Shown here: piece after piece, positions 1-64,000 of the stretch
How positions within the stretch are numbered: position 1 is the first letter of the stretch
Layout of the letters: each line of letters opens with the position of its first letter
Assembly: GCF_025506355.1 (NCBI RefSeq)
Contig: NZ_JANZYP010000015.1
Coordinates: forward strand, 62,001 to 126,000
DNA length: 64,000 nucleotides
Source: Sphaerisporangium corydalis
Lineage (GTDB): Bacteria; Actinomycetota; Actinomycetes; Streptosporangiales; Streptosporangiaceae
Direction of reading: 5' to 3'
Translations under genes and position numbers: made by a program
The notes under the pieces: generated by a model
The model's input: the letters and a program-made list of their open reading frames with translations, nothing else
The model's database searches: none
Told to the model about the DNA's origin: nothing

Positions 1-1107
1 ATGCTCTCGCTGGCGCGGATGACCGAGATCCGCGAGCTGTCCCCCGCCGACGAGATCGCCGTCGCCGAGCCCGGGGTGATCACCGCCGACCTGGACCGCG
101 CCGCCAGGGCGCACGGCCTGATGTACGCCCCCGACCCCTCGTCGTACGAGATCTCCACGATCGGCGGGAACCTGGCCACCAACGCGGGCGGCCTGCGTTG
201 CGTGAAGTACGGGGTCACCCGCGACTCCGTGCTCGGCCTGGAGGTCGTGCTGGCCGACGGGCGGACACTCAACACCGGCGGCCGCACGATGAAGGGCGTG
301 ACCGGGTACGACCTGACCGGGCTCTTCGTCGGCTCCGAGGGCACCCTCGGCGTGATCACCTCGGCCACCCTGCGGCTGCGCCGGGCACCCGACCTGCCGC
401 CGGTCACCATCGCCGCGGAGTTCCCGTCGCTGCGCGCGGCCGGGGACGCGGTGGCCGCGATCGTCGCCGCCGGATGCCGTCCCTCCCTGCTGGAGCTGAT
501 GGACCGCAACACGCTGAAGGCGATCGACGACTGGAAGAACATCGGCCTGGAACCCGGGGTGCAGGCCATGCTCATCGCGCAGTCGGAGGAGGACCGGCCG
601 GGCGGCGCCGCGCAGATGGCGCGGCTGTGCGAGGCGAACGGCGCGGGCTTCGTCGCGGTGTCCTCCTCCCCCGAGGAGGCCGAGGAGCTGATCGGCGTGC
701 GCCGGCTGGCCTACAACGCCAAGGAACGGCTGGGCGCGTGCCTGGTGGAGGACGTCTGCGTCCCCCGCTCGGTGCTGCCGGAGATGATCTCGATCATCGA
801 GGAGGCCGCGGCCCGGCACGACACCCTGATCTGCACGGTCGCGCACGCGGGGGACGGCAACCTGCACCCGGTCTTCATCTTCGACCGGGCGCTGCCCGAG
901 CCGCCGCCGCAGGTGTGGGCGGCGGCCGACGAGGTCTTCCGCGCCGCGCTGCGCCTCGGCGGGACGCTGACCGGCGAGCACGGGGTGGGCCTGCTCAAGC
1001 GGCGCTGGCTCGGCCTGGAGAGCGGACCGGTGGTCACCGAGGTACAGCAGGGGATCAAGGCGGTCTTCGACCCGCTCGGCATCCTCAATCCCGGCAAGGC
1101 CATCTGA
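1..1107 (+). CDS. FAD-linked oxidase (GlcD / D-lactate dehydrogenase-like), 5' end cut by window
   Basis: Flavoprotein expected to oxidise a 2-hydroxy acid such as glycolate or D-lactate. The visible 368 residues begin inside the FAD-binding_4 (VAO/PCMH) domain: the STIGGNLATNAGG stretch near residue 52 is the pyrophosphate-binding loop of this family, followed by KYGVTRD and the TGYDLTGLFVGSEGTLG segment. The C-terminal FAD-oxidase_C domain ends with the family signature GEHGVG (about 325-330) and a FDPLGILNPGK tail. Family members are usually around 450-480 residues, so roughly 90 N-terminal residues lie upstream of the window and the ATG at base 1 is probably an internal methionine. Substrate cannot be told from sequence. 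The next gene is separated by about 100 bp and appears to have its own promoter. Confidence 0.85.
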   Translation: MLSLARMTEIRELSPADEIAVAEPGVITADLDRAARAHGLMYAPDPSSYEISTIGGNLATNAGGLRCVKYGVTRDSVLGLEVVLADGRTLNTGGRTMKGVTGYDLTGLFVGSEGTLGVITSATLRLRRAPDLPPVTIAAEFPSLRAAGDAVAAIVAAGCRPSLLELMDRNTLKAIDDWKNIGLEPGVQAMLIAQSEEDRPGGAAQMARLCEANGAGFVAVSSSPEEAEELIGVRRLAYNAKERLGACLVEDVCVPRSVLPEMISIIEEAAARHDTLICTVAHAGDGNLHPVFIFDRALPEPPPQVWAAADEVFRAALRLGGTLTGEHGVGLLKRRWLGLESGPVVTEVQQGIKAVFDPLGILNPGKAI

Positions 1108-1209
1108 TCCCCGGGTCAGGCGAGGCGATCGGAGTCTCCCCGGTCCCACCATTCGCCCTGGTAGCGTTCTTGACCATAAGTAGTGATAAGTGGGTTATCG
1201 GGGGTCAGG

Positions 1210-2958
<1,749 letters not shown>

Positions 2959-3035
2959 GACCGGGCCACCGTGGGTACGCGCGGCTCGATGTACTACGTT
3001 CTGGGCCACGGCAAATGGCATCCCGGGAGTGAAGC

Positions 3036-4625
3036 GTGATCGACAGCCGGCTCGACAGCGCGGGCGCCGACTTCCAGGCGCGGCGGGCCGCGATGCTCGC
3101 CAAGCTCGGTGAGCTCGGCGCCGAGCAGGCCAAGGCGGTGGCGGGCGGCGGCCCGAAGTACGTGGAGCGCCACCACCGGCGCGGCAAGCTGCTCGCCCGC
3201 GAGCGTGTCGAGCTGCTGGTCGACCCCGACTCGCCGTTCCTGGAGCTGTCGCCGCTGGCCGCCTGGGGCACCGACTTCCCCGTCGGCGCCAGCGTGATCA
3301 CCGGGATCGGGGTGGTCGAGGGCGTCCAGTGCGTGATCATCGCCAGCGACCCGACGGTGCGGGGCGGCTCATCGAACCCGTGGACGCTCCGCAAGACGCT
3401 GCGCGCGAGCGACATCGCGCTGGAGAACCGGCTGCCGCTGATCAACCTGGTCGAGTCGGGGGGCGCGGACCTGCCGACGCAGAAGGAGATCTTCATCCCC
3501 GGCGGCCGGATATTTCGTGACCTGAGCCGGTTGTCGGCCGCCGGTGTCCCGACCATCGCCATCGTGTTCGGCAACTCGACCGCCGGCGGCGCCTACGTGC
3601 CCGGCATGAGCGACCACGTGGTCATGGTCAGGGAACGTGCCAAGGTCTTCCTCGGCGGGCCGCCCCTGGTGAAGATGGCCACCGGCGAGGAGTCCGACGA
3701 CGAGTCGCTCGGCGGCGCGGAGATGCACGCCCGCACCTCCGGGCTCGCCGACCACCTCGCCGAGGACGAACACGACGCGCTCAGGATCGGCCGCCGCATC
3801 GTCAGGCGGCTCAATTCGCCCGCGAACAACGGGCCCCCGCAGGAGCCGCGTCCCCCGCTGTACGACGAGGAGGAGCTGCTCGGGATCGTGCCCGAGGACC
3901 TCAAGGTGCCGTTCGACCCGCGCGAGGTGATCGCCCGCGTCGTCGACGGCAGCGAGTTCGACGAGTTCAAGCCGCTGTACGGCCCGAGCCTGGTCACCGG
4001 GTGGGCCACCCTCCACGGGCACCCGATCGGGATCCTGGCCAACGCGCGCGGGGTGCTGTTCAGCGAGGAGGCGCAGAAGGCGGCGCAGTTCATCCAGCTC
4101 GCCGGCCGGGCCGGCACGCCCCTGGTCTTCCTGCAGAACACCACCGGCTACATGGTCGGCAAGGACTACGAGCAGGGCGGCATCATCAAGCACGGCGCCA
4201 TGATGATCAACGCGGTGTCCAACTCCACCGTGCCGCACCTCACCGTCGTCATGGGCGCCTCCTACGGCGCGGGGAACTACGGCATGTGCGGGCGGGCGTA
4301 CGACCCGCGCTTCCTGTTCTCCTGGCCGAGCGCCAAGTCGGCGGTCATGGGCCCCGCGCAGCTCGCCGGGGTGCTGTCGATCGTCGGGCGCGCCTCCGCC
4401 GAGGCGCGCGGGCAGGTGTACGACGAGGAGGCCGACGCCGCCATGCGGCAGCTCGTGGAGGCGCAGATCGAGTCCGAGTCGCTGCCGTTCTTCCTGTCGG
4501 GGCGGCTGTACGACGACGGGGTGATCGACCCGCGCGACACCCGGACCGTCCTCGGCCTCTGCCTGTCCGCCATCGGAGAGGTCCCCGCCCCCGCCCCCGC
4601 CGGTTTCGGCGTCTTCCGGATGTGA
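3036..4625 (+). CDS. Acyl-CoA carboxylase carboxyltransferase (beta) subunit, MCC/GCC type
   Basis: Transfers CO2 from carboxybiotin to an acyl-CoA; together with the next gene it should form a complete biotin-dependent carboxylase. The 529 residues match the usual length of methylcrotonyl-/geranyl-CoA carboxylase beta subunits. Visible signatures are the paired crotonase-like halves, the GGPPLVKMATGEE and SLGGAEMHARTSG segment typical of the MCC/GCC branch, VFLQNTTGYMVGK and the MGASYGAGNYGMCGRAYDPRF oxyanion/biotin pocket region. The start is GTG with GGGAG five bases upstream. The gene ends four bases before the ATG of the biotin carboxylase gene. Company with an AtuA-family gene and a glutaconyl-CoA-hydratase-like gene makes geranyl-CoA or methylcrotonyl-CoA more likely substrates than acetyl- or propionyl-CoA; this is inference. 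Confidence 0.9.
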   Translation: MIDSRLDSAGADFQARRAAMLAKLGELGAEQAKAVAGGGPKYVERHHRRGKLLARERVELLVDPDSPFLELSPLAAWGTDFPVGASVITGIGVVEGVQCVIIASDPTVRGGSSNPWTLRKTLRASDIALENRLPLINLVESGGADLPTQKEIFIPGGRIFRDLSRLSAAGVPTIAIVFGNSTAGGAYVPGMSDHVVMVRERAKVFLGGPPLVKMATGEESDDESLGGAEMHARTSGLADHLAEDEHDALRIGRRIVRRLNSPANNGPPQEPRPPLYDEEELLGIVPEDLKVPFDPREVIARVVDGSEFDEFKPLYGPSLVTGWATLHGHPIGILANARGVLFSEEAQKAAQFIQLAGRAGTPLVFLQNTTGYMVGKDYEQGGIIKHGAMMINAVSNSTVPHLTVVMGASYGAGNYGMCGRAYDPRFLFSWPSAKSAVMGPAQLAGVLSIVGRASAEARGQVYDEEADAAMRQLVEAQIESESLPFFLSGRLYDDGVIDPRDTRTVLGLCLSAIGEVPAPAPAGFGVFRM

Positions 4626-4629
4626 GCGC

Positions 4630-6678
4630 ATGATCAGACGACTCCTGGTGGCCAACCGCGCGGAGGTCGCCCGCAGGGTCTTCCGCACCTGCCGCGACCT
4701 CGGCATCGAGACCGTCGCGGTCTTCTCCGACGCCGACGCGGCCTCGCCGCACGTCGCCGAGGCCGACCACGCGGTACGGCTGCCCGGGGTACGGCCCGCC
4801 GACACCTACCTGCGCGCCGACGCGGTCGTCGCGGCGGCGCTGGCGTCGGGCGCGGACGCGGTCCACCCCGGTTACGGGTTCCTCTCGGAGAACGCCGCGT
4901 TCGCGCGGGCCGTGCTCGCGGCCGGGCTGACCTGGGTCGGCCCGAACCCCGAGGCGATCGCCGCGATGGGCTCCAAGATCGAGGCCAAGCTCCTGATGGC
5001 CGAGGCCGGCGTGCCCGTCCTGACCTCGACGATCCCGGCCGCCTCGCCCCCCGGAGACGGCCCCGCGTCCGGCCCTTCCTCCCCCGAGGACGGCTCCGCG
5101 TCCCCATCAGGCCCCGCGTCCCCCGGAGACGGTCCCCCGGACGGGACGGTGTTCCCGGTGCTGGTGAAGGCGTCGGCGGGCGGCGGGGGGCGCGGCATGC
5201 GCGTCGTCCGCGACCCCGCCGAGCTGGACGAGGCGGTCGCGTCGGCTCGCCGTGAGGCGCTCTCGGCGTTCGGCGACGGCACCGTCTTCGTCGAACCGCT
5301 GCTGGAGGACGCCCGGCACATCGAGGTGCAGATCCTCGCCGACACGCACGGCACCGTCTGGACGCTCGGCGAGCGCGAGTGCTCGATCCAGCGGCGCCAC
5401 CAGAAGGTCGTGGAGGAGACCCCCTCACCCGGCGTCTCCCCCGGCACGCGCGAGATCCTGTTCGAGGCCGCCGTCCGCGCCGCGAAGGCGATCGGCTACG
5501 TCGGCGCCGGGACGGTGGAGTTCCTCGTCAAGGACGGCACGGTCGCGTTCCTGGAGATGAACACCCGCCTCCAGGTGGAGCACCCGGTGACCGAGTGCGT
5601 GTACGGCCTCGACCTGGTCCGCCTGCAGATCGAGATCGCCGAGGGCGCCGCGCTGCCCGCCGAGCCGCCGGAGCCCGAAGGGCACGCCATCGAGGTCCGC
5701 CTCTACGCCGAGGACCCGGCCCACGACTGGCGCCCGCAGAACGGGACGCTGCGCCTGTTCGACGTGCCCGGCGTGGACGCCCGCTTCGCGGTGCCGCCCG
5801 GGGGGCGGGGGCTGCGGCTGGACTCCGGGGTCGAGACCGGCTCGGAGATCGGCGTCCACTACGACCCGATGCTGGCCAAGGTCATCGCCTGGGGCCCCGG
5901 GCGGGCGGCGGTGGCGCGGCGGCTCGCGGCGGCGCTGGCCCGCACCCGCGTCCACGGCCTGGTGACCAACCGCGACCTGCTCGTGGGGGTGCTCCGCCAC
6001 GAGGCGTTCCTCGCCGGGGACACCCACACCGGCTTCCTCGCCCAGCACGGCGTCACCGCCTTCCTCCCCCCGGGCGACACGGTGCCGCCGCTGTCCGCGC
6101 TGGCGGCGGCCCTGGCGCTGGCCGCCGCGAACCGGGCGGCGGCGACGGCGCTGGGCGGGCTGCCGAGCGGCTGGCGCAACGTGCCCTCCCAGCCGCAGCG
6201 CACCGCGTTCGACGGCCCCGGCGGCCGGATCGAAGTCGCCTACCGGCTCACCCGCGACGGCCTGCGGGCCGAGGGGCCGGAGTTCGGCGGCGTGACGCTC
6301 GTCGCCGCCACCCCCGAGGAGGTGGCCCTGGAGGCGGACGGCGTCCTCACCCGCTTCGCCGTGGCCAGCTACCCCGGCGTGGTCCACGTCGACTCGCCCC
6401 TCGGCTCGGTCAGGCTCGTCCCCCTGCCCCGGCTGCCCGAGCCGGTGGTGCTGATCGCGCCGGGCTCCCTGCTCGCCCCCATGCCGGGTACCGTTCTGCG
6501 CGTCGAGGTCACACCTGGGTCGCCGGTCGCGGCGGGCCAGCCGATCCTCACCCTGGAGGCGATGAAGATGGAGCATCAGATCTCCGCCCCGGCCCCGGGC
6601 GTGGTCACCGCGCTCAACGTGGCGCCCGGCCGCCAAGTGGAGGCGGGCAGCGTCCTCGCGGTCATCGAGGAGGCGTGA
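4630..6678 (+). CDS. Acyl-CoA carboxylase biotin carboxylase/BCCP (alpha) subunit
   Basis: ATP-dependent carboxylation of biotin by an ATP-grasp biotin carboxylase domain (about 1-450) joined to a C-terminal biotinyl domain with EAMKMEH, biotinylated lysine K646. The BC core shows VANRAEVARRVFRTC, HPGYGFLSENA, the Gly-rich KASAGGGGRGMR loop and the EMNTRLQVEHPVTE signature. 682 residues is within the normal range for MCC/GCC alpha subunits. About 35 residues of Pro/Gly/Asp/Ser repeat (PGDGPASGPSSPEDG-type, bases about 5040-5147) are inserted where the B-domain lid begins, between VLTSTIPA and VFPVLVKAS. That site is normally only a few residues long, so this looks like an in-frame minisatellite insertion. 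The stop overlaps the ATG of a repeat-made mini-frame at 6678. Confidence 0.92.
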   Translation: MIRRLLVANRAEVARRVFRTCRDLGIETVAVFSDADAASPHVAEADHAVRLPGVRPADTYLRADAVVAAALASGADAVHPGYGFLSENAAFARAVLAAGLTWVGPNPEAIAAMGSKIEAKLLMAEAGVPVLTSTIPAASPPGDGPASGPSSPEDGSASPSGPASPGDGPPDGTVFPVLVKASAGGGGRGMRVVRDPAELDEAVASARREALSAFGDGTVFVEPLLEDARHIEVQILADTHGTVWTLGERECSIQRRHQKVVEETPSPGVSPGTREILFEAAVRAAKAIGYVGAGTVEFLVKDGTVAFLEMNTRLQVEHPVTECVYGLDLVRLQIEIAEGAALPAEPPEPEGHAIEVRLYAEDPAHDWRPQNGTLRLFDVPGVDARFAVPPGGRGLRLDSGVETGSEIGVHYDPMLAKVIAWGPGRAAVARRLAAALARTRVHGLVTNRDLLVGVLRHEAFLAGDTHTGFLAQHGVTAFLPPGDTVPPLSALAAALALAAANRAAATALGGLPSGWRNVPSQPQRTAFDGPGGRIEVAYRLTRDGLRAEGPEFGGVTLVAATPEEVALEADGVLTRFAVASYPGVVHVDSPLGSVRLVPLPRLPEPVVLIAPGSLLAPMPGTVLRVEVTPGSPVAAGQPILTLEAMKMEHQISAPAPGVVTALNVAPGRQVEAGSVLAVIEEA

Positions 6679-6815
6679 TGGGTTCCCCGCCCGTCACCAC
6701 CGGGGAGACCCCGATGAGCACCTTGGCCGCCACCGGGGAGGCCCCGATGAGCACCCTGGCCGCCACCGGGGAGGCCCCGATGGGCACCGTGACCGCCGTC
6801 ACCGAGGAGGCGTGA
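6678..6815 (+). CDS. Possible 45-residue peptide made only of tandem repeats
   Basis: An open frame of 45 codons fills the gap between the biotin carboxylase and hydratase genes, overlapping the former by ATGA and ending inside the hydratase start region. It consists of four units: a 36-bp unit at 6678-6713 and 33-bp units at 6714-6746, 6747-6779 and 6780-6812. Each unit starts with ATG and encodes a variant of MSTLAATGEAP; the last ends EEA followed by the stop, copying the VIEEA-stop end of the upstream gene. The hydratase itself begins MSTL. The simplest explanation is slippage or duplication of the gene junction. No known family, and no independent evidence that the peptide is made; it may only maintain translational coupling. 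Confidence 0.3.
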   Translation: MGSPPVTTGETPMSTLAATGEAPMSTLAATGEAPMGTVTAVTEEA

Positions 6816-7621
6816 TGAGCACTCTGGTCCACCGCGAGACGCGAGGCGGGATCGCCACGATCACGCTGGACTCGCCGCGCAACCGCAACGCGCTGTCGGT
6901 CCGCCTCCTCGGCGACCTGGAGCGCGCGCTCGGCGACGCCATCGGCGACCCGGCCGCCCGCGTCATCGTGCTCACCGGCACCGGCCCGGTGTTCTGCTCC
7001 GGCGCCGACCTGAAGGAGCAGGCGCCCCCGCCGCCGGGCGTGGAGGCGGCGCACGGCGCACCGGTGACCGCCTCGTTCCCCGACGTCATGAGCCTGGTGT
7101 GGGGAAGCCCCAAGCCGGTGATCTGCCGCCTCAACGGCACCGCACGCGCGGGCGGGCTCGGGCTGGTGGCCGCCTGCGACTTCGCCATCGCCCCCGAGTC
7201 GGCGACGTTCGCGTTCAGCGAGGTGCGGCTGGGCGTGGTGCCCGCCATGATCTCGGTGACCGTGCTGCGGCGCGTGGACCCGCGTGCCGCCGCCGAGTAC
7301 TTCCTGACCGGCGAGGTGTTCGGCGCCGCCCGCGCCGCGGAGATCGGCCTGCTGACCCGGGCCGTCCCGGACGAGGAGCTGGACGCCGCGGTCGCGCACT
7401 ACGCCGGCATGCTGCTGCGCGGCGGCCCGGAGTCGCTGGCCATCACCAAGGAACTGGTCCGCACGGTGCCGGGCCTGCCCCTGGAGGAGGGGATGCGGCG
7501 GATGGCGGAGCTGTCGGCGGCGCGCTTCACCTCGCCCGAGGGCCAGGAGGGCATCCGCGCCTTCATGGAGAAACGCCCGGCCGCCTGGATCCCGGAACCG
7601 GGCCCGGACTCGGACTCGTGA
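6815..7621 (+). CDS. Enoyl-CoA hydratase/isomerase, methylglutaconyl/isohexenylglutaconyl-CoA hydratase-like
   Basis: Crotonase-fold hydratase of 268 residues. The first oxyanion-hole loop SGADLKEQ (about 64-71) and the second, NGTARAGGLGLVAACDFAIA (about 107-126), are present, and FSEVRLGVVPAMIS resembles the VRLGVVPATIS block of glutaconyl-CoA hydratases that act after MCC or GCC. It would hydrate the unsaturated product of the carboxylase encoded just upstream. The ATG at 6815 is chosen over the GTG one codon earlier because the upstream GAGGAGG gives better spacing. The stop TGA overlaps the GTG of the AtuA-family gene (GTGA), so the two are translationally coupled. Specificity for the leucine or the terpene intermediate is not decided by sequence. 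Confidence 0.88.
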   Translation: MSTLVHRETRGGIATITLDSPRNRNALSVRLLGDLERALGDAIGDPAARVIVLTGTGPVFCSGADLKEQAPPPPGVEAAHGAPVTASFPDVMSLVWGSPKPVICRLNGTARAGGLGLVAACDFAIAPESATFAFSEVRLGVVPAMISVTVLRRVDPRAAAEYFLTGEVFGAARAAEIGLLTRAVPDEELDAAVAHYAGMLLRGGPESLAITKELVRTVPGLPLEEGMRRMAELSAARFTSPEGQEGIRAFMEKRPAAWIPEPGPDSDS

Positions 7622-9405
7622 CCACCCCGGACGCCCCCGTCCACGCGGGGACGGGGCCCGCCGACCTCGGGACGGCGACCGCCGCACGCGGGGCCGCGGC
7701 CCCTCTGCGTGTCGCCAACTGCAGCGGGTTCTACGGGGACCGGCTGTCGGCGGCCAGGGAGATGGTCGAGGGCGGGCCGATCGACGTGCTCACCGGCGAC
7801 TGGCTGGCCGAGCTGACCATGCTCATCCTCGCGGGGAACCGGCTCAAGGGCCGCCCCGGGTACGCGCGCACGTTCCTCACCCAGGTCGAGCAGGTGCTCG
7901 GCACGTGCCTCGACCGGGGCATCAAGATCGTGTCGAACGCCGGGGGGCTCGACCCGGCCGGGTGCGCGCGTGCGGTGTCCAAGCTGGCGGGACGGCTCGG
8001 CCTGAGCGCGCGGGTGGCGCACGTGACCGGCGACGACCTGGCCGGGCGCGACCTCGGGGACCTGGTCAACCTGGACACCGGCGAGCGCCTGGACGCCGCC
8101 CCGCTGACCGCCAACGCCTACCTCGGCGGCCGGCCCATCGCCGTCGCCCTGGAGAGCGGCGCCGACGTGGTGGTCACCGGCAGGGTGACCGACGCCGCGC
8201 TGGTCACCGGGCCGGGGATGTGGCGGTACGGCTGGCGCCCCGGCGATCTCGACGCCCTGGCCGGGTCGGTCGTGGCCGGGCACGTCATCGAGTGCGGCTG
8301 CCAGGCGACCGGCGGCAACTACGCGTTCTTCACCGAGGTGCCGGACCTGGCGCACTGCGGGTTCCCGATCGCCGAGCTGCACGCGGACGGGACCTGCGTG
8401 ATCACCAAGCACCCCGGGACGGGCGGCGAGGTGTCGGTCGGCACGGTGACCGCGCAACTGCTGTACGAGATCGGCTCGCCGCGCTACCTGGGACCCGACG
8501 CCACCGCGCGCTTCGACACGATCCGGCTGACACAGGAGGGCCCCGACCGGGTCAGGGTGTCGGGCGTGCGCGGCGAGGCGCCGCCGGACACGCTCAAGGT
8601 CGCCGTCAACCACCTGGGCGGTTACCGCAACACCATGACGCTGGTGCTGACGGGCCTGGACATCGAGGCCAAGGCCCGCCTCGCCGAGGAGTCCGTATTC
8701 GCGCGCGTCCCGAGGGAGGCGTTCGACCAGGTCCACGTGGAGCTGACCCCCCTAGGCGCGCCGGAGGGGTCGCTGGCGCTGCTGCGCATCACCGTCATGG
8801 ACGCCGACCGGAACCGGGCCGGGCGCGCCTTCTCCTCCGCCGTGGTCGAGACCGGGCTGGCCGGCTACCCGGGCTTCTACGGCCTCACTCCCCCGGGCGA
8901 CGCGTCCGCGTACGGCGTCTACTGGCCGGCCGCCGTCCCGAGGCGCGCCGTCCAGGCCGAGGTGTGGTCGGGCGACGACCTCGTCTGGCGCGAACCCCCC
9001 GCCCTTCCCGTGGACCGCCCCGCCACCGCCGTCCCCCTGGGCGGCCCGGACCACGGACCCTCCGGTGAGGCGGGCGTGGATCGGGGGGTGGTCGCGCCGC
9101 TCGGCTCGGTCGCCGGGGCGCGGTCCGGCGACAAGGGCGGGAACGCCAACCTCGGCGTCTGGGTCCGCACGGCCGAGGAGTACGCCTGGCTGGAGGCGTT
9201 CCTCACCGTGGAACGGCTCCAGGCACTGCTGCCCGCCACCGCCGCCCTGCGGGTCGACCGCCACCGCCTGCCCAACCTGCTCGCGCTGAACTTCGTCGTC
9301 CACGGGCTACTCGGCCGGGGCGTGGCCGCCAGCCCGCGCCTGGACGCCCAGGCCAAGTCCCTCGGCGAGGAACTGCGCGCCTGCCTGGTCCCGATCCCGC
9401 TCTGA
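7618..9405 (+). CDS. Acyclic terpene utilisation AtuA family protein (AtuA domain plus C-terminal AtuA-like ferredoxin-fold domain)
   Basis: 595 residues from a GTG that overlaps the previous stop. The N-terminal AtuA (former DUF1446) domain shows VANCSGFYGDRLSAAREMV, LTGDWLAELTM, IKIVSNAGGLDP and GRVTDAALV. The C-terminal 100 residues (LGSVAGARSGDKGGNANLGVW) are the small AtuA-like domain, often a separate gene. The biochemical role of AtuA is unsettled; in Pseudomonas atuA is required for growth on citronellol/geraniol and heads the atu cluster. Here it is the last gene behind a carboxylase pair and a hydratase, the same partners as atuC, atuF and atuE. The last 99 bases run under the 3' end of the convergent AraC gene. 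Confidence 0.85.
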   Translation: MTTPDAPVHAGTGPADLGTATAARGAAAPLRVANCSGFYGDRLSAAREMVEGGPIDVLTGDWLAELTMLILAGNRLKGRPGYARTFLTQVEQVLGTCLDRGIKIVSNAGGLDPAGCARAVSKLAGRLGLSARVAHVTGDDLAGRDLGDLVNLDTGERLDAAPLTANAYLGGRPIAVALESGADVVVTGRVTDAALVTGPGMWRYGWRPGDLDALAGSVVAGHVIECGCQATGGNYAFFTEVPDLAHCGFPIAELHADGTCVITKHPGTGGEVSVGTVTAQLLYEIGSPRYLGPDATARFDTIRLTQEGPDRVRVSGVRGEAPPDTLKVAVNHLGGYRNTMTLVLTGLDIEAKARLAEESVFARVPREAFDQVHVELTPLGAPEGSLALLRITVMDADRNRAGRAFSSAVVETGLAGYPGFYGLTPPGDASAYGVYWPAAVPRRAVQAEVWSGDDLVWREPPALPVDRPATAVPLGGPDHGPSGEAGVDRGVVAPLGSVAGARSGDKGGNANLGVWVRTAEEYAWLEAFLTVERLQALLPATAALRVDRHRLPNLLALNFVVHGLLGRGVAASPRLDAQAKSLGEELRACLVPIPL

Positions 9406-10329
9406 CCCTCCGCTCCGGTAGGCGCCGGGGGGCCGGCCGTAGGCGCGTTTGAAGGCGTGGGCGAACGCGTACTCCGAGGTGTAGCCGACCCGGCCCGCCA
9501 CCGCGTTCGCGGGCGCATCGGTGTCGCGCAGGAGCCGGGCGGCGACGGTCATCCGCCACCAGGTGAGGTACGCCAGGGGCGGCCGGCCGGCCAGGGTGGT
9601 GAAGCGCCGGGCGAAGGCCGCGCGGGACAGCCCGGCGTGCCGGGCCAGGTCCTGCACGCTCCACCGCCGTCCGGGGTCACCATGGATGGCCCGCAGAGCG
9701 GCCGCGACGGCGGGGTCGTGCAGCGCCGCCGCCCAGCCGGTCGCGGCGCCGTCCCGCGACCTTTCGCCGAACCAGGCGCGCAGGATGTGCAGCAGGAGCA
9801 CGTCCAGCAGGGCGGGCACCATGGCGTCGGTCCCCGGCCGTGGCCTTTCCAGCTCGCCGCCCAGCAGGTCCACCGCCGCGCGCAACTCGGAGTGGTGGCC
9901 GACCCTGGCCGGCAGGTGGACGACGTCCGGCAGCTCCTCCATGAGCGGGTGCGCGCGGGAGTGGTCCAGCAGGTACGCCCCGCAGAGCATGACCGTGACC
10001 GGCCCGCCGCCCGCGCCCCGCGCCTCGTCCGCACCGGACGGTAATTCGGCGCCGGGCAGGGGAACGGCCGGGGTGCCGGTCAGCGGGGTGGCCGGGTCGC
10101 CGGCCAGCGCGTGCGCGGCGCCCCGGGGCAGGAACACCACGTCGCCGGGCCCGAGCGCGACCGGGCCGCCGGCCTCGGGGACGAACCAGACCCTCCCCTG
10201 GAGCACGACGTGGAATCCCGCTCCGTCGCCCGCGGCGAACCTGCGGCCGAACGGTCCCCTGCGGTCCATGCGCGAGGAGTGCGGCCGGCCCGCGCGCATG
10301 GTGGTGATCACGTCGGACATCACATCCAT
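9307..10329 (-). CDS. AraC family transcriptional regulator with N-terminal cupin domain
   Basis: 340-residue regulator. The first about 190 residues form a cupin-type sensor (GDGAGFHVVLQGRVWFVPEAGGPVALGPGDVVFLPRG). The C-terminal about 100 residues contain the two AraC helix-turn-helices: WSVQDLARHAGLSRAAFARRFTTLAGRPPLAYLTWWRM and AVAGRVGYTSEYAFAHAFKRAYGRPPGAYR. A tail of about 40 residues follows the HTH and is encoded over the end of the AtuA gene. The start ATG at 10329 fits the MDVxSDVxxxxR beginning of this family; ATG at 10320 is a possible alternative. Divergent from the saccharopine-dehydrogenase-like gene at 10462, which is its most likely target. Confidence 0.85.
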   Translation of the reverse strand: MDVMSDVITTMRAGRPHSSRMDRRGPFGRRFAAGDGAGFHVVLQGRVWFVPEAGGPVALGPGDVVFLPRGAAHALAGDPATPLTGTPAVPLPGAELPSGADEARGAGGGPVTVMLCGAYLLDHSRAHPLMEELPDVVHLPARVGHHSELRAAVDLLGGELERPRPGTDAMVPALLDVLLLHILRAWFGERSRDGAATGWAAALHDPAVAAALRAIHGDPGRRWSVQDLARHAGLSRAAFARRFTTLAGRPPLAYLTWWRMTVAARLLRDTDAPANAVAGRVGYTSEYAFAHAFKRAYGRPPGAYRSGGSERDRDQAGAQFLAEGLGLGVQARAGGHAPAE

Positions 10330-10369
10330 GCCCGTAGACGATAAAGCAATCGGCGGAGCTTCTGACGCA

Positions 10370-10398
10370 TTGGGCGTCTCGTCAAGCCTCCCTAAGGT
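10370..10398 (+). promoter_or_regulatory. Candidate sigma-70-type promoter for the 10462 gene
   Basis: TTGGGC (10370-10375) and TAAGGT (10393-10398) are separated by 17 bases and lie 64 bases before the ATG of the saccharopine-dehydrogenase-like gene, in the gap divergent from the AraC gene. Hexamer match is moderate; no operator repeat was recognised beside it. Confidence 0.4.
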
Positions 10399-10461
10399 GA
10401 AGGAGAGCCGGTGGTCCGCCCAGGACCGGTATCCGACCGGCGGTTCAGGAGGAGACCCCCG

Positions 10462-11499
10462 ATGAAGATCGCCATCTACGGCGCGAGCGGTTACCAGGGC
10501 AGGCTCGTGCTCGCCGAGGCCACGCGACGCGGCCTGGAGGTCGTGCTGGTGGGCCGCGACGCGGGACGGCTGCGCCGGGCCGCCGCCGTGACCGGCCTGA
10601 CGGGCGCGGACGTGCGGCCGGCCGCCGTCGGCGACCACCAGGCCCTGGTCGCCGCCTTCCGCGCGGCCGACGCCGTCGTCAACTGCGCGGGCCCGTTCAC
10701 CCCGACGGGCGCGGCGGTGGTCAGGGCCGCGATCGGCGCGGGCCGCCCCTACGTCGACACGTCGGGCGAGCAGCTCTACCTCAAGCGGATCTTCGACGAC
10801 TTCGGGGCGGAGGCGGCGGCCGCCGGGGTGACCGTGGTCCCGGCCGCCACCGACGGTTGCGTCCCGCTCGACCTGGTCGCCGCCCTGCTCGCCGGCCGCC
10901 TCGGACCGCTGGAGTCGATCACCAGCGTCCACCTCATCGCCGGAGGCGGGACCCCGTCGCGCGGGTCGCTCCGATCGCTGATCGGGTCGGCGGACGCCGT
11001 CGGGACGGGCGGCCTTCAGTACGTGGACGGCGGCTGGCGGGCGGGCGGCGCCGCGCGGTCCGCGTCGATCACCGTGACTCCGGGCTCGGCGGCGGTCCCG
11101 CTGGCCGGGTTCCCCCTGCCGGAGGTGGTGACCATCCCGAGGCACGTCAAGGTGCGGCGGGTCACCGGGCTGGTCGAGGCCGCCCTGGTCGCCCGGCTGG
11201 CCGTCCCCATGGACCCGGCCGTCGTCGCCGGGCTCCCCGAGGGCCCCGCCGAGGACGATCGCCGCGCCCAGCGGTTCACGTACGTGGCCGACGCCGTCGC
11301 GGTCGACGGCCGCGAGGGCCGGGCCGTGGTCGAGGGCCACGACACCTACGGCACCACGGCGGTGATCGCCGTGGAGAGCGCCCGCCGTCTCGCCGCCGCC
11401 CCGGCCGAGCCGGGGGTGCGCGCCCCCGCGCAGGCCTTCGACCCGGCGGGCTTCCTCGCCTTCCTCGCCCCCTACGGAATCCGCTGGACGGCCGGCTGA
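10462..11499 (+). CDS. Saccharopine dehydrogenase-like NAD(P)-binding oxidoreductase
   Basis: 345-residue Rossmann-fold enzyme. The N-terminus MKIAIYGASGYQGRLVLAEATRRG carries the GxxGxxG dinucleotide motif, then VVLVGRD and VVNCAGPFTPTGAAVVRAAIGAGRPYVDTSGE, the pattern of the saccharopine dehydrogenase NADP-binding family, whose bacterial members act on diverse and often unknown substrates. ATG at 10462 is preceded by AGGAGGAGA, an almost perfect ribosome site. It stands alone between a divergent AraC regulator and a downstream XRE locus, so the AraC protein is the likely regulator. The true substrate cannot be named; lysine metabolism is not implied. Confidence 0.8.
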   Translation: MKIAIYGASGYQGRLVLAEATRRGLEVVLVGRDAGRLRRAAAVTGLTGADVRPAAVGDHQALVAAFRAADAVVNCAGPFTPTGAAVVRAAIGAGRPYVDTSGEQLYLKRIFDDFGAEAAAAGVTVVPAATDGCVPLDLVAALLAGRLGPLESITSVHLIAGGGTPSRGSLRSLIGSADAVGTGGLQYVDGGWRAGGAARSASITVTPGSAAVPLAGFPLPEVVTIPRHVKVRRVTGLVEAALVARLAVPMDPAVVAGLPEGPAEDDRRAQRFTYVADAVAVDGREGRAVVEGHDTYGTTAVIAVESARRLAAAPAEPGVRAPAQAFDPAGFLAFLAPYGIRWTAG

Positions 11500-11566
11500 G
11501 CGAGGCCCGAGGATTGCCCGTACACCCGCCACCGACCCTCCGCCAACACCCCTTCAGGATGCTCTA

Positions 11567-11582
11567 CAATTGCGCGCAATTG
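11567..11582. promoter_or_regulatory. 16-bp perfect palindrome before the XRE locus (candidate operator)
   Basis: CAATTGCGCGCAATTG reads the same on both strands and lies 36 bp before the start of the first small gene of the XRE locus. The core TTGC..GCAA recurs as TTGCC..GGCAA at 12814-12829 between the XRE gene and the third gene, suggesting that both are bound by the XRE protein. Confidence 0.5.
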
Positions 11583-11618
11583 CGGCCATTTCGGGCGCTC
11601 CCGGGGGAGGGAACACTC

Positions 11619-11861
11619 ATGCGTCTGCGGTTTCTCGGCTCTACTTCGGAGGCGGGCGCCTGCCCTTCGCTGTACGAGACCGACCGGGGGACGATCGTCG
11701 TACAGGGGCTCACGCTGACCGATCCGGCGGCCCGCGCGGATCTGCGCCACGTGCTCGACGGCGAGTCGGCGGTGGAGGTGCCGCGCGAGCTCCTGGTGCG
11801 GATCGCGCGCGAAGTGCTCGGCGGCGGCGACCCGGAGGCGCGCGTCACTGATCACCAATAG
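11619..11861 (+). CDS. Small conserved actinomycete protein next to an XRE regulator
   Basis: 80 residues, soluble, no membrane segment. RFLGSTSEAGACPSLYETDRGTIVVQG followed by a VPRELL segment is a pattern I recognise from small proteins encoded beside XRE/DUF5753 regulators in actinomycetes, but the function is unknown. ATG at 11619 follows GGGGGAGGG. The gap to the regulator is 88 bp. It could be a partner or antagonist of the regulator, as the small DUF397 proteins are thought to be elsewhere, but it does not show the DUF397 pattern. Confidence 0.65.
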   Translation: MRLRFLGSTSEAGACPSLYETDRGTIVVQGLTLTDPAARADLRHVLDGESAVEVPRELLVRIAREVLGGGDPEARVTDHQ

Positions 11862-11949
11862 GGAGATCCCTATGGCATGATCGCCTCGGCCGGTCTACCC
11901 TCGTGCGAGTCCGACGCCGATGTGAGGACGACGCCGACCGGAGGTGAGC

Positions 11950-12801
11950 GTGAGCGGCTTTCAGCAGGCGCGCATCGACCTTGGCGCGCAGCTCAAACAC
12001 CTGCGAGAAGCCGCCCAGCTGTCCGGCAAGGACCTCGCGGCCCGGCTGAGCTGGCAGGCCTCCAAGGTGTCCCGCATCGAGAACGCCCGGCAGAGCGCCA
12101 CCGAGGACGACGTCGTGGTCTGGGCCCAGGCCGTCGAGGCCGATCCCGACATCGTCGACGACCTGATCGCCCAGGCCGTGTCGCTGATGGAGCGGCAGGA
12201 CTCCTGGCGGCAACGGCACCGCAGCGGCCTCGCCGCGCTCCAGGAGGACGTCCGCGACCTGGAATCGCGCACCCGCCTGTTCCGGGTGTTCGAGCCTGGC
12301 GTGGTGATCGGCCTGCTGCAGACCGCCGAGTACGCCCGCAACATCTTCTCCAAGGTGCGCCGGCTCTACGGCGCCGCCGACGACATCGACGCGGCCATCC
12401 GGGTCCGCATGCGCAGGCAGGAGATCCTCTACGACTCCGCACGGCGGTTCCGCTTCCTCATGCCCGAGGCGGTGCTGCGCTACCGGCTGGCGCCCGACGA
12501 CGTGATGCGCGGGCAGCTCGACCGGCTGCTCGCCGTCACCACGCTGCCCAACGTCGAGTTCGGCGTCATCCCCTTCTCGGCGCAGCTCCCGTCCGCCCTG
12601 CTCAACGGCTTCTGGATCTACAACGAGGCCATGGTGGGCGTGTCGACCAGGACCAAGGACCTGGTGCTGCGCGAGCCGGAGGACGTCGCCTTCTACGAGA
12701 GCGCTTTCGAGGATCTGTGCGAGGTCGCGGCCTTCCGGGAGGAGGCGCGCGAGGTGATCGTCGGGGTGCTGGTGGAGTTCGCCCAACAATCCACGCCGTA
12801 A
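11950..12801 (+). CDS. XRE family regulator with C-terminal DUF5753 domain
   Basis: 283 residues. The helix-turn-helix is at about 10-65 (LGAQLKHLREAAQLSGKDLAARLSWQASKVSRIENARQ). The DUF5753 ligand-like domain follows (FEPGVVIGLLQTAEYARNIF, RRQEILYD, LPNVEFGVIPF, VAFYESAFEDLCEVA). Members of this family are typically paired with small proteins and act in development or antibiotic control in streptomycetes. GTG at 11950 is selected over GTG 11944 because GGAGG lies at optimal spacing. Flanking inverted repeats at 11567 and 12813 are candidate binding sites, implying autoregulation. Confidence 0.88.
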   Translation: MSGFQQARIDLGAQLKHLREAAQLSGKDLAARLSWQASKVSRIENARQSATEDDVVVWAQAVEADPDIVDDLIAQAVSLMERQDSWRQRHRSGLAALQEDVRDLESRTRLFRVFEPGVVIGLLQTAEYARNIFSKVRRLYGAADDIDAAIRVRMRRQEILYDSARRFRFLMPEAVLRYRLAPDDVMRGQLDRLLAVTTLPNVEFGVIPFSAQLPSALLNGFWIYNEAMVGVSTRTKDLVLREPEDVAFYESAFEDLCEVAAFREEAREVIVGVLVEFAQQSTP

Positions 12802-12812
12802 CGCCACAATTG

Positions 12813-12830
12813 CTTGCCCGTAACGGCAAG
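12813..12830. promoter_or_regulatory. Inverted repeat CTTGCC-N6-GGCAAG between XRE gene and small gene
   Basis: Six-base arms CTTGCC and GGCAAG around CGTAAC, 45 bp before the ATG at 12875. It resembles the palindrome at 11567 (TTGC/GCAA halves), and a further CAATTGC half-site overlaps its left end at 12807-12813. It could be an operator or a short hairpin; no T-run follows, so a terminator is less likely. Confidence 0.45.
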
Positions 12831-12874
12831 ATCATGCAATCCTTACCTCCCGTGGTGATGTGGAGGTGGCATGC

Positions 12875-13132
12875 ATGCTGGACACCATGTCCTGCCTCGA
12901 GCAGTTCGCCTCGGCCACCCGCACGCACATCGACCTCTCGGTGCGCGTCCTGCGTGGCGGCCCAGGGGCCGTCCGGGTGCGCAATCGCTTCAGTGAGACG
13001 CTGATCGAGGACGTCACCCTCAGCCCGCAGGGCGCCTTCCTCACCTCGTGGGGCTACCGGCTCGGCACCGTCGACGACATCGAGAGCGCGGCCGCCCGCC
13101 TCGCCTACCTCCTGGCCGCGCTGCCCGCCTGA
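12875..13132 (+). CDS. Small hypothetical protein downstream of XRE regulator
   Basis: 85 residues beginning MLDTMSCLEQFASATRTH, predicted soluble, with a C-terminal alanine/leucine helix. I do not recognise a family. ATG at 12875 has GGAGG at eight bases, better than the GTG at 12860. It lies 73 bp after the XRE gene on the same strand, with an inverted repeat in the gap, so it may be controlled by that regulator. Its stop codon opens the 35-bp repeat array that separates it from the convergent aminotransferase gene. Confidence 0.6.
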   Translation: MLDTMSCLEQFASATRTHIDLSVRVLRGGPGAVRVRNRFSETLIEDVTLSPQGAFLTSWGYRLGTVDDIESAAARLAYLLAALPA

Positions 13133-13221
13133 GCCGCCCGTCTGACATGCTCAGTGGTCTACCGCCTGCGCCCGCTTGACGTGCTCAGCGGTCTACCGCC
13201 CGAGCCGCCCGCTTGACGTTT
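13131..13221. repeat. About 35-bp degenerate tandem repeat between convergent genes
   Basis: Two full units and one partial unit of GAGCCGCCCG, CTTGACGTGCTCAG, CGGTCTACCGCC type. TGAC cores are at 13143, 13177 and 13214. The first unit begins with the stop of the 12875 gene and the third ends at the stop of the 13222 gene. Each full unit holds a small hairpin of the form GCGGT-CT-ACCGC. It may act as a bidirectional terminator region or be only slippage debris. Confidence 0.7.
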
Positions 13222-14607
13222 TCAGCGGGGCCGCAGGCTCGCCGCCATCCGCTCCAGGTTCACGACGAACCGGCGCACGTCCGCCTCGGAGTGCTGGACC
13301 GACACCGTCCACTGCTCGCACTTGCCCCACGGCGGCAGGAACACCCCGCCGTTGTGCTGGTAGAGCCAGTGCGCGTTGCCCCACTGGTCGGGGTAGGCGG
13401 CGAAGTCGCGGTAGTCCAGCAGCGGCCGGTCGTGGAAGACGACCGCGCCCTTGGCCCCGTACGACCGGACATATCCGGGCAGGTCATGGCGGCGCAGCAC
13501 GTCCTCGGCGCCCTCGGTCATGACACGCCGGAGCCGGTCGAAGTGCCGGTAGGCGTCGTCGGTGAGGACGCTCGTCAGCACGGCGCGGGCGGCGGCCATC
13601 GTGAGCGGGTTGCCGTTGAACGTACCGACCTGCTCGTAGGTCCCGTCGGCGATCAGGTTCATCAGCGCGGGGACCCCGCCGATCGCCCCGCACGGCACCC
13701 CGCCGCCGAGCGCCTTGGCCAGGCACAGCAGGTCCGGCCGCACGCCCGACCACTGCGCCGCGCCGCCGGGCGCCACCGCGAACCCGGTCTTGACCTCGTC
13801 GAACGTCAGGTAGGCGCCGTGGCGGTGCAGCAGGCTCCGCAGGCCGTCGAGGTAGCCGTCGGGCGGCGGGATGAGCCCGACGTTCATCATGATCGGCTCG
13901 ATGATCATGCCGGCGATCTCGCCGGGGTTCTCCACGAGCAGCCGCTCGACCGCCGCGAGGTCGCCGAAGGGCGCCACCAGCGTGAGCTGGGCGAGGGCGG
14001 GCGGTACGGCGCGCCCGGAGGGCACCGAGTGGGGGTGGCCCGCCGGCCCGGCCTCGGCCAGGTCCGGGTACACCGACACCTGGACGCTGTCGTGGTGGCC
14101 GTGGTAGCTGCCCTCGATCTTGATGATCTTCATGCGGCCGGTGGCGGCCCGCATGAGGTGCACCGCGTCCATCGTCGCCTCGGTGCCGGAGTTCCCGAAC
14201 CGCCACAGCGGCAGCCCGAACCTGCGGGCCAGCTCGCGGGCCACCACGACGACGTCCTCGGTGGGCTGGGCGAAGTGCGTGCCCTTGCGCACCCGGTCGG
14301 AGACGGCCTCGACGATCGCGGGGTGGGCGTGGCCGACCAGGCCGACGCCGAAGCCGCCGTGCAGGTCGACGTAGGAGGTGCCGTCCACGTCCACCACGCG
14401 GGAGCCGGCGCCGTGCGAGATCCAGACCGCGCCGGGCGGCGCGTCCTGCCAGTTGGAGGCGACCCCGCCGGGCAGCACGTCGGCGCACTCCGCGCGGACG
14501 CGCCGTGACTCGGCCGTGCGTCCCAGGAAGACCGACTCCTCGGTGGCGATCAGGCTGTCGAGCAGGACGAGGTCGCGGTCGGCCATCGCATCGCTGGCCA
14601 CTGACAT
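13222..14607 (-). CDS. Class-III PLP aminotransferase (glutamate-1-semialdehyde aminomutase-like)
   Basis: 461 residues. PLP fold type I: GGFGVGLVGHAHP near the start, FGNSGTEATMDAVHLMRAATGR (cofactor phosphate binding), GSYHGHHD, FDEVKTGF and the Schiff-base lysine K298 in CLAKALGGG. The GSA-aminomutase/class-III layout is clear, but the long substrate-facing regions and the operon (FAD oxidoreductase, Rieske oxygenase) make a haem-pathway role unlikely; an omega-transaminase on an amine or amino aldehyde is more plausible, in line with a divergent polyamine-type importer. ATG at 14607 lies one base after the stop of the Rieske gene, with AAAGGA upstream, so translation is coupled. Confidence 0.85.
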   Translation of the reverse strand: MSVASDAMADRDLVLLDSLIATEESVFLGRTAESRRVRAECADVLPGGVASNWQDAPPGAVWISHGAGSRVVDVDGTSYVDLHGGFGVGLVGHAHPAIVEAVSDRVRKGTHFAQPTEDVVVVARELARRFGLPLWRFGNSGTEATMDAVHLMRAATGRMKIIKIEGSYHGHHDSVQVSVYPDLAEAGPAGHPHSVPSGRAVPPALAQLTLVAPFGDLAAVERLLVENPGEIAGMIIEPIMMNVGLIPPPDGYLDGLRSLLHRHGAYLTFDEVKTGFAVAPGGAAQWSGVRPDLLCLAKALGGGVPCGAIGGVPALMNLIADGTYEQVGTFNGNPLTMAAARAVLTSVLTDDAYRHFDRLRRVMTEGAEDVLRRHDLPGYVRSYGAKGAVVFHDRPLLDYRDFAAYPDQWGNAHWLYQHNGGVFLPPWGKCEQWTVSVQHSEADVRRFVVNLERMAASLRPR

Positions 14608-14608
14608 T

Positions 14609-15826
14609 TCATGTCCTTTCGGCCGGCGTCAACCGGCCAGTGAGATAGGCGGCCGCGACCGAGGAGATCCACTGGTAGGTGACCTCCTCCTGGGGCGCGA
14701 ACGGCCCCGGCACGTAGCCGCGCGAGGCGACGCCACGCTGCACGCCCTCGCAGGCGCCCCAGTCCTGGCGGTTGGTCAGGTCCCAGAAGTCGACCGCGTA
14801 GGAGGGGTCGGCCCCGGCGGCCTCGGGCGGGAACAGCCACTGGCAGGTGACCTTCGTGTGCCCGGCGGACACGGGGTCGAGCAGGTGCGTCATCACGTAG
14901 TCGGGGTGCAGGCTGAGCAGCAGGTTCGGGAACAGGTGCAGGTACTCGACCGTGCGCAGGCGCGGGCCTGTGACGCCGCGCAGGAAGGCGCCGCCCGACT
15001 CGCCCGTCATCGACATCGTCACCGCGCCGTCCACCAGGGTCATGCTGCCGCCCGCCCACAGCCCGTCCGGCGTGTGGTTGTCGCCGCTGTCCGGCGGGGA
15101 CACCCGGCACAGTTCGGGGTGGATCGCCGGGCAGTGGTAGCACTCGTGGTAGTTCTCGATGGCGAGCTTCCAGTTGGCCGCCAGGTCGTAGTCATGCGAG
15201 GCGGCCACCTCCAGCCGGCCCATCTCGTACGGCGCGATGATCTCTTCGAGGCCGGCGAGGTAGGTGGCCAGCGGCGGGGCGTCGCCGGAGGCGTTGACGA
15301 AGACGAACCCGTGCCACTCCTCGACCCGCGCCGGGACCAGTCCGAGCCGGTCGAGCGCGTAGCCGTCGCCGTGCTCGGCGGGGACGCGGTCGAGACGGCC
15401 CTTCAGGTCGTACACCCAGTTGTGGTACGGGCAGGCGATGTAACGGCCGGTCGCGCTGGAGCCGCACGGCAGCAGCTCGTGGCCCCGGTGCCGGCACACG
15501 TTGTAGAAGCCGCGCAGCGTGCCGTCCTCGTCGCGTACCAGCAGGACGCTGTCGTCGCCGGCGGCGACGGCCCTGCGGGAGCGCGGGGCCAGGTCGGCGG
15601 ACCGGCCTGCGCACACCCATCCCCGGGCGAAGACGGCGCGCCGCTCGAAGGCCAGCACGTCATCGTCGAGGTAGGCGCCCGCGGGGAGCATCGTGCCGGG
15701 CGGCTCCATGCAGGCCCGCACCTGCGCCAGGTCGAGCGGCGCGGTCTCCGCGGGGGCGGCGCCGGTGCCCGGGGCGGGGGTCATGGCGGCCCTGGAACGG
15801 GTCACGCCGGCATTCAGGTCGGTCAT
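14609..15826 (-). CDS. Rieske non-haem iron oxygenase alpha subunit
   Basis: 405 residues. The Rieske [2Fe-2S] ligands are NVCRHRGH and CPYHNW; the catalytic mononuclear iron motif is NYHECYHCPAIHPEL (NxxExYHxxxxH form). The layout is that of aromatic-ring or quaternary-ammonium (choline/glycine-betaine/carnitine) oxygenases. No ferredoxin or reductase gene is in the operon; the FAD oxidoreductase upstream is of phytoene-desaturase type and is not an obvious electron donor. ATG at 15826 has GGAGGTGG upstream and overlaps the preceding stop by ATGA. Function inferred: hydroxylation or N-dealkylation of a compound that is then handled by the aminotransferase. Confidence 0.85.
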   Translation of the reverse strand: MTDLNAGVTRSRAAMTPAPGTGAAPAETAPLDLAQVRACMEPPGTMLPAGAYLDDDVLAFERRAVFARGWVCAGRSADLAPRSRRAVAAGDDSVLLVRDEDGTLRGFYNVCRHRGHELLPCGSSATGRYIACPYHNWVYDLKGRLDRVPAEHGDGYALDRLGLVPARVEEWHGFVFVNASGDAPPLATYLAGLEEIIAPYEMGRLEVAASHDYDLAANWKLAIENYHECYHCPAIHPELCRVSPPDSGDNHTPDGLWAGGSMTLVDGAVTMSMTGESGGAFLRGVTGPRLRTVEYLHLFPNLLLSLHPDYVMTHLLDPVSAGHTKVTCQWLFPPEAAGADPSYAVDFWDLTNRQDWGACEGVQRGVASRGYVPGPFAPQEEVTYQWISSVAAAYLTGRLTPAERT

Positions 15827-17475
15827 CGCCGCCACCTCCGGTCTCGCAGGATTCGCTTGGAGCACAGATACCCGGCGATGCCGGTGACCCCGCCGCCGCC
15901 GTGCGTGGCCGACGAGCACTGGTAGAGGCCCTTCACCGGCGTGGTGAAGCCGGCGTACCCGGGGGCGGGCCTCATGTGGAAGAGCTGGTCGGGCGAGAGC
16001 TCGCCGTGGAAGATGTTGCCGCCGACCAGCCCGTACTCCTGCTCCATCTGGTGCGGGCCGATGACCTGGCGGTGGATGACCGACGCCTTGAAGCCGGGGG
16101 CGAGCCGGTCGTACCCCTCGATGACCCGGTCGGCGTAGGCGTCCAGCTCGGCGGTGTGCGGCTCGGCGGCCCAGGTGTGCGGGACCCACTGGGTGAACAT
16201 CGACATGATGTGCGTGCCCTCCGGGCACAGGGTGGGGTCCAGCGTCGAGGGGATCACGCTGTCGGAGAAGGGGGCGAGGGCGGCGCGGCCCTCGCGGGCG
16301 TCCTGGAAGGCGCGCTCGATGTACTCCAGGGAGTGGCAAAGCTCGACCGACCCGCTCAGCTCGCGCGCCGACAGGTCCGGGCGGGAGGAGAACCTCGGGA
16401 GCCCGGACAACGCCACGTTGATCTTGACGACGCCGCTGCGGGACCGCCAGCGTTCGATGTCGGCGACGAAGTCCGCCGGCAGCTCCGACCGGTCGATCTG
16501 GTCCAGGAACGTGATCTTCGGGTGGGTGGCGGCGACGACGATGGGGGCGGTGAACTCCCGGCCGTCCCTCAGCGCCACCCCGCGCGCCCGGCCGCCGGCG
16601 ACCAGGATGCGCTCGACGGGGGCATCGGTGATCACGTGCGCCCCCGCCGCCTCGGCCGAGGCGCGGATCGCCGCCGAGACGGCGCCCATGCCGCCGATCG
16701 GGTACCCCCAGCCGCCCATCTTGCCGTCGCCGACGTCGCCGATCGTGTGGTGCATCATCACGTACGCCGTGCCGGGCTCGGCGGGGCCGGCCCAGGTGCC
16801 GATGACGCCGTTGATGGCCATCGTCCCCTTGACCTCGGGCGACTCGAACCACTGGTCGAGCAGGTCCTCGACCGACATGGTGAACAGCCGCACCGCGTCG
16901 GCGGTGCCGCGCGTGGACAGGCCGCGCATGCCCCAGGCCAGCCGGAGCTGCTCGATCAGGTCGCGGGGGCGCGTCGAGCCGACGTTGGGCGGCGTCTTGA
17001 GCAGCAGCGGGGCCAGCACGTCGCCGATGCCGCGCAGCCAGGCGTCGTACTTGGGCATGTTCTCGGCGTCTTTGCGGGAGAACGCCGACAGTTCCGCGCC
17101 GTCGTGGGCCTCCTCGCCGGTGAGCAGCAGTGAGCGGCCGTCGGGGAAGGGCATGAAGTCCGGGCCCATCGGGACGACGCGGTACCCGTGGCGCTCAAGT
17201 TCGAGCCCGTTCACGATGGTCGGCGGCATGAGGCTCATGACGTACGACAGCGCGGTGACCTTGAAGTCGGGTCCCCAGGGGGTCTCGGTGGTGGCCGCGC
17301 CGCCGGTGACGGCGCGGGCCTCGACGACGAGCGGCGACAGGCCGGCCCGCGCGAGGTAGGCGGCGGAGACGAGCCCGTTGTGGCCGCCGCCGACGATGAT
17401 GGCGTCGTAGGTCTTCCGCGGGTCCGTGCCCGGACCGGCGCTCTGAGCGTTCTGCGATCCCTCGTACCGGTCCAC
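15823..17475 (-). CDS. Phytoene-dehydrogenase-like FAD/NAD(P) oxidoreductase (PYROXD2-like)
   Basis: 550-residue flavoprotein, first gene of a three-gene operon. N-terminal FAD motif DAIIVGGGHNGLVSAAYLARAG (about 24-45), a helix-rich substrate domain, then a second FAD-contacting segment near the C-terminus (GLYQCSSATHGGGGVTGIAGYLC). Such proteins are annotated as carotenoid desaturase relatives, but few have been tested; no carotenoid gene is near. A paralogue of about 516 residues is encoded at 48469-50019. The start ATG at 17475 is followed by a polar leader of about 22 residues before the Rossmann strand. The operator at 17581 lies about 105 bp upstream and is shared with the divergent importer operon. 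Confidence 0.82.
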   Translation of the reverse strand: MDRYEGSQNAQSAGPGTDPRKTYDAIIVGGGHNGLVSAAYLARAGLSPLVVEARAVTGGAATTETPWGPDFKVTALSYVMSLMPPTIVNGLELERHGYRVVPMGPDFMPFPDGRSLLLTGEEAHDGAELSAFSRKDAENMPKYDAWLRGIGDVLAPLLLKTPPNVGSTRPRDLIEQLRLAWGMRGLSTRGTADAVRLFTMSVEDLLDQWFESPEVKGTMAINGVIGTWAGPAEPGTAYVMMHHTIGDVGDGKMGGWGYPIGGMGAVSAAIRASAEAAGAHVITDAPVERILVAGGRARGVALRDGREFTAPIVVAATHPKITFLDQIDRSELPADFVADIERWRSRSGVVKINVALSGLPRFSSRPDLSARELSGSVELCHSLEYIERAFQDAREGRAALAPFSDSVIPSTLDPTLCPEGTHIMSMFTQWVPHTWAAEPHTAELDAYADRVIEGYDRLAPGFKASVIHRQVIGPHQMEQEYGLVGGNIFHGELSPDQLFHMRPAPGYAGFTTPVKGLYQCSSATHGGGGVTGIAGYLCSKRILRDRRWRR

Positions 17476-17580
17476 TCGCCGGAACCTTTCCCACCGCGTC
17501 CAGCCGGACGCCTTCCGTTCGCCCGTAACGACCCGGAAAACTTGGCCTGAGAGCCTTGTGGCCGCAGACCCTCCTCACCA

Positions 17581-17604
17581 GACTAACTGGTTAACCAGTC
17601 AGTC
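17581..17604. promoter_or_regulatory. TetR-type palindromic operator between divergent operons
   Basis: Core ACTGGTTAACCAGT (17586-17599) is a perfect 14-bp palindrome inside a 24-bp palindrome with a single mismatched pair. It matches the TGACTGG-N4-CCAGTCA family seen at 36629, 38676 and 38760. It lies 38 bp before the importer ATG and 106 bp before the oxidoreductase ATG, so one repressor could control both operons. Confidence 0.65.
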
Positions 17605-17641
17605 TGGCAAGAGGTGACCTGACGTAAGAAAAGAGCCCCCC

Positions 17642-18856
17642 ATGCCCCCTCACCCTCGCGAGCCCCTGGATCGCCGCCGGTTCCTCCTGCTCAGCGGCCT
17701 CGCGGGCCTCACCGCTGCGTGCGGCGCCGACCGGTCCAGAAGACCCTCGGCCGCCACCTCGGTCCCGCTCAGCCGCCCTGGCGCGCCGGCGCGGCTGCCC
17801 CTGCACGCCGACGTCCCCCCGGTGGCGGACGGGCGCTCGCCCGAGAAGGGTGGCAAGCTGAAACTGCTCAACTACGCCGAGTACATCTCGCCCGACGTGT
17901 GCAAGCGGTTCGGCAAGGCGCACGGCGTCGAGGTCGAGGTCACGACGTTCACCACGATGGACGAGATGATCGCCAAGCTGCGGACCGCCGGAGAGTCCTT
18001 CGACGTCTGCTTCCCCACGCCGGACGTCATCTCCAAGATCACCGTGGGCAAGCTGCTCCAGCCGCTCAACGCCGGCTACCTGCCGAACCTGTCCAACGTG
18101 TGGCCGCAGCTGCGGAACCCGTTCTACGACCAGGGCGCGCAGTACACCGTGCCGTACAACGCCTACACCACCGGCGTCGGGTACCGCGCCGACCGGGTCT
18201 CCTCCGTGCCCGCCAACGGCTACGACCTGCTGTGGGACCCCGCGTACAAGGGCAAGGCGTACGTGCTGGACGACGCGCGCGAAGGGCTGGCGATGGCGAT
18301 GCTCCGCAAGGGGATCACCGACGTCAACACCGAGGACCCCGCCAAGATCAGGCAGGCGGGCGGGTGGCTGGCCGAGCTGATCGCCCTGACCAACGTCAAG
18401 GTCGGCATCAGCGCCTACCAGCTCGTCGCCGAGGGCCAGGCGACCGTCCACCACTGCTGGTCGGGGGACATGGTGAACGCCCAGTCCTACCTGCCCAAAG
18501 GCGTCAAGGCCGACGTCCTCGGCTACTGGTACCCCGCGGGGGGCGCGGGTCTCGTCGGCACCGACACGATCGCCATCCCGCGTACGGCGGCCAAGCCCGT
18601 GCTGGCCCACATGTTCCTCGACCACCTGCTCGACCCGGCCGTGGCCCAGGAGAACTTCTCCTTCACCGGCTACCAGCCCGCGCTGTCGGCGATCACACCG
18701 GAGAAGATGGTCGGCGACGGCTTCGTCACCGAGCAGCTCAGGTCCACGATCGTCACCCCCGAGGTGTACGCCCGCGGCCTCCAGCTCCTCGCGATCAGCC
18801 CGCCCGCCGAGGCGATCTGGAACGACGCCTGGTCCGCCTTCAAGGCCGGCCGATGA
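17642..18856 (+). CDS. Polyamine-type ABC transporter substrate-binding lipoprotein (PotD-like)
   Basis: 404 residues, exported and lipid-anchored: twin-arginine motif DRRRFLLLSGL (residues 10-20) and lipobox LTAAC with Cys27, so Tat export of a lipoprotein is likely. The mature part has the spermidine/putrescine-binding pattern (KLKLLNYAEYISPDV, then a YNAYTTGVGYRAD segment and YWYPAGGAGLVGTDTIAIPRTA), the family that also binds other cationic or amine compounds. First gene of a three-gene operon; the permease ATG overlaps its stop. The divergent aminotransferase/Rieske operon is a likely user of the imported compound. Confidence 0.88.
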   Translation: MPPHPREPLDRRRFLLLSGLAGLTAACGADRSRRPSAATSVPLSRPGAPARLPLHADVPPVADGRSPEKGGKLKLLNYAEYISPDVCKRFGKAHGVEVEVTTFTTMDEMIAKLRTAGESFDVCFPTPDVISKITVGKLLQPLNAGYLPNLSNVWPQLRNPFYDQGAQYTVPYNAYTTGVGYRADRVSSVPANGYDLLWDPAYKGKAYVLDDAREGLAMAMLRKGITDVNTEDPAKIRQAGGWLAELIALTNVKVGISAYQLVAEGQATVHHCWSGDMVNAQSYLPKGVKADVLGYWYPAGGAGLVGTDTIAIPRTAAKPVLAHMFLDHLLDPAVAQENFSFTGYQPALSAITPEKMVGDGFVTEQLRSTIVTPEVYARGLQLLAISPPAEAIWNDAWSAFKAGR

Positions 18857-19818
18857 CCCCTCCCCCCGGAGCGGAACCCCCGCCGGCCACCCGCCCCGGA
18901 CCCCCGGCCCGGTCCTGGAAGCGCCGGGCGGGGAGACGCGGGCCCCGGCTGTGGCCCGCGCTGGCGGCGCCCGGGACGCTGTGGATCCTCGCGCTGTTCG
19001 CGGTGCCGTTCTACGCGGTCGCCGCCGTGGCCTTCGGGTACACCGACCCGATCTTCAACTCCCCCGTGCCCGAATGGGACCCGCGCTACTGGGACCTCAC
19101 CGCGTTCGGCGAGATCGTCCGGCGCAGCCTCTACGGCGACCTCCAGCCGGTGTTCCTGCGCACCCTGCTGTACGTCGGCGCGGCGCTGGCCGTCTGCGTC
19201 CTGCTCGGCTACCCCGTGGCGTACTACCTGGCCAGGCACGCCGGGCGGCGGCGCGGCCTGCTGCTCGCGCTGGTGCTCGCGCCCTGGTGGATCAACTACA
19301 TCACCCGCATGCTGGCGTGGCTGAACCTGCTGCAGGACGACGGGTACGTCAACGACCTGCTGCTGTTCACCCACATCGTCAGCGAGCCCGTGCGGTGGCT
19401 GTCGGGCAACCCGTACACGGTCGTGCTGGCCCTGATCTACGGGTACATCCCGTTCTTCATCGTGCCGCTGTACTCGACGCTCGACCGGGTCGACGAACGC
19501 CTGCTGGAAGCCGCGCGCGACCTCGGCTGCTCGGGGCGGCGGGCCTTCTGGCACGTCACGCTGCCGCTGTCCCGGCACGGCCTCATGACCGCCTCGGCGG
19601 TCACCGCGCTTCCGATGTTCGGCGACTACTACACCAACACCTTGGTCTCCGGCTCGCCGACCACCACGATGGTGGGCAACCAGATCGAGTTCTACCTCCT
19701 GGGCGGCACCCGCAAGGAACTCGGCGCCTCCCTGGTCCTGCTCCTCTCCGCCCTCCTCATGGCCCTGATGGCCTACTACCTCATCGCCTCCCGCCGAGCC
19801 GAAACCGACCTGACATGA
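18853..19818 (+). CDS. ABC transporter permease (PotB-like)
   Basis: 321 residues with a basic, proline-rich cytoplasmic N-terminus and about six membrane helices. The EAA loop that contacts the ATPase is EAARDLGCSGRRAFWHVTLPLS (about 220-240). GxPxTTMVGNQIEFY is typical of the PotB branch. The ATG overlaps the previous stop (ATGA) and its own stop overlaps the next start, so the three genes are one coupled unit. The start was placed at 18853 because the open frame extends far upstream inside the previous gene in another frame. Confidence 0.87.
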   Translation: MTPPPGAEPPPATRPGPPARSWKRRAGRRGPRLWPALAAPGTLWILALFAVPFYAVAAVAFGYTDPIFNSPVPEWDPRYWDLTAFGEIVRRSLYGDLQPVFLRTLLYVGAALAVCVLLGYPVAYYLARHAGRRRGLLLALVLAPWWINYITRMLAWLNLLQDDGYVNDLLLFTHIVSEPVRWLSGNPYTVVLALIYGYIPFFIVPLYSTLDRVDERLLEAARDLGCSGRRAFWHVTLPLSRHGLMTASAVTALPMFGDYYTNTLVSGSPTTTMVGNQIEFYLLGGTRKELGASLVLLLSALLMALMAYYLIASRRAETDLT

Positions 19819-20684
19819 CCCCCCATGCGCCGCGTGCGGCGAGGAGGCGGCGTTCGGGGCGGCGGCGGCCGGTGGTGCTGGCGGCGATCACCTGGGCGTA
19901 CGTCATCTGGTCGCTGGTGCCGGTGCTGGTCGCCATCCAGTTCTCGTTCAACGCGGGCAAGTCACGCAGTTCGTGGCAGGGCTTCTCGCTGCGCTGGTAC
20001 GCCGGGGACCCGAACTCGGTGGCCGCCGACCCGAGCCTGCGGCTGGCGCTCGTCAACAGCCTGGTCCTCGCCGCGCTGACCACCCTGGTCGCCACCCCCC
20101 TCGGCGTCGCCCTGGCGCTCGGGCTGTCCAGATGGCGAGGCCGTACGAGCCGGGTCTCCAACGGGCTGATGCTCCTGCCGCTCGCCACCCCCGAGATCGT
20201 CATGGGCAGCGCCCTCTACCTGGTCTTCACCAACCTGTACCTCTTCATCCCCCTCGGCAGACCGGCCCAGCTCCTTGGCCACGTGACCTTCTCGATCTCC
20301 TACGTGGTGGTCATCGTCCGGTCCCGGCTGGCGTCCATCGGCGAGGAGTACGAGACGGCCGCCCGCGACCTCGGAGCCGACCGGCTGACGGCCCTGCGCC
20401 TGGTCGTGCTTCCCCTGCTCCTCCCCGCGATCTTCGCGAGCGCCATGATCGTGGTCGCCTCCTCGATGGACGACTTCGTGATCTCCTCGTTCCTCTCCCC
20501 CGACGCCTCCTCGGTGACCGTCCCCATCAAGCTGTACAGCGCCGTCCGCAACTCCCCCTCCCCCGCCCTCAACGCCCTCGCCACCCTGCTCCTCGCCGGT
20601 TCGGCCCTGGCCCTCTTCCTGGCCTGGCTCGTCCTGCGCCGCCGGGGCGCCTCCGACGCGCTCAAGGAAATGGCCACCATGTGA
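19815..20684 (+). CDS. ABC transporter permease (PotC-like)
   Basis: 289 residues, about six membrane helices, EAA loop ETAARDLGADRLTALRLVVLPLLLP (about 178-202), and the SMDDFVISSFLSP segment characteristic of PotC. Last gene of the importer operon. A PotA-type ATPase gene would normally be next to it, but the following 24 bp lead straight into the convergent TPR gene, so the transporter must use an ATPase encoded elsewhere or the operon has been truncated. Confidence 0.87.
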   Translation: MTPHAPRAARRRRSGRRRPVVLAAITWAYVIWSLVPVLVAIQFSFNAGKSRSSWQGFSLRWYAGDPNSVAADPSLRLALVNSLVLAALTTLVATPLGVALALGLSRWRGRTSRVSNGLMLLPLATPEIVMGSALYLVFTNLYLFIPLGRPAQLLGHVTFSISYVVVIVRSRLASIGEEYETAARDLGADRLTALRLVVLPLLLPAIFASAMIVVASSMDDFVISSFLSPDASSVTVPIKLYSAVRNSPSPALNALATLLLAGSALALFLAWLVLRRRGASDALKEMATM

Positions 20685-20708
20685 TCACCGCACTGGATGA
20701 GGACGGTC

Positions 20709-23700
20709 CTACTCGGCCGGCGGCCGTCTCATCCAGTCCGGCACGTCCGCGCCGGTGATCTCGCGCAACCGCTCGGTGACCTGCTCCGGGCCCGCCGCGT
20801 ACGCGCTCCGCAGGAGGTCGGTGATCGCCCCGGCGATGCCCTGGGCGTGGCCGGGCAACTCCTGCGCGAGCTGAAGGGCCGCCGCAAGCAGGCCGGTCGC
20901 CGCACCGAACCGGCCCTCACGCACCAGCACGCGCCCGAGGATCGCCAGGCTCCGGACGTATTCGGGCAGATGGGCGTCACGATCACGCTCGGCCAGGTCC
21001 GCGTACAGCTCGACGCCCCGCTCGGCCACCGCGACCGCCTCGCCCTCCCGCCCCGCCCCGGCCAGCCGGTTCGCGTGGTTGTTCAGCGAGGTCGCGAAGC
21101 CGGGCAGGTGGGCGTCGGGATCGGACTCGGCCAGCTCCTCGTACAGGCCGACGGCCCGCTCGGACATCGCGACCGCCTCGGCGTCCCGCCCTTCCTCGGC
21201 CACCCGCAGGGCGTGGTTGGTCAGCGCCATCGCCAGCCCGGACAGGTGGGCGCCCCGGTCGGACTCGGCCAGTTCCTCGTACGAGGCCACGGCCTGCCGC
21301 GACACCGCGAGCGCCTCGTCCCGCCGCCCGGCCCCCGCCAGCAGGGCGGCGTGGTTGTTCAGCGACACCGCCAGGTCGGGCAGGTGGGCGCCGCGATCGG
21401 TCTCGGCCAGATCGTGGCGCAGAGCCACCGCCCGCCGCGACACCGCGACCGCCTCGTCCCACCGCTCGACCTCCGCCAGCCACGCGGCCTGATTGTTCAG
21501 CGCCTTCGCGAGGCCGGGGAGGTGGGCGTCACGGTTCCGCCCGGCCAGTTCCTCGTACAACGCCAGGGTCTCCCGCGACACCGCGACCGCCTCCGGCCCC
21601 CACCCCGCCTCCGCCAGCCGCTTCCCGTGGTTGTTCAGCGCCATCGCCAGTCCGGGCAGGTGGGCGTCACGGTTGAGGCCGGCAAGTTCGCGGTGCGCGC
21701 CCACCGCCCGCCGCGACACCGCGACCGCCTCGGCCCGCCGGTCCGCCCCCGCCAGCAGGGCGGCGTGGTTGTTCAGCGCCATCGCGAGGCCCGGCAGGTA
21801 CGCGGCGCGGTCGGCCCCGGCCAGCTCCTCGTACAGGTCGAGGGCCTGCCGCGACACCGGGACCGCCTCGGCCCGCCGCCCCAGCTCGGCCAGCAGGGCG
21901 GCGTGGTTGTGCAACGCCATCGCCAGGTCCGGCAGGCGCCCGGTGCGGTCCGGCCCGGTCATTTCCTCGTACGATTCCAGGGCCCGCCGCGACACCGGGG
22001 CCGCCTCGGCCTGCCGTCCCACCGCCGCCAGCCGGTTCGCGTGGGTGTTCAGCGAGGCCGCCAAGCCCGGCAGGTACGTGGCGCGGTCGGCGTCGGCCAG
22101 CTCCTCGTACAGGTCCAGGGCCTCCTTGGACATCGTGACCGCCTCGGCCCGGCGTCCCATCGTCGCCAGCCCCAGGGCGTGGTTGTGCAGGGACATCGCG
22201 AGTTCGGGCAGGTACGCGGCACGGTCGTGCCGGACCAGCTCCGCCCAGATGCGCAGGGCCCGCTCGTTGGAGGCGAGGGCCTGGGTGTGCAGGCCTGCGT
22301 AGGACTGCCGCAGCGCGAGGTCGTCGTGGACGCGGCCGTGGCGGGCGAGGTCGCCGGTGGCGGCGAGGCGGTGGGCGGCCAGGCGGGTGGCCAGGGCGGC
22401 GATGCCGATGTCGAGGTCGATGTGGCGGTGGGCGGGGAGCTCGGCCTCGATGGCCTCCAGGAGCGCGGGGTCGATGGTGTCCAGGCCGGCCAGGGTCGTC
22501 AGGGCGGTGCCGCCCGCGGTCAGCGCGAGGCGGGGGTGGGCGCGTAACAGCGGGTACAGCTCGTACTCGGCGACATGCGGCCAGCGCGCGGCGACCTCGA
22601 CCAGCACGCCGAGCGCCCCGCGCGCCCACCCCGGGACACCGCCACCGGGATCGGCCTCACCGTACGGGCCGGTGACGGGCGAGCCGGTGACGGGCGAACC
22701 GGTGACGGACGAACCGGTGACGGACGAACCGGTGACGGACGAACCGGTGACGGACGAACCGGTGACGGACGAACCGGTGACGGACGAACCGGTGGCGGAC
22801 GAGCCGGTGGGTTCGGTCGCGGGGGTGAGCAGGCGGGAGGGTGCTCGGTGGGCCCAGGGGTCGGCGGGGTGGTCGTGGGGATGGCCGGGGGTGGTGAGCG
22901 CGATGAAGTCCTCGCCCAGCCGGTCGGGATACAACGGCTGCAACATCCGCGCCTCCCCGCCCGGAGGTCCCGGCACTCCTGGCGCACCCGGCGTTTCCGG
23001 CAAGCCCGAAGTGAACGACGTGCCCGACGAGCTCGGGGTGTCCGGGCCAGAGGGGTCCGCGCCGGAGGAGTTCGCGCCGGAGCGGTCCGGGTCGGAGGGG
23101 TCCGCGCCGGAGGCGTTCGCGTCGGAAGGGTCCGGGCCGGGTGGGTAGTACAGGGCGTGGTCCTTGAGGATCTGGCCGACGTCCAGGTGGGACTCCACAC
23201 CGGCCCTGAGCAGGACGGCCCTGCCGTCGGCATGGGTCAGCGGCCCGGTCAGAGTGGCGGCGTACACCGCCTGACCCATCGCCTCGGGAGAAGTGGCCAC
23301 CGGGTTGTCCCGGGTCGGGGCGTGCATGGCCTCCCAGTGGTCACGCTCGCGGGCCAGCAGGAACGCCGACACCTCCACCGGATCGACCGGCGCGCCGGCG
23401 CCACCCGGCCGGGCCAGCACCGCGGCCAGCGCCGCCATGTGCACGGTCAGTACCAGCCCGTACGCCGCGTGCCGCTCCAGCCCGCCCGGCACCCCGGCGT
23501 CACCCGGCACACCCAGCGCCTCGGCGAACCGGTCGCGGGCCGAGGCGAACAACCCGGCGCGCGTCACGCCCGGGTCCCCCTCCAGCGGGCCCAGTTCCTG
23601 ACGGGTGGCGGCCACGTCCAGCTCGCGGCCGATCCGGCCCGCCACGCTCTGCCACCACGTGCCCGCCGGACGCGACAGCAGCAGCACCCGCACCGGGACG

Positions 23701-24236
23701 CCGGCCCCGATCGCCGTGTCGGCCAGCAGTGTCAGCAGGTCGGCGGTGTCCCACCGCTCGGCGTAGTCCACCACGACCAGCACCCCGGCCGCCCCGTCCG
23801 GCTCAGGCACCCGCAGCACCGGGGGCACCGAACGGTCACGCCGATGGTGCGCCGCCAGCACCACCCACCCCTGCCGCGCCCACGCCCCGGCGAGATGCCC
23901 CGCCAACCGGGTCTTGCCCTGGCCACCGGCACCGTGCACCAGACGCACCGCCACCCCGGACGAGCTTGGATCGTCACGCCACGCCCGCAGCCGGTCCACC
24001 TCGGCGCCGCGGCCGGTGAACCCCACCACCTCGTGGGCCGCGCGCAACACCAGGCTGGGCTGCCGGCGCAGCCGCTCCGGAGACGGCACCGCCGGCGCCG
24101 GCGGCCAGACGGAGATCCGGTACGGGGCCCGGCCCTCGTACACCACCATGTCCCCGCCGGCCTGGAACACCCGCCCGAACCCCGACGCCGACGCGGTCTG
24201 CGCCACCCACATCACCACCCCGCCCGCATGCCGCAC
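20709..24236 (-). CDS. P-loop NTPase with tetratricopeptide repeats (STAND-like)
   Basis: 1175 residues. Walker A GAGGQGKTRL at about 99-108, Walker B-like VLVVVDYAERW and a sensor-like VRVLLLSRPAG, giving an AAA/NACHT-type switch module. A disordered linker follows with DPSxxxxSGADPS units and nine 5-residue GSSVT units (about 477-522). The C-terminal half (about 650-1110) is made of about ten TPR units of 46 residues with LPGLAMALNNHAALLA and EAVAVSRRAVxxYEELA helices; neighbouring units are very similar, which indicates recent duplication. No effector domain is visible at the N-terminus. Start is uncertain: GTG 24236 or ATG 24212. Such proteins are common in actinomycetes, usually of unknown role in signalling or immunity. 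The preceding intergenic region is divergent from PadR. Confidence 0.82.
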   Translation of the reverse strand: MRHAGGVVMWVAQTASASGFGRVFQAGGDMVVYEGRAPYRISVWPPAPAVPSPERLRRQPSLVLRAAHEVVGFTGRGAEVDRLRAWRDDPSSSGVAVRLVHGAGGQGKTRLAGHLAGAWARQGWVVLAAHHRRDRSVPPVLRVPEPDGAAGVLVVVDYAERWDTADLLTLLADTAIGAGVPVRVLLLSRPAGTWWQSVAGRIGRELDVAATRQELGPLEGDPGVTRAGLFASARDRFAEALGVPGDAGVPGGLERHAAYGLVLTVHMAALAAVLARPGGAGAPVDPVEVSAFLLARERDHWEAMHAPTRDNPVATSPEAMGQAVYAATLTGPLTHADGRAVLLRAGVESHLDVGQILKDHALYYPPGPDPSDANASGADPSDPDRSGANSSGADPSGPDTPSSSGTSFTSGLPETPGAPGVPGPPGGEARMLQPLYPDRLGEDFIALTTPGHPHDHPADPWAHRAPSRLLTPATEPTGSSATGSSVTGSSVTGSSVTGSSVTGSSVTGSSVTGSPVTGSPVTGPYGEADPGGGVPGWARGALGVLVEVAARWPHVAEYELYPLLRAHPRLALTAGGTALTTLAGLDTIDPALLEAIEAELPAHRHIDLDIGIAALATRLAAHRLAATGDLARHGRVHDDLALRQSYAGLHTQALASNERALRIWAELVRHDRAAYLPELAMSLHNHALGLATMGRRAEAVTMSKEALDLYEELADADRATYLPGLAASLNTHANRLAAVGRQAEAAPVSRRALESYEEMTGPDRTGRLPDLAMALHNHAALLAELGRRAEAVPVSRQALDLYEELAGADRAAYLPGLAMALNNHAALLAGADRRAEAVAVSRRAVGAHRELAGLNRDAHLPGLAMALNNHGKRLAEAGWGPEAVAVSRETLALYEELAGRNRDAHLPGLAKALNNQAAWLAEVERWDEAVAVSRRAVALRHDLAETDRGAHLPDLAVSLNNHAALLAGAGRRDEALAVSRQAVASYEELAESDRGAHLSGLAMALTNHALRVAEEGRDAEAVAMSERAVGLYEELAESDPDAHLPGFATSLNNHANRLAGAGREGEAVAVAERGVELYADLAERDRDAHLPEYVRSLAILGRVLVREGRFGAATGLLAAALQLAQELPGHAQGIAGAITDLLRSAYAAGPEQVTERLREITGADVPDWMRRPPAE
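22671..22805. repeat. 15-bp coding minisatellite, nine units, in the TPR gene
   Basis: Nine consecutive 15-bp units with GGTGACGGACGAACC as the commonest form. First two and last units differ by one or two bases, the middle six are nearly identical. It encodes (GSSVT)n on the minus strand between the NTPase and TPR modules. Length keeps the frame at any copy number. Confidence 0.9.
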
Positions 24237-24276
24237 CTGACGCTGAATCCTCCCAGGAGGGGCCTTGCGAAATCAT

Positions 24277-24306
24277 TGCTCGTGGACGTATATTCGTAGA
24301 CGAGTA
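24277..24306. promoter_or_regulatory. Imperfect 30-bp inverted repeat before padR (candidate operator)
   Basis: Arms TGCTCGTGGACG and CGTAGACGAGTA flank TATATT; 9 of 12 arm positions pair. It sits 20 bp before the padR GTG and between the divergent TPR gene and padR, where PadR proteins usually bind their own promoter. The central TATATT could be the promoter -10 region. Confidence 0.5.
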
Positions 24307-24325
24307 AGGAAATGGGAGGACGTCA

Positions 24326-24973
24326 GTGGCTAAGCGGAGGAGGGTCGGGAACCTGCTGGGGCTCGCCGTGCTGTCGGCGGTGGTCTTCGAGCCGATGCAT
24401 CCCTACGAGATGGCCTCGGTGCTGCGCGAACGCGGCAAAGAGCAGGACATGGACATCAAGTGGGGCTCGCTCTACACGGTCGTGCGGAACCTGGAGAAAC
24501 ACGGCCTGATCGAGGCCACCGGGAACACCCGGCAGGGAGGCCGCCCCGAGCGGACGGTCTACCGCATCACCGACGCCGGCCGTGCGGAGATGGAGGACTG
24601 GGTGCGCGAGCTGCTCTCCACCCCCGATCGGGAACATCCGAGGTTCGCGGCCGGACTGTCGGTGTGGGGCGTCCTCCCCCCGGACGAGATCACGACCCTG
24701 CTCCGGCGGCGGCTGGACCTGCTGGAGGCGAGCGGCGCCGAGCAGCGGGAGTCCCTGGAGCGGTACGGCCGCGAGATCCCCCGGCTGTTCCTCGTGGAGG
24801 TCGAGTACGACCTGGCGATCCGCGAGGCGGAGGCGACCTGGATCCGTGCCCTGGTCGAAGAACTGACGTCCGGTTCGTTCCCGGGCCTCAAGGAATGGCG
24901 GGACTGGCACCGGACAGGCCGGCTACCGGCGGGGATAGCCGCACTGGCCGAAAGGGGCGGCAAGGAAGGCTGA
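24326..24973 (+). CDS. PadR family transcriptional regulator
   Basis: 215 residues. The winged helix at about 12-85 shows LAVLSAVVFEPMHPYEMASVLRERGK, WGSLYTVVRNLEKHGLIEA and the GGRPERTVYRITDAGRAEM wing of PadR proteins. The C-terminal about 110 residues form the helical dimerisation domain (VSPR-like). GTG at 24326 follows GGGAGGA. It is probably an autorepressor through the inverted repeat just upstream. It is followed by a strong hairpin and then a methyltransferase gene; in other actinomycetes PadR proteins often control adjacent exporters, but none is here. Confidence 0.87.
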   Translation: MAKRRRVGNLLGLAVLSAVVFEPMHPYEMASVLRERGKEQDMDIKWGSLYTVVRNLEKHGLIEATGNTRQGGRPERTVYRITDAGRAEMEDWVRELLSTPDREHPRFAAGLSVWGVLPPDEITTLLRRRLDLLEASGAEQRESLERYGREIPRLFLVEVEYDLAIREAEATWIRALVEELTSGSFPGLKEWRDWHRTGRLPAGIAALAERGGKEG

Positions 24974-25032
24974 CCCGGGACGTCCTCGCCGCGCGTAAAC
25001 CGTCGCCGGTGAAGTCCTGAAGTACGGAAAGC

Positions 25033-25071
25033 GGCCCCGGCGGGGGTGCGGGAACACCCGCCGCCGGGGCC
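25033..25071 (+). terminator. Strong GC hairpin after padR
   Basis: GGCCCCGGCGG (25033-25043) pairs with CCGCCGGGGCC (25061-25071), and the inside GGGTG pairs with CACCC, giving a stem of about 16 bp with a six-base loop. There is no T-run, as is usual for actinomycete terminators. It lies 60 bp after the padR stop and 117 bp before the methyltransferase. Confidence 0.65.
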
Positions 25072-25187
25072 TGACCCTCGAACCGAACCCGCGGAACGGA
25101 ACCCGGCCACGAGGTGGCAACCGCAAGGATAGCCGGGCTCCTGTTCACGGGCCGGTTCGGACGCTCACATCCGAGACCGGAGAGATC

Positions 25188-25892
25188 ATGAAGAACACGA
25201 GAGACGGAAGCCGCAAGAGCGCGAACGGCCTGGAGCGGTCGCAGGCGCCGATGATGGAGGGCCGGATGGCCCGCTGGTACGCCCGGCAGCGCGCCTCCGC
25301 CAGCCAGATGGAGGCGACGCGGGCGTCCGCCGCGCGGCTCACCGACGGCCTGCCGGCCGGCGCCGCCGTACTCGAGGTCGCGCCCGGCCCCGGGTACCAC
25401 GCCATCGAGATGGCACGGCCCGGCCGCGTCCGGGTCACCGGGCTGGACATCAGCCGCACGTTCGTGGAACTCGCGAGCGAGAACGCCCGGCAGGCGGGGG
25501 TGGAGGTCTCCTTCACGCTCGGCGAGGCCGCCCACCTGCCGTTCGAGTCCGGCTCCTTCGACCTGGTCGTCTGCCAGGCGGCGTTCAAGAACTTCGGGCG
25601 GCCGCGCGAGGCGCTGAACGAGATGCACCGGGTCCTGCGTGACGGCGGGACGGCGGTGATCGACGACATGAGCGGCGAGGCGTCAGACGCCGCCATCGAC
25701 CGGGAGGTCCGGGGCATGGGGCTCAGCCGGCTGAACTCCGTGATGACCAAGCTCCCGCTCATCTGGCTCCGGCGCCGCGCCTTCACCCCGGCCCAGTTCG
25801 AGCTCCTGGTCGCCGGGACCGCCTTCGGTACCTGCGAGATCACCACCGACGGCATCGGCCTGGAGGCCCGCATGACGAAGCGGCCCTCCTGA
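25188..25892 (+). CDS. Class I SAM-dependent methyltransferase
   Basis: 234 residues. Motif I VLEVAPGPGYHAIEMA (about 64-79), acidic loop TGLDIS, motif GEAAHLPFESGSFDLVVCQAAFKNF and a post-motif VLRDGGTAVIDDM define the Methyltransf_11/25 fold. Substrate unknown. The glycine pattern is a slight variant of the usual ExGxGxG (EVAPGPG). Convergent with the epimerase gene 8 bp away, and behind padR with a hairpin between, so probably an independent unit. Confidence 0.82.
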   Translation: MKNTRDGSRKSANGLERSQAPMMEGRMARWYARQRASASQMEATRASAARLTDGLPAGAAVLEVAPGPGYHAIEMARPGRVRVTGLDISRTFVELASENARQAGVEVSFTLGEAAHLPFESGSFDLVVCQAAFKNFGRPREALNEMHRVLRDGGTAVIDDMSGEASDAAIDREVRGMGLSRLNSVMTKLPLIWLRRRAFTPAQFELLVAGTAFGTCEITTDGIGLEARMTKRPS

Positions 25893-25900
25893 CCGTCCCC

Positions 25901-26932
25901 TCACCCTCCGACGCGCTCCCCGCGTTGGGGGGTGAGGCTTTCGGCGCAGTCCACGACGGTGGTGGCGGCGGGGCGGGGGTGCCAGTCCAGCAGGCGCTGC
26001 GCCTTCTCTGAGGTGTAGACGTGCTTGTGGTCCAGGCTGGGGGTCACCGAGCGGATCGCGGGGTCGAAGAGCGAGATGGCGCGGAGCAGGAAACTCGGCA
26101 GCCGTCGCGTGGGGACCTTGCTCGCCGCCGTTCCGAGCTTCGAGCGCAGGACCTCCGCGATCTCGGCCATCCACATGAACTCGGTGACGCCGATGAACCG
26201 CTGCCCGGCCGCCTCGGGTGAGGTCATCGCACGGATGTGCAGGTCGGCGAGGTCCCGGACGTCCACGACGGTGAATCCCAGCCGGGGGACGCCGGGGATG
26301 CTCCCCTTCATGAGGCGGTCCACCACCTGCGCCGAACCCAGGTTGTCGGGCGTCAGCACCGGGCCGAGCACCGCCCCCGGCAGGACCGTCGCCAGCGTGG
26401 TCGGCCCCTGGTGTTCCTCCATGAACCGCCAGGCCGCCCGCTCGGAGATCGTCTTGGACTTCCGGTAAGCGTTGAGCCTCCTGTCCTCGGTGTCGGTCCA
26501 GACGGTCTCGTCGTTGACGCTGTCCGGCCCGGCCAGGGGCGGGCTGGCGGCGGCGGTGGAGGACGTCAGCACCACCCGCTTGACCCCGGCCCGGGTGGCG
26601 GCGCGCAGGACCCGCAACGCGCCGTCGCGCGCGGGGACGATCAGCGTGTCCGGGTCCTTGGGGTCGTCCACGCCGAGCGGCGAGGCGACGTGCAGCACGT
26701 AGTCGCATCCGGCGACCGCCGCGTCCCATCCGTCGTCCGACGTCAGGTCGGCGGCGACGACGGTCAGCCGGTCGCCGGGGTCGACGGCGCCGGACACGGC
26801 CGCCCGTACAGCCGGCTCCTTCGAAAGGCTTCGCACGGTGGTGCGCACCGTGAAGCCGCGCCGCAGGAGTTCCACGACGCACCAGCCGCCGACGTATCCG
26901 GTGCCACCGGTGACCAGCACGGTCTCAGCCAT
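25901..26932 (-). CDS. NAD(P)-dependent epimerase/dehydratase-type reductase (extended SDR, dihydroflavonol-reductase-like)
   Basis: 343 residues. N-terminal VLVTGGTGYVGGWCVVELLRRG is the extended-SDR TGxxGxxG motif; the VRSL segment after beta-2 suggests NADPH use. LTSSTAAA supplies the catalytic Ser, and YRKSKTISERAAW the YxxxK pair. This pattern is typical of dihydroflavonol-4-reductase/aldehyde reductase relatives annotated in many bacteria. Divergently transcribed from a TetR gene, with a perfect 36-bp palindrome in the gap; it is therefore the likely target of that repressor. Natural substrate unknown. Confidence 0.86.
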   Translation of the reverse strand: MAETVLVTGGTGYVGGWCVVELLRRGFTVRTTVRSLSKEPAVRAAVSGAVDPGDRLTVVAADLTSDDGWDAAVAGCDYVLHVASPLGVDDPKDPDTLIVPARDGALRVLRAATRAGVKRVVLTSSTAAASPPLAGPDSVNDETVWTDTEDRRLNAYRKSKTISERAAWRFMEEHQGPTTLATVLPGAVLGPVLTPDNLGSAQVVDRLMKGSIPGVPRLGFTVVDVRDLADLHIRAMTSPEAAGQRFIGVTEFMWMAEIAEVLRSKLGTAASKVPTRRLPSFLLRAISLFDPAIRSVTPSLDHKHVYTSEKAQRLLDWHPRPAATTVVDCAESLTPQRGERVGG

Positions 26933-26954
26933 GTCGATCTCCCCTTTCGGTCCC

Positions 26955-26990
26955 TGTCATTTCATTAGCCGATCGGCTAATGAAATGACA
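26955..26990. promoter_or_regulatory. Perfect 36-bp palindrome, TetR operator
   Basis: Left arm TGTCATTTCATTAGCCGA (26955-26972) is mirrored exactly by the right arm (26973-26990). It lies 22 bp before the reductase ATG and 45 bp before the TetR ATG. A related half CGGTCGGCTA follows at about 27014-27023. Length and symmetry indicate that two repressor dimers or a large TetR dimer bind here. Confidence 0.8.
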
Positions 26991-27035
26991 ACACGCGGCG
27001 TCGTGGCTGTCAACCGGTCGGCTACCATCGCCCTC

Positions 27036-27587
27036 ATGGCGTCCACACGAGCCGAGCAGGCCGAGAAGACCAGGCGCACGCTGCTCGACACCGCCCAGCG
27101 GCTGTTCGCCGAACACGGGTACGACGCGACGTCGCTGCAGATGATCGCGGACGCGATGGACGTGACGAAGGCCAACGTCTACTACTACTTCCACACCAAG
27201 GCGGAGATCCTCGAAGCGATCACCGACCTGGCCATCGGCGGGCTCGCCACGATCCTGGACACGGCGGAGACGATCCCCGACCGGCGGGCGCGGCTGGAGT
27301 TCGTGGTCGACGGCTTCGTCGACCTGGTCGTCGCCAAACACGCCATCACGCCGATGAACCAGACCGATCCCGGCATGCGACGGCACGACCGGGTCAGAGG
27401 TCCCATCGACGCGCTGACCGAACGGGGGATGCGCGTGCTGTTCGGCGACCGGCCGACCCTGGACGAGCAGGCGGCGTACTACCTGGTCAGCGACCTGGGG
27501 CAACTGATCAGGCGCTTTCCTGGCACCCCCGTCGACGACCTCCGCGCCACCCTGAAACGACTCTGCCTCCGCCTCGTACAGGACTGA
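27036..27587 (+). CDS. TetR family regulator
   Basis: 183 residues. The N-terminal HTH shows TRRTLLDTAQRLFAEHGYDATSLQMIADAMDVTKANVYYYFHTKAEIL; the C-terminal ligand domain is not assignable. ATG at 27036 has no clear ribosome site, so a short or absent leader is possible. Divergent from the extended-SDR gene across the 36-bp palindrome, the normal layout for a local TetR repressor whose inducer is a substrate or product of the neighbour enzyme. Confidence 0.87.
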   Translation: MASTRAEQAEKTRRTLLDTAQRLFAEHGYDATSLQMIADAMDVTKANVYYYFHTKAEILEAITDLAIGGLATILDTAETIPDRRARLEFVVDGFVDLVVAKHAITPMNQTDPGMRRHDRVRGPIDALTERGMRVLFGDRPTLDEQAAYYLVSDLGQLIRRFPGTPVDDLRATLKRLCLRLVQD

Positions 27588-27621
27588 GTCCTCCGCCCTG
27601 GTCCCCGGCGCGCCGTGGCCT

Positions 27622-28728
27622 TCAGAGCAGGACCACGCAGCCTCGGTGGCGGAGGGCGGTCAGGGTCTCGGGGTGGTGGTGCAGCTTGTTCCAGCGGAGG
27701 TCGAGCTTTTCGAGGCGGGGCAGATCGGCGATCGTGGGAGGAAGCTCGCGGAGCCGGTTGTTCCTGAGGTCCAGGTGCGTCAGCGCGGCCAGGTTCCCGA
27801 GCTCGTCCGGCAGCCGGGCGAGAAGGTTGTCCCTCAGGTCGAGAAGGCGCAGCTCGCGCAGGTTCCCCAGCGTGGCGGGCAGTTCGGTGATGCGGTTGCC
27901 GCGCAGGTGCAGCTCGCGCAGGTTCAGCAGCCGCCCGAACGACGCGGGCACACCGGCCAGGCGGTTGCCGTACAGCCGCAGCTCCACCAGGGCCGCCAGG
28001 TCGCCGAGGCTGTCCGGCAGTTCGGTCAGCCGGTTGTCGGTGAGGTTCAGGTACTCCAGCCGGCGCAGCCGCCCGAGCGAGGACGGCACGGAGGTGAACC
28101 CGTTGTCGCTCAGGTAGAGGTAGTCGGTGAGGTTCGGCAGGTCGCCGAGCGCCTCGGGGATCGCGCGCAGGGAGTTGTGGCCGAGGTCGAGCATGCGCAG
28201 CTCACGCAGGGCGCCGACGTCCTCGGGGATCTCGGTGATCGCGTTCTCGGCGAGGTTGAGCGACCGCAGGCCGGTCAGCCGCCACAGCGCGTCCGGTACC
28301 GAGGTGAGCGCGTTGCCGCCGGCCGACAGGTGCCGGAGGCCCGACAGCCGGTCCAGGCCGGCCGGCAGCTCGGCGACCCGGTTGCCGTACAGGAACAGGC
28401 TGGACAGTCCGGTCAGTTCGAGCAGGGCGGGTGGCAGGACGCTGATGGCGTTGCCGTCCAGATGCAGCTCCCTCAGCGCGCCGAGCCGCCCGATCTCCTC
28501 CGGCAGGGCGGTGAGCCGGTTGGCGTCGAGCCGCAGCTCGGCCAGCAGGGGCAGGTCGCCGATCGCGGCGGGCAGCTCGGTGAGCCGGTTCCAGGCGAGG
28601 TCGGCCCGGCGCAGGCCCGCCAGGTCGCCGAGGTCGCCCGGCAGCGCCTCCAGCCCGAGCCCGGCGGCCAGCAGTTCCACCACCACGCCGTCCCGGCGGG
28701 TCAGGGTCGCGGATTCCAGTGTGCGCAC
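27622..28728 (-). CDS. Leucine-rich repeat protein
   Basis: 368 residues from the GTG at 28728. After about 30 residues the whole protein is leucine-rich repeats with a 23-residue period, LPxxIGDLxxLxELxLxxNxLTxLP, in about 13 units, ending with LDLRWNKLHHHPETLTALRHRGCVVLL. No signal peptide or membrane helix, so a cytoplasmic protein-binding scaffold is likely. The frame stays open upstream to 29037, but that part overlaps the VOC gene and the repeat array and is low-complexity, so it is excluded. Start remains uncertain because no ribosome site precedes the GTG. Confidence 0.75.
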   Translation of the reverse strand: MRTLESATLTRRDGVVVELLAAGLGLEALPGDLGDLAGLRRADLAWNRLTELPAAIGDLPLLAELRLDANRLTALPEEIGRLGALRELHLDGNAISVLPPALLELTGLSSLFLYGNRVAELPAGLDRLSGLRHLSAGGNALTSVPDALWRLTGLRSLNLAENAITEIPEDVGALRELRMLDLGHNSLRAIPEALGDLPNLTDYLYLSDNGFTSVPSSLGRLRRLEYLNLTDNRLTELPDSLGDLAALVELRLYGNRLAGVPASFGRLLNLRELHLRGNRITELPATLGNLRELRLLDLRDNLLARLPDELGNLAALTHLDLRNNRLRELPPTIADLPRLEKLDLRWNKLHHHPETLTALRHRGCVVLL

Positions 28729-28746
28729 CGTCGGACCGTACCCCGT

Positions 28747-28769
28747 CCCGCCTTCAGGGACGGAGCCGG
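28747..28769 (-). other. Short hairpin before the LRR gene
   Basis: Between the VOC stop and the LRR start, CCGTCCC and GGGACGG form a 7-bp stem around a short loop, and the sequence GGGACCGTACCCC occurs twice in the region (about 28733 and 28787). It could be a weak terminator of the VOC transcript. Boundaries approximate. Confidence 0.35.
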
Positions 28770-28850
28770 TTTCGCGAACCCGGTTGGGACCGTACCCCGG
28801 TCCCTCACGTTCAGGGGCCGGGACGGCGGAGGGGTACGCGGTCGAGGTCA

Positions 28851-28907
28851 GGATGGACGGTCGTGGTCGGGATGGACGGTCGTGGTCGGGATGGGCGGCA
28901 GGGGTCA
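28851..28907. repeat. 19-bp tandem repeat, three units, ending on the VOC stop codon
   Basis: Units at 28851-28869 and 28870-28888 (GGATGGACGGTCGTGGTCG) are identical; the third, 28889-28907, has five or six changes and contains the VOC stop codon (28905-28907). On the coding strand each array unit is therefore a copy of the gene end plus the first bases after it. Confidence 0.8.
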
Positions 28908-29396
28908 GGAGGGGCTTTCGGCGGGGAAGAAGTCGGCGCCCTGGACGTACTCCATCGCCTTGACGAACTCGGGGTCCGCCATGCGCCGCTCCAGCTCCGC
29001 CGGGGTCACGTCCTCGACGCGGGTGTGGATCCACCACAGATTGCCCAGCGGGTCGCGTACCCGGCCGACGCGGTCGCCGAAGGCCAGATGCGTCACGTCG
29101 GTGACCGAGGTGCCGCCGGCCGCGACGGCCCGGCGGTGCGCGGCGTCGGCGTCCTCGACGTAGAGCCGGAGGAAACCCGGGGTCGGCGGCCAGCCGGGCC
29201 GCGCGTCGAACATCATCACCACCGAGTCGCCGATCCGGACCTCGGCATGCCCGATCCGCCCGTCCTCCCCGGCGAGGACGGCGATCTCTTCGGCGCCGAA
29301 CGCCTCCTTCACGAACTCGATGAGCCGGATCGTGTCACGCGAGATGATCCACGGCGTCACGGTGTAGTAGCCCTCGGGAACCGGCTTGACGGCCAT
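28905..29396 (-). CDS. VOC (glyoxalase/bleomycin-resistance fold) family protein, PhnB-like
   Basis: 163 residues. The pattern MAVKPVPEGYYTVTPWIISRD, FVKEAFGAEEI, GHAEVRIGDSVVMMFD and FGDRVGRVRDPLGNLWWI is that of the PhnB/3-demethylubiquinone-like VOC subfamily (beta-alpha-beta-beta-beta units). Metal ligands are not clear from sequence, so it could be a non-enzymatic binder. A short C-terminal extension (EDVTPAELERRMADPEF) is common in the actinomycete members. Function unknown. Confidence 0.82.
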   Translation of the reverse strand: MAVKPVPEGYYTVTPWIISRDTIRLIEFVKEAFGAEEIAVLAGEDGRIGHAEVRIGDSVVMMFDARPGWPPTPGFLRLYVEDADAAHRRAVAAGGTSVTDVTHLAFGDRVGRVRDPLGNLWWIHTRVEDVTPAELERRMADPEFVKAMEYVQGADFFPAESPS

Positions 29397-29510
29397 ATCA
29401 GTACTCCTTGCTCACGGTGCCAGGACGTTCCCCCCACGCTAGGCGCCATTGAGGACAGTTTCCGGCCTCAACTCGAAAACTCCCCTGTGCCGACCGGGGG
29501 CGATGGACGC

Positions 29511-30671
29511 TCATGACACGGTCCCGGCCAGGGACTCGTAGGCCCTGAGGTCGATGTTCGTGGCGAACCTGTCGGTGATCCTCAGCATCGCCCTCAGCAG
29601 GAGACGCCGTTTGAACATCCAGTTCCGCATCCTGATCCGGCCCCACGTCGGGGGCGCGAGGAAGGCTCCGGCGGTGGCCCGGCGGGCGACCCCGGCGTAG
29701 CGGCGGAACGCGTCCTCGTACCTCCCGAACGCCACCCGATGGTCGCCGCCGGCCATCGCCAGCTCACCGGCCAGCACGTAGGCGCCCACGACGGCCAGAC
29801 CGCTGCCGAAACCGGACAGGGTGTTCCCGTAGGCGGCGTCGCCGAGCAGCGCCACGCGGCCCTTGGTGAACCGATCCATCTCGACCTTGCTGAGGGAGTC
29901 GAGGTAGAACTCGTCCGCGTCCGGCAGCCTGGCGATGAGGCCGGGGACCTTCCAGCCCGCGCCCTGGTAGGCGCCGGCCAGGATCCGCTTCTGCTCAGCG
30001 GTGTCCTCGCGGTCGTAGTCGAGCCGCTCGGAGGCGAAGACGAAGAACGCGGAGGCCTTGGGGCCGCCGACGGCCACCAGGCGGCCCGGCTCGTTGTACA
30101 TCACGCTCCTCTCGGCGCCGCCGAGCCGCGCCAGCGCGTAGTAGTGGCCGAGGTGGCGCACGTAGTCGGACTCGGGGCCGAACGCCAGCCGCCGCACGTT
30201 GGAGTGGATGCCGTCGGCGCCCACGACGAGGTCGAAGGTGCGCGGCGCGGCGCGCTCGAAGGTGACGTGCACCCCACCGCTCGTCTCGGTGAGCGAGGTC
30301 ACGGAGTCGCCGAAGAGGTACTCGCAGCTCCCCGAGGTCGTCTCGTACAGCAGCGCGGCCAGGTCGCCCCGGAGGATCTCGACGTCGCCGCCGGTGAACG
30401 AGCCCGGCATGACGGCCAGCCGCCTGCCGTTCCCGTCGATGATGTCCTGGTCGGCCCCGCCGGTCTGGAGGCGGCGGACCTCCTCCAGGATGCCCATGCG
30501 CCGCAGGACGGTGAGGTGCGTGGCACCCCTGAAGTCGACGGCCTGTCCGCCGGGGCGCGTCCCGGGAGCCTTCTCCACGACGGTGACGGTGCAGCCGTAA
30601 CGGGCCAGCCAGTACGCGAGCGCCGGACCGGCGATGCTCGCACCCGAGATGAGGACGGTGGTGTTCTTCAT
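29511..30671 (-). CDS. FAD-dependent aromatic-ring monooxygenase family protein
   Basis: 386 residues. FAD-binding Rossmann motif VLISGASIAGPALAYWLARYG (GxSIAG variant common in TetX/PhzS-like enzymes), DLVVGADGIHSNVRR (DG motif) and RVALLGDAAYGNTLSGFGSGLA (GD motif) identify a class-A flavin monooxygenase. No separate reductase is needed. Probably acts on a phenolic or polyketide-like compound. ATG at 30671 is preferred to the extended frame to 30908, which runs through a duplicated 77-bp segment. It lies downstream of the large SARP gene on the same strand and may be under its control. Confidence 0.84.
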   Translation of the reverse strand: MKNTTVLISGASIAGPALAYWLARYGCTVTVVEKAPGTRPGGQAVDFRGATHLTVLRRMGILEEVRRLQTGGADQDIIDGNGRRLAVMPGSFTGGDVEILRGDLAALLYETTSGSCEYLFGDSVTSLTETSGGVHVTFERAAPRTFDLVVGADGIHSNVRRLAFGPESDYVRHLGHYYALARLGGAERSVMYNEPGRLVAVGGPKASAFFVFASERLDYDREDTAEQKRILAGAYQGAGWKVPGLIARLPDADEFYLDSLSKVEMDRFTKGRVALLGDAAYGNTLSGFGSGLAVVGAYVLAGELAMAGGDHRVAFGRYEDAFRRYAGVARRATAGAFLAPPTWGRIRMRNWMFKRRLLLRAMLRITDRFATNIDLRAYESLAGTVS

Positions 30672-30774
30672 GCCCCCCAGCGTCCCGACAGGCGCTGACA
30701 ACCCACCTACCACCGCCTGACACCCACCCCACCCACTGTCAGCACCCAGTAGGACACCCTCCCGACCACCCGAC

Positions 30775-30947
30775 CCGGACGGCGGCACGACCGAGAGATT
30801 CCCGCCGCACCGTACGCGCGAGGCGGCACCCATCCAGATCTTCAAACCGGTCGGATGGCTCGCGACCGGTCCAGACGGCGACACGACCGAAAGATTCCGC
30901 TCCACCATACGCGCGAGGCGACACCCGTCCCGATCTTCCAGGCCGTC
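30775..30947. repeat. Pair of 77-bp direct repeats upstream of the monooxygenase
   Basis: Copies at 30775-30852 and 30871-30947 (offset 96 bp) are roughly 80% identical; shared blocks include ACGACCGA, AGATTCC, TACGCGCGAGGCG and ATCTTC. They fill most of the 294-bp gap between the SARP stop and the monooxygenase start. No transposase or terminal inverted repeat was seen. They may be tandem regulatory sites or an old duplication. Confidence 0.75.
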
Positions 30948-30965
30948 TCCGTGCGCCCTTCACTG

Positions 30966-33900
30966 TCAGCGGGCGTCGAGGGTCTTCATGGCCTCGGGGC
31001 GGGTCAGCGCGGCGCCGCGGGCGTAGGTCGCCGCGAAGGATCCAGGGCCGAGAAGGGCGCGCGCGGCCGAGGCGGTCCTGGTGACGTCGGCGTCACCCGT
31101 GACGGCCGTGCCGCGCAGGGCCACGGCCGTGCCCAGCAGCAGCGCCGCCCGTTCGGGCCTTCCGTCCAGCAGGGCCGCATCCGCCTGCCCGTCGGCGGCG
31201 CCGGCGAGATCCGTCCCCAGCGGCGGCGACCTGCGTGCGACGGCCAGCGCCTCGCGGTGGCGCAGCCGGGCCTCGGCGAGGTCTCCCTCGGCCTCGGCCA
31301 GCCTGGCCAGCGCGGTGAGCACGGAGACCCGCGACCAGTCCGCGCCGAATCCTCCCCCGTCCGAGGCGTCGAGCGCCAGGGCGAAGCGGCGGCGCGCCTC
31401 GAGATGGTCGCCTTCGTGCCGGGCGATCTCGCCCAGCCCAAGATGGATCGCGGCGGGCGCGCCGTTCCGGCCCGCTTGGCGGGCGACCTCCTCGGCCCGC
31501 CGGAACCCGTCGGCCGCCGCGGGGAGATCACCCTCGCGCACCAGGCCCTCGGAACGGCGGCCGAGCACGTCCACGATCTCCTCCAGGGCGCCGAGTTCTT
31601 CGAGCATGCCCAGCGCCTCCCGCCACAGACCGCGGGCGCGCGCCCATTCACCGCGCCGGCTCGCGATCAGGGCCAGCCAGTCGAGCGCCTGGGCGGTCCC
31701 CCAGCGCTCGCCCAGGGACCGGAAGCGGGACAGCACGTCCGCCAGCTCGCGCTCGGCCTCGGCCGGGCGCCCGTCGAGCAACGCCAGCAGACCCTCCCCC
31801 AGCCGGGCCAGCGCCACGAACCAGGGGTCCGACCCGAGCAGCCAGGAGGCTCCCACCCGAAGCGATTCCCCGGAACCGGAACCGAGGCCGGGGACGAGGG
31901 TGGTCGGCAGCATCGGGCCGGCGACCATGCCCCACAGGGCCGCGGTGAAAGGATGCCGCAGAGGCCGGTCCCATGCACGCACGATCGCCTCGGCGTGCCG
32001 CCAGTGCTCCCGAGCCGCCCGGGGCACGGCATGCGCCACGCACATGACGTACTCCTCCTCCAACCCCGCAGGCGGCACGACCAGCCCCTCAACGGACCGG
32101 ACCTCCCTGTCACCAGGCTGGACGGCCCCACTCTCGGTGGGCCCACCGGTCACGACCTCGCTAGGGCGACCAGCCACGACCTCGGTCGGGCAACCGGCAA
32201 CGCTCTCGGTGAAATGCCCGTCCACAACCTCGGTCGAACGACCGGCCACGGCCTCGGTCGGATGACGGGCCACGCTCTCGGTTGGGCGACCGGCCACGCT
32301 CTCTGTGGGACGACCGGGCACGACCTCAGTTGAGCGACCGACCACCGCCTCGGTTGAGCGACCGGCAACGATCTCGGATGGATGACGGGCCACGGCCTCG
32401 GTCGAACGACCGGCCACGGCCTCAGTGGAATGCCCGGTCACAGCCTCGGTTGGGTGGCCGTCTGGCCCGTCCGGACGCTTGGCGGGGCCGGTCATGGTGC
32501 CGAGGAGTTCGGTGGCGGCCTGGCCGGCGTGGCTTCGGCGCCCGCTGAGCCACCAGTACGCCGCCAGCGCGGCCACCAGCCGCAGCGCCGTCTCCTGGTC
32601 GTGCCGGACGGACCAGCGCAGCGCCGCGATCAGGTTGTCGTGGTCGGCGGACAGGCGGGCGAGCCATTCGAGCTGTTCGGCCCGGCGCAGATGGGGGTCC
32701 GCGCGCTGGGCCATGAGCAGGAAGTGGCGCGCGTGGGCGGCGCGCAGACGGTCCCGGCCGCCCGCCTCGTCCAGTTTCCCGGCGCAGAACAGCCGGATCG
32801 TCTCCAGCATCCGGTATCTGTCGCCGCTCCGCTCGACCAGCGACTTGTCCACCAGGTCGGCCAGTATCCCCGCAGCGTCCGCCAGCTCGCAGACCGCCTC
32901 GACCGCCTCCAGGGTCGCGCCTCCCGTGAACACGGCGAAATGCCCGGCCAGCTCGCGTTCGTCCGGAGTGAGCAGGTCCCAGCTCCACTCCACCACCGCG
33001 CGCAACGTGCGGTGCCGGGCGGCGGCGGTGCGGTCGCCGCGCGAGAGCAGCCCGAACCTGCCGTGCTCGGCCAGACGTGCGGCGATCTCCTCGACGGTGA
33101 ACGACCGCAGGCGCGCCGCCGCCAGCTCGATGGCCAGGGGCAGCCCGTCGAGCGCCACGCAGATCCGGACGACGGCCTCGGCGTTGTCCCCCCGCACCTC
33201 GAACCCCGGCCGCACAGCCGCCGCCCGGTCAGCGAACAGCCGCACAGCGGGATAACCCAAGATCTCGGACCCCCGCGGACCCGGTGTGGACACGACGAAG
33301 GATCGCGAAGGGAGCACGGGAGCCGGGACGTTTCGCGGTATGTCGGGCGAAGGTTCGGTAGGCGAGAACTCAGGGCGACCCAGCGGAGAAACGGAGCGCG
33401 GGACCGATGCCGGGTCGCTGAGCGGGGACGCAGGCAGACCCAGCGGCGGGACGGAAGACGGGGTCGACGGCGGATCGGTGAGCGTGGACGCGGGCAGATG
33501 TAGCGGTGGGACGGGGAGGGGGGTCAGGGGGATGAGGGTTTCACCGGTTATGCCGAGGGGTTCGCGGCTGGTGGCCAGGATCGTGAGCCGGGGGCACTCC
33601 TGCAGCAGCCGGCGGGCCAGCGTGGCCGTGCCAGCGATCACGTGTTCGCAGTTGTCGAGGACGAGGAGCAGGTCTTGGCGGGCGAGCGCCGCGATCAGGC
33701 GTGCGGTGGGGTCGGGCGGGACGATCGCCTGAAACCCGGTCTCCCGCATCCCGAGCGCACCGAGCACCGTCTCGGGCACCTGATGGTCGGCATCGAGCGC
33801 GGACAGATCAGCAAAGCACACTCCTCCACCTCCACCCCCGCTCCCGCCTTCACTCCCCCTCCCGACTCCCCCCCCACTCCCGCTCCTGCCTTCGCGCCCG

Positions 33901-35144
33901 CTCCCGCTTTCGCGCACGCTCCCGCCTTCACCTCCACTCCCGATCTCGCTCCCAGCTTCGCGCCCGCCCCGACTCCCGCCTCCACTCCCGACTGCGCGTA
34001 CGCTCCCGTCTTCGCGCCCGCCCCGGCTCCCGCTCCCAGCTTCACCCCCGCCCCGACTCCCGCCTCCACCCCCATTTCCGCTCCTGCCTTCGCGCCCGCT
34101 CCCACCTTCGCGTCCGCCCCGGCTCCCCCTCCCACCTTCGCGCCCGCCCCGACTCCCGCCTCCACTCCCGACTGCGCGTACGCTCCCGCTCCCGCCTTCA
34201 CCCCCGCTCCCACCCTCGTGTCCGCCCCCACTCCCGACTGAGCGTCCGCCCGTGTGCCCGCGCCCGGCCGCCTCCACGGCCAGGCGGGTCTTTCCCGTTC
34301 CGCCGGGGCCGGTGATCGTGATCAGCCGGGCGTCGCTCAGCGTGGCGATGCGGTCCAGTTCGTCCTCGCGCCCCACGAAGGTGGTGAGCTGGGCCGCGAG
34401 GCCCTGGCGCGGCAGGGGCGGCGGCGCCTCCGCGCGCAGGATGGCCAGGTGTACGGCGGCCAGTTCGGGTGAGGGTCCGGTGCCGAGGTCGTCGGCGAGC
34501 AGCCGCCGGGTCTCGTGGAACACCTCCAGCGCTTCGGCCGGGCGGCCCTCGGCGGCGAGCGCGCGCATGAGCTGCCCGCTCAGCCGTTCACGCAGGGGGT
34601 GCGCCGTCGCCAGGCGCCGCAGCTCGGCCACCGAGGGACCCTGCGGAAGTGCGAGCTCGGCCTCGAAGAGGTCCTCGGCCACCGACAGTCTGAGTTCCTC
34701 CAGCCGAGCCACCTGGGCCCGCCCGAACGGCAGGTCGGCCAGGGCGGGGCCACGCCAGAGCGCGAGCGCTTCCCGCAGCGGGCCGGCGGCGGAGGCGTGC
34801 CGACCGGCCGAGAGCATCCGGCGCCCCTCCTGGGCGAGCCGCCCGAAGCAGTGGGCGTCGACGTCGTCGGGGTCGGCGGCGAGGCGGTAGCCGGAGCCGT
34901 GGAACTCGATCAGCCCGGCGGGCAGGGCACCGCGGAGCCGTGACACCTGGGCTTGCACGGCGTTGGCGGCACCGCCGGGCGGGTCGTCGCCGTACTGGCC
35001 GTCGATCAGGCGCTCGACCGGGACCACCCTGCCGGGGGTCAGCAGCAGCATCACCAGCAGGGCGCGCGGCCGTGGCCCGCCGACCGGAAGCAGATCACCG
35101 GCGGGCGACCGCACTTCCAGAGGGCCGAGGATGCCGAACCGCAT
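30966..35144 (-). CDS. Very large SARP/AfsR-type regulator with three repeat insertions
   Basis: 1392 residues. Order: OmpR-like DNA-binding domain (MRFGILGPLEVRSPAG to about 90), bacterial transcriptional activation domain (about 95-240), NB-ARC-like ATPase with Walker A GPGGTGKTRL (about 278) and Walker B LLLVLDNCEHV, then TPR-like helices to the end. Insertions: about 140 residues of Gly/Ser/Arg repeats directly after Walker A (bases 33823-34240); a Pro/Leu repeat block (about 33280-33530); and 14 eight-residue units of GRSTEAVA type (32125-32457) in the helical domain. SARP proteins activate secondary-metabolite or nutrient operons. ATG at 35144 is used; the frame goes on into a 31-nt C tract that would encode polyglycine and is excluded. 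The monooxygenase downstream is the only evident partner. Confidence 0.82.
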   Translation of the reverse strand: MRFGILGPLEVRSPAGDLLPVGGPRPRALLVMLLLTPGRVVPVERLIDGQYGDDPPGGAANAVQAQVSRLRGALPAGLIEFHGSGYRLAADPDDVDAHCFGRLAQEGRRMLSAGRHASAAGPLREALALWRGPALADLPFGRAQVARLEELRLSVAEDLFEAELALPQGPSVAELRRLATAHPLRERLSGQLMRALAAEGRPAEALEVFHETRRLLADDLGTGPSPELAAVHLAILRAEAPPPLPRQGLAAQLTTFVGREDELDRIATLSDARLITITGPGGTGKTRLAVEAAGRGHTGGRSVGSGGGHEGGSGGEGGSGSVRAVGSGGGSRGGREGGRGSRGGREGGSGREGRSGNGGGGGSRGGGEAGSGSRGGREDGSVRAVGSGGGSRGGREAGSEIGSGGEGGSVRESGSGREGRSGSGGGVGRGSEGGSGGGGGGVCFADLSALDADHQVPETVLGALGMRETGFQAIVPPDPTARLIAALARQDLLLVLDNCEHVIAGTATLARRLLQECPRLTILATSREPLGITGETLIPLTPLPVPPLHLPASTLTDPPSTPSSVPPLGLPASPLSDPASVPRSVSPLGRPEFSPTEPSPDIPRNVPAPVLPSRSFVVSTPGPRGSEILGYPAVRLFADRAAAVRPGFEVRGDNAEAVVRICVALDGLPLAIELAAARLRSFTVEEIAARLAEHGRFGLLSRGDRTAAARHRTLRAVVEWSWDLLTPDERELAGHFAVFTGGATLEAVEAVCELADAAGILADLVDKSLVERSGDRYRMLETIRLFCAGKLDEAGGRDRLRAAHARHFLLMAQRADPHLRRAEQLEWLARLSADHDNLIAALRWSVRHDQETALRLVAALAAYWWLSGRRSHAGQAATELLGTMTGPAKRPDGPDGHPTEAVTGHSTEAVAGRSTEAVARHPSEIVAGRSTEAVVGRSTEVVPGRPTESVAGRPTESVARHPTEAVAGRSTEVVDGHFTESVAGCPTEVVAGRPSEVVTGGPTESGAVQPGDREVRSVEGLVVPPAGLEEEYVMCVAHAVPRAAREHWRHAEAIVRAWDRPLRHPFTAALWGMVAGPMLPTTLVPGLGSGSGESLRVGASWLLGSDPWFVALARLGEGLLALLDGRPAEAERELADVLSRFRSLGERWGTAQALDWLALIASRRGEWARARGLWREALGMLEELGALEEIVDVLGRRSEGLVREGDLPAAADGFRRAEEVARQAGRNGAPAAIHLGLGEIARHEGDHLEARRRFALALDASDGGGFGADWSRVSVLTALARLAEAEGDLAEARLRHREALAVARRSPPLGTDLAGAADGQADAALLDGRPERAALLLGTAVALRGTAVTGDADVTRTASAARALLGPGSFAATYARGAALTRPEAMKTLDAR
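32125..32457. repeat. 24-bp coding repeat, about 14 units, in the SARP gene
   Basis: Degenerate 24-bp units encode (GRSTEAVA)-type octapeptides on the minus strand (variants RHPTEAVA, GRPTESVA, GHFTESVA). They interrupt the helical C-terminal region. Frame is kept, so copy number can change without destroying the protein. Confidence 0.85.
33823..34240. repeat. Gly/Ser/Arg-coding low-complexity tract in the SARP ATPase domain
   Basis: About 418 bp of imperfect 12- to 24-bp repeats of the CTCCCGCTCCCGCCTTCG kind, coding on the minus strand for GSGGGSRGGREGG-like sequence. It separates Walker A from the rest of the NTPase fold. Extreme strand asymmetry: the plus strand is almost only C and T. 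Confidence 0.85.
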
Positions 35145-35158
35145 GCCCCCGATTCTAG

Positions 35159-35189
<31 letters not shown>

Positions 35190-35435
35190 ACACCCCCCCC
35201 CCGCACGGTCCCCCGCCTTACCCGCCGAGGACTGAACCGCATGTCCCCGCCCCACCCCCCGAGAACACCGAACGAGGTGGACCCCGCCGTACCCGCTGAA
35301 GCCACCGAACCACACGGCTCCGCCCTGCCCGACGAGGGCCCCGGGCCCGTGGGTGCCGGTCTTTGTCCCACGTGCCCGGACGAAGTCGTGTCGCTGGGTG
35401 GCTCGGGGCGAGGTGGTGGCGGTCGGGGGGTGAGG

Positions 35436-36605
35436 TCAGGTGATGACGGCGCGTACGCCGCGGCGGACCAGGGAGCGGGAGATGATCAGGCGCTGGATCT
35501 CGCTGGTGCCCTCCCAGATGCGGTCGACGCGCAGCTCTCGCAGGAAGCGTTCGGCCACGTTGGTGCGCATGTAGCCGCGCCCGCCGAAGGTCTGCACGGC
35601 CCGGTCGGCGCACCGGTACGCCGCCTCGCTGGCGAACAGCTTGGCCAGCGACGCCTTGGCGTGCACGATCTTCCGGTCCGCGCCGGAGTCGGCGAGCTGC
35701 GCCACCTCGTAGACCAGCAGCCGGGCCGCCGCCGCGTCGGCGGCGGAGTCGGCGAGGGGGAACGACACGCCCTGGTGGTCGATGAGGAGGGCGCCGCCCT
35801 GCTCGCGGCCCGCCGCCCAGCGGACCGCCTCCTCCAGCAGCCGGCCCATCGCGGCCACGCAGTGCGCGGCGATACCGAGCCGTTCCTCCGTGAACCAGCC
35901 CTGCTGGAGCGTGTCGGCGGCGCCGAGGCCGCCGAGCACGGCGTCCGGGCCGACCCGCACCCCGGCCAGGCGCAGCGTCGGGTGGCCGTGCGGGAAGGTG
36001 TGGGTGAACGGGGGCTCGTCGATGAACGACAGCCCTTCGGTGCCGGCGTCGACGATGAACAGCGTCGGCCCGTGCCCCTCGCAGATCGCCACCACGATGT
36101 GCGCGGCGGCCACGTCCCCGCTGGTCACGAACCACTTCTCGCCGTCGAGCACCCAGCCGCCCGCGCCGTCGGGCCTGGCGGTCGCGCGGATGCCGGAGGG
36201 GTCGGAGCCGGCGTGCTCCTCGGTCACCGCGTACGACACCCACCCCTCGCCGCGCAGGGCGGGCCGCAGGTAGCGGTCGATCTGCTCCGGGGTCCCGGCT
36301 GTCATCACGTTGTAGGCGTCGGGGACCCACCACCACAGGCCGTTGGTGTTGCGGCCGAGCTGCTCATGCGCGACGACGTAGTCGGTGGTGGACCAGCCCT
36401 GGCCGCCGTGCTCGGGAGCGTGCCGGCCGCCGTGCAGGCGCGCGGCGACGGCGGCCTTGATGATGCCGTCGACGGTCTCGTCCGGCAGCCGGCCGCCGGC
36501 GCGTTCGGCGGCCTCCTCGTGCGGGACGAGCTCCTCGTCGACGAACCGCCGTGCCCGTTCCTGGAGCTCGGCCTGCTGCGGCGTGAGGCGTACCAGCGAC
36601 GTCAT
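35436..36605 (-). CDS. Acyl-CoA dehydrogenase
   Basis: 389 residues. FAD enzyme introducing a trans-2 double bond into acyl-CoA. ACAD N-, middle- and C-domains are visible: VTEEHAGSDPSGIRATA (middle domain, flavin contact), WVLDGEKWFVTSG, QTFGGRGYMRTNVAERFLRELRVDRIWEGTSEIQR with the EGTSE glutamate typical of short- and medium-chain enzymes. The region at about 205 (PHGHPTLRLAGVRV) lacks the usual length of the FxDVxVP loop, suggesting an unusual substrate. The start ATG at 36605 lies 24 bp from the operator at 36629, whose right arm overlaps a TTGACT -35 box; TAGGTG follows after 16 bases. Likely co-regulated with the CoA ligase at 38790. Confidence 0.88.
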   Translation of the reverse strand: MTSLVRLTPQQAELQERARRFVDEELVPHEEAAERAGGRLPDETVDGIIKAAVAARLHGGRHAPEHGGQGWSTTDYVVAHEQLGRNTNGLWWWVPDAYNVMTAGTPEQIDRYLRPALRGEGWVSYAVTEEHAGSDPSGIRATARPDGAGGWVLDGEKWFVTSGDVAAAHIVVAICEGHGPTLFIVDAGTEGLSFIDEPPFTHTFPHGHPTLRLAGVRVGPDAVLGGLGAADTLQQGWFTEERLGIAAHCVAAMGRLLEEAVRWAAGREQGGALLIDHQGVSFPLADSAADAAAARLLVYEVAQLADSGADRKIVHAKASLAKLFASEAAYRCADRAVQTFGGRGYMRTNVAERFLRELRVDRIWEGTSEIQRLIISRSLVRRGVRAVIT

Positions 36606-36628
36606 GTCACCACCCGGATCACCTATGC

Positions 36629-36646
36629 TGACTGGTCACCCAGTCA
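36629..36646. promoter_or_regulatory. TGACTGG-N4-CCAGTCA operator over the acyl-CoA dehydrogenase promoter
   Basis: Perfect 7-bp arms around TCAC. On the minus strand TTGACT (36647-36642) and TAGGTG (36625-36620), 16 bases apart, form a plausible promoter with the operator covering the -35 box and spacer. The predicted leader is only about 8 nt. Confidence 0.7.
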
Positions 36647-36708
36647 ACTCATCCTGGCCCGCCGATGTCAATAGCCCGCTCCCCGCGATCGGCCGGACGG
36701 AGCCTCGC

Positions 36709-37149
36709 TCACGCCTGGGCCGGCGCCCCGCCGAGGGAGCTGAGCAGCGCGGGCAACCGGCCGGTCGCCATGGCCATGACGATGGGATCCTGGTACTCGC
36801 GCCAGTGCGCGACCTTGCCCTCGCGCACCCTGAGCACCCCGATGAACGGCGCCCACGTCTCCTGGTCCGTGCCGGGGATCGTGCCGCCGAGCTCGTACTC
36901 GACCACGATCACCTCGGGGTCGGCCGACTCGTGGATCCGCACGTCGCGCCGCGTCAGCGCCGGCAGCGAGACGCCTTCCCCCTGGACGAAGGACATGAAC
37001 GCCTCGCGGCCCTCCCAGCAGCGGGGACGGCCGGGGGCGGCGAAGGGCGTCTCGATCACGACGTCCTCGGCGTAGAGGGCGGGGTCCATCGCCCCGGCGG
37101 CGAACATGTGCCGCTCGAAGACCTCTCGCGCGGTGGGGGTCGCGGCCAT
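36709..37149 (-). CDS. SnoaL-like / NTF2-fold protein
   Basis: 146 residues with the NTF2-like pattern AREVFERHMFAAGAMDPALYAEDVVIETPFAAPGRPRCWEGREAFMSFV and HWREYQDPIVMAMATG. Such proteins include polyketide cyclases, limonene-epoxide-hydrolase-like enzymes and many of unknown role. Divergent from a TetR gene with two operators of TGAGTGG form between them, so it is the likely regulated target. The acyl-CoA dehydrogenase gene follows 103 bp later on the same strand but has its own promoter. Confidence 0.8.
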   Translation of the reverse strand: MAATPTAREVFERHMFAAGAMDPALYAEDVVIETPFAAPGRPRCWEGREAFMSFVQGEGVSLPALTRRDVRIHESADPEVIVVEYELGGTIPGTDQETWAPFIGVLRVREGKVAHWREYQDPIVMAMATGRLPALLSSLGGAPAQA

Positions 37150-37244
37150 GGTGACTCCTTCTCGTCGTGGACGCCCCGGGACCGCGTCACGTCACGTCAC
37201 GACGCGCAAGAGGGGGCGGCCTGGATCGTGGACATCCGATAAGG

Positions 37245-37286
37245 TGAGTGGTGACTCAGGATCGAACATAATGAGTGGCCACTCAT
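37245..37286. promoter_or_regulatory. Two TetR operators TGAGTGG-NN-ACTCA in the divergent gap
   Basis: Site 1 is TGAGTGGTGACTCA (37245-37258) and site 2 is ATGAGTGGCCACTCAT (37271-37286, perfect 16-bp palindrome). Centres are 27 bp apart, about two and a half helical turns. They lie between the SnoaL gene and the TetR gene at 37310 and differ from the TGACTGG family nearby. Confidence 0.75.
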
Positions 37287-37309
37287 CTTGTCAATCGAAG
37301 GAGCCGCCC

Positions 37310-37876
37310 ATGCCCCCGACCGAGCCCCCCGCACTGCGGGCCGACGCCCGGCGCAACCGGGCGCGCATCCTCCGAGCGGCCGCGGAGGTCTTCGCCGAAC
37401 ACGGCGCCGCCGCCTCGACCGAGGAGGTCGCCATCCGGGCCGGGGTGGCCGCCGGCACGGTGTTCCGGCACTTCCCCACCAAGAAGGACCTGCTCCAGGC
37501 CATCATCAAGGACCTGCTGGAGAGCCTCACCGCCGAGGTGGACACCCTGGCCGCGGAGGGCGACCCGGCCACGGCGCTGTTCACGTTCTTCGGGCGGATG
37601 GTCGAGCAGGCGGTGGAGAAGAAGACCGTCGCCGACCTCCTCGCCGCCGACACCGGGGTGGACATCCAGGTCGCCGGGCCGGTCCAGTCACTCCAGACGG
37701 CCATCGAGACGCTGCTCACCGGCGCGCAGCGGGCCGGGGCCGTGCGTGACGACGTCCGCCTGGACGAGGTGATGGCCCTGCTCACCGGCGCCTGCCAGGG
37801 CGCCCTGCACGCAGGCTGGCCCCCGGACCTGCAAAAACGCACCCTGACCATCATCTTCAACGGCCTGCGCCCCTGA
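37310..37876 (+). CDS. TetR family regulator (divergent from SnoaL gene)
   Basis: 188 residues. HTH: RRNRARILRAAAEVFAEHGAAASTEEVAIRAGVAAGTVFRHFPTKKDLLQAI. The C-terminal domain (SBP/TetR_C type with ALFTFFGRMVEQAVEKKTVADLLA) is typical of regulators often called YcdC/AcrR-like. ATG at 37310 follows GAAGGAG. The twin TGAGTGG palindromes just upstream are its expected sites, giving autoregulation and control of the SnoaL gene. Confidence 0.87.
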   Translation: MPPTEPPALRADARRNRARILRAAAEVFAEHGAAASTEEVAIRAGVAAGTVFRHFPTKKDLLQAIIKDLLESLTAEVDTLAAEGDPATALFTFFGRMVEQAVEKKTVADLLAADTGVDIQVAGPVQSLQTAIETLLTGAQRAGAVRDDVRLDEVMALLTGACQGALHAGWPPDLQKRTLTIIFNGLRP

Positions 37877-37983
37877 CCCACCTGGACGCCGCAATGGGGG
37901 TCCCGGCGCGTCACCGGCCATCATCTTTCGCGGCCTGCGCCCTCGACCGTCCGAGACGGGCAGCCGGGAGGGGTCCTGGTGGG

Positions 37984-38634
37984 TCAGGGGCCGGGGAAGG
38001 CGGAGCGGGGGAGGCCGACCTCGCGGGAGGCGGCGATGCGGGCGTGCTCCAGGAGGCGCTTGCGTGACAGCACCGACGGATGCAGGGTGTAGCGGATGAT
38101 CAGGCCGTCGAGCATGCCGTCGAGGCGCTCGGCGGCGCCCGCCGGGTCCTCGCAGACGAACTCGCCCGACTCGACGCCGGCCCTGACGACCTGCTCGACC
38201 GAGCCGATCCACGCCGTCTCCAGCTCCAGCAGGATGTCCTGGACGACCTTCTCCCGCAGACCGGCCGCGAAGGCGTCGATCCACAGCAGCCAGCTCTGGT
38301 CGGTGCGCGAGCGCGGGATGTAGAACCGCAGGACCCTGTCGAGGCGCTCGACGGCGGTTCCTGAGCCCCTGACCAGCTCTTTCAGCCGGGCGACCTCGGT
38401 GTCGATGGTCGTGCGGAGCATCGCCGTGATCAGTTCGTCCTTGGTGGCGAAGTGATAGTGGATCAGCCCGCCGCTCACGTTCGTCGCCTTGGCGATGTCG
38501 GCGACGCGGGTGCTGGAGATGCCCCGTTCGAGCACCACCCGGCGCGCCGCCTCAAGCAGCTCCGCCCGGCGCTGATCGGCCTGGTCGGCCCGGCTCCCGC
38601 GTGTCCCCTCGGCTGTACCCTCCGTACTGCGCAC
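37984..38634 (-). CDS. TetR family regulator (BetI-like), candidate master of the TGACTGG regulon
   Basis: 216 residues from GTG 38634. HTH: RRAELLEAARRVVLERGISSTRVADIAKATNVSGGLIHYHFATKDELITAML; the C-terminal half (LDRVLRFYIPRSRTDQSWLLWIDAFAAGLREKVVQDIL) fits the BetI-type ligand domain. Divergent from the CoA ligase at 38790. The gap contains a perfect operator (38760) and a degenerate one (38676) nearer this gene, as expected for autoregulation. The same palindrome lies before the acyl-CoA dehydrogenase at 36605 and between the oxidoreductase and importer operons at 17581, so this protein probably regulates all of them; which TetR protein binds is inference. Confidence 0.85.
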   Translation of the reverse strand: MRSTEGTAEGTRGSRADQADQRRAELLEAARRVVLERGISSTRVADIAKATNVSGGLIHYHFATKDELITAMLRTTIDTEVARLKELVRGSGTAVERLDRVLRFYIPRSRTDQSWLLWIDAFAAGLREKVVQDILLELETAWIGSVEQVVRAGVESGEFVCEDPAGAAERLDGMLDGLIIRYTLHPSVLSRKRLLEHARIAASREVGLPRSAFPGP

Positions 38635-38675
38635 GGCCAGATCCTACCCGAGCTCCCCGCCACCCGCTTTCACTT

Positions 38676-38693
38676 ACTGGTGGTTCAGTCAGA
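38676..38693. promoter_or_regulatory. Degenerate TGACTGG-family operator near the TetR gene
   Basis: TTACTGG-TGGT-TCAGTCA matches the 18-bp operator at 12 of 14 arm positions. It is 42 bp before the GTG of the TetR gene and 66 bp from the perfect site at 38760. Confidence 0.5.
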
Positions 38694-38759
38694 CCGATTC
38701 CCCTCCCCTGCGGCACCAGGGCGCGCGGGGAGAGGATCCACGGCTACGGGCTTGACGTT

Positions 38760-38777
38760 TGACTGGCCAGCCAGTCA
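38760..38777. promoter_or_regulatory. TGACTGG-N4-CCAGTCA operator before the CoA ligase
   Basis: Perfect 7-bp arms around CCAG, ending 12 bp before the GTG. The left arm overlaps a TTGACT box (38759-38764). TATGAA after 16 bases would place transcription start at or beyond the GTG, so a leaderless transcript or another promoter is possible. Same arrangement as at 36629. Confidence 0.7.
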
Positions 38778-38789
38778 GTCTATGAAGGT

Positions 38790-41348
38790 GTGAAGCTGAC
38801 GCGCCTGCTCGCGCCCGGGTCCGTCGCCGTCGTCGGGCCCTCCACCCGGCCCGGCTCGTACGGCAACCTCGCCGTGGCCAACCTGGTCGCCGCGGGGTTC
38901 CCCGGACCGGTCTTCGGCGTGCATCCGACCGCCACCGAGGTCCACGGCGTGCCCTGCGTCCCGGCGATCGCGGACCTGCCTGTCGTACCGGACGCCGTCG
39001 TGATCGCGACCCCCGCCGCCACCGTGCCCGGACTGATCACCGAGGCCGGGGAGCACGGCTGCGGCGGGGCCGTGGTGTTCGCGGCCGGGTTCGCCGAAGT
39101 GCCCGGCTCCTCGGCCGGGCGGCGGCTGGAGGACGAGCTGATCGCCGCCGCGGCGGCGTACGACATGCCGGTGTGCGGGCCGAACGGGAACGGGATCGTC
39201 GCGGTCGCGGGCCGGGCGCCCCTGTGGGGGGACGCCTACACGCCGCGCCGCGCGGGGCCGATCGCCCTGGTCTCCCAGAGCGGGAACGTCGCCGTCAACG
39301 CGCTGCTCAGCACGCGTGCCCTCCGGCTGCACACTGTCGTGTCCTGCGGCAACCAGTCCGTGGTCGGCACCTCCGGGTACCTCGCCGCGCTCGCCGAGAT
39401 GGGCGGGGTCCGGTCGGTCGCGCTGTACGTGGAGGACGAGGGCGACGGCGCGAGCCTCGCCACCGCCCTGGCCACCTGCGCCGACGCCGGCATCGGGGTG
39501 GCCGTGCTCAAGGCCGGTACGAGCCTGCTCGGCGCCTCGGCCGCCGCGGCGCATACCGGCGCGGTCGCCGGTGACGCGCGAGTGCTCAGGGCCCTGGTCG
39601 AGGAGGCCGGCGGCGCCTGGGCCACCAACCCCCACGAACTCCTCGAACTATCCAAAACCCTCGCCCACGGCACCCGCCGCACCCCCGGCTCCCGTTCCCC
39701 CCATGCCCACCGGAACCCCTCCCCCCACGACGACAGGGAGGGCACGGCACGCGGACGTAAGGACGAAGCCCTGCTTGAGGGTGTGGATATCCCCGGGGGT
39801 GCTGATGTGCCGGAAGGTGTGGGAATGGCGGGAGGCGTGGGCGTATTGGCGGGTGAGGGGGTGTTGGTCGTGACATGTTCGGGGGGTGACGCGGCCGTGG
39901 GTGCCGACGAGGCCGCGCGGCTGGGTGTGCCGTTACCGCCGCTCGCCGCGTCCACGCGGACCGCGCTCGCCGGCGTCCTGCCGCCGACGGCGACCCCCGG
40001 CAACCCGCTCGACTACACGGCGGTCATCTTCGGGGACCGGCGGCGTACCGCCGACCTGATCAGGATCGGCGCGGCCGACGAGGCGATCGGGCCGGTGCTC
40101 GTGTACTACGACCGGCCGGCGCTGATGAGCGACGACGCGGCGGTGGAATGGGACGGCGCGCTGGAGGGGGTGATCGAGGCCGCCGCCGGGCTGGAAGGGC
40201 GGGTGATCGTCGCCTCGACCCTGCCGGAACTGATGCCCGAGGAGACCGCCGAGCGGCTGGTCGACCATGGCGTCATCCCAGTGGCCGGCCTCACCGAAGG
40301 CATCCTCTGCGCCAGAGCGCTCCTCACCCCCCTCGGGAACGGGGATCGGCTACGCGAGATCGCCACTGCGGCTCAGCTCTCACTGTCCATGACCCCCGGT
40401 AGAGCCGCCCGCACCGCCCTGACGGCCTCCGGAACAGGGGTCCCCGCCACGAGCACCTCAGGCCGGACGATTCCCGGTGAAGTACCGGGTGAAGATCCCG
40501 GTGAACTCCCGGGTGAGCTTCTTGGCGAGGGTTCGGGGATGGCTCCCGGTGAGGTTCCGGGGCGCGGTCCGGGTAATGGTCGGGGGCAGGAGGGGTGGCT
40601 GGCTGAGCATGAGGGGAAGGCGTTGCTGAGGGGGCATGGCGTGTCCGTGCCCAGGGGGGTCGTGGTGCGTACCGCCGAGGAGGCCGTTCGCGCGGCGGGT
40701 GCGCTCGGCACGGCCGTCGCGCTCAAGCTCACCGGCGCTCACCTGCGGCACAAGACCGACGTCGGAGCCCTGCTCCTCGACGTGCGCGGCGCGGAGGCGG
40801 TACGGGCCGGGGCCGGGGCGCTCCTCGCCTCGGCGGCGGGGCCGGGTACGGCGCTCCTCGCCTCGGCGGGGCCGGGTACGGCGATCCCCGCCTCGGCGGG
40901 GCCGGGTATGGCGATCCCCGCCTCTGCGGGGCCGGGTATGGCGATCCCCGCCTCTCCGGCGGGGCCGGGGACGGCGATCCTCGTCGAGGAGATGGTCCCG
41001 GCGGGGGTGGAACTGCTGGTCGCGGTCCGCCGGGACGGCGTCGTGCCCGTTCTGGTGCTGGCCATGGGCGGGACGTGGGTGGAGGTCCTGGACGACGCCG
41101 TCCTGATCCCGCTCCCGGCCGGACCCCAGCAGGTAGCCGAGGCCGTCCTGCGACTACGGGGCGCGCCGACGCTGACCGGCGCGCGCGGGCGGCCTCCCGT
41201 GGACCTGGCCGCGCTCGGCCGACTCGCCTCCCGGGTGGGTGAGCTGGCCCTGTCGGACAACCTCGACCTGGTGGAACTGAATCCGGTGATCGCCGGCCCG
41301 GACCACGTGACCGCCGCCGACGCGATCATCAGGAGACGTCCCCGCTGA
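38790..41348 (+). CDS. ADP-forming-type acyl-CoA synthetase (CoA ligase) with repeat insertions
   Basis: 852 residues; normal single-chain members have about 700. Converts acid, ATP and CoA to acyl-CoA. Order: CoA-binding Rossmann domain (LLAPGSVAVVGPSTRPGSYGN), succinyl-CoA-ligase-like domain with GTSLLGASAAAAHTGAVAGD and the phospho-relay histidine H255, then an ATP-grasp domain (AEHEGKALLRGHGVSVPRGV, AVALKLTGAHLRHKTDVGALLLDV, ILVEEMVPAGVELLVAVRRD). Three inserts of low complexity: bases about 39670-39860, about 40480-40595 (GEVPGEDPGELPGE type) and 40828-40983 (ten-residue ASAGPGTAIP units inside the ATP-grasp fold). GTG at 38790 fits the conserved N-terminus. Controlled by the operator at 38760. 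The 3' end is the first unit of the 104-bp array. Confidence 0.85.
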   Translation: MKLTRLLAPGSVAVVGPSTRPGSYGNLAVANLVAAGFPGPVFGVHPTATEVHGVPCVPAIADLPVVPDAVVIATPAATVPGLITEAGEHGCGGAVVFAAGFAEVPGSSAGRRLEDELIAAAAAYDMPVCGPNGNGIVAVAGRAPLWGDAYTPRRAGPIALVSQSGNVAVNALLSTRALRLHTVVSCGNQSVVGTSGYLAALAEMGGVRSVALYVEDEGDGASLATALATCADAGIGVAVLKAGTSLLGASAAAAHTGAVAGDARVLRALVEEAGGAWATNPHELLELSKTLAHGTRRTPGSRSPHAHRNPSPHDDREGTARGRKDEALLEGVDIPGGADVPEGVGMAGGVGVLAGEGVLVVTCSGGDAAVGADEAARLGVPLPPLAASTRTALAGVLPPTATPGNPLDYTAVIFGDRRRTADLIRIGAADEAIGPVLVYYDRPALMSDDAAVEWDGALEGVIEAAAGLEGRVIVASTLPELMPEETAERLVDHGVIPVAGLTEGILCARALLTPLGNGDRLREIATAAQLSLSMTPGRAARTALTASGTGVPATSTSGRTIPGEVPGEDPGELPGELLGEGSGMAPGEVPGRGPGNGRGQEGWLAEHEGKALLRGHGVSVPRGVVVRTAEEAVRAAGALGTAVALKLTGAHLRHKTDVGALLLDVRGAEAVRAGAGALLASAAGPGTALLASAGPGTAIPASAGPGMAIPASAGPGMAIPASPAGPGTAILVEEMVPAGVELLVAVRRDGVVPVLVLAMGGTWVEVLDDAVLIPLPAGPQQVAEAVLRLRGAPTLTGARGRPPVDLAALGRLASRVGELALSDNLDLVELNPVIAGPDHVTAADAIIRRRPR
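40828..40983. repeat. 30-bp coding repeat, five units, in the CoA ligase gene
   Basis: Units at 40828-40860 (33 bp), 40861-40890, 40891-40920, 40921-40950 and 40951-40983 (33 bp). Core GGGGCCGGGTA and GGCGATCCCCG. It encodes ASAGPG(T/M)AIP repeats and lies in the ATP-grasp domain between the VRGAEAV helix and the VEEMV strand. Confidence 0.88.
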
Positions 41349-41660
41349 CCCCCAGGACCACGAAGACGCCATTGGGCTCCCCGCTGAACGCGACCGCCGC
41401 GCCCGACCACGTGACCGCCGCCGGAGCCGTCATCAGAAGACATCCTGGCTGACCCCGAGGATCACGAACACGCCACCCAGGTTCCCGCTGAACGCGATCG
41501 CCGGCCTCGAACGCGTGACCGTCGCCGATGCGGTCATCAGGAGATGTTCCCGCTGACCGTCAAGGGCTTGAACACGTCATCGGGCTCCCCGCCGAGCGCG
41601 ATCACGTGAGCGCCGCCGACGTCGTCGTCAGGAGGCATCCCCCCTGGCCGCCCAGGGCCG
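41276..41660. repeat. 104-bp tandem repeat from the end of the CoA ligase gene into the gap
   Basis: The last about 70 bp of the gene, including its stop codon, recur downstream in decaying form. GACCACGTGA is at 41301 and 41405; its variants GAACGCGTGA and GATCACGTGA are at 41509 and 41600 (spacings 104, 104 and 91). Each copy also keeps CGCTGAACGCGATCGCC-, GTCATCAGGAGA- and CCCGCTGACC-like blocks. The remaining bases to 41753 (about 90 bp) hold nothing recognisable. The array therefore fills most of the 405-bp gap between this gene and the ferritin-like gene. Confidence 0.85.
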
Positions 41661-41753
41661 CGGGCTCCCCCGCCGAAGGCGAGGGCAGCTCGCTGAGCTC
41701 TCAGCACCGAGATGGTTCCGGGGTGGGTGCAGGGTGGGGGGAGCGGGATGGGG

Positions 41754-42170
41754 CTACTCGCCCAGGGCGCCCTGGAGGTCCATGACGTGGTCCTGGGTTT
41801 GCTGGAGGAGCGGGCGGAGCGCCTCGGCCACGTCGGGGAGGCCGAGTTCCATGGCCTGCTGGACCCGGTCGCGGTACCGCTGGAGCTGGGCCTCCTCGAG
41901 GTCCAAGTCGAGCCGCAGCGCGGCGGCGCCGTCCGGCACGCTCGGGATCTCGGGCACCGAGACCGACGGGATCCCGCCGAGGAAGGCGATCTGCCCGGCG
42001 AGCGTCGTCGCGTGGTCCAGTTCCTGGTGCAGGTGGACCTTCAGCTCCTCAATGATGCTCTGGTACTCGGCCCCCTTGATCGTCGCGGTGTGCTGGGCGT
42101 ACTGGACGATCGAGCGGTACTCGCTCTCCAGGTCCTCGTTGAGAAGGGCGATGAAACTGTGCTGGTCCAC
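41754..42170 (-). CDS. Ferritin-like (bacterioferritin-type) protein
   Basis: 138 residues forming a four-helix bundle. LNEDLESEYRSIVQYAQH and EELKVHLHQELDHATTLAGQIAFLGG supply the Glu and ExxH iron ligands of ferritin-like di-iron proteins, and YRDRVQQAMELGLPDVAEALRPLLQQTQDHVMDL gives the third ligand pattern. Shorter than haem bacterioferritin (about 158), and the haem methionine is not evident. Likely stores or detoxifies iron or acts in redox stress. Monocistronic. Confidence 0.78.
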   Translation of the reverse strand: MDQHSFIALLNEDLESEYRSIVQYAQHTATIKGAEYQSIIEELKVHLHQELDHATTLAGQIAFLGGIPSVSVPEIPSVPDGAAALRLDLDLEEAQLQRYRDRVQQAMELGLPDVAEALRPLLQQTQDHVMDLQGALGE

Positions 42171-42333
42171 GCTTGGTCATCCTTTCCTCAGCCGTAGAGG
42201 TCACCCTCCTACCCCCTATCGCGGCGACAATGCGAGACCGCCTCCCTCACTCCCCGTAGCCGCGAACCCGATCCCCGTCGCGCCCTGACCTGGCAATCGT
42301 TGTGCTCGGCTTGGCGGGCGGGGTTCGTCGTGG

Positions 42334-44841
42334 TCAGCCCAGTTTGTACAGGGACTGGTCGGTGGTGGCGCCGTATTCTGCGGGGTCTACGACGGTCCCG
42401 TGGGACTGGACCCAGGTGGTGATCTCGTTGTTGCCGCGTGCGGGGCCGCCCATCCCTCCGCCGAGGATGATGTACTTCAGCTTGCCGCTGGTGACGTACT
42501 CCTGGAGCTTCGCCACGGTCATGGCGTTGTCGCTCCCGGTGAAGCCGCCCATCGCGATGACCGGCTCGCCGCCGGTGGCCAAGATGATCGACGAGGCGCT
42601 CTGCGCGCTGGCGACCGCGACCAGCCAGGTGGCACCGCCCCGGTTCTTCCGCAGGTAGGAGATCATCGCGGCGCTCACGTTCCCGCCCCGGCCACCGCCG
42701 AAGCCGCCGCGCGCCTGAGCCCCCACGCCACCCGGCCCGTCCGCGCCGGAAGTACCCCCGTTCGTCCCGAGGGCACCATTCGCCCCGGGGCTGCCGCCGT
42801 CCGCCCCGGGGGCACCGGCGACCGACCCGGGGGCACCGCCGTTCGTCCCGGGGGTGCCGTTCGTCCCGGGGGTGCCGTTCGTCGTGCCCGGTGGGTTGCC
42901 CAGGGGGTCGCCTTGGCCGCCGGGGAACCGGCCGCGCGCGCCCCCGGGGCCGCCCATACCCCCGGGGCCGCCGATACCCCCGGGGCCGCCCATGCCGCCG
43001 GGGCCGCCGAAGCCGCCGCTCCCCTCCGGGCCGGCCGTGGGGTTGGTGCCGTTCACGGCCGAGGACAGCGGGGTGAGCGCGTACGCGGCCGGGCCGGCGA
43101 GACCGCCTACCAGGCCGAGCACCAGCGCGCCCGCCGCCAACCGTACCCGGCCCCGGGCGCCGAGGCGCGCCACGAGCAGTCCGATCGCGGCGATGGCGCA
43201 CAGCCCGGCGACGGCGAAGGCGAGCCAGGGCGCCCAGTCCGGGGTGCGGCGCAGCAGGGCGAACGCCCAGGCGCCGGTGACCGCGACGCCGGCCGGCAGT
43301 GCCCACGCCCATGTCCGGGACCGCTGGTACGCCTGCCACATCAGCACGCCGCCGAGCCCGGTCAGGGCCGCGAGCGCGGGCGCCAGCGCGGTGGAGTAGT
43401 ACGGGTGGAACGTCCCGGCGGAGAAGCTGAACACGGCGTAGTGCACGACGAGCCATCCGCCCCACAGCAACAGCGCGGCCCGCACCCCCGAGCGGCGCCC
43501 GGCCAACGGAGCATCACCTTCCAGCGGGACGTGATCGTCCTGACCGGGGCCGGAGTCGATCACCGCCCGGCTGCCATGACCGGCCTCACCAGGACCGGAG
43601 CCGAACCCCGCCTGGCTGCCGTGACCGTCCTGACCGGGGCCAAAACCGATCCCCACCCGGCTGCCGTCCTCACCAGGGTCGGAGTCGATCCTCGCCGGGT
43701 GGCCACCCGAAGTGGCCGTCGCGAGGGTGCGGCCGTGTCGGTGGGTCGTCAGTAGGAGACCGCAGGTCAGGGCGAGGGTGGCGAAGGGGATCAGCCAGGA
43801 GATCTGGCCGGCCATCACGTCGTTGAACAGCCGCCCCGCGCCCGACGCCCCGCCGAACCCGCCCCCACCACCGAACCCGCCGTTGCCCGCGCCGCCACCG
43901 AAGACGCGGCCCAGGCCGTTGTAGCCGATGACCAGGTCCCAGACGGTGTTGTCGGTACTGCCGCCGATGTACGGCCGGTCGGCGGCGGGCCACAGGTCGA
44001 CGGCGACCATCCACCAGGCACTCGACACCAGCAGGACGGCGCCGGCCGCCAGCAGGTGCCCGAGGCGCCGCAGGAGCCCGCCGGGGGCGGCGTACAGGTA
44101 GACCAGCGCGAACGCGGGAACCACGAGGTATGCCTGGAGCATCTTGGTGGTGAAGGCCATGCCGACGAGCAGGCCGCAGATCGCCAGAGTGCGCATCCGC
44201 CCGGTCCTGATCGCCTCGGCGCACAACCAGGCGGCGGCGACCAGGAGCAGCACGAGGATCGTGTCGGGGTTGTTGTCCCGGTTGATCGCCACGGTGATCG
44301 GTGTCAGCGTCATCACCATGGCCGCGACCAGCCCGGCCGCGTGACCCTGCGCTCTTCTGAGGGCCGGGCGCGCGAGGGACTGGGCTCCCCCGAGGGCACC
44401 GCGCACGGGAGGTTGGTTTCCACCGAAGGCTCGGCGTACGGCCGAGTGGACCAGGGCCACCGAGGCGACGCCCGCCACGGCCTGTGGGAGGAGCATGCTC
44501 CAGGTGCCGAAGCCGAAGATCCGTGCCGACAGTCCCATGACCCAGAGCGCGAACGGCGGCTTGTCGACGGTGATGTACGACGCGGAGTCGACCGCGCCGA
44601 AGAAGAACGCCTTCCAGCTCCGGGTGCCCGACAGGATGGCGGCGGAGTAGTAGTCGTTGGCGTAGCCGTTGCGGCCGAGGGCCCAGGTGTACAGGAGCGC
44701 CGCGAGCGCGAGCGTGCCGATCAGAGCGGGCCGCGCCCAGCGCGGATCGTCCGGCCCACCGAGCAGTGCCCGGGACAGGCGCCCCCGCGCGACGGGGCCG
44801 CGGTGCCCCGCGACGGCGACCGGGTTCTCGATGACGGTCAT
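42334..44841 (-). CDS. GT39/ArnT-like polyprenyl-phosphate glycosyltransferase (YkcA/B-type) with soluble C-terminal domain
   Basis: 835 residues. About twelve membrane helices with the GT39 features YYSAAILSGTRSWKAFFFGAVDSASYITVDKPPFALWVMGLS (acidic motif in the first loop), then a C-terminal domain of about 140 residues (TWLVAVASAQSASSIILATGGEPVIAMGGFTGSD to KYIILGG) typical of the YkcA/YkcB type. Long Gly/Pro-rich tracts (GGPGGMGGPGGIGG near base 42950; TNGTPGTNGG near 42850) join the two, and a repeat insert (DSGPGQDDH-like, 43530-43690) lies in a loop. It would move a sugar from a polyprenyl carrier to a wall glycan or protein outside the membrane. Last gene after the GT2-GtrA gene and a two-component system. 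Confidence 0.83.
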   Translation of the reverse strand: MTVIENPVAVAGHRGPVARGRLSRALLGGPDDPRWARPALIGTLALAALLYTWALGRNGYANDYYSAAILSGTRSWKAFFFGAVDSASYITVDKPPFALWVMGLSARIFGFGTWSMLLPQAVAGVASVALVHSAVRRAFGGNQPPVRGALGGAQSLARPALRRAQGHAAGLVAAMVMTLTPITVAINRDNNPDTILVLLLVAAAWLCAEAIRTGRMRTLAICGLLVGMAFTTKMLQAYLVVPAFALVYLYAAPGGLLRRLGHLLAAGAVLLVSSAWWMVAVDLWPAADRPYIGGSTDNTVWDLVIGYNGLGRVFGGGAGNGGFGGGGGFGGASGAGRLFNDVMAGQISWLIPFATLALTCGLLLTTHRHGRTLATATSGGHPARIDSDPGEDGSRVGIGFGPGQDGHGSQAGFGSGPGEAGHGSRAVIDSGPGQDDHVPLEGDAPLAGRRSGVRAALLLWGGWLVVHYAVFSFSAGTFHPYYSTALAPALAALTGLGGVLMWQAYQRSRTWAWALPAGVAVTGAWAFALLRRTPDWAPWLAFAVAGLCAIAAIGLLVARLGARGRVRLAAGALVLGLVGGLAGPAAYALTPLSSAVNGTNPTAGPEGSGGFGGPGGMGGPGGIGGPGGMGGPGGARGRFPGGQGDPLGNPPGTTNGTPGTNGTPGTNGGAPGSVAGAPGADGGSPGANGALGTNGGTSGADGPGGVGAQARGGFGGGRGGNVSAAMISYLRKNRGGATWLVAVASAQSASSIILATGGEPVIAMGGFTGSDNAMTVAKLQEYVTSGKLKYIILGGGMGGPARGNNEITTWVQSHGTVVDPAEYGATTDQSLYKLG

Positions 44842-44878
44842 CGGCCGTTCTCCTTCGGGCGTTCCGGGTCGGGGGCGG

Positions 44879-46123
44879 TCATCGGGTGGGCTCCGTTTGG
44901 GGGTTCGGGTGGGTGTTGGTTGGCTTTTGGCGGTTGGGGCGGAAGACCCAGGTGCGGAGGAGCATGAAGCGGGCCAGGGTGGCGAGTGCGTTGGCGGCGA
45001 CGACGCCGGCGAGTTCGATGGCTCTCGGGGCGGTCGTGGGCAGCAGGGCCAGGGTTCCGGTGGTCAGGGCGAGGCCGATGAGGAAGGCGACCAGGCCCTC
45101 GGCCTGGTGGCGGAGGGCGCCGGCGGAACCGGTCACCCCGAAGGTGTACCGCCGGTTGGCGGCGGTGTTGGCGACCGCGGTGACCAGCAGTGCGATCGCG
45201 TTGGCGGCCACGGCCGCCATGAGGCCGCGCAGCACCCAGAACAGCGCGAGATAGGCGAGGGTACTGACGACCCCGACGACCACGAAGCTCGGGAGCTGGC
45301 GGCGCATGCCCGACGGGAGCCGGGCGGCGGCCACCCGTTCGGGGACCGGGATGCGCGCGGCGCCCGACAGCGTCCTGCGTGCCACTCGTGCCATTCCTCT
45401 CAGGTCGTCCAGCGCGGTCCTGAGCACGTCGACCCGGCTGTCGGGGTCGTCCACCCAGTCGACGGGGATCTCGTGGATGCGCAGGCCGTGGCGTTCGGCG
45501 AGCAGCAGCAGCTCGGTGTCGAAGAACCACTCCTCGTCCTCGACGGCGGGCAGCAGCGCCTGGGCGATCTCGGTGCGCACCGCTTTGAAGCCGCACTGCG
45601 CGTCGGAGAACCGGGCGCCCATGGTGGAGCGCAACAGCAGGTTGTAGGCGCGGGAGATGAGCTCCCGCTTGGGGCCGCGCTCGACCCGGGACGCCCGGGC
45701 CAGCCGGGTGCCGATCGCCAGGTCGCTGTGGCCGGACAGCAGGGGCGCGACCAGCGGCAGGAAGGCGGTCAGGTCGGTGGACAGGTCGACGTCCATGTAG
45801 CTGACCACGTCGGCGTCGCTGCGCGCCCAGACCTGGCGCAGCGCCCGCCCCCGGCCCTTCTCGTCGAGGTGGACGGCACGGACGTGCGGCAGCCGCCCGG
45901 CGAGGCCGGTGGCGATGTCCCAGGTGGCGTCGGTGCTGGCGTTGTCGGCGATCGTGACGCGGAAGCCGTAGGGGAAGGTGCGGGTCAGGTGGTCGTGGAG
46001 GCGCTGGACGCTCTGCGCGAGGACCCGCTGCTCGTTGTGGACCGGGACGACGACCTCGACGAGGCGGGTCCTGGCGGCCGGGGACACCGAGGCCCAGGCG
46101 GGGGTCTGCGTGAGGGAGGTCAT
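44879..46123 (-). CDS. GT2 glycosyltransferase fused to GtrA membrane domain (dolichol-phosphate-mannose synthase-like)
   Basis: 414 residues from the ATG at 46123. The GT2 domain (VEVVVPVHNEQ, IADNASTDATWDIA, SYMDVDLSTDL with the DxD-type metal site, GFKAVR) adds a sugar to polyprenyl phosphate. The C-terminal four-helix GtrA domain (LPSFVVVGVVSTLAYLALFWVLRG to ARFMLLRTWVF) is thought to help flip the product. The partner GT39 enzyme starts 37 bp later. A TTG at 46159 would add 12 residues; the ATG is preferred because homologous GT2 domains begin soon after it. Coupled by position to the histidine kinase gene (63-bp gap). Confidence 0.85.
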   Translation of the reverse strand: MTSLTQTPAWASVSPAARTRLVEVVVPVHNEQRVLAQSVQRLHDHLTRTFPYGFRVTIADNASTDATWDIATGLAGRLPHVRAVHLDEKGRGRALRQVWARSDADVVSYMDVDLSTDLTAFLPLVAPLLSGHSDLAIGTRLARASRVERGPKRELISRAYNLLLRSTMGARFSDAQCGFKAVRTEIAQALLPAVEDEEWFFDTELLLLAERHGLRIHEIPVDWVDDPDSRVDVLRTALDDLRGMARVARRTLSGAARIPVPERVAAARLPSGMRRQLPSFVVVGVVSTLAYLALFWVLRGLMAAVAANAIALLVTAVANTAANRRYTFGVTGSAGALRHQAEGLVAFLIGLALTTGTLALLPTTAPRAIELAGVVAANALATLARFMLLRTWVFRPNRQKPTNTHPNPQTEPTR

Positions 46124-46186
46124 GCGCGATGACCGGGGTTCGGCTGGCTCATGGCTCAACCGTCGCGGCGGCGGATTGAACCACCC

Positions 46187-47569
46187 TTAGGTGATGATTA
46201 ACCCTGTCTGAGAATGCGCCCGGCCGGGCAGTTTGAGGGTGGCGACGGTTCCGCCGCCGGGGGCGGCGGTCAGTGCGATCTCGCCGTCCGCGTCCCGGAC
46301 GGCCTGGGCCACGATGGCGAGGCCGAGGCCGGAGCCGGGCATGCTCCTGGCCGTGGAGGAACGCCAGAAGCGGTCGAACACGTGCGGAAGCTCGTCCTCG
46401 GGGATGCCGGGGCCGTGGTCGCGCACGGTCAGCTCCCCCTCCGCCAGCCGCACGGCGACCGTGCCCCCGGATGGGCTGAACTTCACGGCGTTGTCCAGCA
46501 GGTTGACGACGGCGCGTTCGAGCGCCCCCTCGCGGCCGTGGACGTACCAGTCGGTCAGCTCGGCGTCGATGCGCACGTCATGGGCGCGCAGCCGGGCGCG
46601 GGCGACGGCGGCCTCCACGACCTCGTGGAACGGCAGGTCCGGCGACGGTTCCTCGCCCTCGGAGACGCGCGACAGTTCCAGCAGGTCGCCGACCAGGACC
46701 GACAGCTCGGCCATCTGGGCCTTCACGCTGGCCAGCAGGCGGTGCCTGGCCTGCGGGTCGAGGTCGCGGCCGGTGTTCTCGCTGTGCAGCAGCAGGTCGA
46801 TGTTGGTGCGCAGGCTGGTCAGCGGGGTGCGCAGCTCGTGCCCGGCGTCGGCGATGAGCTGCGCCTGGCGTTCGCGGGAGCTGGCCAGGGCGGCCGTCAT
46901 CGCGTTGAAGGACGTGCTCAGCCTGGCGATCTCGTCCTCGCCGTCCACGGGGATCCGGATGCGCAGGTCCTCGGTCCGCGCGATGTGCTCGACCGCGCCG
47001 GTGAGGCGGGCGACGGGACGCAGCGCGGTGCGGGAGACGAGCCGGCCGGCGGTGGCGGCGCCGATGACGCCGAGCGCGGCGACGGCGGCCAGGAGCAGCG
47101 CGAGGCCGCGCAGGGTGCGTTCGACGCCGGTCAGCGACCGCGAGACGCTGACGGCCATGCCGGGGCCGACGTTGGTGGTGAGCACGCGGACGGTGTCGCC
47201 GCTGTCGGTGACGCCGTCACGCAGGACGCGCCCGCCGCGCGTCCCCGTCGTCTTCAGGTCCGCCGGGGCCACCACGACCGCGTCCCATCCCTGCGCGCAG
47301 CGGGTGCCGTCGGCCAGGACGATCTGCTGGAGGCGCAGGAACGGCCCGGGGTTCTCCCCGCCGGTCGGACTCTGGGAGCAGTCGCGCTGGATCATCTCGA
47401 CGATGCGGTGGTTCACCGGGGGCTGCTCCAGCGACTCGTTGAGCTGCCGCTGAAGTTCGTCGCGGACCAGGAACCAGCAGGCCGCCGCGCAGACGGCGAT
47501 GGCCACGGCGACGGCGGTGGCGACCAGGACGGTGAGCCGCGACCCCATCGACCGGCGCCCCCGGCGCAT
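46187..47569 (-). CDS. Two-component sensor histidine kinase
   Basis: 460 residues. Two membrane helices (about 12-30 and 155-178) flank an extracellular sensor of about 125 residues with two cysteines. HAMP domain, then HisKA with phosphorylated His in DAGHELRTPLTSLRTNIDLLL, N-box ERAVVNLLDNAVKFSP, DHGPGIP and GSGLGLAIV. The ATG overlaps the response-regulator stop (TGATG), so the pair is co-translated. Resembles MprB/TcrB/CseC-type envelope sensors. The GT genes downstream suggest that the signal concerns envelope glycans. Confidence 0.9.
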   Translation of the reverse strand: MRRGRRSMGSRLTVLVATAVAVAIAVCAAACWFLVRDELQRQLNESLEQPPVNHRIVEMIQRDCSQSPTGGENPGPFLRLQQIVLADGTRCAQGWDAVVVAPADLKTTGTRGGRVLRDGVTDSGDTVRVLTTNVGPGMAVSVSRSLTGVERTLRGLALLLAAVAALGVIGAATAGRLVSRTALRPVARLTGAVEHIARTEDLRIRIPVDGEDEIARLSTSFNAMTAALASSRERQAQLIADAGHELRTPLTSLRTNIDLLLHSENTGRDLDPQARHRLLASVKAQMAELSVLVGDLLELSRVSEGEEPSPDLPFHEVVEAAVARARLRAHDVRIDAELTDWYVHGREGALERAVVNLLDNAVKFSPSGGTVAVRLAEGELTVRDHGPGIPEDELPHVFDRFWRSSTARSMPGSGLGLAIVAQAVRDADGEIALTAAPGGGTVATLKLPGRAHSQTGLIIT

Positions 47570-48285
47570 CAGGACGGTGTCCGCAGCACGTAGCCCACGC
47601 CGCGCACGGTGTGGATCAGCCGGGGCGCGCCGCCGGCCTCGGTCTTGCGGCGCAGGTACATGATGTACACGTCGAGCGAGTTGGACGACGGCTCGAAGTC
47701 GAAGCCCCACACGTCGCTGAGGATCTGCTCGCGGGTGAGCACCTGGCGGGGGTGGGCGAGGAACAGCTCCAGCAGCAGGTATTCGGTGCGGGTCAACTCC
47801 AGCGGGCGGCCGTCCCGGGTGACCTCGCGGGTGGTGGTGTCCATGCGCAGGCCCCCGTAGGCGAGGGCGCCGTCGGGTTCCGCGTCCGGCATCTGCCGGG
47901 CGCCGCGCCGCAGCAGGGCGCGGACCCTGGCGAACAGCTCGTCCAGCTCGAACGGCTTGACCAGGTAGTCGTCGGCGCCCGCGTCCAGGCCGGACACGCG
48001 GTCGCCGACGGCGTCGCGTGCGGTGAGCATGAGCACGGGCACGTGGTTCCCCGCGGCACGCAGGCGCCGGCAGGCGGTCAGGCCGTCGACGCGCGGCATC
48101 ATGACGTCGAGCAGCACCAGGTCGTACGGCTCGCGCGCGAGGGTGTCCAGCGCGCCGGCACCGTCCTCGGCGAGGCCGATCTCGTAGCCCTCGAACTCCA
48201 GGCTGCTCTGCAGGGCCTCGCGGAGCGCGGGTTCGTCGTCGACCACGAGGAGGCGGGCCGCGTCCTTGTCTCCTGATGTGCTCAC
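47569..48285 (-). CDS. OmpR-family response regulator
   Basis: 238 residues. Receiver domain with phosphorylated Asp in [21 protein letters not shown] and the KPFELDEL lysine. C-terminal winged helix: [74 protein letters not shown]. First gene of a four-gene unit with the kinase and the two glycosyltransferases. Start is GTG 48285. Two direct repeats at 48308-48357 lie just upstream and are likely its own binding sites. Confidence 0.92.
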
Positions 48286-48307
48286 CGGCCCACGGTAACC
48301 GGACTGT

Positions 48308-48357
48308 CTGAGAACCCGGTTAACCGCCGTCCGCCCTTCCTGAGAACCTCGTTAACC
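48308..48357. promoter_or_regulatory. Direct repeats of the response-regulator box
   Basis: CTGAGAACCCGGTTAACC (48308-48325) and CTGAGAACCTCGTTAACC (48340-48357) start 32 bp apart, about three helical turns, 23 bp before the regulator GTG. Read on the minus strand the box is GGTTAACnnGGTTCTCAG. A related TTCTCAGACAGGGTTAA occurs at the end of the kinase gene (46195-46211). Confidence 0.6.
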
Positions 48358-48399
48358 AGGCCCATCCACCTCACGGGAGGGGCCGAGGGTCCAGAGGCG

Positions 48400-48478
48400 C
48401 GGTGGTCACGAGGGCCGGTGGTACGAGAGCCGGTGATCACGAGGGCCGGTCGTCAGGGGGGCCGGAGGTCAGGAGGTT
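48400..48478. repeat. 16-bp tandem repeat, five units, ending at a stop codon
   Basis: Units start at 48400, 48416, 48431, 48447 and 48463 (15 or 16 bp, CGGTGGTCACGAGGGC form). The last unit contains the stop codon of the 48469 gene. The array lies in the gap before the two-component operon. Confidence 0.75.
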
Positions 48479-50019
48479 CTGCCCAGGACGGCCATGGCCG
48501 CGTTGTGGCCGGGGATGCCGCTCACGCCGCCGCCGCGCCGCGCGCCCGCCCCGCAGAGCAGGATCCGCTGGTGCTCGGTCTCCACGCCCCACCGGCCGAT
48601 CTCGGACGGATCCTCGGCGTACGGCCAGGTCAGGTCCTGGTGGAAGATGTGCCCGCCGGGGAGACCGGCCTCGTTCTCCAGGTCCACGGGCGTCTTGGCC
48701 TCCAGGCACAGGGAGCCGTCGGGGGCCCGCAGGAGGCAGTCCTCGATGGGCTCGGCCAGCACGCTGTTGACGGACGCGAGCGTGGCCGCCAGCGCCTCAC
48801 TCCTCGCCTTATCCGGATTTTTCCGGAAAAGGCGGGCTGGCATGTGCAGGCCGAAGAGGGTCATCGTCTGCGCCCCCGCCGCGCGGAGCCCGGGCCCGAG
48901 GATCGAGGGGTCGGTCAGGGAGTGGCAGTACACCTCGGCCGGCGGCAGCTCGGGGATCAGCCCGGCGGCGGCCTGCGCGTACGCCACCGCGAGTTGCTCC
49001 CGGCCCTCGTTGATGTGGAAGGTCCCGCTGAACGCCTCCACCGGTCCCGCCGACGCGTCCTTCAGGCGCGGCAGCCGCGCGAGCACCATGTTCACCTTGA
49101 GCTGGGCCCCCTCGGGCGGCTCCTGCGCCCGTCCGAGGAGCCGGGCCATGATCGAGGGAGGGGTGTTGACCAGCACGTGCCCGCCGGTGACGGTGTGCTC
49201 GGCGCCCTCGGCGTCGCGGAACACGACCTCACCTCCCGGGTCGGCCGACAGCACCTCCATCCCGGTGTGGATCTCGGCCCCGCCCTTCCCGGCCGCGCGG
49301 GCGAGCGCGCCGCTGACCGCGCCCATGCCGCCGACCGGCACGTTCCAGTCCCCCGTCCCGTCGCCGACGACGTGGTAGAGGAAGCAGCGGTTGGCGAGCA
49401 GGTCCTTGCCGGGGTCGGCGAAGGTGCCGATCAGCGCGTCCGTCAGCACCACGCCCCGCACGGTGTCGTCGGCGAAGCGCTCGTCGACCACCTCGCCGAT
49501 CGGCCGCTCGAACAGGTCGCGCCACGTCTCGCCGTCGGCCACCACCTCGTCGCGCACCTCCGCGCGGCCGCGCAGGGGCTCCAGCAGCGTGGGAGCGATC
49601 CGCCGGGCCAGGCGGGCCGTCATCCCGTAGAACCGCTGCCAGGCGGCGAGGTCACCGGGCCCGCCGGTCACCTGGGCGAAGGAGGCGGCGGTCCTGGCCG
49701 CGTCGGCGTTGTCGACGAGCAGCCCGGTGGCCCCGACGGGGGTGTAGGAGGCGTAGCGGCGGCGGCGCAGGTCCAGCTCCAGCCCGAGGTCGGAGACGAC
49801 CTTGCCCGGCAGGAGGCTGACCAGGTAGGAGTAGCGGGAGACACGGGCGTCGACTCCGGGGAACGCCTGGGCGGAGACGGCGAGCCCGCCCACGTACGGC
49901 TGCCGTTCCAGCACCAGCACGCGGCGCCCCGCGCGGGCCAGGTAGGCGGCGGCGACCAGGCCGTTGTGCCCGGCGCCCGCGATGACGGCGTCGTAATGAG
50001 AAGAACGAGAACCCGGCAT
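48469..50019 (-). CDS. Phytoene-dehydrogenase-like FAD oxidoreductase, paralogue of the 15823 gene
   Basis: 516 residues. DAVIAGAGHNGLVAAAYLARAGRRVLVLER is the FAD dinucleotide motif, followed by VGGLAVSAQAFPGVDARVSRYSYLVSLLP, and near the C-terminus RILLCGAGARRGGGVSGIPGHNAA. Same architecture as the 550-residue protein at 15823-17475, though clearly diverged. ATG at 50019 follows AGGAG at nine bases. No carotenoid genes are near; the enzyme could oxidise a hydrophobic or amine compound. Divergent from psuG by 93 bp. Confidence 0.83.
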   Translation of the reverse strand: MPGSRSSHYDAVIAGAGHNGLVAAAYLARAGRRVLVLERQPYVGGLAVSAQAFPGVDARVSRYSYLVSLLPGKVVSDLGLELDLRRRRYASYTPVGATGLLVDNADAARTAASFAQVTGGPGDLAAWQRFYGMTARLARRIAPTLLEPLRGRAEVRDEVVADGETWRDLFERPIGEVVDERFADDTVRGVVLTDALIGTFADPGKDLLANRCFLYHVVGDGTGDWNVPVGGMGAVSGALARAAGKGGAEIHTGMEVLSADPGGEVVFRDAEGAEHTVTGGHVLVNTPPSIMARLLGRAQEPPEGAQLKVNMVLARLPRLKDASAGPVEAFSGTFHINEGREQLAVAYAQAAAGLIPELPPAEVYCHSLTDPSILGPGLRAAGAQTMTLFGLHMPARLFRKNPDKARSEALAATLASVNSVLAEPIEDCLLRAPDGSLCLEAKTPVDLENEAGLPGGHIFHQDLTWPYAEDPSEIGRWGVETEHQRILLCGAGARRGGGVSGIPGHNAAMAVLGRTS

Positions 50020-50112
50020 GACCAAGTCTCCTAACCCGGACAGTACGGTGAGACGGCACGTCAGGGGAACAATCCCCCTGGAGCGTACAGACGGAGAGGA
50101 CCGAGAGCGAGC

Positions 50113-51057
50113 ATGCAGATGAAGGGCCCCGGCGAGGCGATCATCCAGCCGTCCCAGGAAGTCACCGAGGCCCTGGCCTGCGGGAAGCCCGTGGTGGCAC
50201 TCGAGACCACGATCATCTCGCACGGGCTGCCGCAGCCGCGCAACCTCCAGGTCGCGATCGAGCTCGAAGGGCTCGTCCGGGAGGCCGGCGCCGTGCCGGC
50301 GACCATCGCCGTCCTCGACGGGGTGGCCAGGGTCGGCCTGGACAAGGGCATGCTGGAACGGGTCGCCACCGAGCCGGGACTGCGCAAACTGGGCTTCCGC
50401 GACCTGCCCGCCGCCGCCGCGCTCGCGGCGAGCGGCGCCACGACCGTCTCGGCCACGGCGTTCCTCGCCGCGCGCGCCGGGATCCGGGTGTTCGCCACGG
50501 GCGGCCTCGGCGGCGTCCACCGCGGCTGGACCGACGACCAGGACGAGTCCGCCGACCTGGACATGCTGTCCAGGACCAGGATCACCGTGGTCTGCGCGGG
50601 CGTGAAGTCGATCCTGGACGTGCCCGCGACCCTGCAGCGGCTGGAGACGCGCGGCGTGAGCGTGGCCGGCTACCGCACCGGCACCTTCCCCGGCTTCTAC
50701 CTGCACAGTTCCGGCCTGCCCGTCGACTGGCGGCTGGAGTCCCCCGAGCAGGCCGCCGCCGTCATGCGGGCGCAGGACGGCCTGGGCGGCCCGGAGACGG
50801 CGCTGATCGTGGCCAACCCGGTCCCGGTGGCCGAGCAGCTCGACCCCGGCCTGCACGACCGCGTGCTCGCCGAGGCGCTGGACGCCGCCGGCCGCGAGGG
50901 CGTCACCGGCCAGGCCATCACCCCGTTCCTGCTCGGATACCTCGTCGAGGGCACCGGGGGCGCCTCTCTGGAGGCCAACCTGGCCGCCGTGCGCGGCAAC
51001 ACCCGCCTGGCCGGGCGCATCGCGGCCGCATGGGCCGCGCCGGCGCTGGAGGGCTGA
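50113..51057 (+). CDS. psuG: Pseudouridine-5'-phosphate glycosidase
   Basis: 314 residues, the normal length. Cleaves pseudouridine 5'-phosphate to uracil and ribose 5-phosphate (reversible). VALETTIISHGLPQPRN, GATTVSATAFLAARAGIRVFATGGLGGVHRG and SADLDMLSRTRITVVCAGVKSILD are signature blocks, including the lysine that forms the Schiff base. NLAAVRGNTRLAGRIA closes the protein. It is followed after two bases by a PfkB kinase, which supplies the substrate. Ribosome site AGAGAGGACCGAGAG is weak to moderate. Confidence 0.93.
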   Translation: MQMKGPGEAIIQPSQEVTEALACGKPVVALETTIISHGLPQPRNLQVAIELEGLVREAGAVPATIAVLDGVARVGLDKGMLERVATEPGLRKLGFRDLPAAAALAASGATTVSATAFLAARAGIRVFATGGLGGVHRGWTDDQDESADLDMLSRTRITVVCAGVKSILDVPATLQRLETRGVSVAGYRTGTFPGFYLHSSGLPVDWRLESPEQAAAVMRAQDGLGGPETALIVANPVPVAEQLDPGLHDRVLAEALDAAGREGVTGQAITPFLLGYLVEGTGGASLEANLAAVRGNTRLAGRIAAAWAAPALEG

Positions 51058-51058
51058 G

Positions 51059-52000
51059 TTGGGCGGCCTGCTGGTCGTCGGCGACGCCGTCACCGACGTG
51101 GTGGCGCTGCACGCGGTGCCGGTCGCGACCGGCACCGACACCGCCGCCGACATCGTCGTACGGCCGGGCGGCTCGGGGGCCAACACCGCGTCCTGGGCCG
51201 CCCACCTGGGCGCGGACACGCGCATCCTGACCCGCGTCGGGTACGACACCGGACCGTGGCACATCGCCGAGCTGCGCGGCGCGGGGGTGCGCCCGCACAT
51301 CCGGGTGGACCCGGCGCACCCGACCGCCGTCGTGATCGCGATGGTCGACGGGAGCGGCGAGCGCTCGATGCTGACCAACCGGGGCGCGGGCGGGCGCATC
51401 GGCCCTGACGACTGGGACGAGTCGCTCCTGGACGGGGTGAGCCACCTGCACGTCTCGGGGTACACGCTGTTCGCCGAGCCCGGCCTGGAACTGGTCCGCC
51501 TGGCCGTGCGCGCCGCGCTCGCCCGGGATGTGCGCGTCAGCGTGGACCCGGCGTCCACCGGTTTCCTGCGCGAGTTCGGGCCCGAGCGGTTCCTGCGCGA
51601 GACGGCGGCGGCGTCGGTCGTCATCCCCAACCGGGACGAGGCGCTGCTGCTCACCGGGGAGCGCGACGTGAGCGCGGCCGCGGCGGCGCTCAGCGCACAC
51701 TACGGGACGGCCGCGGTGAAGCTCGGCGCCGCCGGCGCGCTCCTCGCCGTGGGCGGCCGGATCGTGTGCCGGGCGCCCGCCGCCGACGCGCGCGCGGTCG
51801 ACTCGACGGGCGCGGGGGACGCCTTCGCCGCCGGATTTCTCAGCGCGCTGATCGCGGGCCTGTCGCCGGCATCGTCGCTGGATGCGGGCTGTTCGGCGGG
51901 CGCCGCGGCGGTCACGCGGCTCGGCGGGCGGCCGGGGTCGGCAAGGGGTGTCCACTCGGTTACCGGACCCGCGAACGACGAGCCGCTATGTTCTCCCTAG
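51059..52000 (+). CDS. PfkB family carbohydrate kinase, probable pseudouridine kinase
   Basis: 313 residues. Signatures: LLVVGDAVTDVV at the start, PGGSGANTASWAAHLGA (substrate lid), VIPNRDEALLL, and DSTGAGDAFAAGFLSALIAGL with catalytic Asp near 245. Pairing with psuG suggests phosphorylation of pseudouridine; ribokinase-like use of other nucleosides is possible. The start is TTG at 51059, three bases after the psuG stop, with GGAGGG at six bases; no ATG or GTG upstream in frame is better placed, and the conserved N-terminus requires this start. Confidence 0.82.
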   Translation: MGGLLVVGDAVTDVVALHAVPVATGTDTAADIVVRPGGSGANTASWAAHLGADTRILTRVGYDTGPWHIAELRGAGVRPHIRVDPAHPTAVVIAMVDGSGERSMLTNRGAGGRIGPDDWDESLLDGVSHLHVSGYTLFAEPGLELVRLAVRAALARDVRVSVDPASTGFLREFGPERFLRETAAASVVIPNRDEALLLTGERDVSAAAAALSAHYGTAAVKLGAAGALLAVGGRIVCRAPAADARAVDSTGAGDAFAAGFLSALIAGLSPASSLDAGCSAGAAAVTRLGGRPGSARGVHSVTGPANDEPLCSP

Positions 52001-52078
52001 ATGGCGCTAATTGATAGCCTCCGGCGTAAGCTGCACCATTAGCAACATGCGTCACACTCGGGAGGATGCGGTCAGCCG

Positions 52079-53872
52079 ATGGACGCCGATTCAATGATCT
52101 GTCTGAGCGATATGGTCCCCGCTCTGCGCTGGAGCCGTCCTCAGCAGATCGCCGAAGTGCTCGCCGACCCCCGGCTCCCCGGAGGCTGGTGGGCGTCGGT
52201 CGCCCTCAGTCGCGCTCTCGGCACAACCGGTGTCGAGTGGCTGTGCGACCGTCTCTCCCGGCTGGCCGTCAGCCGCTGGGACCACCTGGCGCTCATGGAC
52301 GTGCTCCCGGCCCTCCAGGTGCACGTGGTGGACCCCGGGCTGCCCAGCCTGCCCGAGCCGGCGCGCTCGGCGATCAGCGGGATGGGCGGCTGGCAGCATC
52401 TCGGCCGGCTCTCCCCCGCCGACCTGCGGCTCCCGACCGTCCCCGCGTCCGCCGAAGTGATCATCACGGCCGTCTTCCGTGAGATCCTCGGCCGGCTCCC
52501 CGCGGTCTCCCCCCAGGTCCCCCCGCCCCTGCCCGCGCAGCAACCCGCCGCCTCGCAGGTCACCGCCACGCCTCCCGTGCCGCGGACCGGGCAGCCGACC
52601 GGCCCGCACCCCGCGCAGCCCACCGGCCCGCACCCCGCTCAGCCGACGGGCCCGCACCGTGCGATGCCCACCGGACCGCACCGCGCCCAGCCGACCGGGC
52701 CCTTCCACGCCCAGCCCGCCGGCGTGGGCATCCCCCCGATGAACGGCGCGCCGCCCGCGCCTGAGCCGTACCGCGAGACGCCGCCGCCCGCCGTCCCCGC
52801 GACCCCGCCCCCGCCGCCGGTCTCCGACAACCCGCTCGTCAGGCTCGTCGACGCGGTGTTCCGCGAGTGGACGCCGCTGGAGCGGGCCGTCGCCATCGAG
52901 CGCCTGTTCGCCGAGGAGCCCATCAGCCTGCGCACCCTGGCCCACGAGCTGCACGTCGACCGTGACGTCCTGTCGCAGGCGCAGCGCGCGGCCGAGGAAC
53001 GGGTGCTCCGGTGGCTGAAGTCCCCCGAGTCCACCGCGGTGACCGGCCACCTGTTCCGGCTCACCGAGTGGCTCGGCGTCGCGGCCACCGAGGACCAGCT
53101 GATCGGCGCCGACCCCGCGCACCCCATCCAGGTGCCCTCGCTCGGCACGCCGCTGTGGCGCGTGCTGGTGGCGCTCATGCCCGACCGCCGCCTCCAGGAC
53201 GGCTGGCTGGTCGTCGGCGACCTCACCCGGCTGCGCGAGCGCACGGCGCAACTGCTGGGCGACAAGACCTCGGGCGAGGACGCCGCGGAACTGCTGGCGC
53301 AGGTCGGCATCCGCGCCCACTCGGCCCAGTCGTGGATCGACGCCCTGCCCCGCGCCATGTCCCGCTCGGCGGAAGCCCCGGCCACCAACGGCTTCACCCC
53401 GCTCCCCCGCCGCACGCCCGGGGCCAACGGCCACCAGATGCGCGGCGGGCTGCCGGTGCCGTCCGTGGCGGAGAACCTGCCCGACGCGCAGACGGCGCTG
53501 GCCGCGCTCACCGCCCTGTCCGGCCCGCCGCGCCCCCACCTGGTGCCGGAACCGCGAGCCGCGACGCACGCGCCGCCGCTGCCCAGCCCCACCTCCGACC
53601 CGCGGCGCTGGCAGCGCATCGACGTCACCAGCGAGCACCTGCGCGGCGAGCCCGTCGCCGTGCCCGAGGGGTACGCCACCCAGCTCGGCATGCGCCCGGG
53701 GACGCTGCTGTCGGTCACCGGGCCAGGGGACAACGCGGTCGTCCTGGTCTGGCGCGACCGCCAGCCGGTCTTCGACTCCCTGCAGCCCGTCCTCATGCGC
53801 CTCAACGCCCGCCCCGGCGACTCCATCTACGTCACCGTGGACGGCTACCGCCTGGACGCCCAGCTCACCTGA
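52079..53872 (+). CDS. Multidomain hypothetical protein with sigma-region-4-like helix-turn-helix
   Basis: 597 residues, not recognised as a named family. N-terminal helical domain (about 1-150), a Pro-rich linker with five QPTGPHPA-type octapeptides (bases about 52590-52710), then about 260-320 with ERAVAIERLFAEEPISLRTLAHELHVDRDVLSQAQRAAEERVLRWL, which resembles sigma factor region 4 or another HTH, a further helical domain to about 420, another Pro-rich linker and a C-terminal beta-rich domain of about 90 residues (VPEGYATQLGMRPGTLLSVTGPGDNAVVLVWRDRQPVFDSLQP). No membrane helix. Start uncertain: ATG 52079 lies 12 bases from GGGAGGA; ATG 52094 is an alternative. Possibly a DNA-binding regulator; role unknown. 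Confidence 0.7.
   Translation: MDADSMICLSDMVPALRWSRPQQIAEVLADPRLPGGWWASVALSRALGTTGVEWLCDRLSRLAVSRWDHLALMDVLPALQVHVVDPGLPSLPEPARSAISGMGGWQHLGRLSPADLRLPTVPASAEVIITAVFREILGRLPAVSPQVPPPLPAQQPAASQVTATPPVPRTGQPTGPHPAQPTGPHPAQPTGPHRAMPTGPHRAQPTGPFHAQPAGVGIPPMNGAPPAPEPYRETPPPAVPATPPPPPVSDNPLVRLVDAVFREWTPLERAVAIERLFAEEPISLRTLAHELHVDRDVLSQAQRAAEERVLRWLKSPESTAVTGHLFRLTEWLGVAATEDQLIGADPAHPIQVPSLGTPLWRVLVALMPDRRLQDGWLVVGDLTRLRERTAQLLGDKTSGEDAAELLAQVGIRAHSAQSWIDALPRAMSRSAEAPATNGFTPLPRRTPGANGHQMRGGLPVPSVAENLPDAQTALAALTALSGPPRPHLVPEPRAATHAPPLPSPTSDPRRWQRIDVTSEHLRGEPVAVPEGYATQLGMRPGTLLSVTGPGDNAVVLVWRDRQPVFDSLQPVLMRLNARPGDSIYVTVDGYRLDAQLT
52590..52710. repeat. 24-bp coding repeat (QPTGPHPA) in the unknown protein
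   Basis: About five 24-bp units of the CAGCCGACCGGCCCGCACCC form encode (QPTGPHxA)n in the first linker. Boundaries approximate. Same kind of in-frame linker expansion as in neighbouring genes. Confidence 0.8.
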
Positions 53873-54030
53873 CCCCGCGCCTCCTTTACCCTCCGCCTCC
53901 CTGGACGACGCCTCCCTGACGCCTGAGCCCTCGCGGCCCCGCACTCCGGGCGGGACTCATCCTCGGGTGGGACGGGCGAAGGGTTCTTGGGTGGGAGTGC
54001 GGAGGGGCGAAGGCGTGAGAGGCTGGGCGG

Positions 54031-57000
54031 GTGCGGATCGCGGTGCTCGGGTCGTTCGAGGTTCGTGACGACGACGGCACGGCGCTCGACGTCAGCGGCC
54101 CCCGGCTACGGCGGCTGCTCGCCGCGCTGGCCCTGCCGGCGGGACGCGCCGTCGCCACCGCGTCCCTGATCGACGACGTCTGGGGCGACGACCCGCCCGC
54201 CGGGGCGCTTCGCGCGCTCCAGTCCCTGGTCTCACGGCTTCGCCAGGTCGTCCCGGTCGCGGTGGAGGCCCTCCCGTACGGTTACCGCATGGCGGGCACC
54301 GTGACCGACGTCCGCGAGTTCGAACGGTCGGGCGAGGCGGGCCGGCACGCCTGGCGCCTGGGCGACGCCGAGACCACGATCCGCGAGCTGACGACGGCGC
54401 TGCGGCTGTGGCGCGGCGTCCCCTTCACCGGCCTCGGTCCCGGCTTCGCCCCCGCGACGGCCGCGCGCCTGACCGACCTCCACCTGTCGGCGACCGAGGA
54501 CCTCCTCGACGCCAGGCTGACCACCCTCGAACAGGGCCTCACCACATCCGGACGCGCGCGGAACACCCTTCTCGACCACTCGGCCGACCTCCCTTCCGGC
54601 CACGCCGGGGACGGTCCGGGGGGTGCGGGCGACACTTCAGGGCGCGCTGGGGACGGCTCGGGGTGCGCGGGGGACGTCGCCGCGGAGGTGGCGGCGCTGG
54701 TCGCCGCGCATCCGCTGCGGGAACGGCTGCACGGTCTGCGCATGCGCGCCCTGCGCGCGGCCGGGCGGCCCGCCGAGGCGCTGGAGGCCTTCGAGCACGC
54801 CCGCGCGACCCTGGCCGACCGGCTCGGCGCCGACCCCTCACCCGCGCTCCGTGCCCTGCATCTGGACCTGCTGCGCGACCCCGGCCCCGAGGAGCGGGGA
54901 CCGGGCCGCGCCCCGGGCAACCTGCGTGCGCCCCTGACGTCCTTCGTCGGGCGGGACGCGGAACTCGCCCAGGTCGGCGACCTGCTCGCGACCTCCCGCC
55001 TGGTGACGCTGGCGGGCCCCGGCGGGGTCGGCAAGACGCGCCTGGCCACGGAGGCGGCGGCCGCATGGGCGCACCGGACCGGCGAGGGCGCCTGGCTCGT
55101 CGAGCTCGCCGGCGTCCGCGACCCGCTGGAGATCACCGGCGCGGTCCTCACCGCGCTCGGCGTCCGCGAGGCGGGGGGTGACGGCGGGCGGCTGGTGGGG
55201 GCGCTGCGGGACCGGCGGCTGCTGGTGGTGCTGGACAACTGCGAGCACCTGATCGACGCCTGCGCGCGCATCGCCGAGGACGTCCTGGGCGAGTGCCCGG
55301 GGGTCCGCGTGCTCGCGACCTCCAGGGAACCGCTGTCGATCGCGGGCGAGTCGATCGTCGGCGTCGGCCGGCTGGCCGTGCCGCCTCCGGGATACCGGCC
55401 CGGTGACGCCTCGTCGTACCCCGCGATCCGCCTGTTCGCCGACCGTGCGGCGCTCGCCCGCCCCGGGTTCACCATCGCGCGCGACGACGAGGCCGCCGTC
55501 GTCGAGATCTGCCGCCGCCTGGACGGGCTGCCTCTCGCGATCGAACTGGCCTGCGCGCGGCTGCGCAGCCTTCCGGTGACCGAGATCCGCGACCGGCTGG
55601 GGGACCGGTTCCGGTTGCTGACCGGCGGCAGCCGTACCGTTCTGCCCCGCCACCAGACCCTGGAGGCCGTCGTCGCCTGGAGCTGGGACCTGCTGACGGG
55701 CCCCGAGCGGCGGCTGGCCCGCCGTCTCGCGGTCTTCACGGGCGGCGCGACCGTCGAGTCCGCCGAGGCCGTGTGCGCCGACGACGAGGCGCGAACGGGA
55801 CATGCGGTCGAGAGGCGGACCGGAGCCACGGACGAAGGACGGGCGGGAAACGGGGAGGAAGGACGGGCGGGAGACGGGGAGGAACCGGGAGCGCGAAGCG
55901 GAGGCGCGGATCGGGAGGAGGTGCGGGTCGGGGAGGTGCTCGATCTGTTGCGGGTGCTGGTGGACAAGTCGCTGGTCGAGCTGGTCGAGGTGCCCGGTGC
56001 CCCGGCCCGCTACCGGATGCTGGACACCATCCGCGACTTCACCGCCGCCCGCCTCGTCCGCGCGGGCGAGTCCGGCCGGGTGCGGCAGGCTCACGCGTAC
56101 CACTTCCTCGCGGGGGCGGAGGCCGCCGACCTGGCCCTGCGCGGCCCCGACCAGCTCCGCCACCTCGCCTGGCTCACCCGCGAGCACGACAACCTGACGA
56201 CCGCGCTGCGGTGGGCGGTGGACGACGCCGACGCCGAGGCGGCCGGGCGGCTGTGCACGGCGCTCGGCTGGTTCTGGGTGCTGCGCGGCGACCACGCCGA
56301 GGCCGCGACCTGGCTCGAGGAGTCCCTCGCCCTCGACAGGAGACCGGCCGGCCGCGACCACGCCGGACCAGGGGAACGAACCCGTGACTCCCTCCGGCCT
56401 GGCCCGGAGAAGCCCGGCCCCGTCCAGCCCGAGGCCCGCGAGCCACGCCGACCCGGCGCCGCGGCGGGTGGCGGGGTGGCGGGGCGGGTGGTGGCGGGGG
56501 CGCAGGTGTTCGCGGCGATGCATCACTCGGCGACCCACCGGCCTGAGCTGAGCGTGCGGGCGTCGGAGGAGGCGCAGCGGCTGGCCGATGCGGGAACGCC
56601 GCCGGACCACCCGGTCGCCGTCGTGTTCTGGCCGGTGATGAAGCTGCTGCCACGGTACGAGCTCGGCGCGGCCCTGGAGGGTCTGTCCGCCCTGGCCGAC
56701 CATCCCGATCCGTGGGTGTCGGCGGCGGCCGTGCTGCTCGGCGGCCTGTCGCGGGAGAACTCCGGCGACGCCGCCGGGGCGCTCGTGAGCCTGGAGGACG
56801 CGCGGAAGCGGTTCCTCGACATCGGCGACCGCTGGGGCGTGGCGACGGCGACCGGGTCGCTCGGCTACATCCGCAGCCTCGCGGGCGACCACGCGGGGGC
56901 GATCGCGGCGATGGCCGAGGCGAGGGGGCTGGCCGAGGTCCTGGGCGCCGAGGACGACGTCGCGGTGATGCTGGCCGAGCAGGGGGTGGAGCGCATGCGG

Positions 57001-57582
57001 TCCGGCGATCTGGCGGGTGCCCGCGCCGACCTCACCCGCTCGTTGAGCGTCGGCCGGTCGCGCGGTTCCCGTACGACGATGGCCTTCGTCGAGAGCGCGC
57101 TCGGCGAGCTGGCCATGGCGAGCGGCGACCTCCCGCAGGCCGGGGACCTGCTCGATCGCGCCCTCGAAAAGGTCGGCGTCCTCGGCGGCCTCCCCCCGAG
57201 GGTCCGCGCCCTCACCCTCCTGCGCCGGGCCCGCCTCTCCCTCCTCGCCGACCCCGCGTACGGCCCCGCGTCGGTGTACCTGCGGGAGGCGGTGGAGCTG
57301 GCGCGGCGGAGCGGGGATCGGCCGATCGTGGCGCGGGCGGCCGAGACGCTGGCCGAGGCGGCGCTGGCCGGGGGCCGGCCGGTGGAGGCGGGCCGGATGC
57401 TGGGGCTGGCCGAGGTGCTCCGGGGCATGCCCGACCACGGCAGCCCGGAGGTGCGGAAGATGGAGGCCGGGGGACGCGCGGCGGCGGCCGAGGCGTTCAC
57501 CGCCGCCCGCGCGTCCGCCGCCGCGCTGTCCCCCGACGCGGCGCTCGCCGCGCTCCTGGACGGTCAGGAACGCCTGCGGTAG
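54031..57582 (+). CDS. Second AfsR-type regulator (BTAD, NB-ARC, helical repeats)
   Basis: 1183 residues from GTG 54031. OmpR-like DNA-binding domain (MRIAVLGSFEVRDDDGTALDVSGPRLRRLLAALAL), BTAD (about 90-290) interrupted by a Gly/Asp/Ser tract (about 185-215), NB-ARC ATPase with LAGPGGVGKTRLATEAA (about 326-342) and LLVVLDNCEHLIDACARI, then a winged helix and TPR-like region. Two further low-complexity inserts lie near residues 590-630 and 770-820. Similar in plan to the SARP gene at 30966. No ribosome site of quality. Its last 19 bases overlap the end of the convergent ABC permease gene. Likely activates local or remote biosynthetic genes; no cluster is adjacent. Confidence 0.83.
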   Translation: MRIAVLGSFEVRDDDGTALDVSGPRLRRLLAALALPAGRAVATASLIDDVWGDDPPAGALRALQSLVSRLRQVVPVAVEALPYGYRMAGTVTDVREFERSGEAGRHAWRLGDAETTIRELTTALRLWRGVPFTGLGPGFAPATAARLTDLHLSATEDLLDARLTTLEQGLTTSGRARNTLLDHSADLPSGHAGDGPGGAGDTSGRAGDGSGCAGDVAAEVAALVAAHPLRERLHGLRMRALRAAGRPAEALEAFEHARATLADRLGADPSPALRALHLDLLRDPGPEERGPGRAPGNLRAPLTSFVGRDAELAQVGDLLATSRLVTLAGPGGVGKTRLATEAAAAWAHRTGEGAWLVELAGVRDPLEITGAVLTALGVREAGGDGGRLVGALRDRRLLVVLDNCEHLIDACARIAEDVLGECPGVRVLATSREPLSIAGESIVGVGRLAVPPPGYRPGDASSYPAIRLFADRAALARPGFTIARDDEAAVVEICRRLDGLPLAIELACARLRSLPVTEIRDRLGDRFRLLTGGSRTVLPRHQTLEAVVAWSWDLLTGPERRLARRLAVFTGGATVESAEAVCADDEARTGHAVERRTGATDEGRAGNGEEGRAGDGEEPGARSGGADREEVRVGEVLDLLRVLVDKSLVELVEVPGAPARYRMLDTIRDFTAARLVRAGESGRVRQAHAYHFLAGAEAADLALRGPDQLRHLAWLTREHDNLTTALRWAVDDADAEAAGRLCTALGWFWVLRGDHAEAATWLEESLALDRRPAGRDHAGPGERTRDSLRPGPEKPGPVQPEAREPRRPGAAAGGGVAGRVVAGAQVFAAMHHSATHRPELSVRASEEAQRLADAGTPPDHPVAVVFWPVMKLLPRYELGAALEGLSALADHPDPWVSAAAVLLGGLSRENSGDAAGALVSLEDARKRFLDIGDRWGVATATGSLGYIRSLAGDHAGAIAAMAEARGLAEVLGAEDDVAVMLAEQGVERMRSGDLAGARADLTRSLSVGRSRGSRTTMAFVESALGELAMASGDLPQAGDLLDRALEKVGVLGGLPPRVRALTLLRRARLSLLADPAYGPASVYLREAVELARRSGDRPIVARAAETLAEAALAGGRPVEAGRMLGLAEVLRGMPDHGSPEVRKMEAGGRAAAAEAFTAARASAAALSPDAALAALLDGQERLR

Positions 57583-58367
57583 GCCAGCACGGCGAGCGGG
57601 GCGAAGACGGCCACGATGGCGGCCGTCCAGAGAAGGGACACCAGCACCGCGTTCCCCGTCGGCGTGCCGAGCATCAGGCCCCTGGCCGCGTCCGACAACC
57701 GGGTGACCGGATTGACCCGTACCCAGACCTGGAGCCAGCCGGGCAGCTTCGCCGCAGGGACGAAGACGTTGCTGCCGAAGGTCAGCGGGAGGATGAGGAC
57801 GAAACCGAAGCCGCCGATGCTCTCGGGCGAGCGGGCGAGCAGGCCGATGAGGACCGACACCCAGCCCATGGCCATGGAGAACAGCAGGACCAGCAGGCAG
57901 GCGAGCGCCACGTCGCCGGCTTCCCCGTGCGTGCGGAACCCGAGGATCGCGCCCACGATGAACACCACCGTCAGCGACAGCGCGTTCCGCACGAGATCGC
58001 TGAGGACGCGCCCGACCAGCGGCGCCGACCGCGCGATCGGCAGGCTGCGCAGCCGGTCGAACACGCCGGTGCGCACGTCGGAGTTGACGGCGATGGCGGA
58101 GTTCATCGACGCGAAGACGGCGGTCTGGACGGCGACGCCGGGCAGGACGTACTGCAGGTAGGTGTGCCAGTCCCCCGCGACCGCGGTGCCGAACAGGAAC
58201 GTGAACAGCACGACGAACGAGATCGGCATCAGCGTGAGGTCGAGGAGCTGGTCGGGCGAATGCCTGATCTTCAGCAGCCCCCGCCACGCCAGCGTCAGCC
58301 CCGCCCCGGCGGGTCCCCGCCGGAAGGCCACCCCGCGAGGGTGGCCCGCGGCGCCCACGCCGGTCAC
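57564..58367 (-). CDS. ABC-2 type transporter permease (DrrB-like)
   Basis: 267 residues, six predicted membrane helices, ABC2_membrane pattern with RSLPIARSAPLVGRVLSDLVRNALS and the GFGFVLILPLTFGSNVFVP conserved block of DrrB. Partner of the ATPase encoded just upstream; its ATG overlaps the ATPase stop. Likely exports a hydrophobic drug or lipid. The 3' end overlaps the AfsR-type gene by 19 bp on the other strand. Confidence 0.87.
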   Translation of the reverse strand: MTGVGAAGHPRGVAFRRGPAGAGLTLAWRGLLKIRHSPDQLLDLTLMPISFVVLFTFLFGTAVAGDWHTYLQYVLPGVAVQTAVFASMNSAIAVNSDVRTGVFDRLRSLPIARSAPLVGRVLSDLVRNALSLTVVFIVGAILGFRTHGEAGDVALACLLVLLFSMAMGWVSVLIGLLARSPESIGGFGFVLILPLTFGSNVFVPAAKLPGWLQVWVRVNPVTRLSDAARGLMLGTPTGNAVLVSLLWTAAIVAVFAPLAVLAYRRRS

Positions 58368-59326
58368 GCGGCGGCTCCTTCACGGGCGTCGTGGCCGGTC
58401 AGGGCGAGGAACACCTCGTCAAGGGTGGCCAGGCGCAGCGCGATCTCGGTGATCGCGATGTCCTCGGCGGCGGCCCTGCGCAGCACCTCGTCCAGGGCCT
58501 CGCGGCCGTCCACGGTGGCGTCGACCGGCAGGGACACCAGCTCCCCCGAGCGGGTGGGCGCGGAGCCCGCCACGCCGGCCAGGACGCGTTCCAGGTCGGC
58601 GAGCCGGCCGGGGTCGGTCACCCGCACGTCCAGGGTCCGGCCGCCGGCCGCCCTCTTCAGCTCGGCGGGGGTGCCCACGGAGATCACGCGGCCGTGGTCG
58701 AGCACGGCGATCCTTCCGGCCAGCCGGTCGGCCTCCTCCAGGTACTGGGTGGTCAGCAGGACCGTCGTGCCCTCGTCCACCAGTGCCCTGACGAGGTCCC
58801 AGACCGCGCCGCGCGAGCGCGGGTCGAGGCCGGAGGTCGGCTCGTCCAGGAAGAGCACGCGCGGGCGGCCGATGAGGCTGGCGGCCAGGTCGAGGCGGCG
58901 GCGCATGCCGCCGGAGTAGGTCTTGGCCGTGCGCCCGGCCGCGCCCGTGAGGTCGAACCGTTCGAGCAGTTCGCCCGCCCGCCGCCGGGCCTCGGCCCGG
59001 GGCAGCCCGAGCAGCCGGGCGACCATCGTGAGGTTCTCCCGGCCGGTCAGGTCCTCGTCCACGGCCGCGTACTGCCCGGTGAGGCCGATCAGGTCGCGGA
59101 CCTCGCGTGGGCTGCGCGCGAGGTCGTGGCCGCCGATCCGCACGGTCCCGGCGTCGGGGCGCAGCAGCGTGGCGAGGATGCGCACCACGGTGGTCTTGCC
59201 CGCGCCGTTCGGGCCGAGCAGCCCGAACACCGAACCGGCGGGCACCGACAGGTCGACGCCGTCGAGGGCGACCGTCTTCCCGTATCGTTTTCGCAGGCCT
59301 TCGGCCTGGATCTGGTATGCCGTCAT
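58364..59326 (-). CDS. ABC transporter ATP-binding protein (DrrA-like)
   Basis: 320 residues. Walker A GPNGAGKTTV, Q-loop TGQYAAVDEDLTGRENL, signature YSGGMRRRLDLA, Walker B RVLFLDEPTSGLD and H-loop-region LLTTQYLEEAD are all intact. C-terminal extension LATLDEVFLALTGHDA is typical of DrrA, the daunorubicin-resistance-type family. ATG 59326 is chosen over GTG 59335, because GGAGAG then stands nine bases away. The ATPase and permease would form a simple homodimeric exporter. Confidence 0.9.
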   Translation of the reverse strand: MTAYQIQAEGLRKRYGKTVALDGVDLSVPAGSVFGLLGPNGAGKTTVVRILATLLRPDAGTVRIGGHDLARSPREVRDLIGLTGQYAAVDEDLTGRENLTMVARLLGLPRAEARRRAGELLERFDLTGAAGRTAKTYSGGMRRRLDLAASLIGRPRVLFLDEPTSGLDPRSRGAVWDLVRALVDEGTTVLLTTQYLEEADRLAGRIAVLDHGRVISVGTPAELKRAAGGRTLDVRVTDPGRLADLERVLAGVAGSAPTRSGELVSLPVDATVDGREALDEVLRRAAAEDIAITEIALRLATLDEVFLALTGHDAREGAAA

Positions 59327-59416
59327 ACGGCGCACTCTCCACCAGGCCGCTCATATCTCGCTCACACGGCGCTCACCGGCCGGCGGGCGGGCCTGAGGGG
59401 ACGGTGAGCCGCGAGG

Positions 59417-59860
59417 TCAGCGGTCTGGTTTGAGGACCTTGCGGTAGTAGGTCCCTGAGGACTCGTATTCGAGGGCCTGGTAGAACTCCTGGGCGCGCCG
59501 GGTGGCCAGCGCGATGTACCCGGCGTCGCGGGTGTGCGCCCAGGCGCCGAACTCCTCCAGGAGCCGCCGCCCGAGCCCGCGCCGGCGGAAGCCGTGCTGG
59601 GTCATCGCCTCCTCGACCCAGGCGACGTGCCCGTTGGCGAACAGCGTGAGGTGCACGAACCCGAGGAGGTACCCGCGCACGACCCCGTCCACGACGGCGA
59701 CCAGGATCAGGGCGTCCGGATTCTCCAGCAGGCGGGGGAAGGCCGCGTCGAACGCCGCCCTCTGGGGGCGGAAGGAGAGCGCGAACTCGCGCGCCAGTGC
59801 GAAGATCTCCTCGATGTCGTGCTCTTCAGCCCTTCTCACAAGGAGATCTTCGGAAGTCAT
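59417..59860 (-). CDS. GNAT family N-acetyltransferase
   Basis: 147 residues. Acetyl-CoA motif A appears as HVAWVEEAMTQHGFRRRGLGRRLLEEF (RxxGxGxx loop), and the C-terminal QEFYQALEYESSGTYYRKVL is the expected last strand/helix. Substrate unknown. Stands 90 bp upstream of the DrrA-like gene on the same strand, so it may be cotranscribed. Confidence 0.85.
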   Translation of the reverse strand: MTSEDLLVRRAEEHDIEEIFALAREFALSFRPQRAAFDAAFPRLLENPDALILVAVVDGVVRGYLLGFVHLTLFANGHVAWVEEAMTQHGFRRRGLGRRLLEEFGAWAHTRDAGYIALATRRAQEFYQALEYESSGTYYRKVLKPDR

Positions 59861-59914
59861 GAAAGGGACTTTAGGGAGTGGAGGGCACGTTCGTCCATTC
59901 GGCGTCCGCAGGGA

Positions 59915-60352
59915 TCACAAAGGGTGGTCGGAGAAACAGGCCAGGCCCCCGAGCTGGGTGACGAGCTCGAGCTGGTCGTAGTAGATGCGATGGCTGAGGA
60001 TCAGCCGCTCCTCCACGATCGAGACGCTGCAGGCGCCGATGGCGATCGGGCGGCCGGTCGCCTCCAGAATGCCCCCTCCGGGCACCAGAAACGGTCCCTT
60101 GTGGGTGCCGGTGATCGTGAACTCCGCCACCAGGGTGTCCTCGGAGCCGGTCACCGACTGGGGGGTCACGATCGTGTCCGGGAACGCTTGCATGAACTGG
60201 CCGTAATAGGAGGCGATCTCCTCTTTGTCTTCGGCGATGCCATCGGGGGAGACCAGGACGGGCCGCTCGGTGAAGCACTGCGCCAGCGCCTCGAGATCAT
60301 GGCTGTTGTACGCGTCTTTCAGGCGGTCGACGGCCCGTCGGGCATCGGACAT
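59915..60352 (-). CDS. NTF2-like (SnoaL-type) protein
   Basis: 145 residues. MSDARRAVDRLKDAYNSHDLEALAQCFTERPVLVSPDGIAEDKEEIASYYGQFMQAFPDTIV is the standard SnoaL/ketosteroid-isomerase-like beginning; GRPIAIGACSVSIVEERLILSHRIYYDQLELVTQLG is the end of the cone-shaped fold. The ATG at 60352 follows AGAAGGG. Function not assignable. Second NTF2-fold gene in the window (see 36709). Confidence 0.8.
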   Translation of the reverse strand: MSDARRAVDRLKDAYNSHDLEALAQCFTERPVLVSPDGIAEDKEEIASYYGQFMQAFPDTIVTPQSVTGSEDTLVAEFTITGTHKGPFLVPGGGILEATGRPIAIGACSVSIVEERLILSHRIYYDQLELVTQLGGLACFSDHPL

Positions 60353-60504
60353 CTGGTGGACCCTTCTCACGACGAGAACGGCGAGCGGACCAAGCACGCG
60401 ATGGCCGACTCACCGAGCCGGCCCGTGCCTCGTCCACTTTTCACGATAGCGCAGGTCATCGGGGTCGTTCATCGGCCGCCGACGGCCACGCGAGCGCTGC
60501 TCGC

Positions 60505-61665
60505 CTAAGCGGGCATACCCAGCTGGCGGGCGATCAGCATGCGCTGGACCTCGCTGGTGCCCTCGCCGATCTCCAGGATCTTGGCGTCCCGGTAGAAGCG
60601 GCCCACCGGGTACTCGTTCATGAACCCGTAGCCGCCGAAGATCTGGGTGGCGTCGCGGGCGTTGTCCATCGCCGCGTCCGAGCCCACCAGCTTGGCGATG
60701 GCCGCCTCCTTCTTGAACGGCTCGCCCGCGAGCATCTTCTCGGCCGCGTGGTAGTAGGCCAGGCGCGCGGTGTGGGCGCGGACCTCCATGTCAGCGACCT
60801 TGAACTGGATGGCCTGGTAACGCCCGATCGGCCGGCCGAACGCCTTGCGCTCCTGGACGTAGCGCAGGCACTCGTCCACGCAGCCCTGGGCGAGCCCGAC
60901 CGACAGGGCGGCGATGGCCACGCGGCCCTCGTCCAGGGTCTGCAGGAACTGCGCGTACCCCCGTCCCCGCCGGCCGAGCAGGTTGGCCTCGGGCACCCGG
61001 CAGTCGGCGAACGCCAGCTCCCGCGTGTCCGAGGCCGACCAGCCGACCTTGGAGTACTTTTTTGAGACCGTGAACCCGGGCGTCCCCGAGGGCACCAGGA
61101 CGGTGGAGATCTCCGGTTTGCCGCCTTCGCGGCGCCCGGTGATGGCGGCCACCGCGACGAAACCGGTGAGGTCGGTGCCCGAGTTGGTGATGAACGCCTT
61201 GGAACCGTTGATCACCCAGTGCCCGCCGTCCAGCTCGGCCGTGGTCCGCATGCCGCCGGGCACGTCGGAGCCGCCACCCGGCTCGGTCAGGCCGAAGGCG
61301 CCCAGCGTCTCGCCGGTGGCCAGCCGGGGCAGCCATTCGGCCTTCTGCTCGGCCGAGCCGAACCGCAGCACCGGCATCGCGCCGAGGGACACCGCGGCCT
61401 CAAGGGTGATCGCCACCGAGGAGTCGACGCGGGCCAGCTCCTCCAGGGCCAGGCACAGGGCGAAGTAGTCGCCGCCCATGCCGCCGTGCTCCTCGGGGAT
61501 CGGCAGCCCGAACAGCCCCATGCGCCCCATCTGGGCGACGATGTCGTAGGGGAACGCGCAGCGCTCGTAGAAGTCGCCGATCACCGGCGCGACCACGTCC
61601 CGCGAGAACTCCTCGACGGTCTTGCGCAACGCCTCGTACTCGTCGTTGAGCCGGTGCATGCTCAC
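60505..61665 (-). CDS. Acyl-CoA dehydrogenase of the Liu-type operon
   Basis: 386 residues. GLTEPGGGSDVPGGMRTTAELDGGHWVINGSKAFITNSG is the middle domain; the C-terminal GGYGFMNEYPVGRFYRDAKILEIGEGTSEVQRMLIARQLG carries the glutamate in EGTSE that is the catalytic base of short-chain and 2-methyl-branched enzymes; classical isovaleryl-CoA dehydrogenase has a different residue here. It therefore probably acts on short branched acyl-CoAs, as AcdH-type enzymes do. The GTG (61665) overlaps the HMG-CoA lyase stop; an ATG lies two codons on. Confidence 0.88.
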   Translation of the reverse strand: MSMHRLNDEYEALRKTVEEFSRDVVAPVIGDFYERCAFPYDIVAQMGRMGLFGLPIPEEHGGMGGDYFALCLALEELARVDSSVAITLEAAVSLGAMPVLRFGSAEQKAEWLPRLATGETLGAFGLTEPGGGSDVPGGMRTTAELDGGHWVINGSKAFITNSGTDLTGFVAVAAITGRREGGKPEISTVLVPSGTPGFTVSKKYSKVGWSASDTRELAFADCRVPEANLLGRRGRGYAQFLQTLDEGRVAIAALSVGLAQGCVDECLRYVQERKAFGRPIGRYQAIQFKVADMEVRAHTARLAYYHAAEKMLAGEPFKKEAAIAKLVGSDAAMDNARDATQIFGGYGFMNEYPVGRFYRDAKILEIGEGTSEVQRMLIARQLGMPA

Positions 61666-62657
61666 TCCTCCTCGACGGCCGGGGGTACCTCGGCCGGGAC
61701 CTGGGTGACGTTCCTACGGCCGGGGGACTCCGCGGCGAGTGCCTGGACGACGCGGGACGGGCTCGGGCGGCCCAGCTCCCCGGCCAGCCAGACGCTGGTG
61801 GCGACGAGCGATTCGAGGTCGACGCCGGTCTCGACGCCGAGCCCGGACAACATCCAGACCAGGTCCTCGGTGGCCAGGTTGCCGGTCGCGCTCTTGGCGA
61901 ACGGGCAGCCGCCGATGCCCCCGGTCGAGGCGTCGACGACGGTCACCCCGGCCCGCAGGGCGCTGAGGGTGTTGGCCAGGGCCTGGCCGTAGGTGTCGTG
62001 GAAGTGCACGGCGAGCCGCTCGGGGCCGACGCCGGCCTCGGCGAACGCCGCCAGCAGGGCCGTGACGTGCCCGGGGGTGCCGACCCCGATGGTGTCGCCG
62101 AGGGAGAGCTGGGAGCAGCCGAGGTCCAGGAGCCGCCGTCCGTGCCGGACGACCTGCTCCACCGGCACCGGCCCCTCCCAGGGGTCGCCGAAGCACATCG
62201 ACAGGTACGCCCGCACGTCCAGCCCGTTCTCCAGGGCGCGCGCGACGACCGGGGTGAACATCTCGATCGAGCCGTCCACGCTGCGGTTGAGGTTGCGGCG
62301 GGCGAACGTCTCTGTGGCGCTGCCGAAGATCGCGATGTCGGTGACGCCGTGGTCCAGGGCGCGGTCCAGGCCGCGCTCGTTGGGGACCAGCACCGGGTAG
62401 CGGACGCCCGGCACCCGTTCCATCCGCGTCAGCAGTTCCTCGGCGTCGGCGAGCTGGGGCACCCATTTCGGGTGCACGAAGCTGGTGGCCTCGATGGTGG
62501 TCAGCCCCGCCTCGGCGAGCCGGGCGAGGAACTCGGCCTTGACGCCGGCGGGGACGATCGCCGACTCGTTCTGCAGGCCGTCCCTGGGCCCGACCTCGTA
62601 GATCGTCACCCGGTCCGGCAGCCCGTCCATCGGGACCTCGAAAGGTGTGCGCATCAT
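61662..62657 (-). CDS. mvaB: Hydroxymethylglutaryl-CoA lyase
   Basis: 331 residues. Splits HMG-CoA to acetyl-CoA and acetoacetate, the last step of leucine catabolism. EVGPRDGLQNE near the N-terminus binds the metal and substrate, HFHDTYGQALAN supplies the metal histidines, and GIGGCPFAKSATGN holds the catalytic cysteine. ATG at 62657 overlaps the biotin carboxylase stop (ATGA), with GGGAGG upstream. The operon order is biotin carboxylase, lyase, dehydrogenase. Confidence 0.93.
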   Translation of the reverse strand: MMRTPFEVPMDGLPDRVTIYEVGPRDGLQNESAIVPAGVKAEFLARLAEAGLTTIEATSFVHPKWVPQLADAEELLTRMERVPGVRYPVLVPNERGLDRALDHGVTDIAIFGSATETFARRNLNRSVDGSIEMFTPVVARALENGLDVRAYLSMCFGDPWEGPVPVEQVVRHGRRLLDLGCSQLSLGDTIGVGTPGHVTALLAAFAEAGVGPERLAVHFHDTYGQALANTLSALRAGVTVVDASTGGIGGCPFAKSATGNLATEDLVWMLSGLGVETGVDLESLVATSVWLAGELGRPSPSRVVQALAAESPGRRNVTQVPAEVPPAVEEE

Positions 62658-64000
62658 GACCCTCCCGTGACCGTGGCCGCGCCGGTGCCGCCCTCGGGAG
62701 CCGGTTCGGCGGGGGACTCGCCGGCCTCGTCGTGGACGACGGCGAGTACGGCGTCCATGTCCACCGGCTGCCCCGCGCGCACCGGCAGTTCGGCCACCAG
62801 GCCGTCCGAGGGCGCGGTGACGGTGTGCTCCATCTTCATCGCCTCGACGATCAGCAACGGCTGGCCCTCGGTGACCCGCTCCCCCACGACGACCTTGACC
62901 AGCAGGACGGTGCCCGGCATCGGGCTGCGGACCACCCCGTCGCCGGCCCGCCCGGCCCCGGCCCGGTCGCCCCGGTCGCCGGGCTCGTGCGGGGTGACCG
63001 CCCAGGTGCGCCCGTCCCTGCCGAGCCACACCGTCCCGCCCGAAACGGCGCAGGCGAAGCGCGAGGTCAGCCCGTCGAGCGTCACGAGCGCGTCGCCCCG
63101 TCCTGTCAGGGCGTCCGGGCCGCCGGCCAGCCGGGCCGAGGCCGGGGTGGCGCCGTCCACGGCCACCGACGCCGCCCGCCGGGGAAGGCCGCGCACCCGC
63201 ACCTCGGCGGTCTCGTCCCGGGCCGACAGCGGCCAGGTGGTCCAGGCGGGCTCGCCGAGCCGCCACCCGTCCGGCACGTCCCAGGGGTCGTCGCCGGCGG
63301 TTCCGGCGAGCCGGTCCTGCAGGATCAGCGCCGCCGCCGAGACGACGTCGGCGGGCAGCCCGCCGGGGCCGTAGGCGCCGTCGAGCAGCGCGCCGAGGCG
63401 CCGCTCGATCAGGCCGGTGCCGAGGTCGCCCGCGACCACGCCGGGGTCGGCGAGCAGGGCGCGCAGGAACGCGATGTTGGTGGTCACCCCGAGGACGGTG
63501 GTCGCGCGCAGGGCCGCGTCCAGCCGCCGCAGCGCGGTCCCCCGGTCCGGGCCCCAGGCGATCACCTTGGACAGCATGGGGTCGTAGTCGCTGCCGACGA
63601 CCGTGCCCTCCTGGATCCCGGAGTCGACCCGCACCCCCGGCTCGCCCTCGGGTTCGGCCAGGGACAGCACCCGCCCGCCGGTGGGCAGGAAGTCCCGCGA
63701 GGGGTCCTCGGCGTACACGCGGGCCTCGACGGCGTGCCCGTCCATCCGGACGTCGTCCTGGGTCAGCGGCAGCCGCTCCCCCGCCGCGACGCGGAGCTGG
63801 AGCTCCACCAGGTCCAGGCCGGTGACCATCTCGGTCACGGGGTGCTCGACCTGGAGCCGGGTGTTCATCTCGATGAAGAAGGCGGGGTGCCCCGGCTGGT
63901 CGCCGGAGACGATGAACTCGACGGTCCCGGCGCCGACGTACCCGACCGCCCGCGCGGCCCTGACCGCGTCGGCCCCCATGCGGCTCCGCATGGCGTCGTC
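62654..64000 (-). CDS. Biotin carboxylase/BCCP subunit, N-terminal part outside window
   Basis: The visible about 449 residues hold the C-terminal half of the biotin carboxylase domain (VGYVGAGTVEF, EMNTRLQVEHPVTEMVTGLDLVE) and the biotinyl domain with EAMKMEH. The frame is open to the window end, so the gene is cut at its 5' end, and about 200 residues are missing. With HMG-CoA lyase and an acyl-CoA dehydrogenase downstream it is probably methylcrotonyl-CoA carboxylase alpha; the beta subunit gene is expected just beyond 64000. It is a second carboxylase system, distinct from the one at 3036-6678. Confidence 0.88.
   Translation of the reverse strand, partial: DDAMRSRMGADAVRAARAVGYVGAGTVEFIVSGDQPGHPAFFIEMNTRLQVEHPVTEMVTGLDLVELQLRVAAGERLPLTQDDVRMDGHAVEARVYAEDPSRDFLPTGGRVLSLAEPEGEPGVRVDSGIQEGTVVGSDYDPMLSKVIAWGPDRGTALRRLDAALRATTVLGVTTNIAFLRALLADPGVVAGDLGTGLIERRLGALLDGAYGPGGLPADVVSAAALILQDRLAGTAGDDPWDVPDGWRLGEPAWTTWPLSARDETAEVRVRGLPRRAASVAVDGATPASARLAGGPDALTGRGDALVTLDGLTSRFACAVSGGTVWLGRDGRTWAVTPHEPGDRGDRAGAGRAGDGVVRSPMPGTVLLVKVVVGERVTEGQPLLIVEAMKMEHTVTAPSDGLVAELPVRAGQPVDMDAVLAVVHDEAGESPAEPAPEGGTGAATVTGGS

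Follow-up and report, generated by a model that had tools for sequence, protein, structure and literature searches.

A tandem array behind an acyl-CoA-synthetase-like gene of Sphaerisporangium corydalis repeats the end of the gene, stop codon included

In Sphaerisporangium corydalis, a 104-bp unit that takes in the final 61 bp of an acyl-CoA-synthetase-like gene, stop codon included, is repeated head-to-tail behind the gene. We confirm that this tandem array is real. We consider it very probably an ordinary decayed minisatellite that has no function of its own and is tolerated since its first copy keeps both the protein and the stop. The array lies in a stretch of 64,000 nucleotides, here called the window, from a draft genome of 9.48 Mb in 162 contigs, which has a G+C content of 72% over 464 kb.

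The gene (38790-41348, forward strand) encodes 852 amino acids of an acyl-CoA synthetase (NDP-forming)-like protein with the Pfam domains CoA-binding, Succ_CoA_lig and ATP-grasp_5. The annotation is based on Pfam and on homologues, and the start codon is that of the open reading frame list. The array starts at 41288, 58 bp before the stop triplet of the gene, and runs toward a convergent ferritin-like gene of 138 amino acids (41754-42170, reverse strand; Pfam PF00210 and gene call). Unit 1 (41288-41391), placed by TRF, a repeat search, a diagonal score and the homologous stops, comprises the gene end with its TGA (41346-41348) and 43 bp of downstream DNA. All units read along the forward strand, and the copies are held by the 405-bp space between the two genes (41349-41753). 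Unit 2 (41392-41495) keeps the TGA at 41450-41452, with the reading frame shifted, and unit 3 (41496-41599) keeps it at 41554-41556. Unit 4 (41600 to about 41652) is truncated, its stop triplet has become TGG, and a 13-bp deletion behind the GATC at 41600-41603 shortens the last step to 91 bp; this deletion and the exact unit boundaries were read from the sequence by eye.

The window contains further arrays. One is inside the same gene (40834-40980, 30-bp unit, 4.8 copies, 91% matches), where its period is divisible by three and it adds a Pro/Ala/Gly-rich stretch ahead of the last part of the ATP-grasp domain. Another, at 20963-22242, has 9.3 copies of a 138-bp unit with 75% matches and may be coding, its period being divisible by three. 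A third, at 22669-22809 (15-bp unit, 9.4 copies, 96% matches), is little decayed.

The evidence for the 104-bp array is clear. TRF reports a repeat at 41291-41601 with a period of 104, 3.0 copies, 76% matches and a score of 357, and the repeat search finds a 63-nt core four times at spacings of 104, 104 and 91 bp. These results recover the three downstream repeats of the gene end that the original prediction had described, including the stop codon inside the unit, although the repeated part begins at about 41288 rather than at 41276 as had been proposed. The best ungapped diagonal within 41200-41760 has an offset of 104 and scores 79.5, while 500 dinucleotide-preserving shuffles reach at most 15.5, thus the identity of the units, on which the prediction had staked the array, is above chance. 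The same is true of unit 4, since the tail at 41602-41753 scores 25.0 against units 1-3 and 200 shuffles score no more than 13.5. The array therefore has what characterises a minisatellite: head-to-tail copies, above chance, with a unit length between ten and about a hundred bp.

Seven homologues were compared to establish which unit is the original. Six of these are from other genomes that match the C-terminal part of the protein at an E-value of 1e-30 among 200 sampled in the family (G009, G049, G100, G126, G155 and G164); the seventh, G029, ranked second best of the other genomes in the homologue search. Weaker homologue matches were left out, as was the one distant relative that a scan of contigs for relatives returned. 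In six of the seven the stop is no more than three residues away from the unit-1 stop; the G155 homologue ends about 20 residues later. Downstream copies are absent from all seven, as blastn of the array against the DNA behind their stops gives only matches of 12-24 nt with E-values of at least 0.06; the stronger matches fall inside the homologues' genes, mostly at the homologous gene end. Because six of seven homologues end at the unit-1 stop and none carries copies, we conclude that unit 1 is the original gene end and that units 2-4 are copies of it. This comparison of related loci, which had been suggested as a check, supports the proposal of a serial duplication of the 3′ end in which the first unit ends the protein. 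Behind the stop of the G009 homologue (L044) there is an unrelated 29-bp array (3.5 copies, 93%), which starts about 15 bp downstream.

An alignment shows that units 2 and 3 are each identical to unit 1 at 83 of 104 positions and to each other at 72 of 104. Unit 4 is clearly worse, with 76% identity over 63 nt in addition to its deletion and truncation. The idea that each copy is more decayed than the one before is thus true of unit 4, but not of units 2 and 3, which are equally distant from unit 1. Unit 1 has 4 private differences and units 2 and 3 have 15 each, which fits a first unit constrained by the protein and later units that drift. One detail counts against this neutral reading: in the segment of unit 1 downstream of the stop (41349-41391), which is outside the gene, there are just 2 private differences, while the corresponding segment of unit 2 has 6 and that of unit 3 has 9. 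These are small numbers, yet selection on the protein leaves such a near-consensus segment unexplained.

This detail favours one of the two least unlikely alternatives, namely that the array acts as a 3′-UTR element, either stabilising the mRNA or terminating transcription in the space between the convergent genes. The array also sits exactly where such an element would. However, the 478-nt region, folded alone, forms no RNA fold above shuffles on either strand (z-scores of 0.28 and 0.42, with 62 and 67 of 100 shuffles folding at least as well), and simple consensus scans of 41200-42300, a range that includes the whole space between the genes, find no terminator-like or promoter-like site. None of the 15 pairs in a weak consensus fold of the four units is compensatory, and no Rfam family matches 41150-42300 at E-values up to 1. 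A structured 3′-UTR or intrinsic terminator is recognised by a stable or conserved fold, or by a hairpin followed by a run of T, and the region has none of these; a Rho-dependent or other unstructured terminator would escape such searches. The array is also absent from the seven homologues compared. A protective or terminating structure, which the original prediction had offered as its second option, is therefore improbable.

The other alternative at this level concerns gene ends in general, and it is best considered in the light of a survey of tandem arrays. The survey covers 2864 kb: 864 kb of the S. corydalis genome (the window and 40 stretches), 800 kb of G009, 400 kb of G008, 400 kb from four other congeners (G010, G006, G003 and G002) and 400 kb of G015, which belongs to another genus of the family. 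The S. corydalis stretches come from large contigs of known number and are not a random sample, and the genes were called by a custom codon-usage script rather than by a published caller. Arrays were counted when they had a TRF score of at least 80 and a period of at least 15. Their density per Mb was 146 in S. corydalis, 90 in G009, 72 in G008, 70 in the four other congeners and 180 in G015.

Tandem arrays that include a stop codon recur behind genes in S. corydalis and in some of its relatives. They account for 19 of 126 arrays in S. corydalis (the 104-bp array included), 10 of 72 in G009, 1 of 29 in G008, 1 of 28 in the four congeners and 7 of 72 in G015, whereas arrays over start codons number 4, 2, 0, 0 and 2 in the same order. 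Were the arrays placed at random along the sequence, they would be expected to cover 9.3, 6.0, 2.7, 2.2 and 5.3 stops and 9.6, 6.1, 2.9, 2.2 and 5.5 starts. As many stops as observed were covered in none of 300 trials for S. corydalis, and in 22, 286, 273 and 83 trials for the other sets. Under random placement, only S. corydalis stands out at stops, and starts are under-covered in every set. The stops within such arrays (39 by the criterion used for stop-triplet retention, 38 arrays by the main survey criterion) are TGA in 30 cases, TAG in 8 and TAA in 1, compared with 1868, 344 and 110 of all 2322 stops; the fourth base is C in 21, G in 14, A in 4 and T in none, compared with 1133 C, 669 G, 245 A and 275 T.

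Among arrays wholly inside genes, 169 of 170 have a period that is a multiple of three; among those that contain a stop, 17 of 38 do. By set, the latter are 7 of 19 in S. corydalis, 4 of 10 in G009, 0 of 1 in G008, 1 of 1 in the four congeners and 5 of 7 in G015, the last of which counts against a neutral reading. The number of arrays per kb of gap between convergent, co-directional and divergent genes, respectively, is 1.09, 0.64 and 0.21 in S. corydalis, 0.85, 0.27 and 0.04 in G009, 0.26, 0.11 and 0.05 in G008, 0.34, 0.24 and 0 in the four congeners, and 0.55, 0.88 and 0.10 in G015. The density is lowest between divergent genes in each set, and the order in S. corydalis is as expected if arrays are purged from promoters. 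This pattern suggests purifying selection on random tandem duplications, which would do harm in reading frames and promoters but none downstream of a stop that is preserved in the first copy.

It could instead be that stops in S. corydalis attract or favour tandem duplication beyond free placement, e.g. as hairpin-free copies of gene ends that aid termination, with our array as one of a class of unstructured 3′-end elements that arises anew in each species. In a model in which arrays are placed freely within their own gaps, which ignores selection at the start side, 19 of the 63 gap arrays in S. corydalis contain a stop against 10.6 expected (P = 0.0009). No such excess is seen in the remaining four sets (P = 0.34, 0.50, 0.76 and 0.45). 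Pooling all five sets gives 38 of 146 arrays over stops against 27.6 expected (P = 0.004) and 6 over starts against 13.5 (P = 0.003). In convergent gaps, which have no start nearby, the pooled sets have 17 of 45 arrays over a stop where 15.0 are expected (P = 0.27), and this fits a uniform model. The excess at stops may for the most part be the other face of the avoidance of starts, and a special role for stops seems to us about as improbable as the 3′-UTR element. That said, the excess in S. corydalis (19 against 10.6) is a loose end that merits a full count.

A third possibility, less likely again, is that the copies serve as a reserve of gene ends, retained to provide stop codons in other frames or to act as donors for recombination. 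Units 2 and 3 do keep both the TGA and an open frame of the last residues of the gene. However, no codon pattern is seen among the copies: the differences at the first, second and third codon positions number 2, 4 and 6 between units 1 and 2, 3, 3 and 3 between units 1 and 3, and 3, 7 and 6 between units 2 and 3, with no clear excess at the third position, and the changed codons alter the residue in 6 of 10, 7 of 8 and 10 of 12 cases. Furthermore, since 104 cannot be divided by three, units joined directly are out of frame with each other. The copies of the stop-containing arrays in the survey also speak against this explanation. Of 50 copies, 30 have an intact stop triplet, and of 1581 other triplets 875 are intact. 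Per base, conservation is 122 of 150 (81.3%) for stop triplets and 1433 of 1781 (80.5%) for other bases; within the unit it is 82.6% upstream of the stop and 78.9% downstream. As stop triplets are kept hardly better than others, there is no sign of selection on the copied stops, and we regard the spare-end explanation as very unlikely.

Still less likely is that the array belongs to a dispersed family of repeats that inserts at gene ends in the manner of the MIRUs (mycobacterial interspersed repetitive units). These have units of 40-100 bp, are scattered over the chromosome and occur in tandem at some intergenic loci (PMC2734929, PMC4213456), and are described as scattered over 41 places in one genome (PMC2734929). 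They are said to be apparently mobile, inserting at start codons with a coupled short open reading frame (PMC12548453). The 104-bp unit is similar in size and place; in contrast to the MIRUs it is local, derived from a gene and located behind a stop before a convergent gene. We found no second locus of the unit in the S. corydalis genome, where 42 matches at E-values of 1 or less included the array itself, the best match after it had 37.4 bits (E = 0.023), and 40 of 310 initial candidates were scored. Among eleven genomes of the genus, the array was found in S. corydalis only and in none of the ten others at an E-value of 1e-6. Two matches at this threshold concern the gene: the one in G009 lies in the gene and spans positions 281-625 of a query starting at 40700, thus including the gene end, and the one in G001 is a 45-bp stretch in the region of the 30-bp repeat. 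The unit is hence local to its locus by both comparisons. In its left part the unit consists of the end of the gene itself, shared with the homologues, and it differs from the other stop-containing arrays in sequence (19 were compared by eye) and from most of them in period. With a single locus in its own genome, a MIRU-like dispersed repeat is largely refuted.

Least credible of all is an assembly artefact: the genome is a draft in 162 contigs, but units 1-3 differ from each other at 20-31% of positions, and a misassembly of identical reads would not be expected to create such differences.

We return to the decayed minisatellite, our preferred explanation. For changes in tandem repeats two models are named, slippage and recombination, and selection against frameshifts is noted for coding repeats (PMC3899988). 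We propose that a tandem duplication, through slippage during replication or through unequal recombination, first copied the 104 bp that span the gene end, beginning 58 bp ahead of the stop triplet and reaching about 43 bp past it, and that further rounds of duplication would have led to about four units. The protein would have remained unchanged because its last codons and its stop, in the first unit, are still the original ones. Lying between convergent genes, the extra units would have been free to drift, losing about 20% of their identity and, in the last unit, 13 bp.

The array resembles bacterial minisatellites and VNTR loci in its head-to-tail arrangement, its intergenic location, its imperfect copies and its locus-specific unit of tens to about a hundred bp. 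It is unlike them in that the unit holds the end of the upstream gene and its stop codon. A further comparison is provided by the rnc-fpg1 repeats of Mycobacterium tuberculosis (ETR-F or VNTR3239), which lie in an intergenic space of about 280-360 bp, are described as absent outside the M. tuberculosis complex and have a length that correlates with the expression of the gene that they precede (PMC2734929). Both arrays are tandem and intergenic, but the rnc-fpg1 repeats are upstream of a gene while ours is between two gene ends. The titles and opening lines of abstracts in a literature search held no description of minisatellites over stop codons as a bacterial class, from which we make no claim of absence.

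As a single locus the array is of little importance. It does carry a caution, that a repeated stop codon alone is no sign of function. The survey suggests that duplications spanning a stop are tolerated in these G+C-rich genomes and common in some species, and that arrays at gene ends escape the multiple-of-three constraint seen inside genes.
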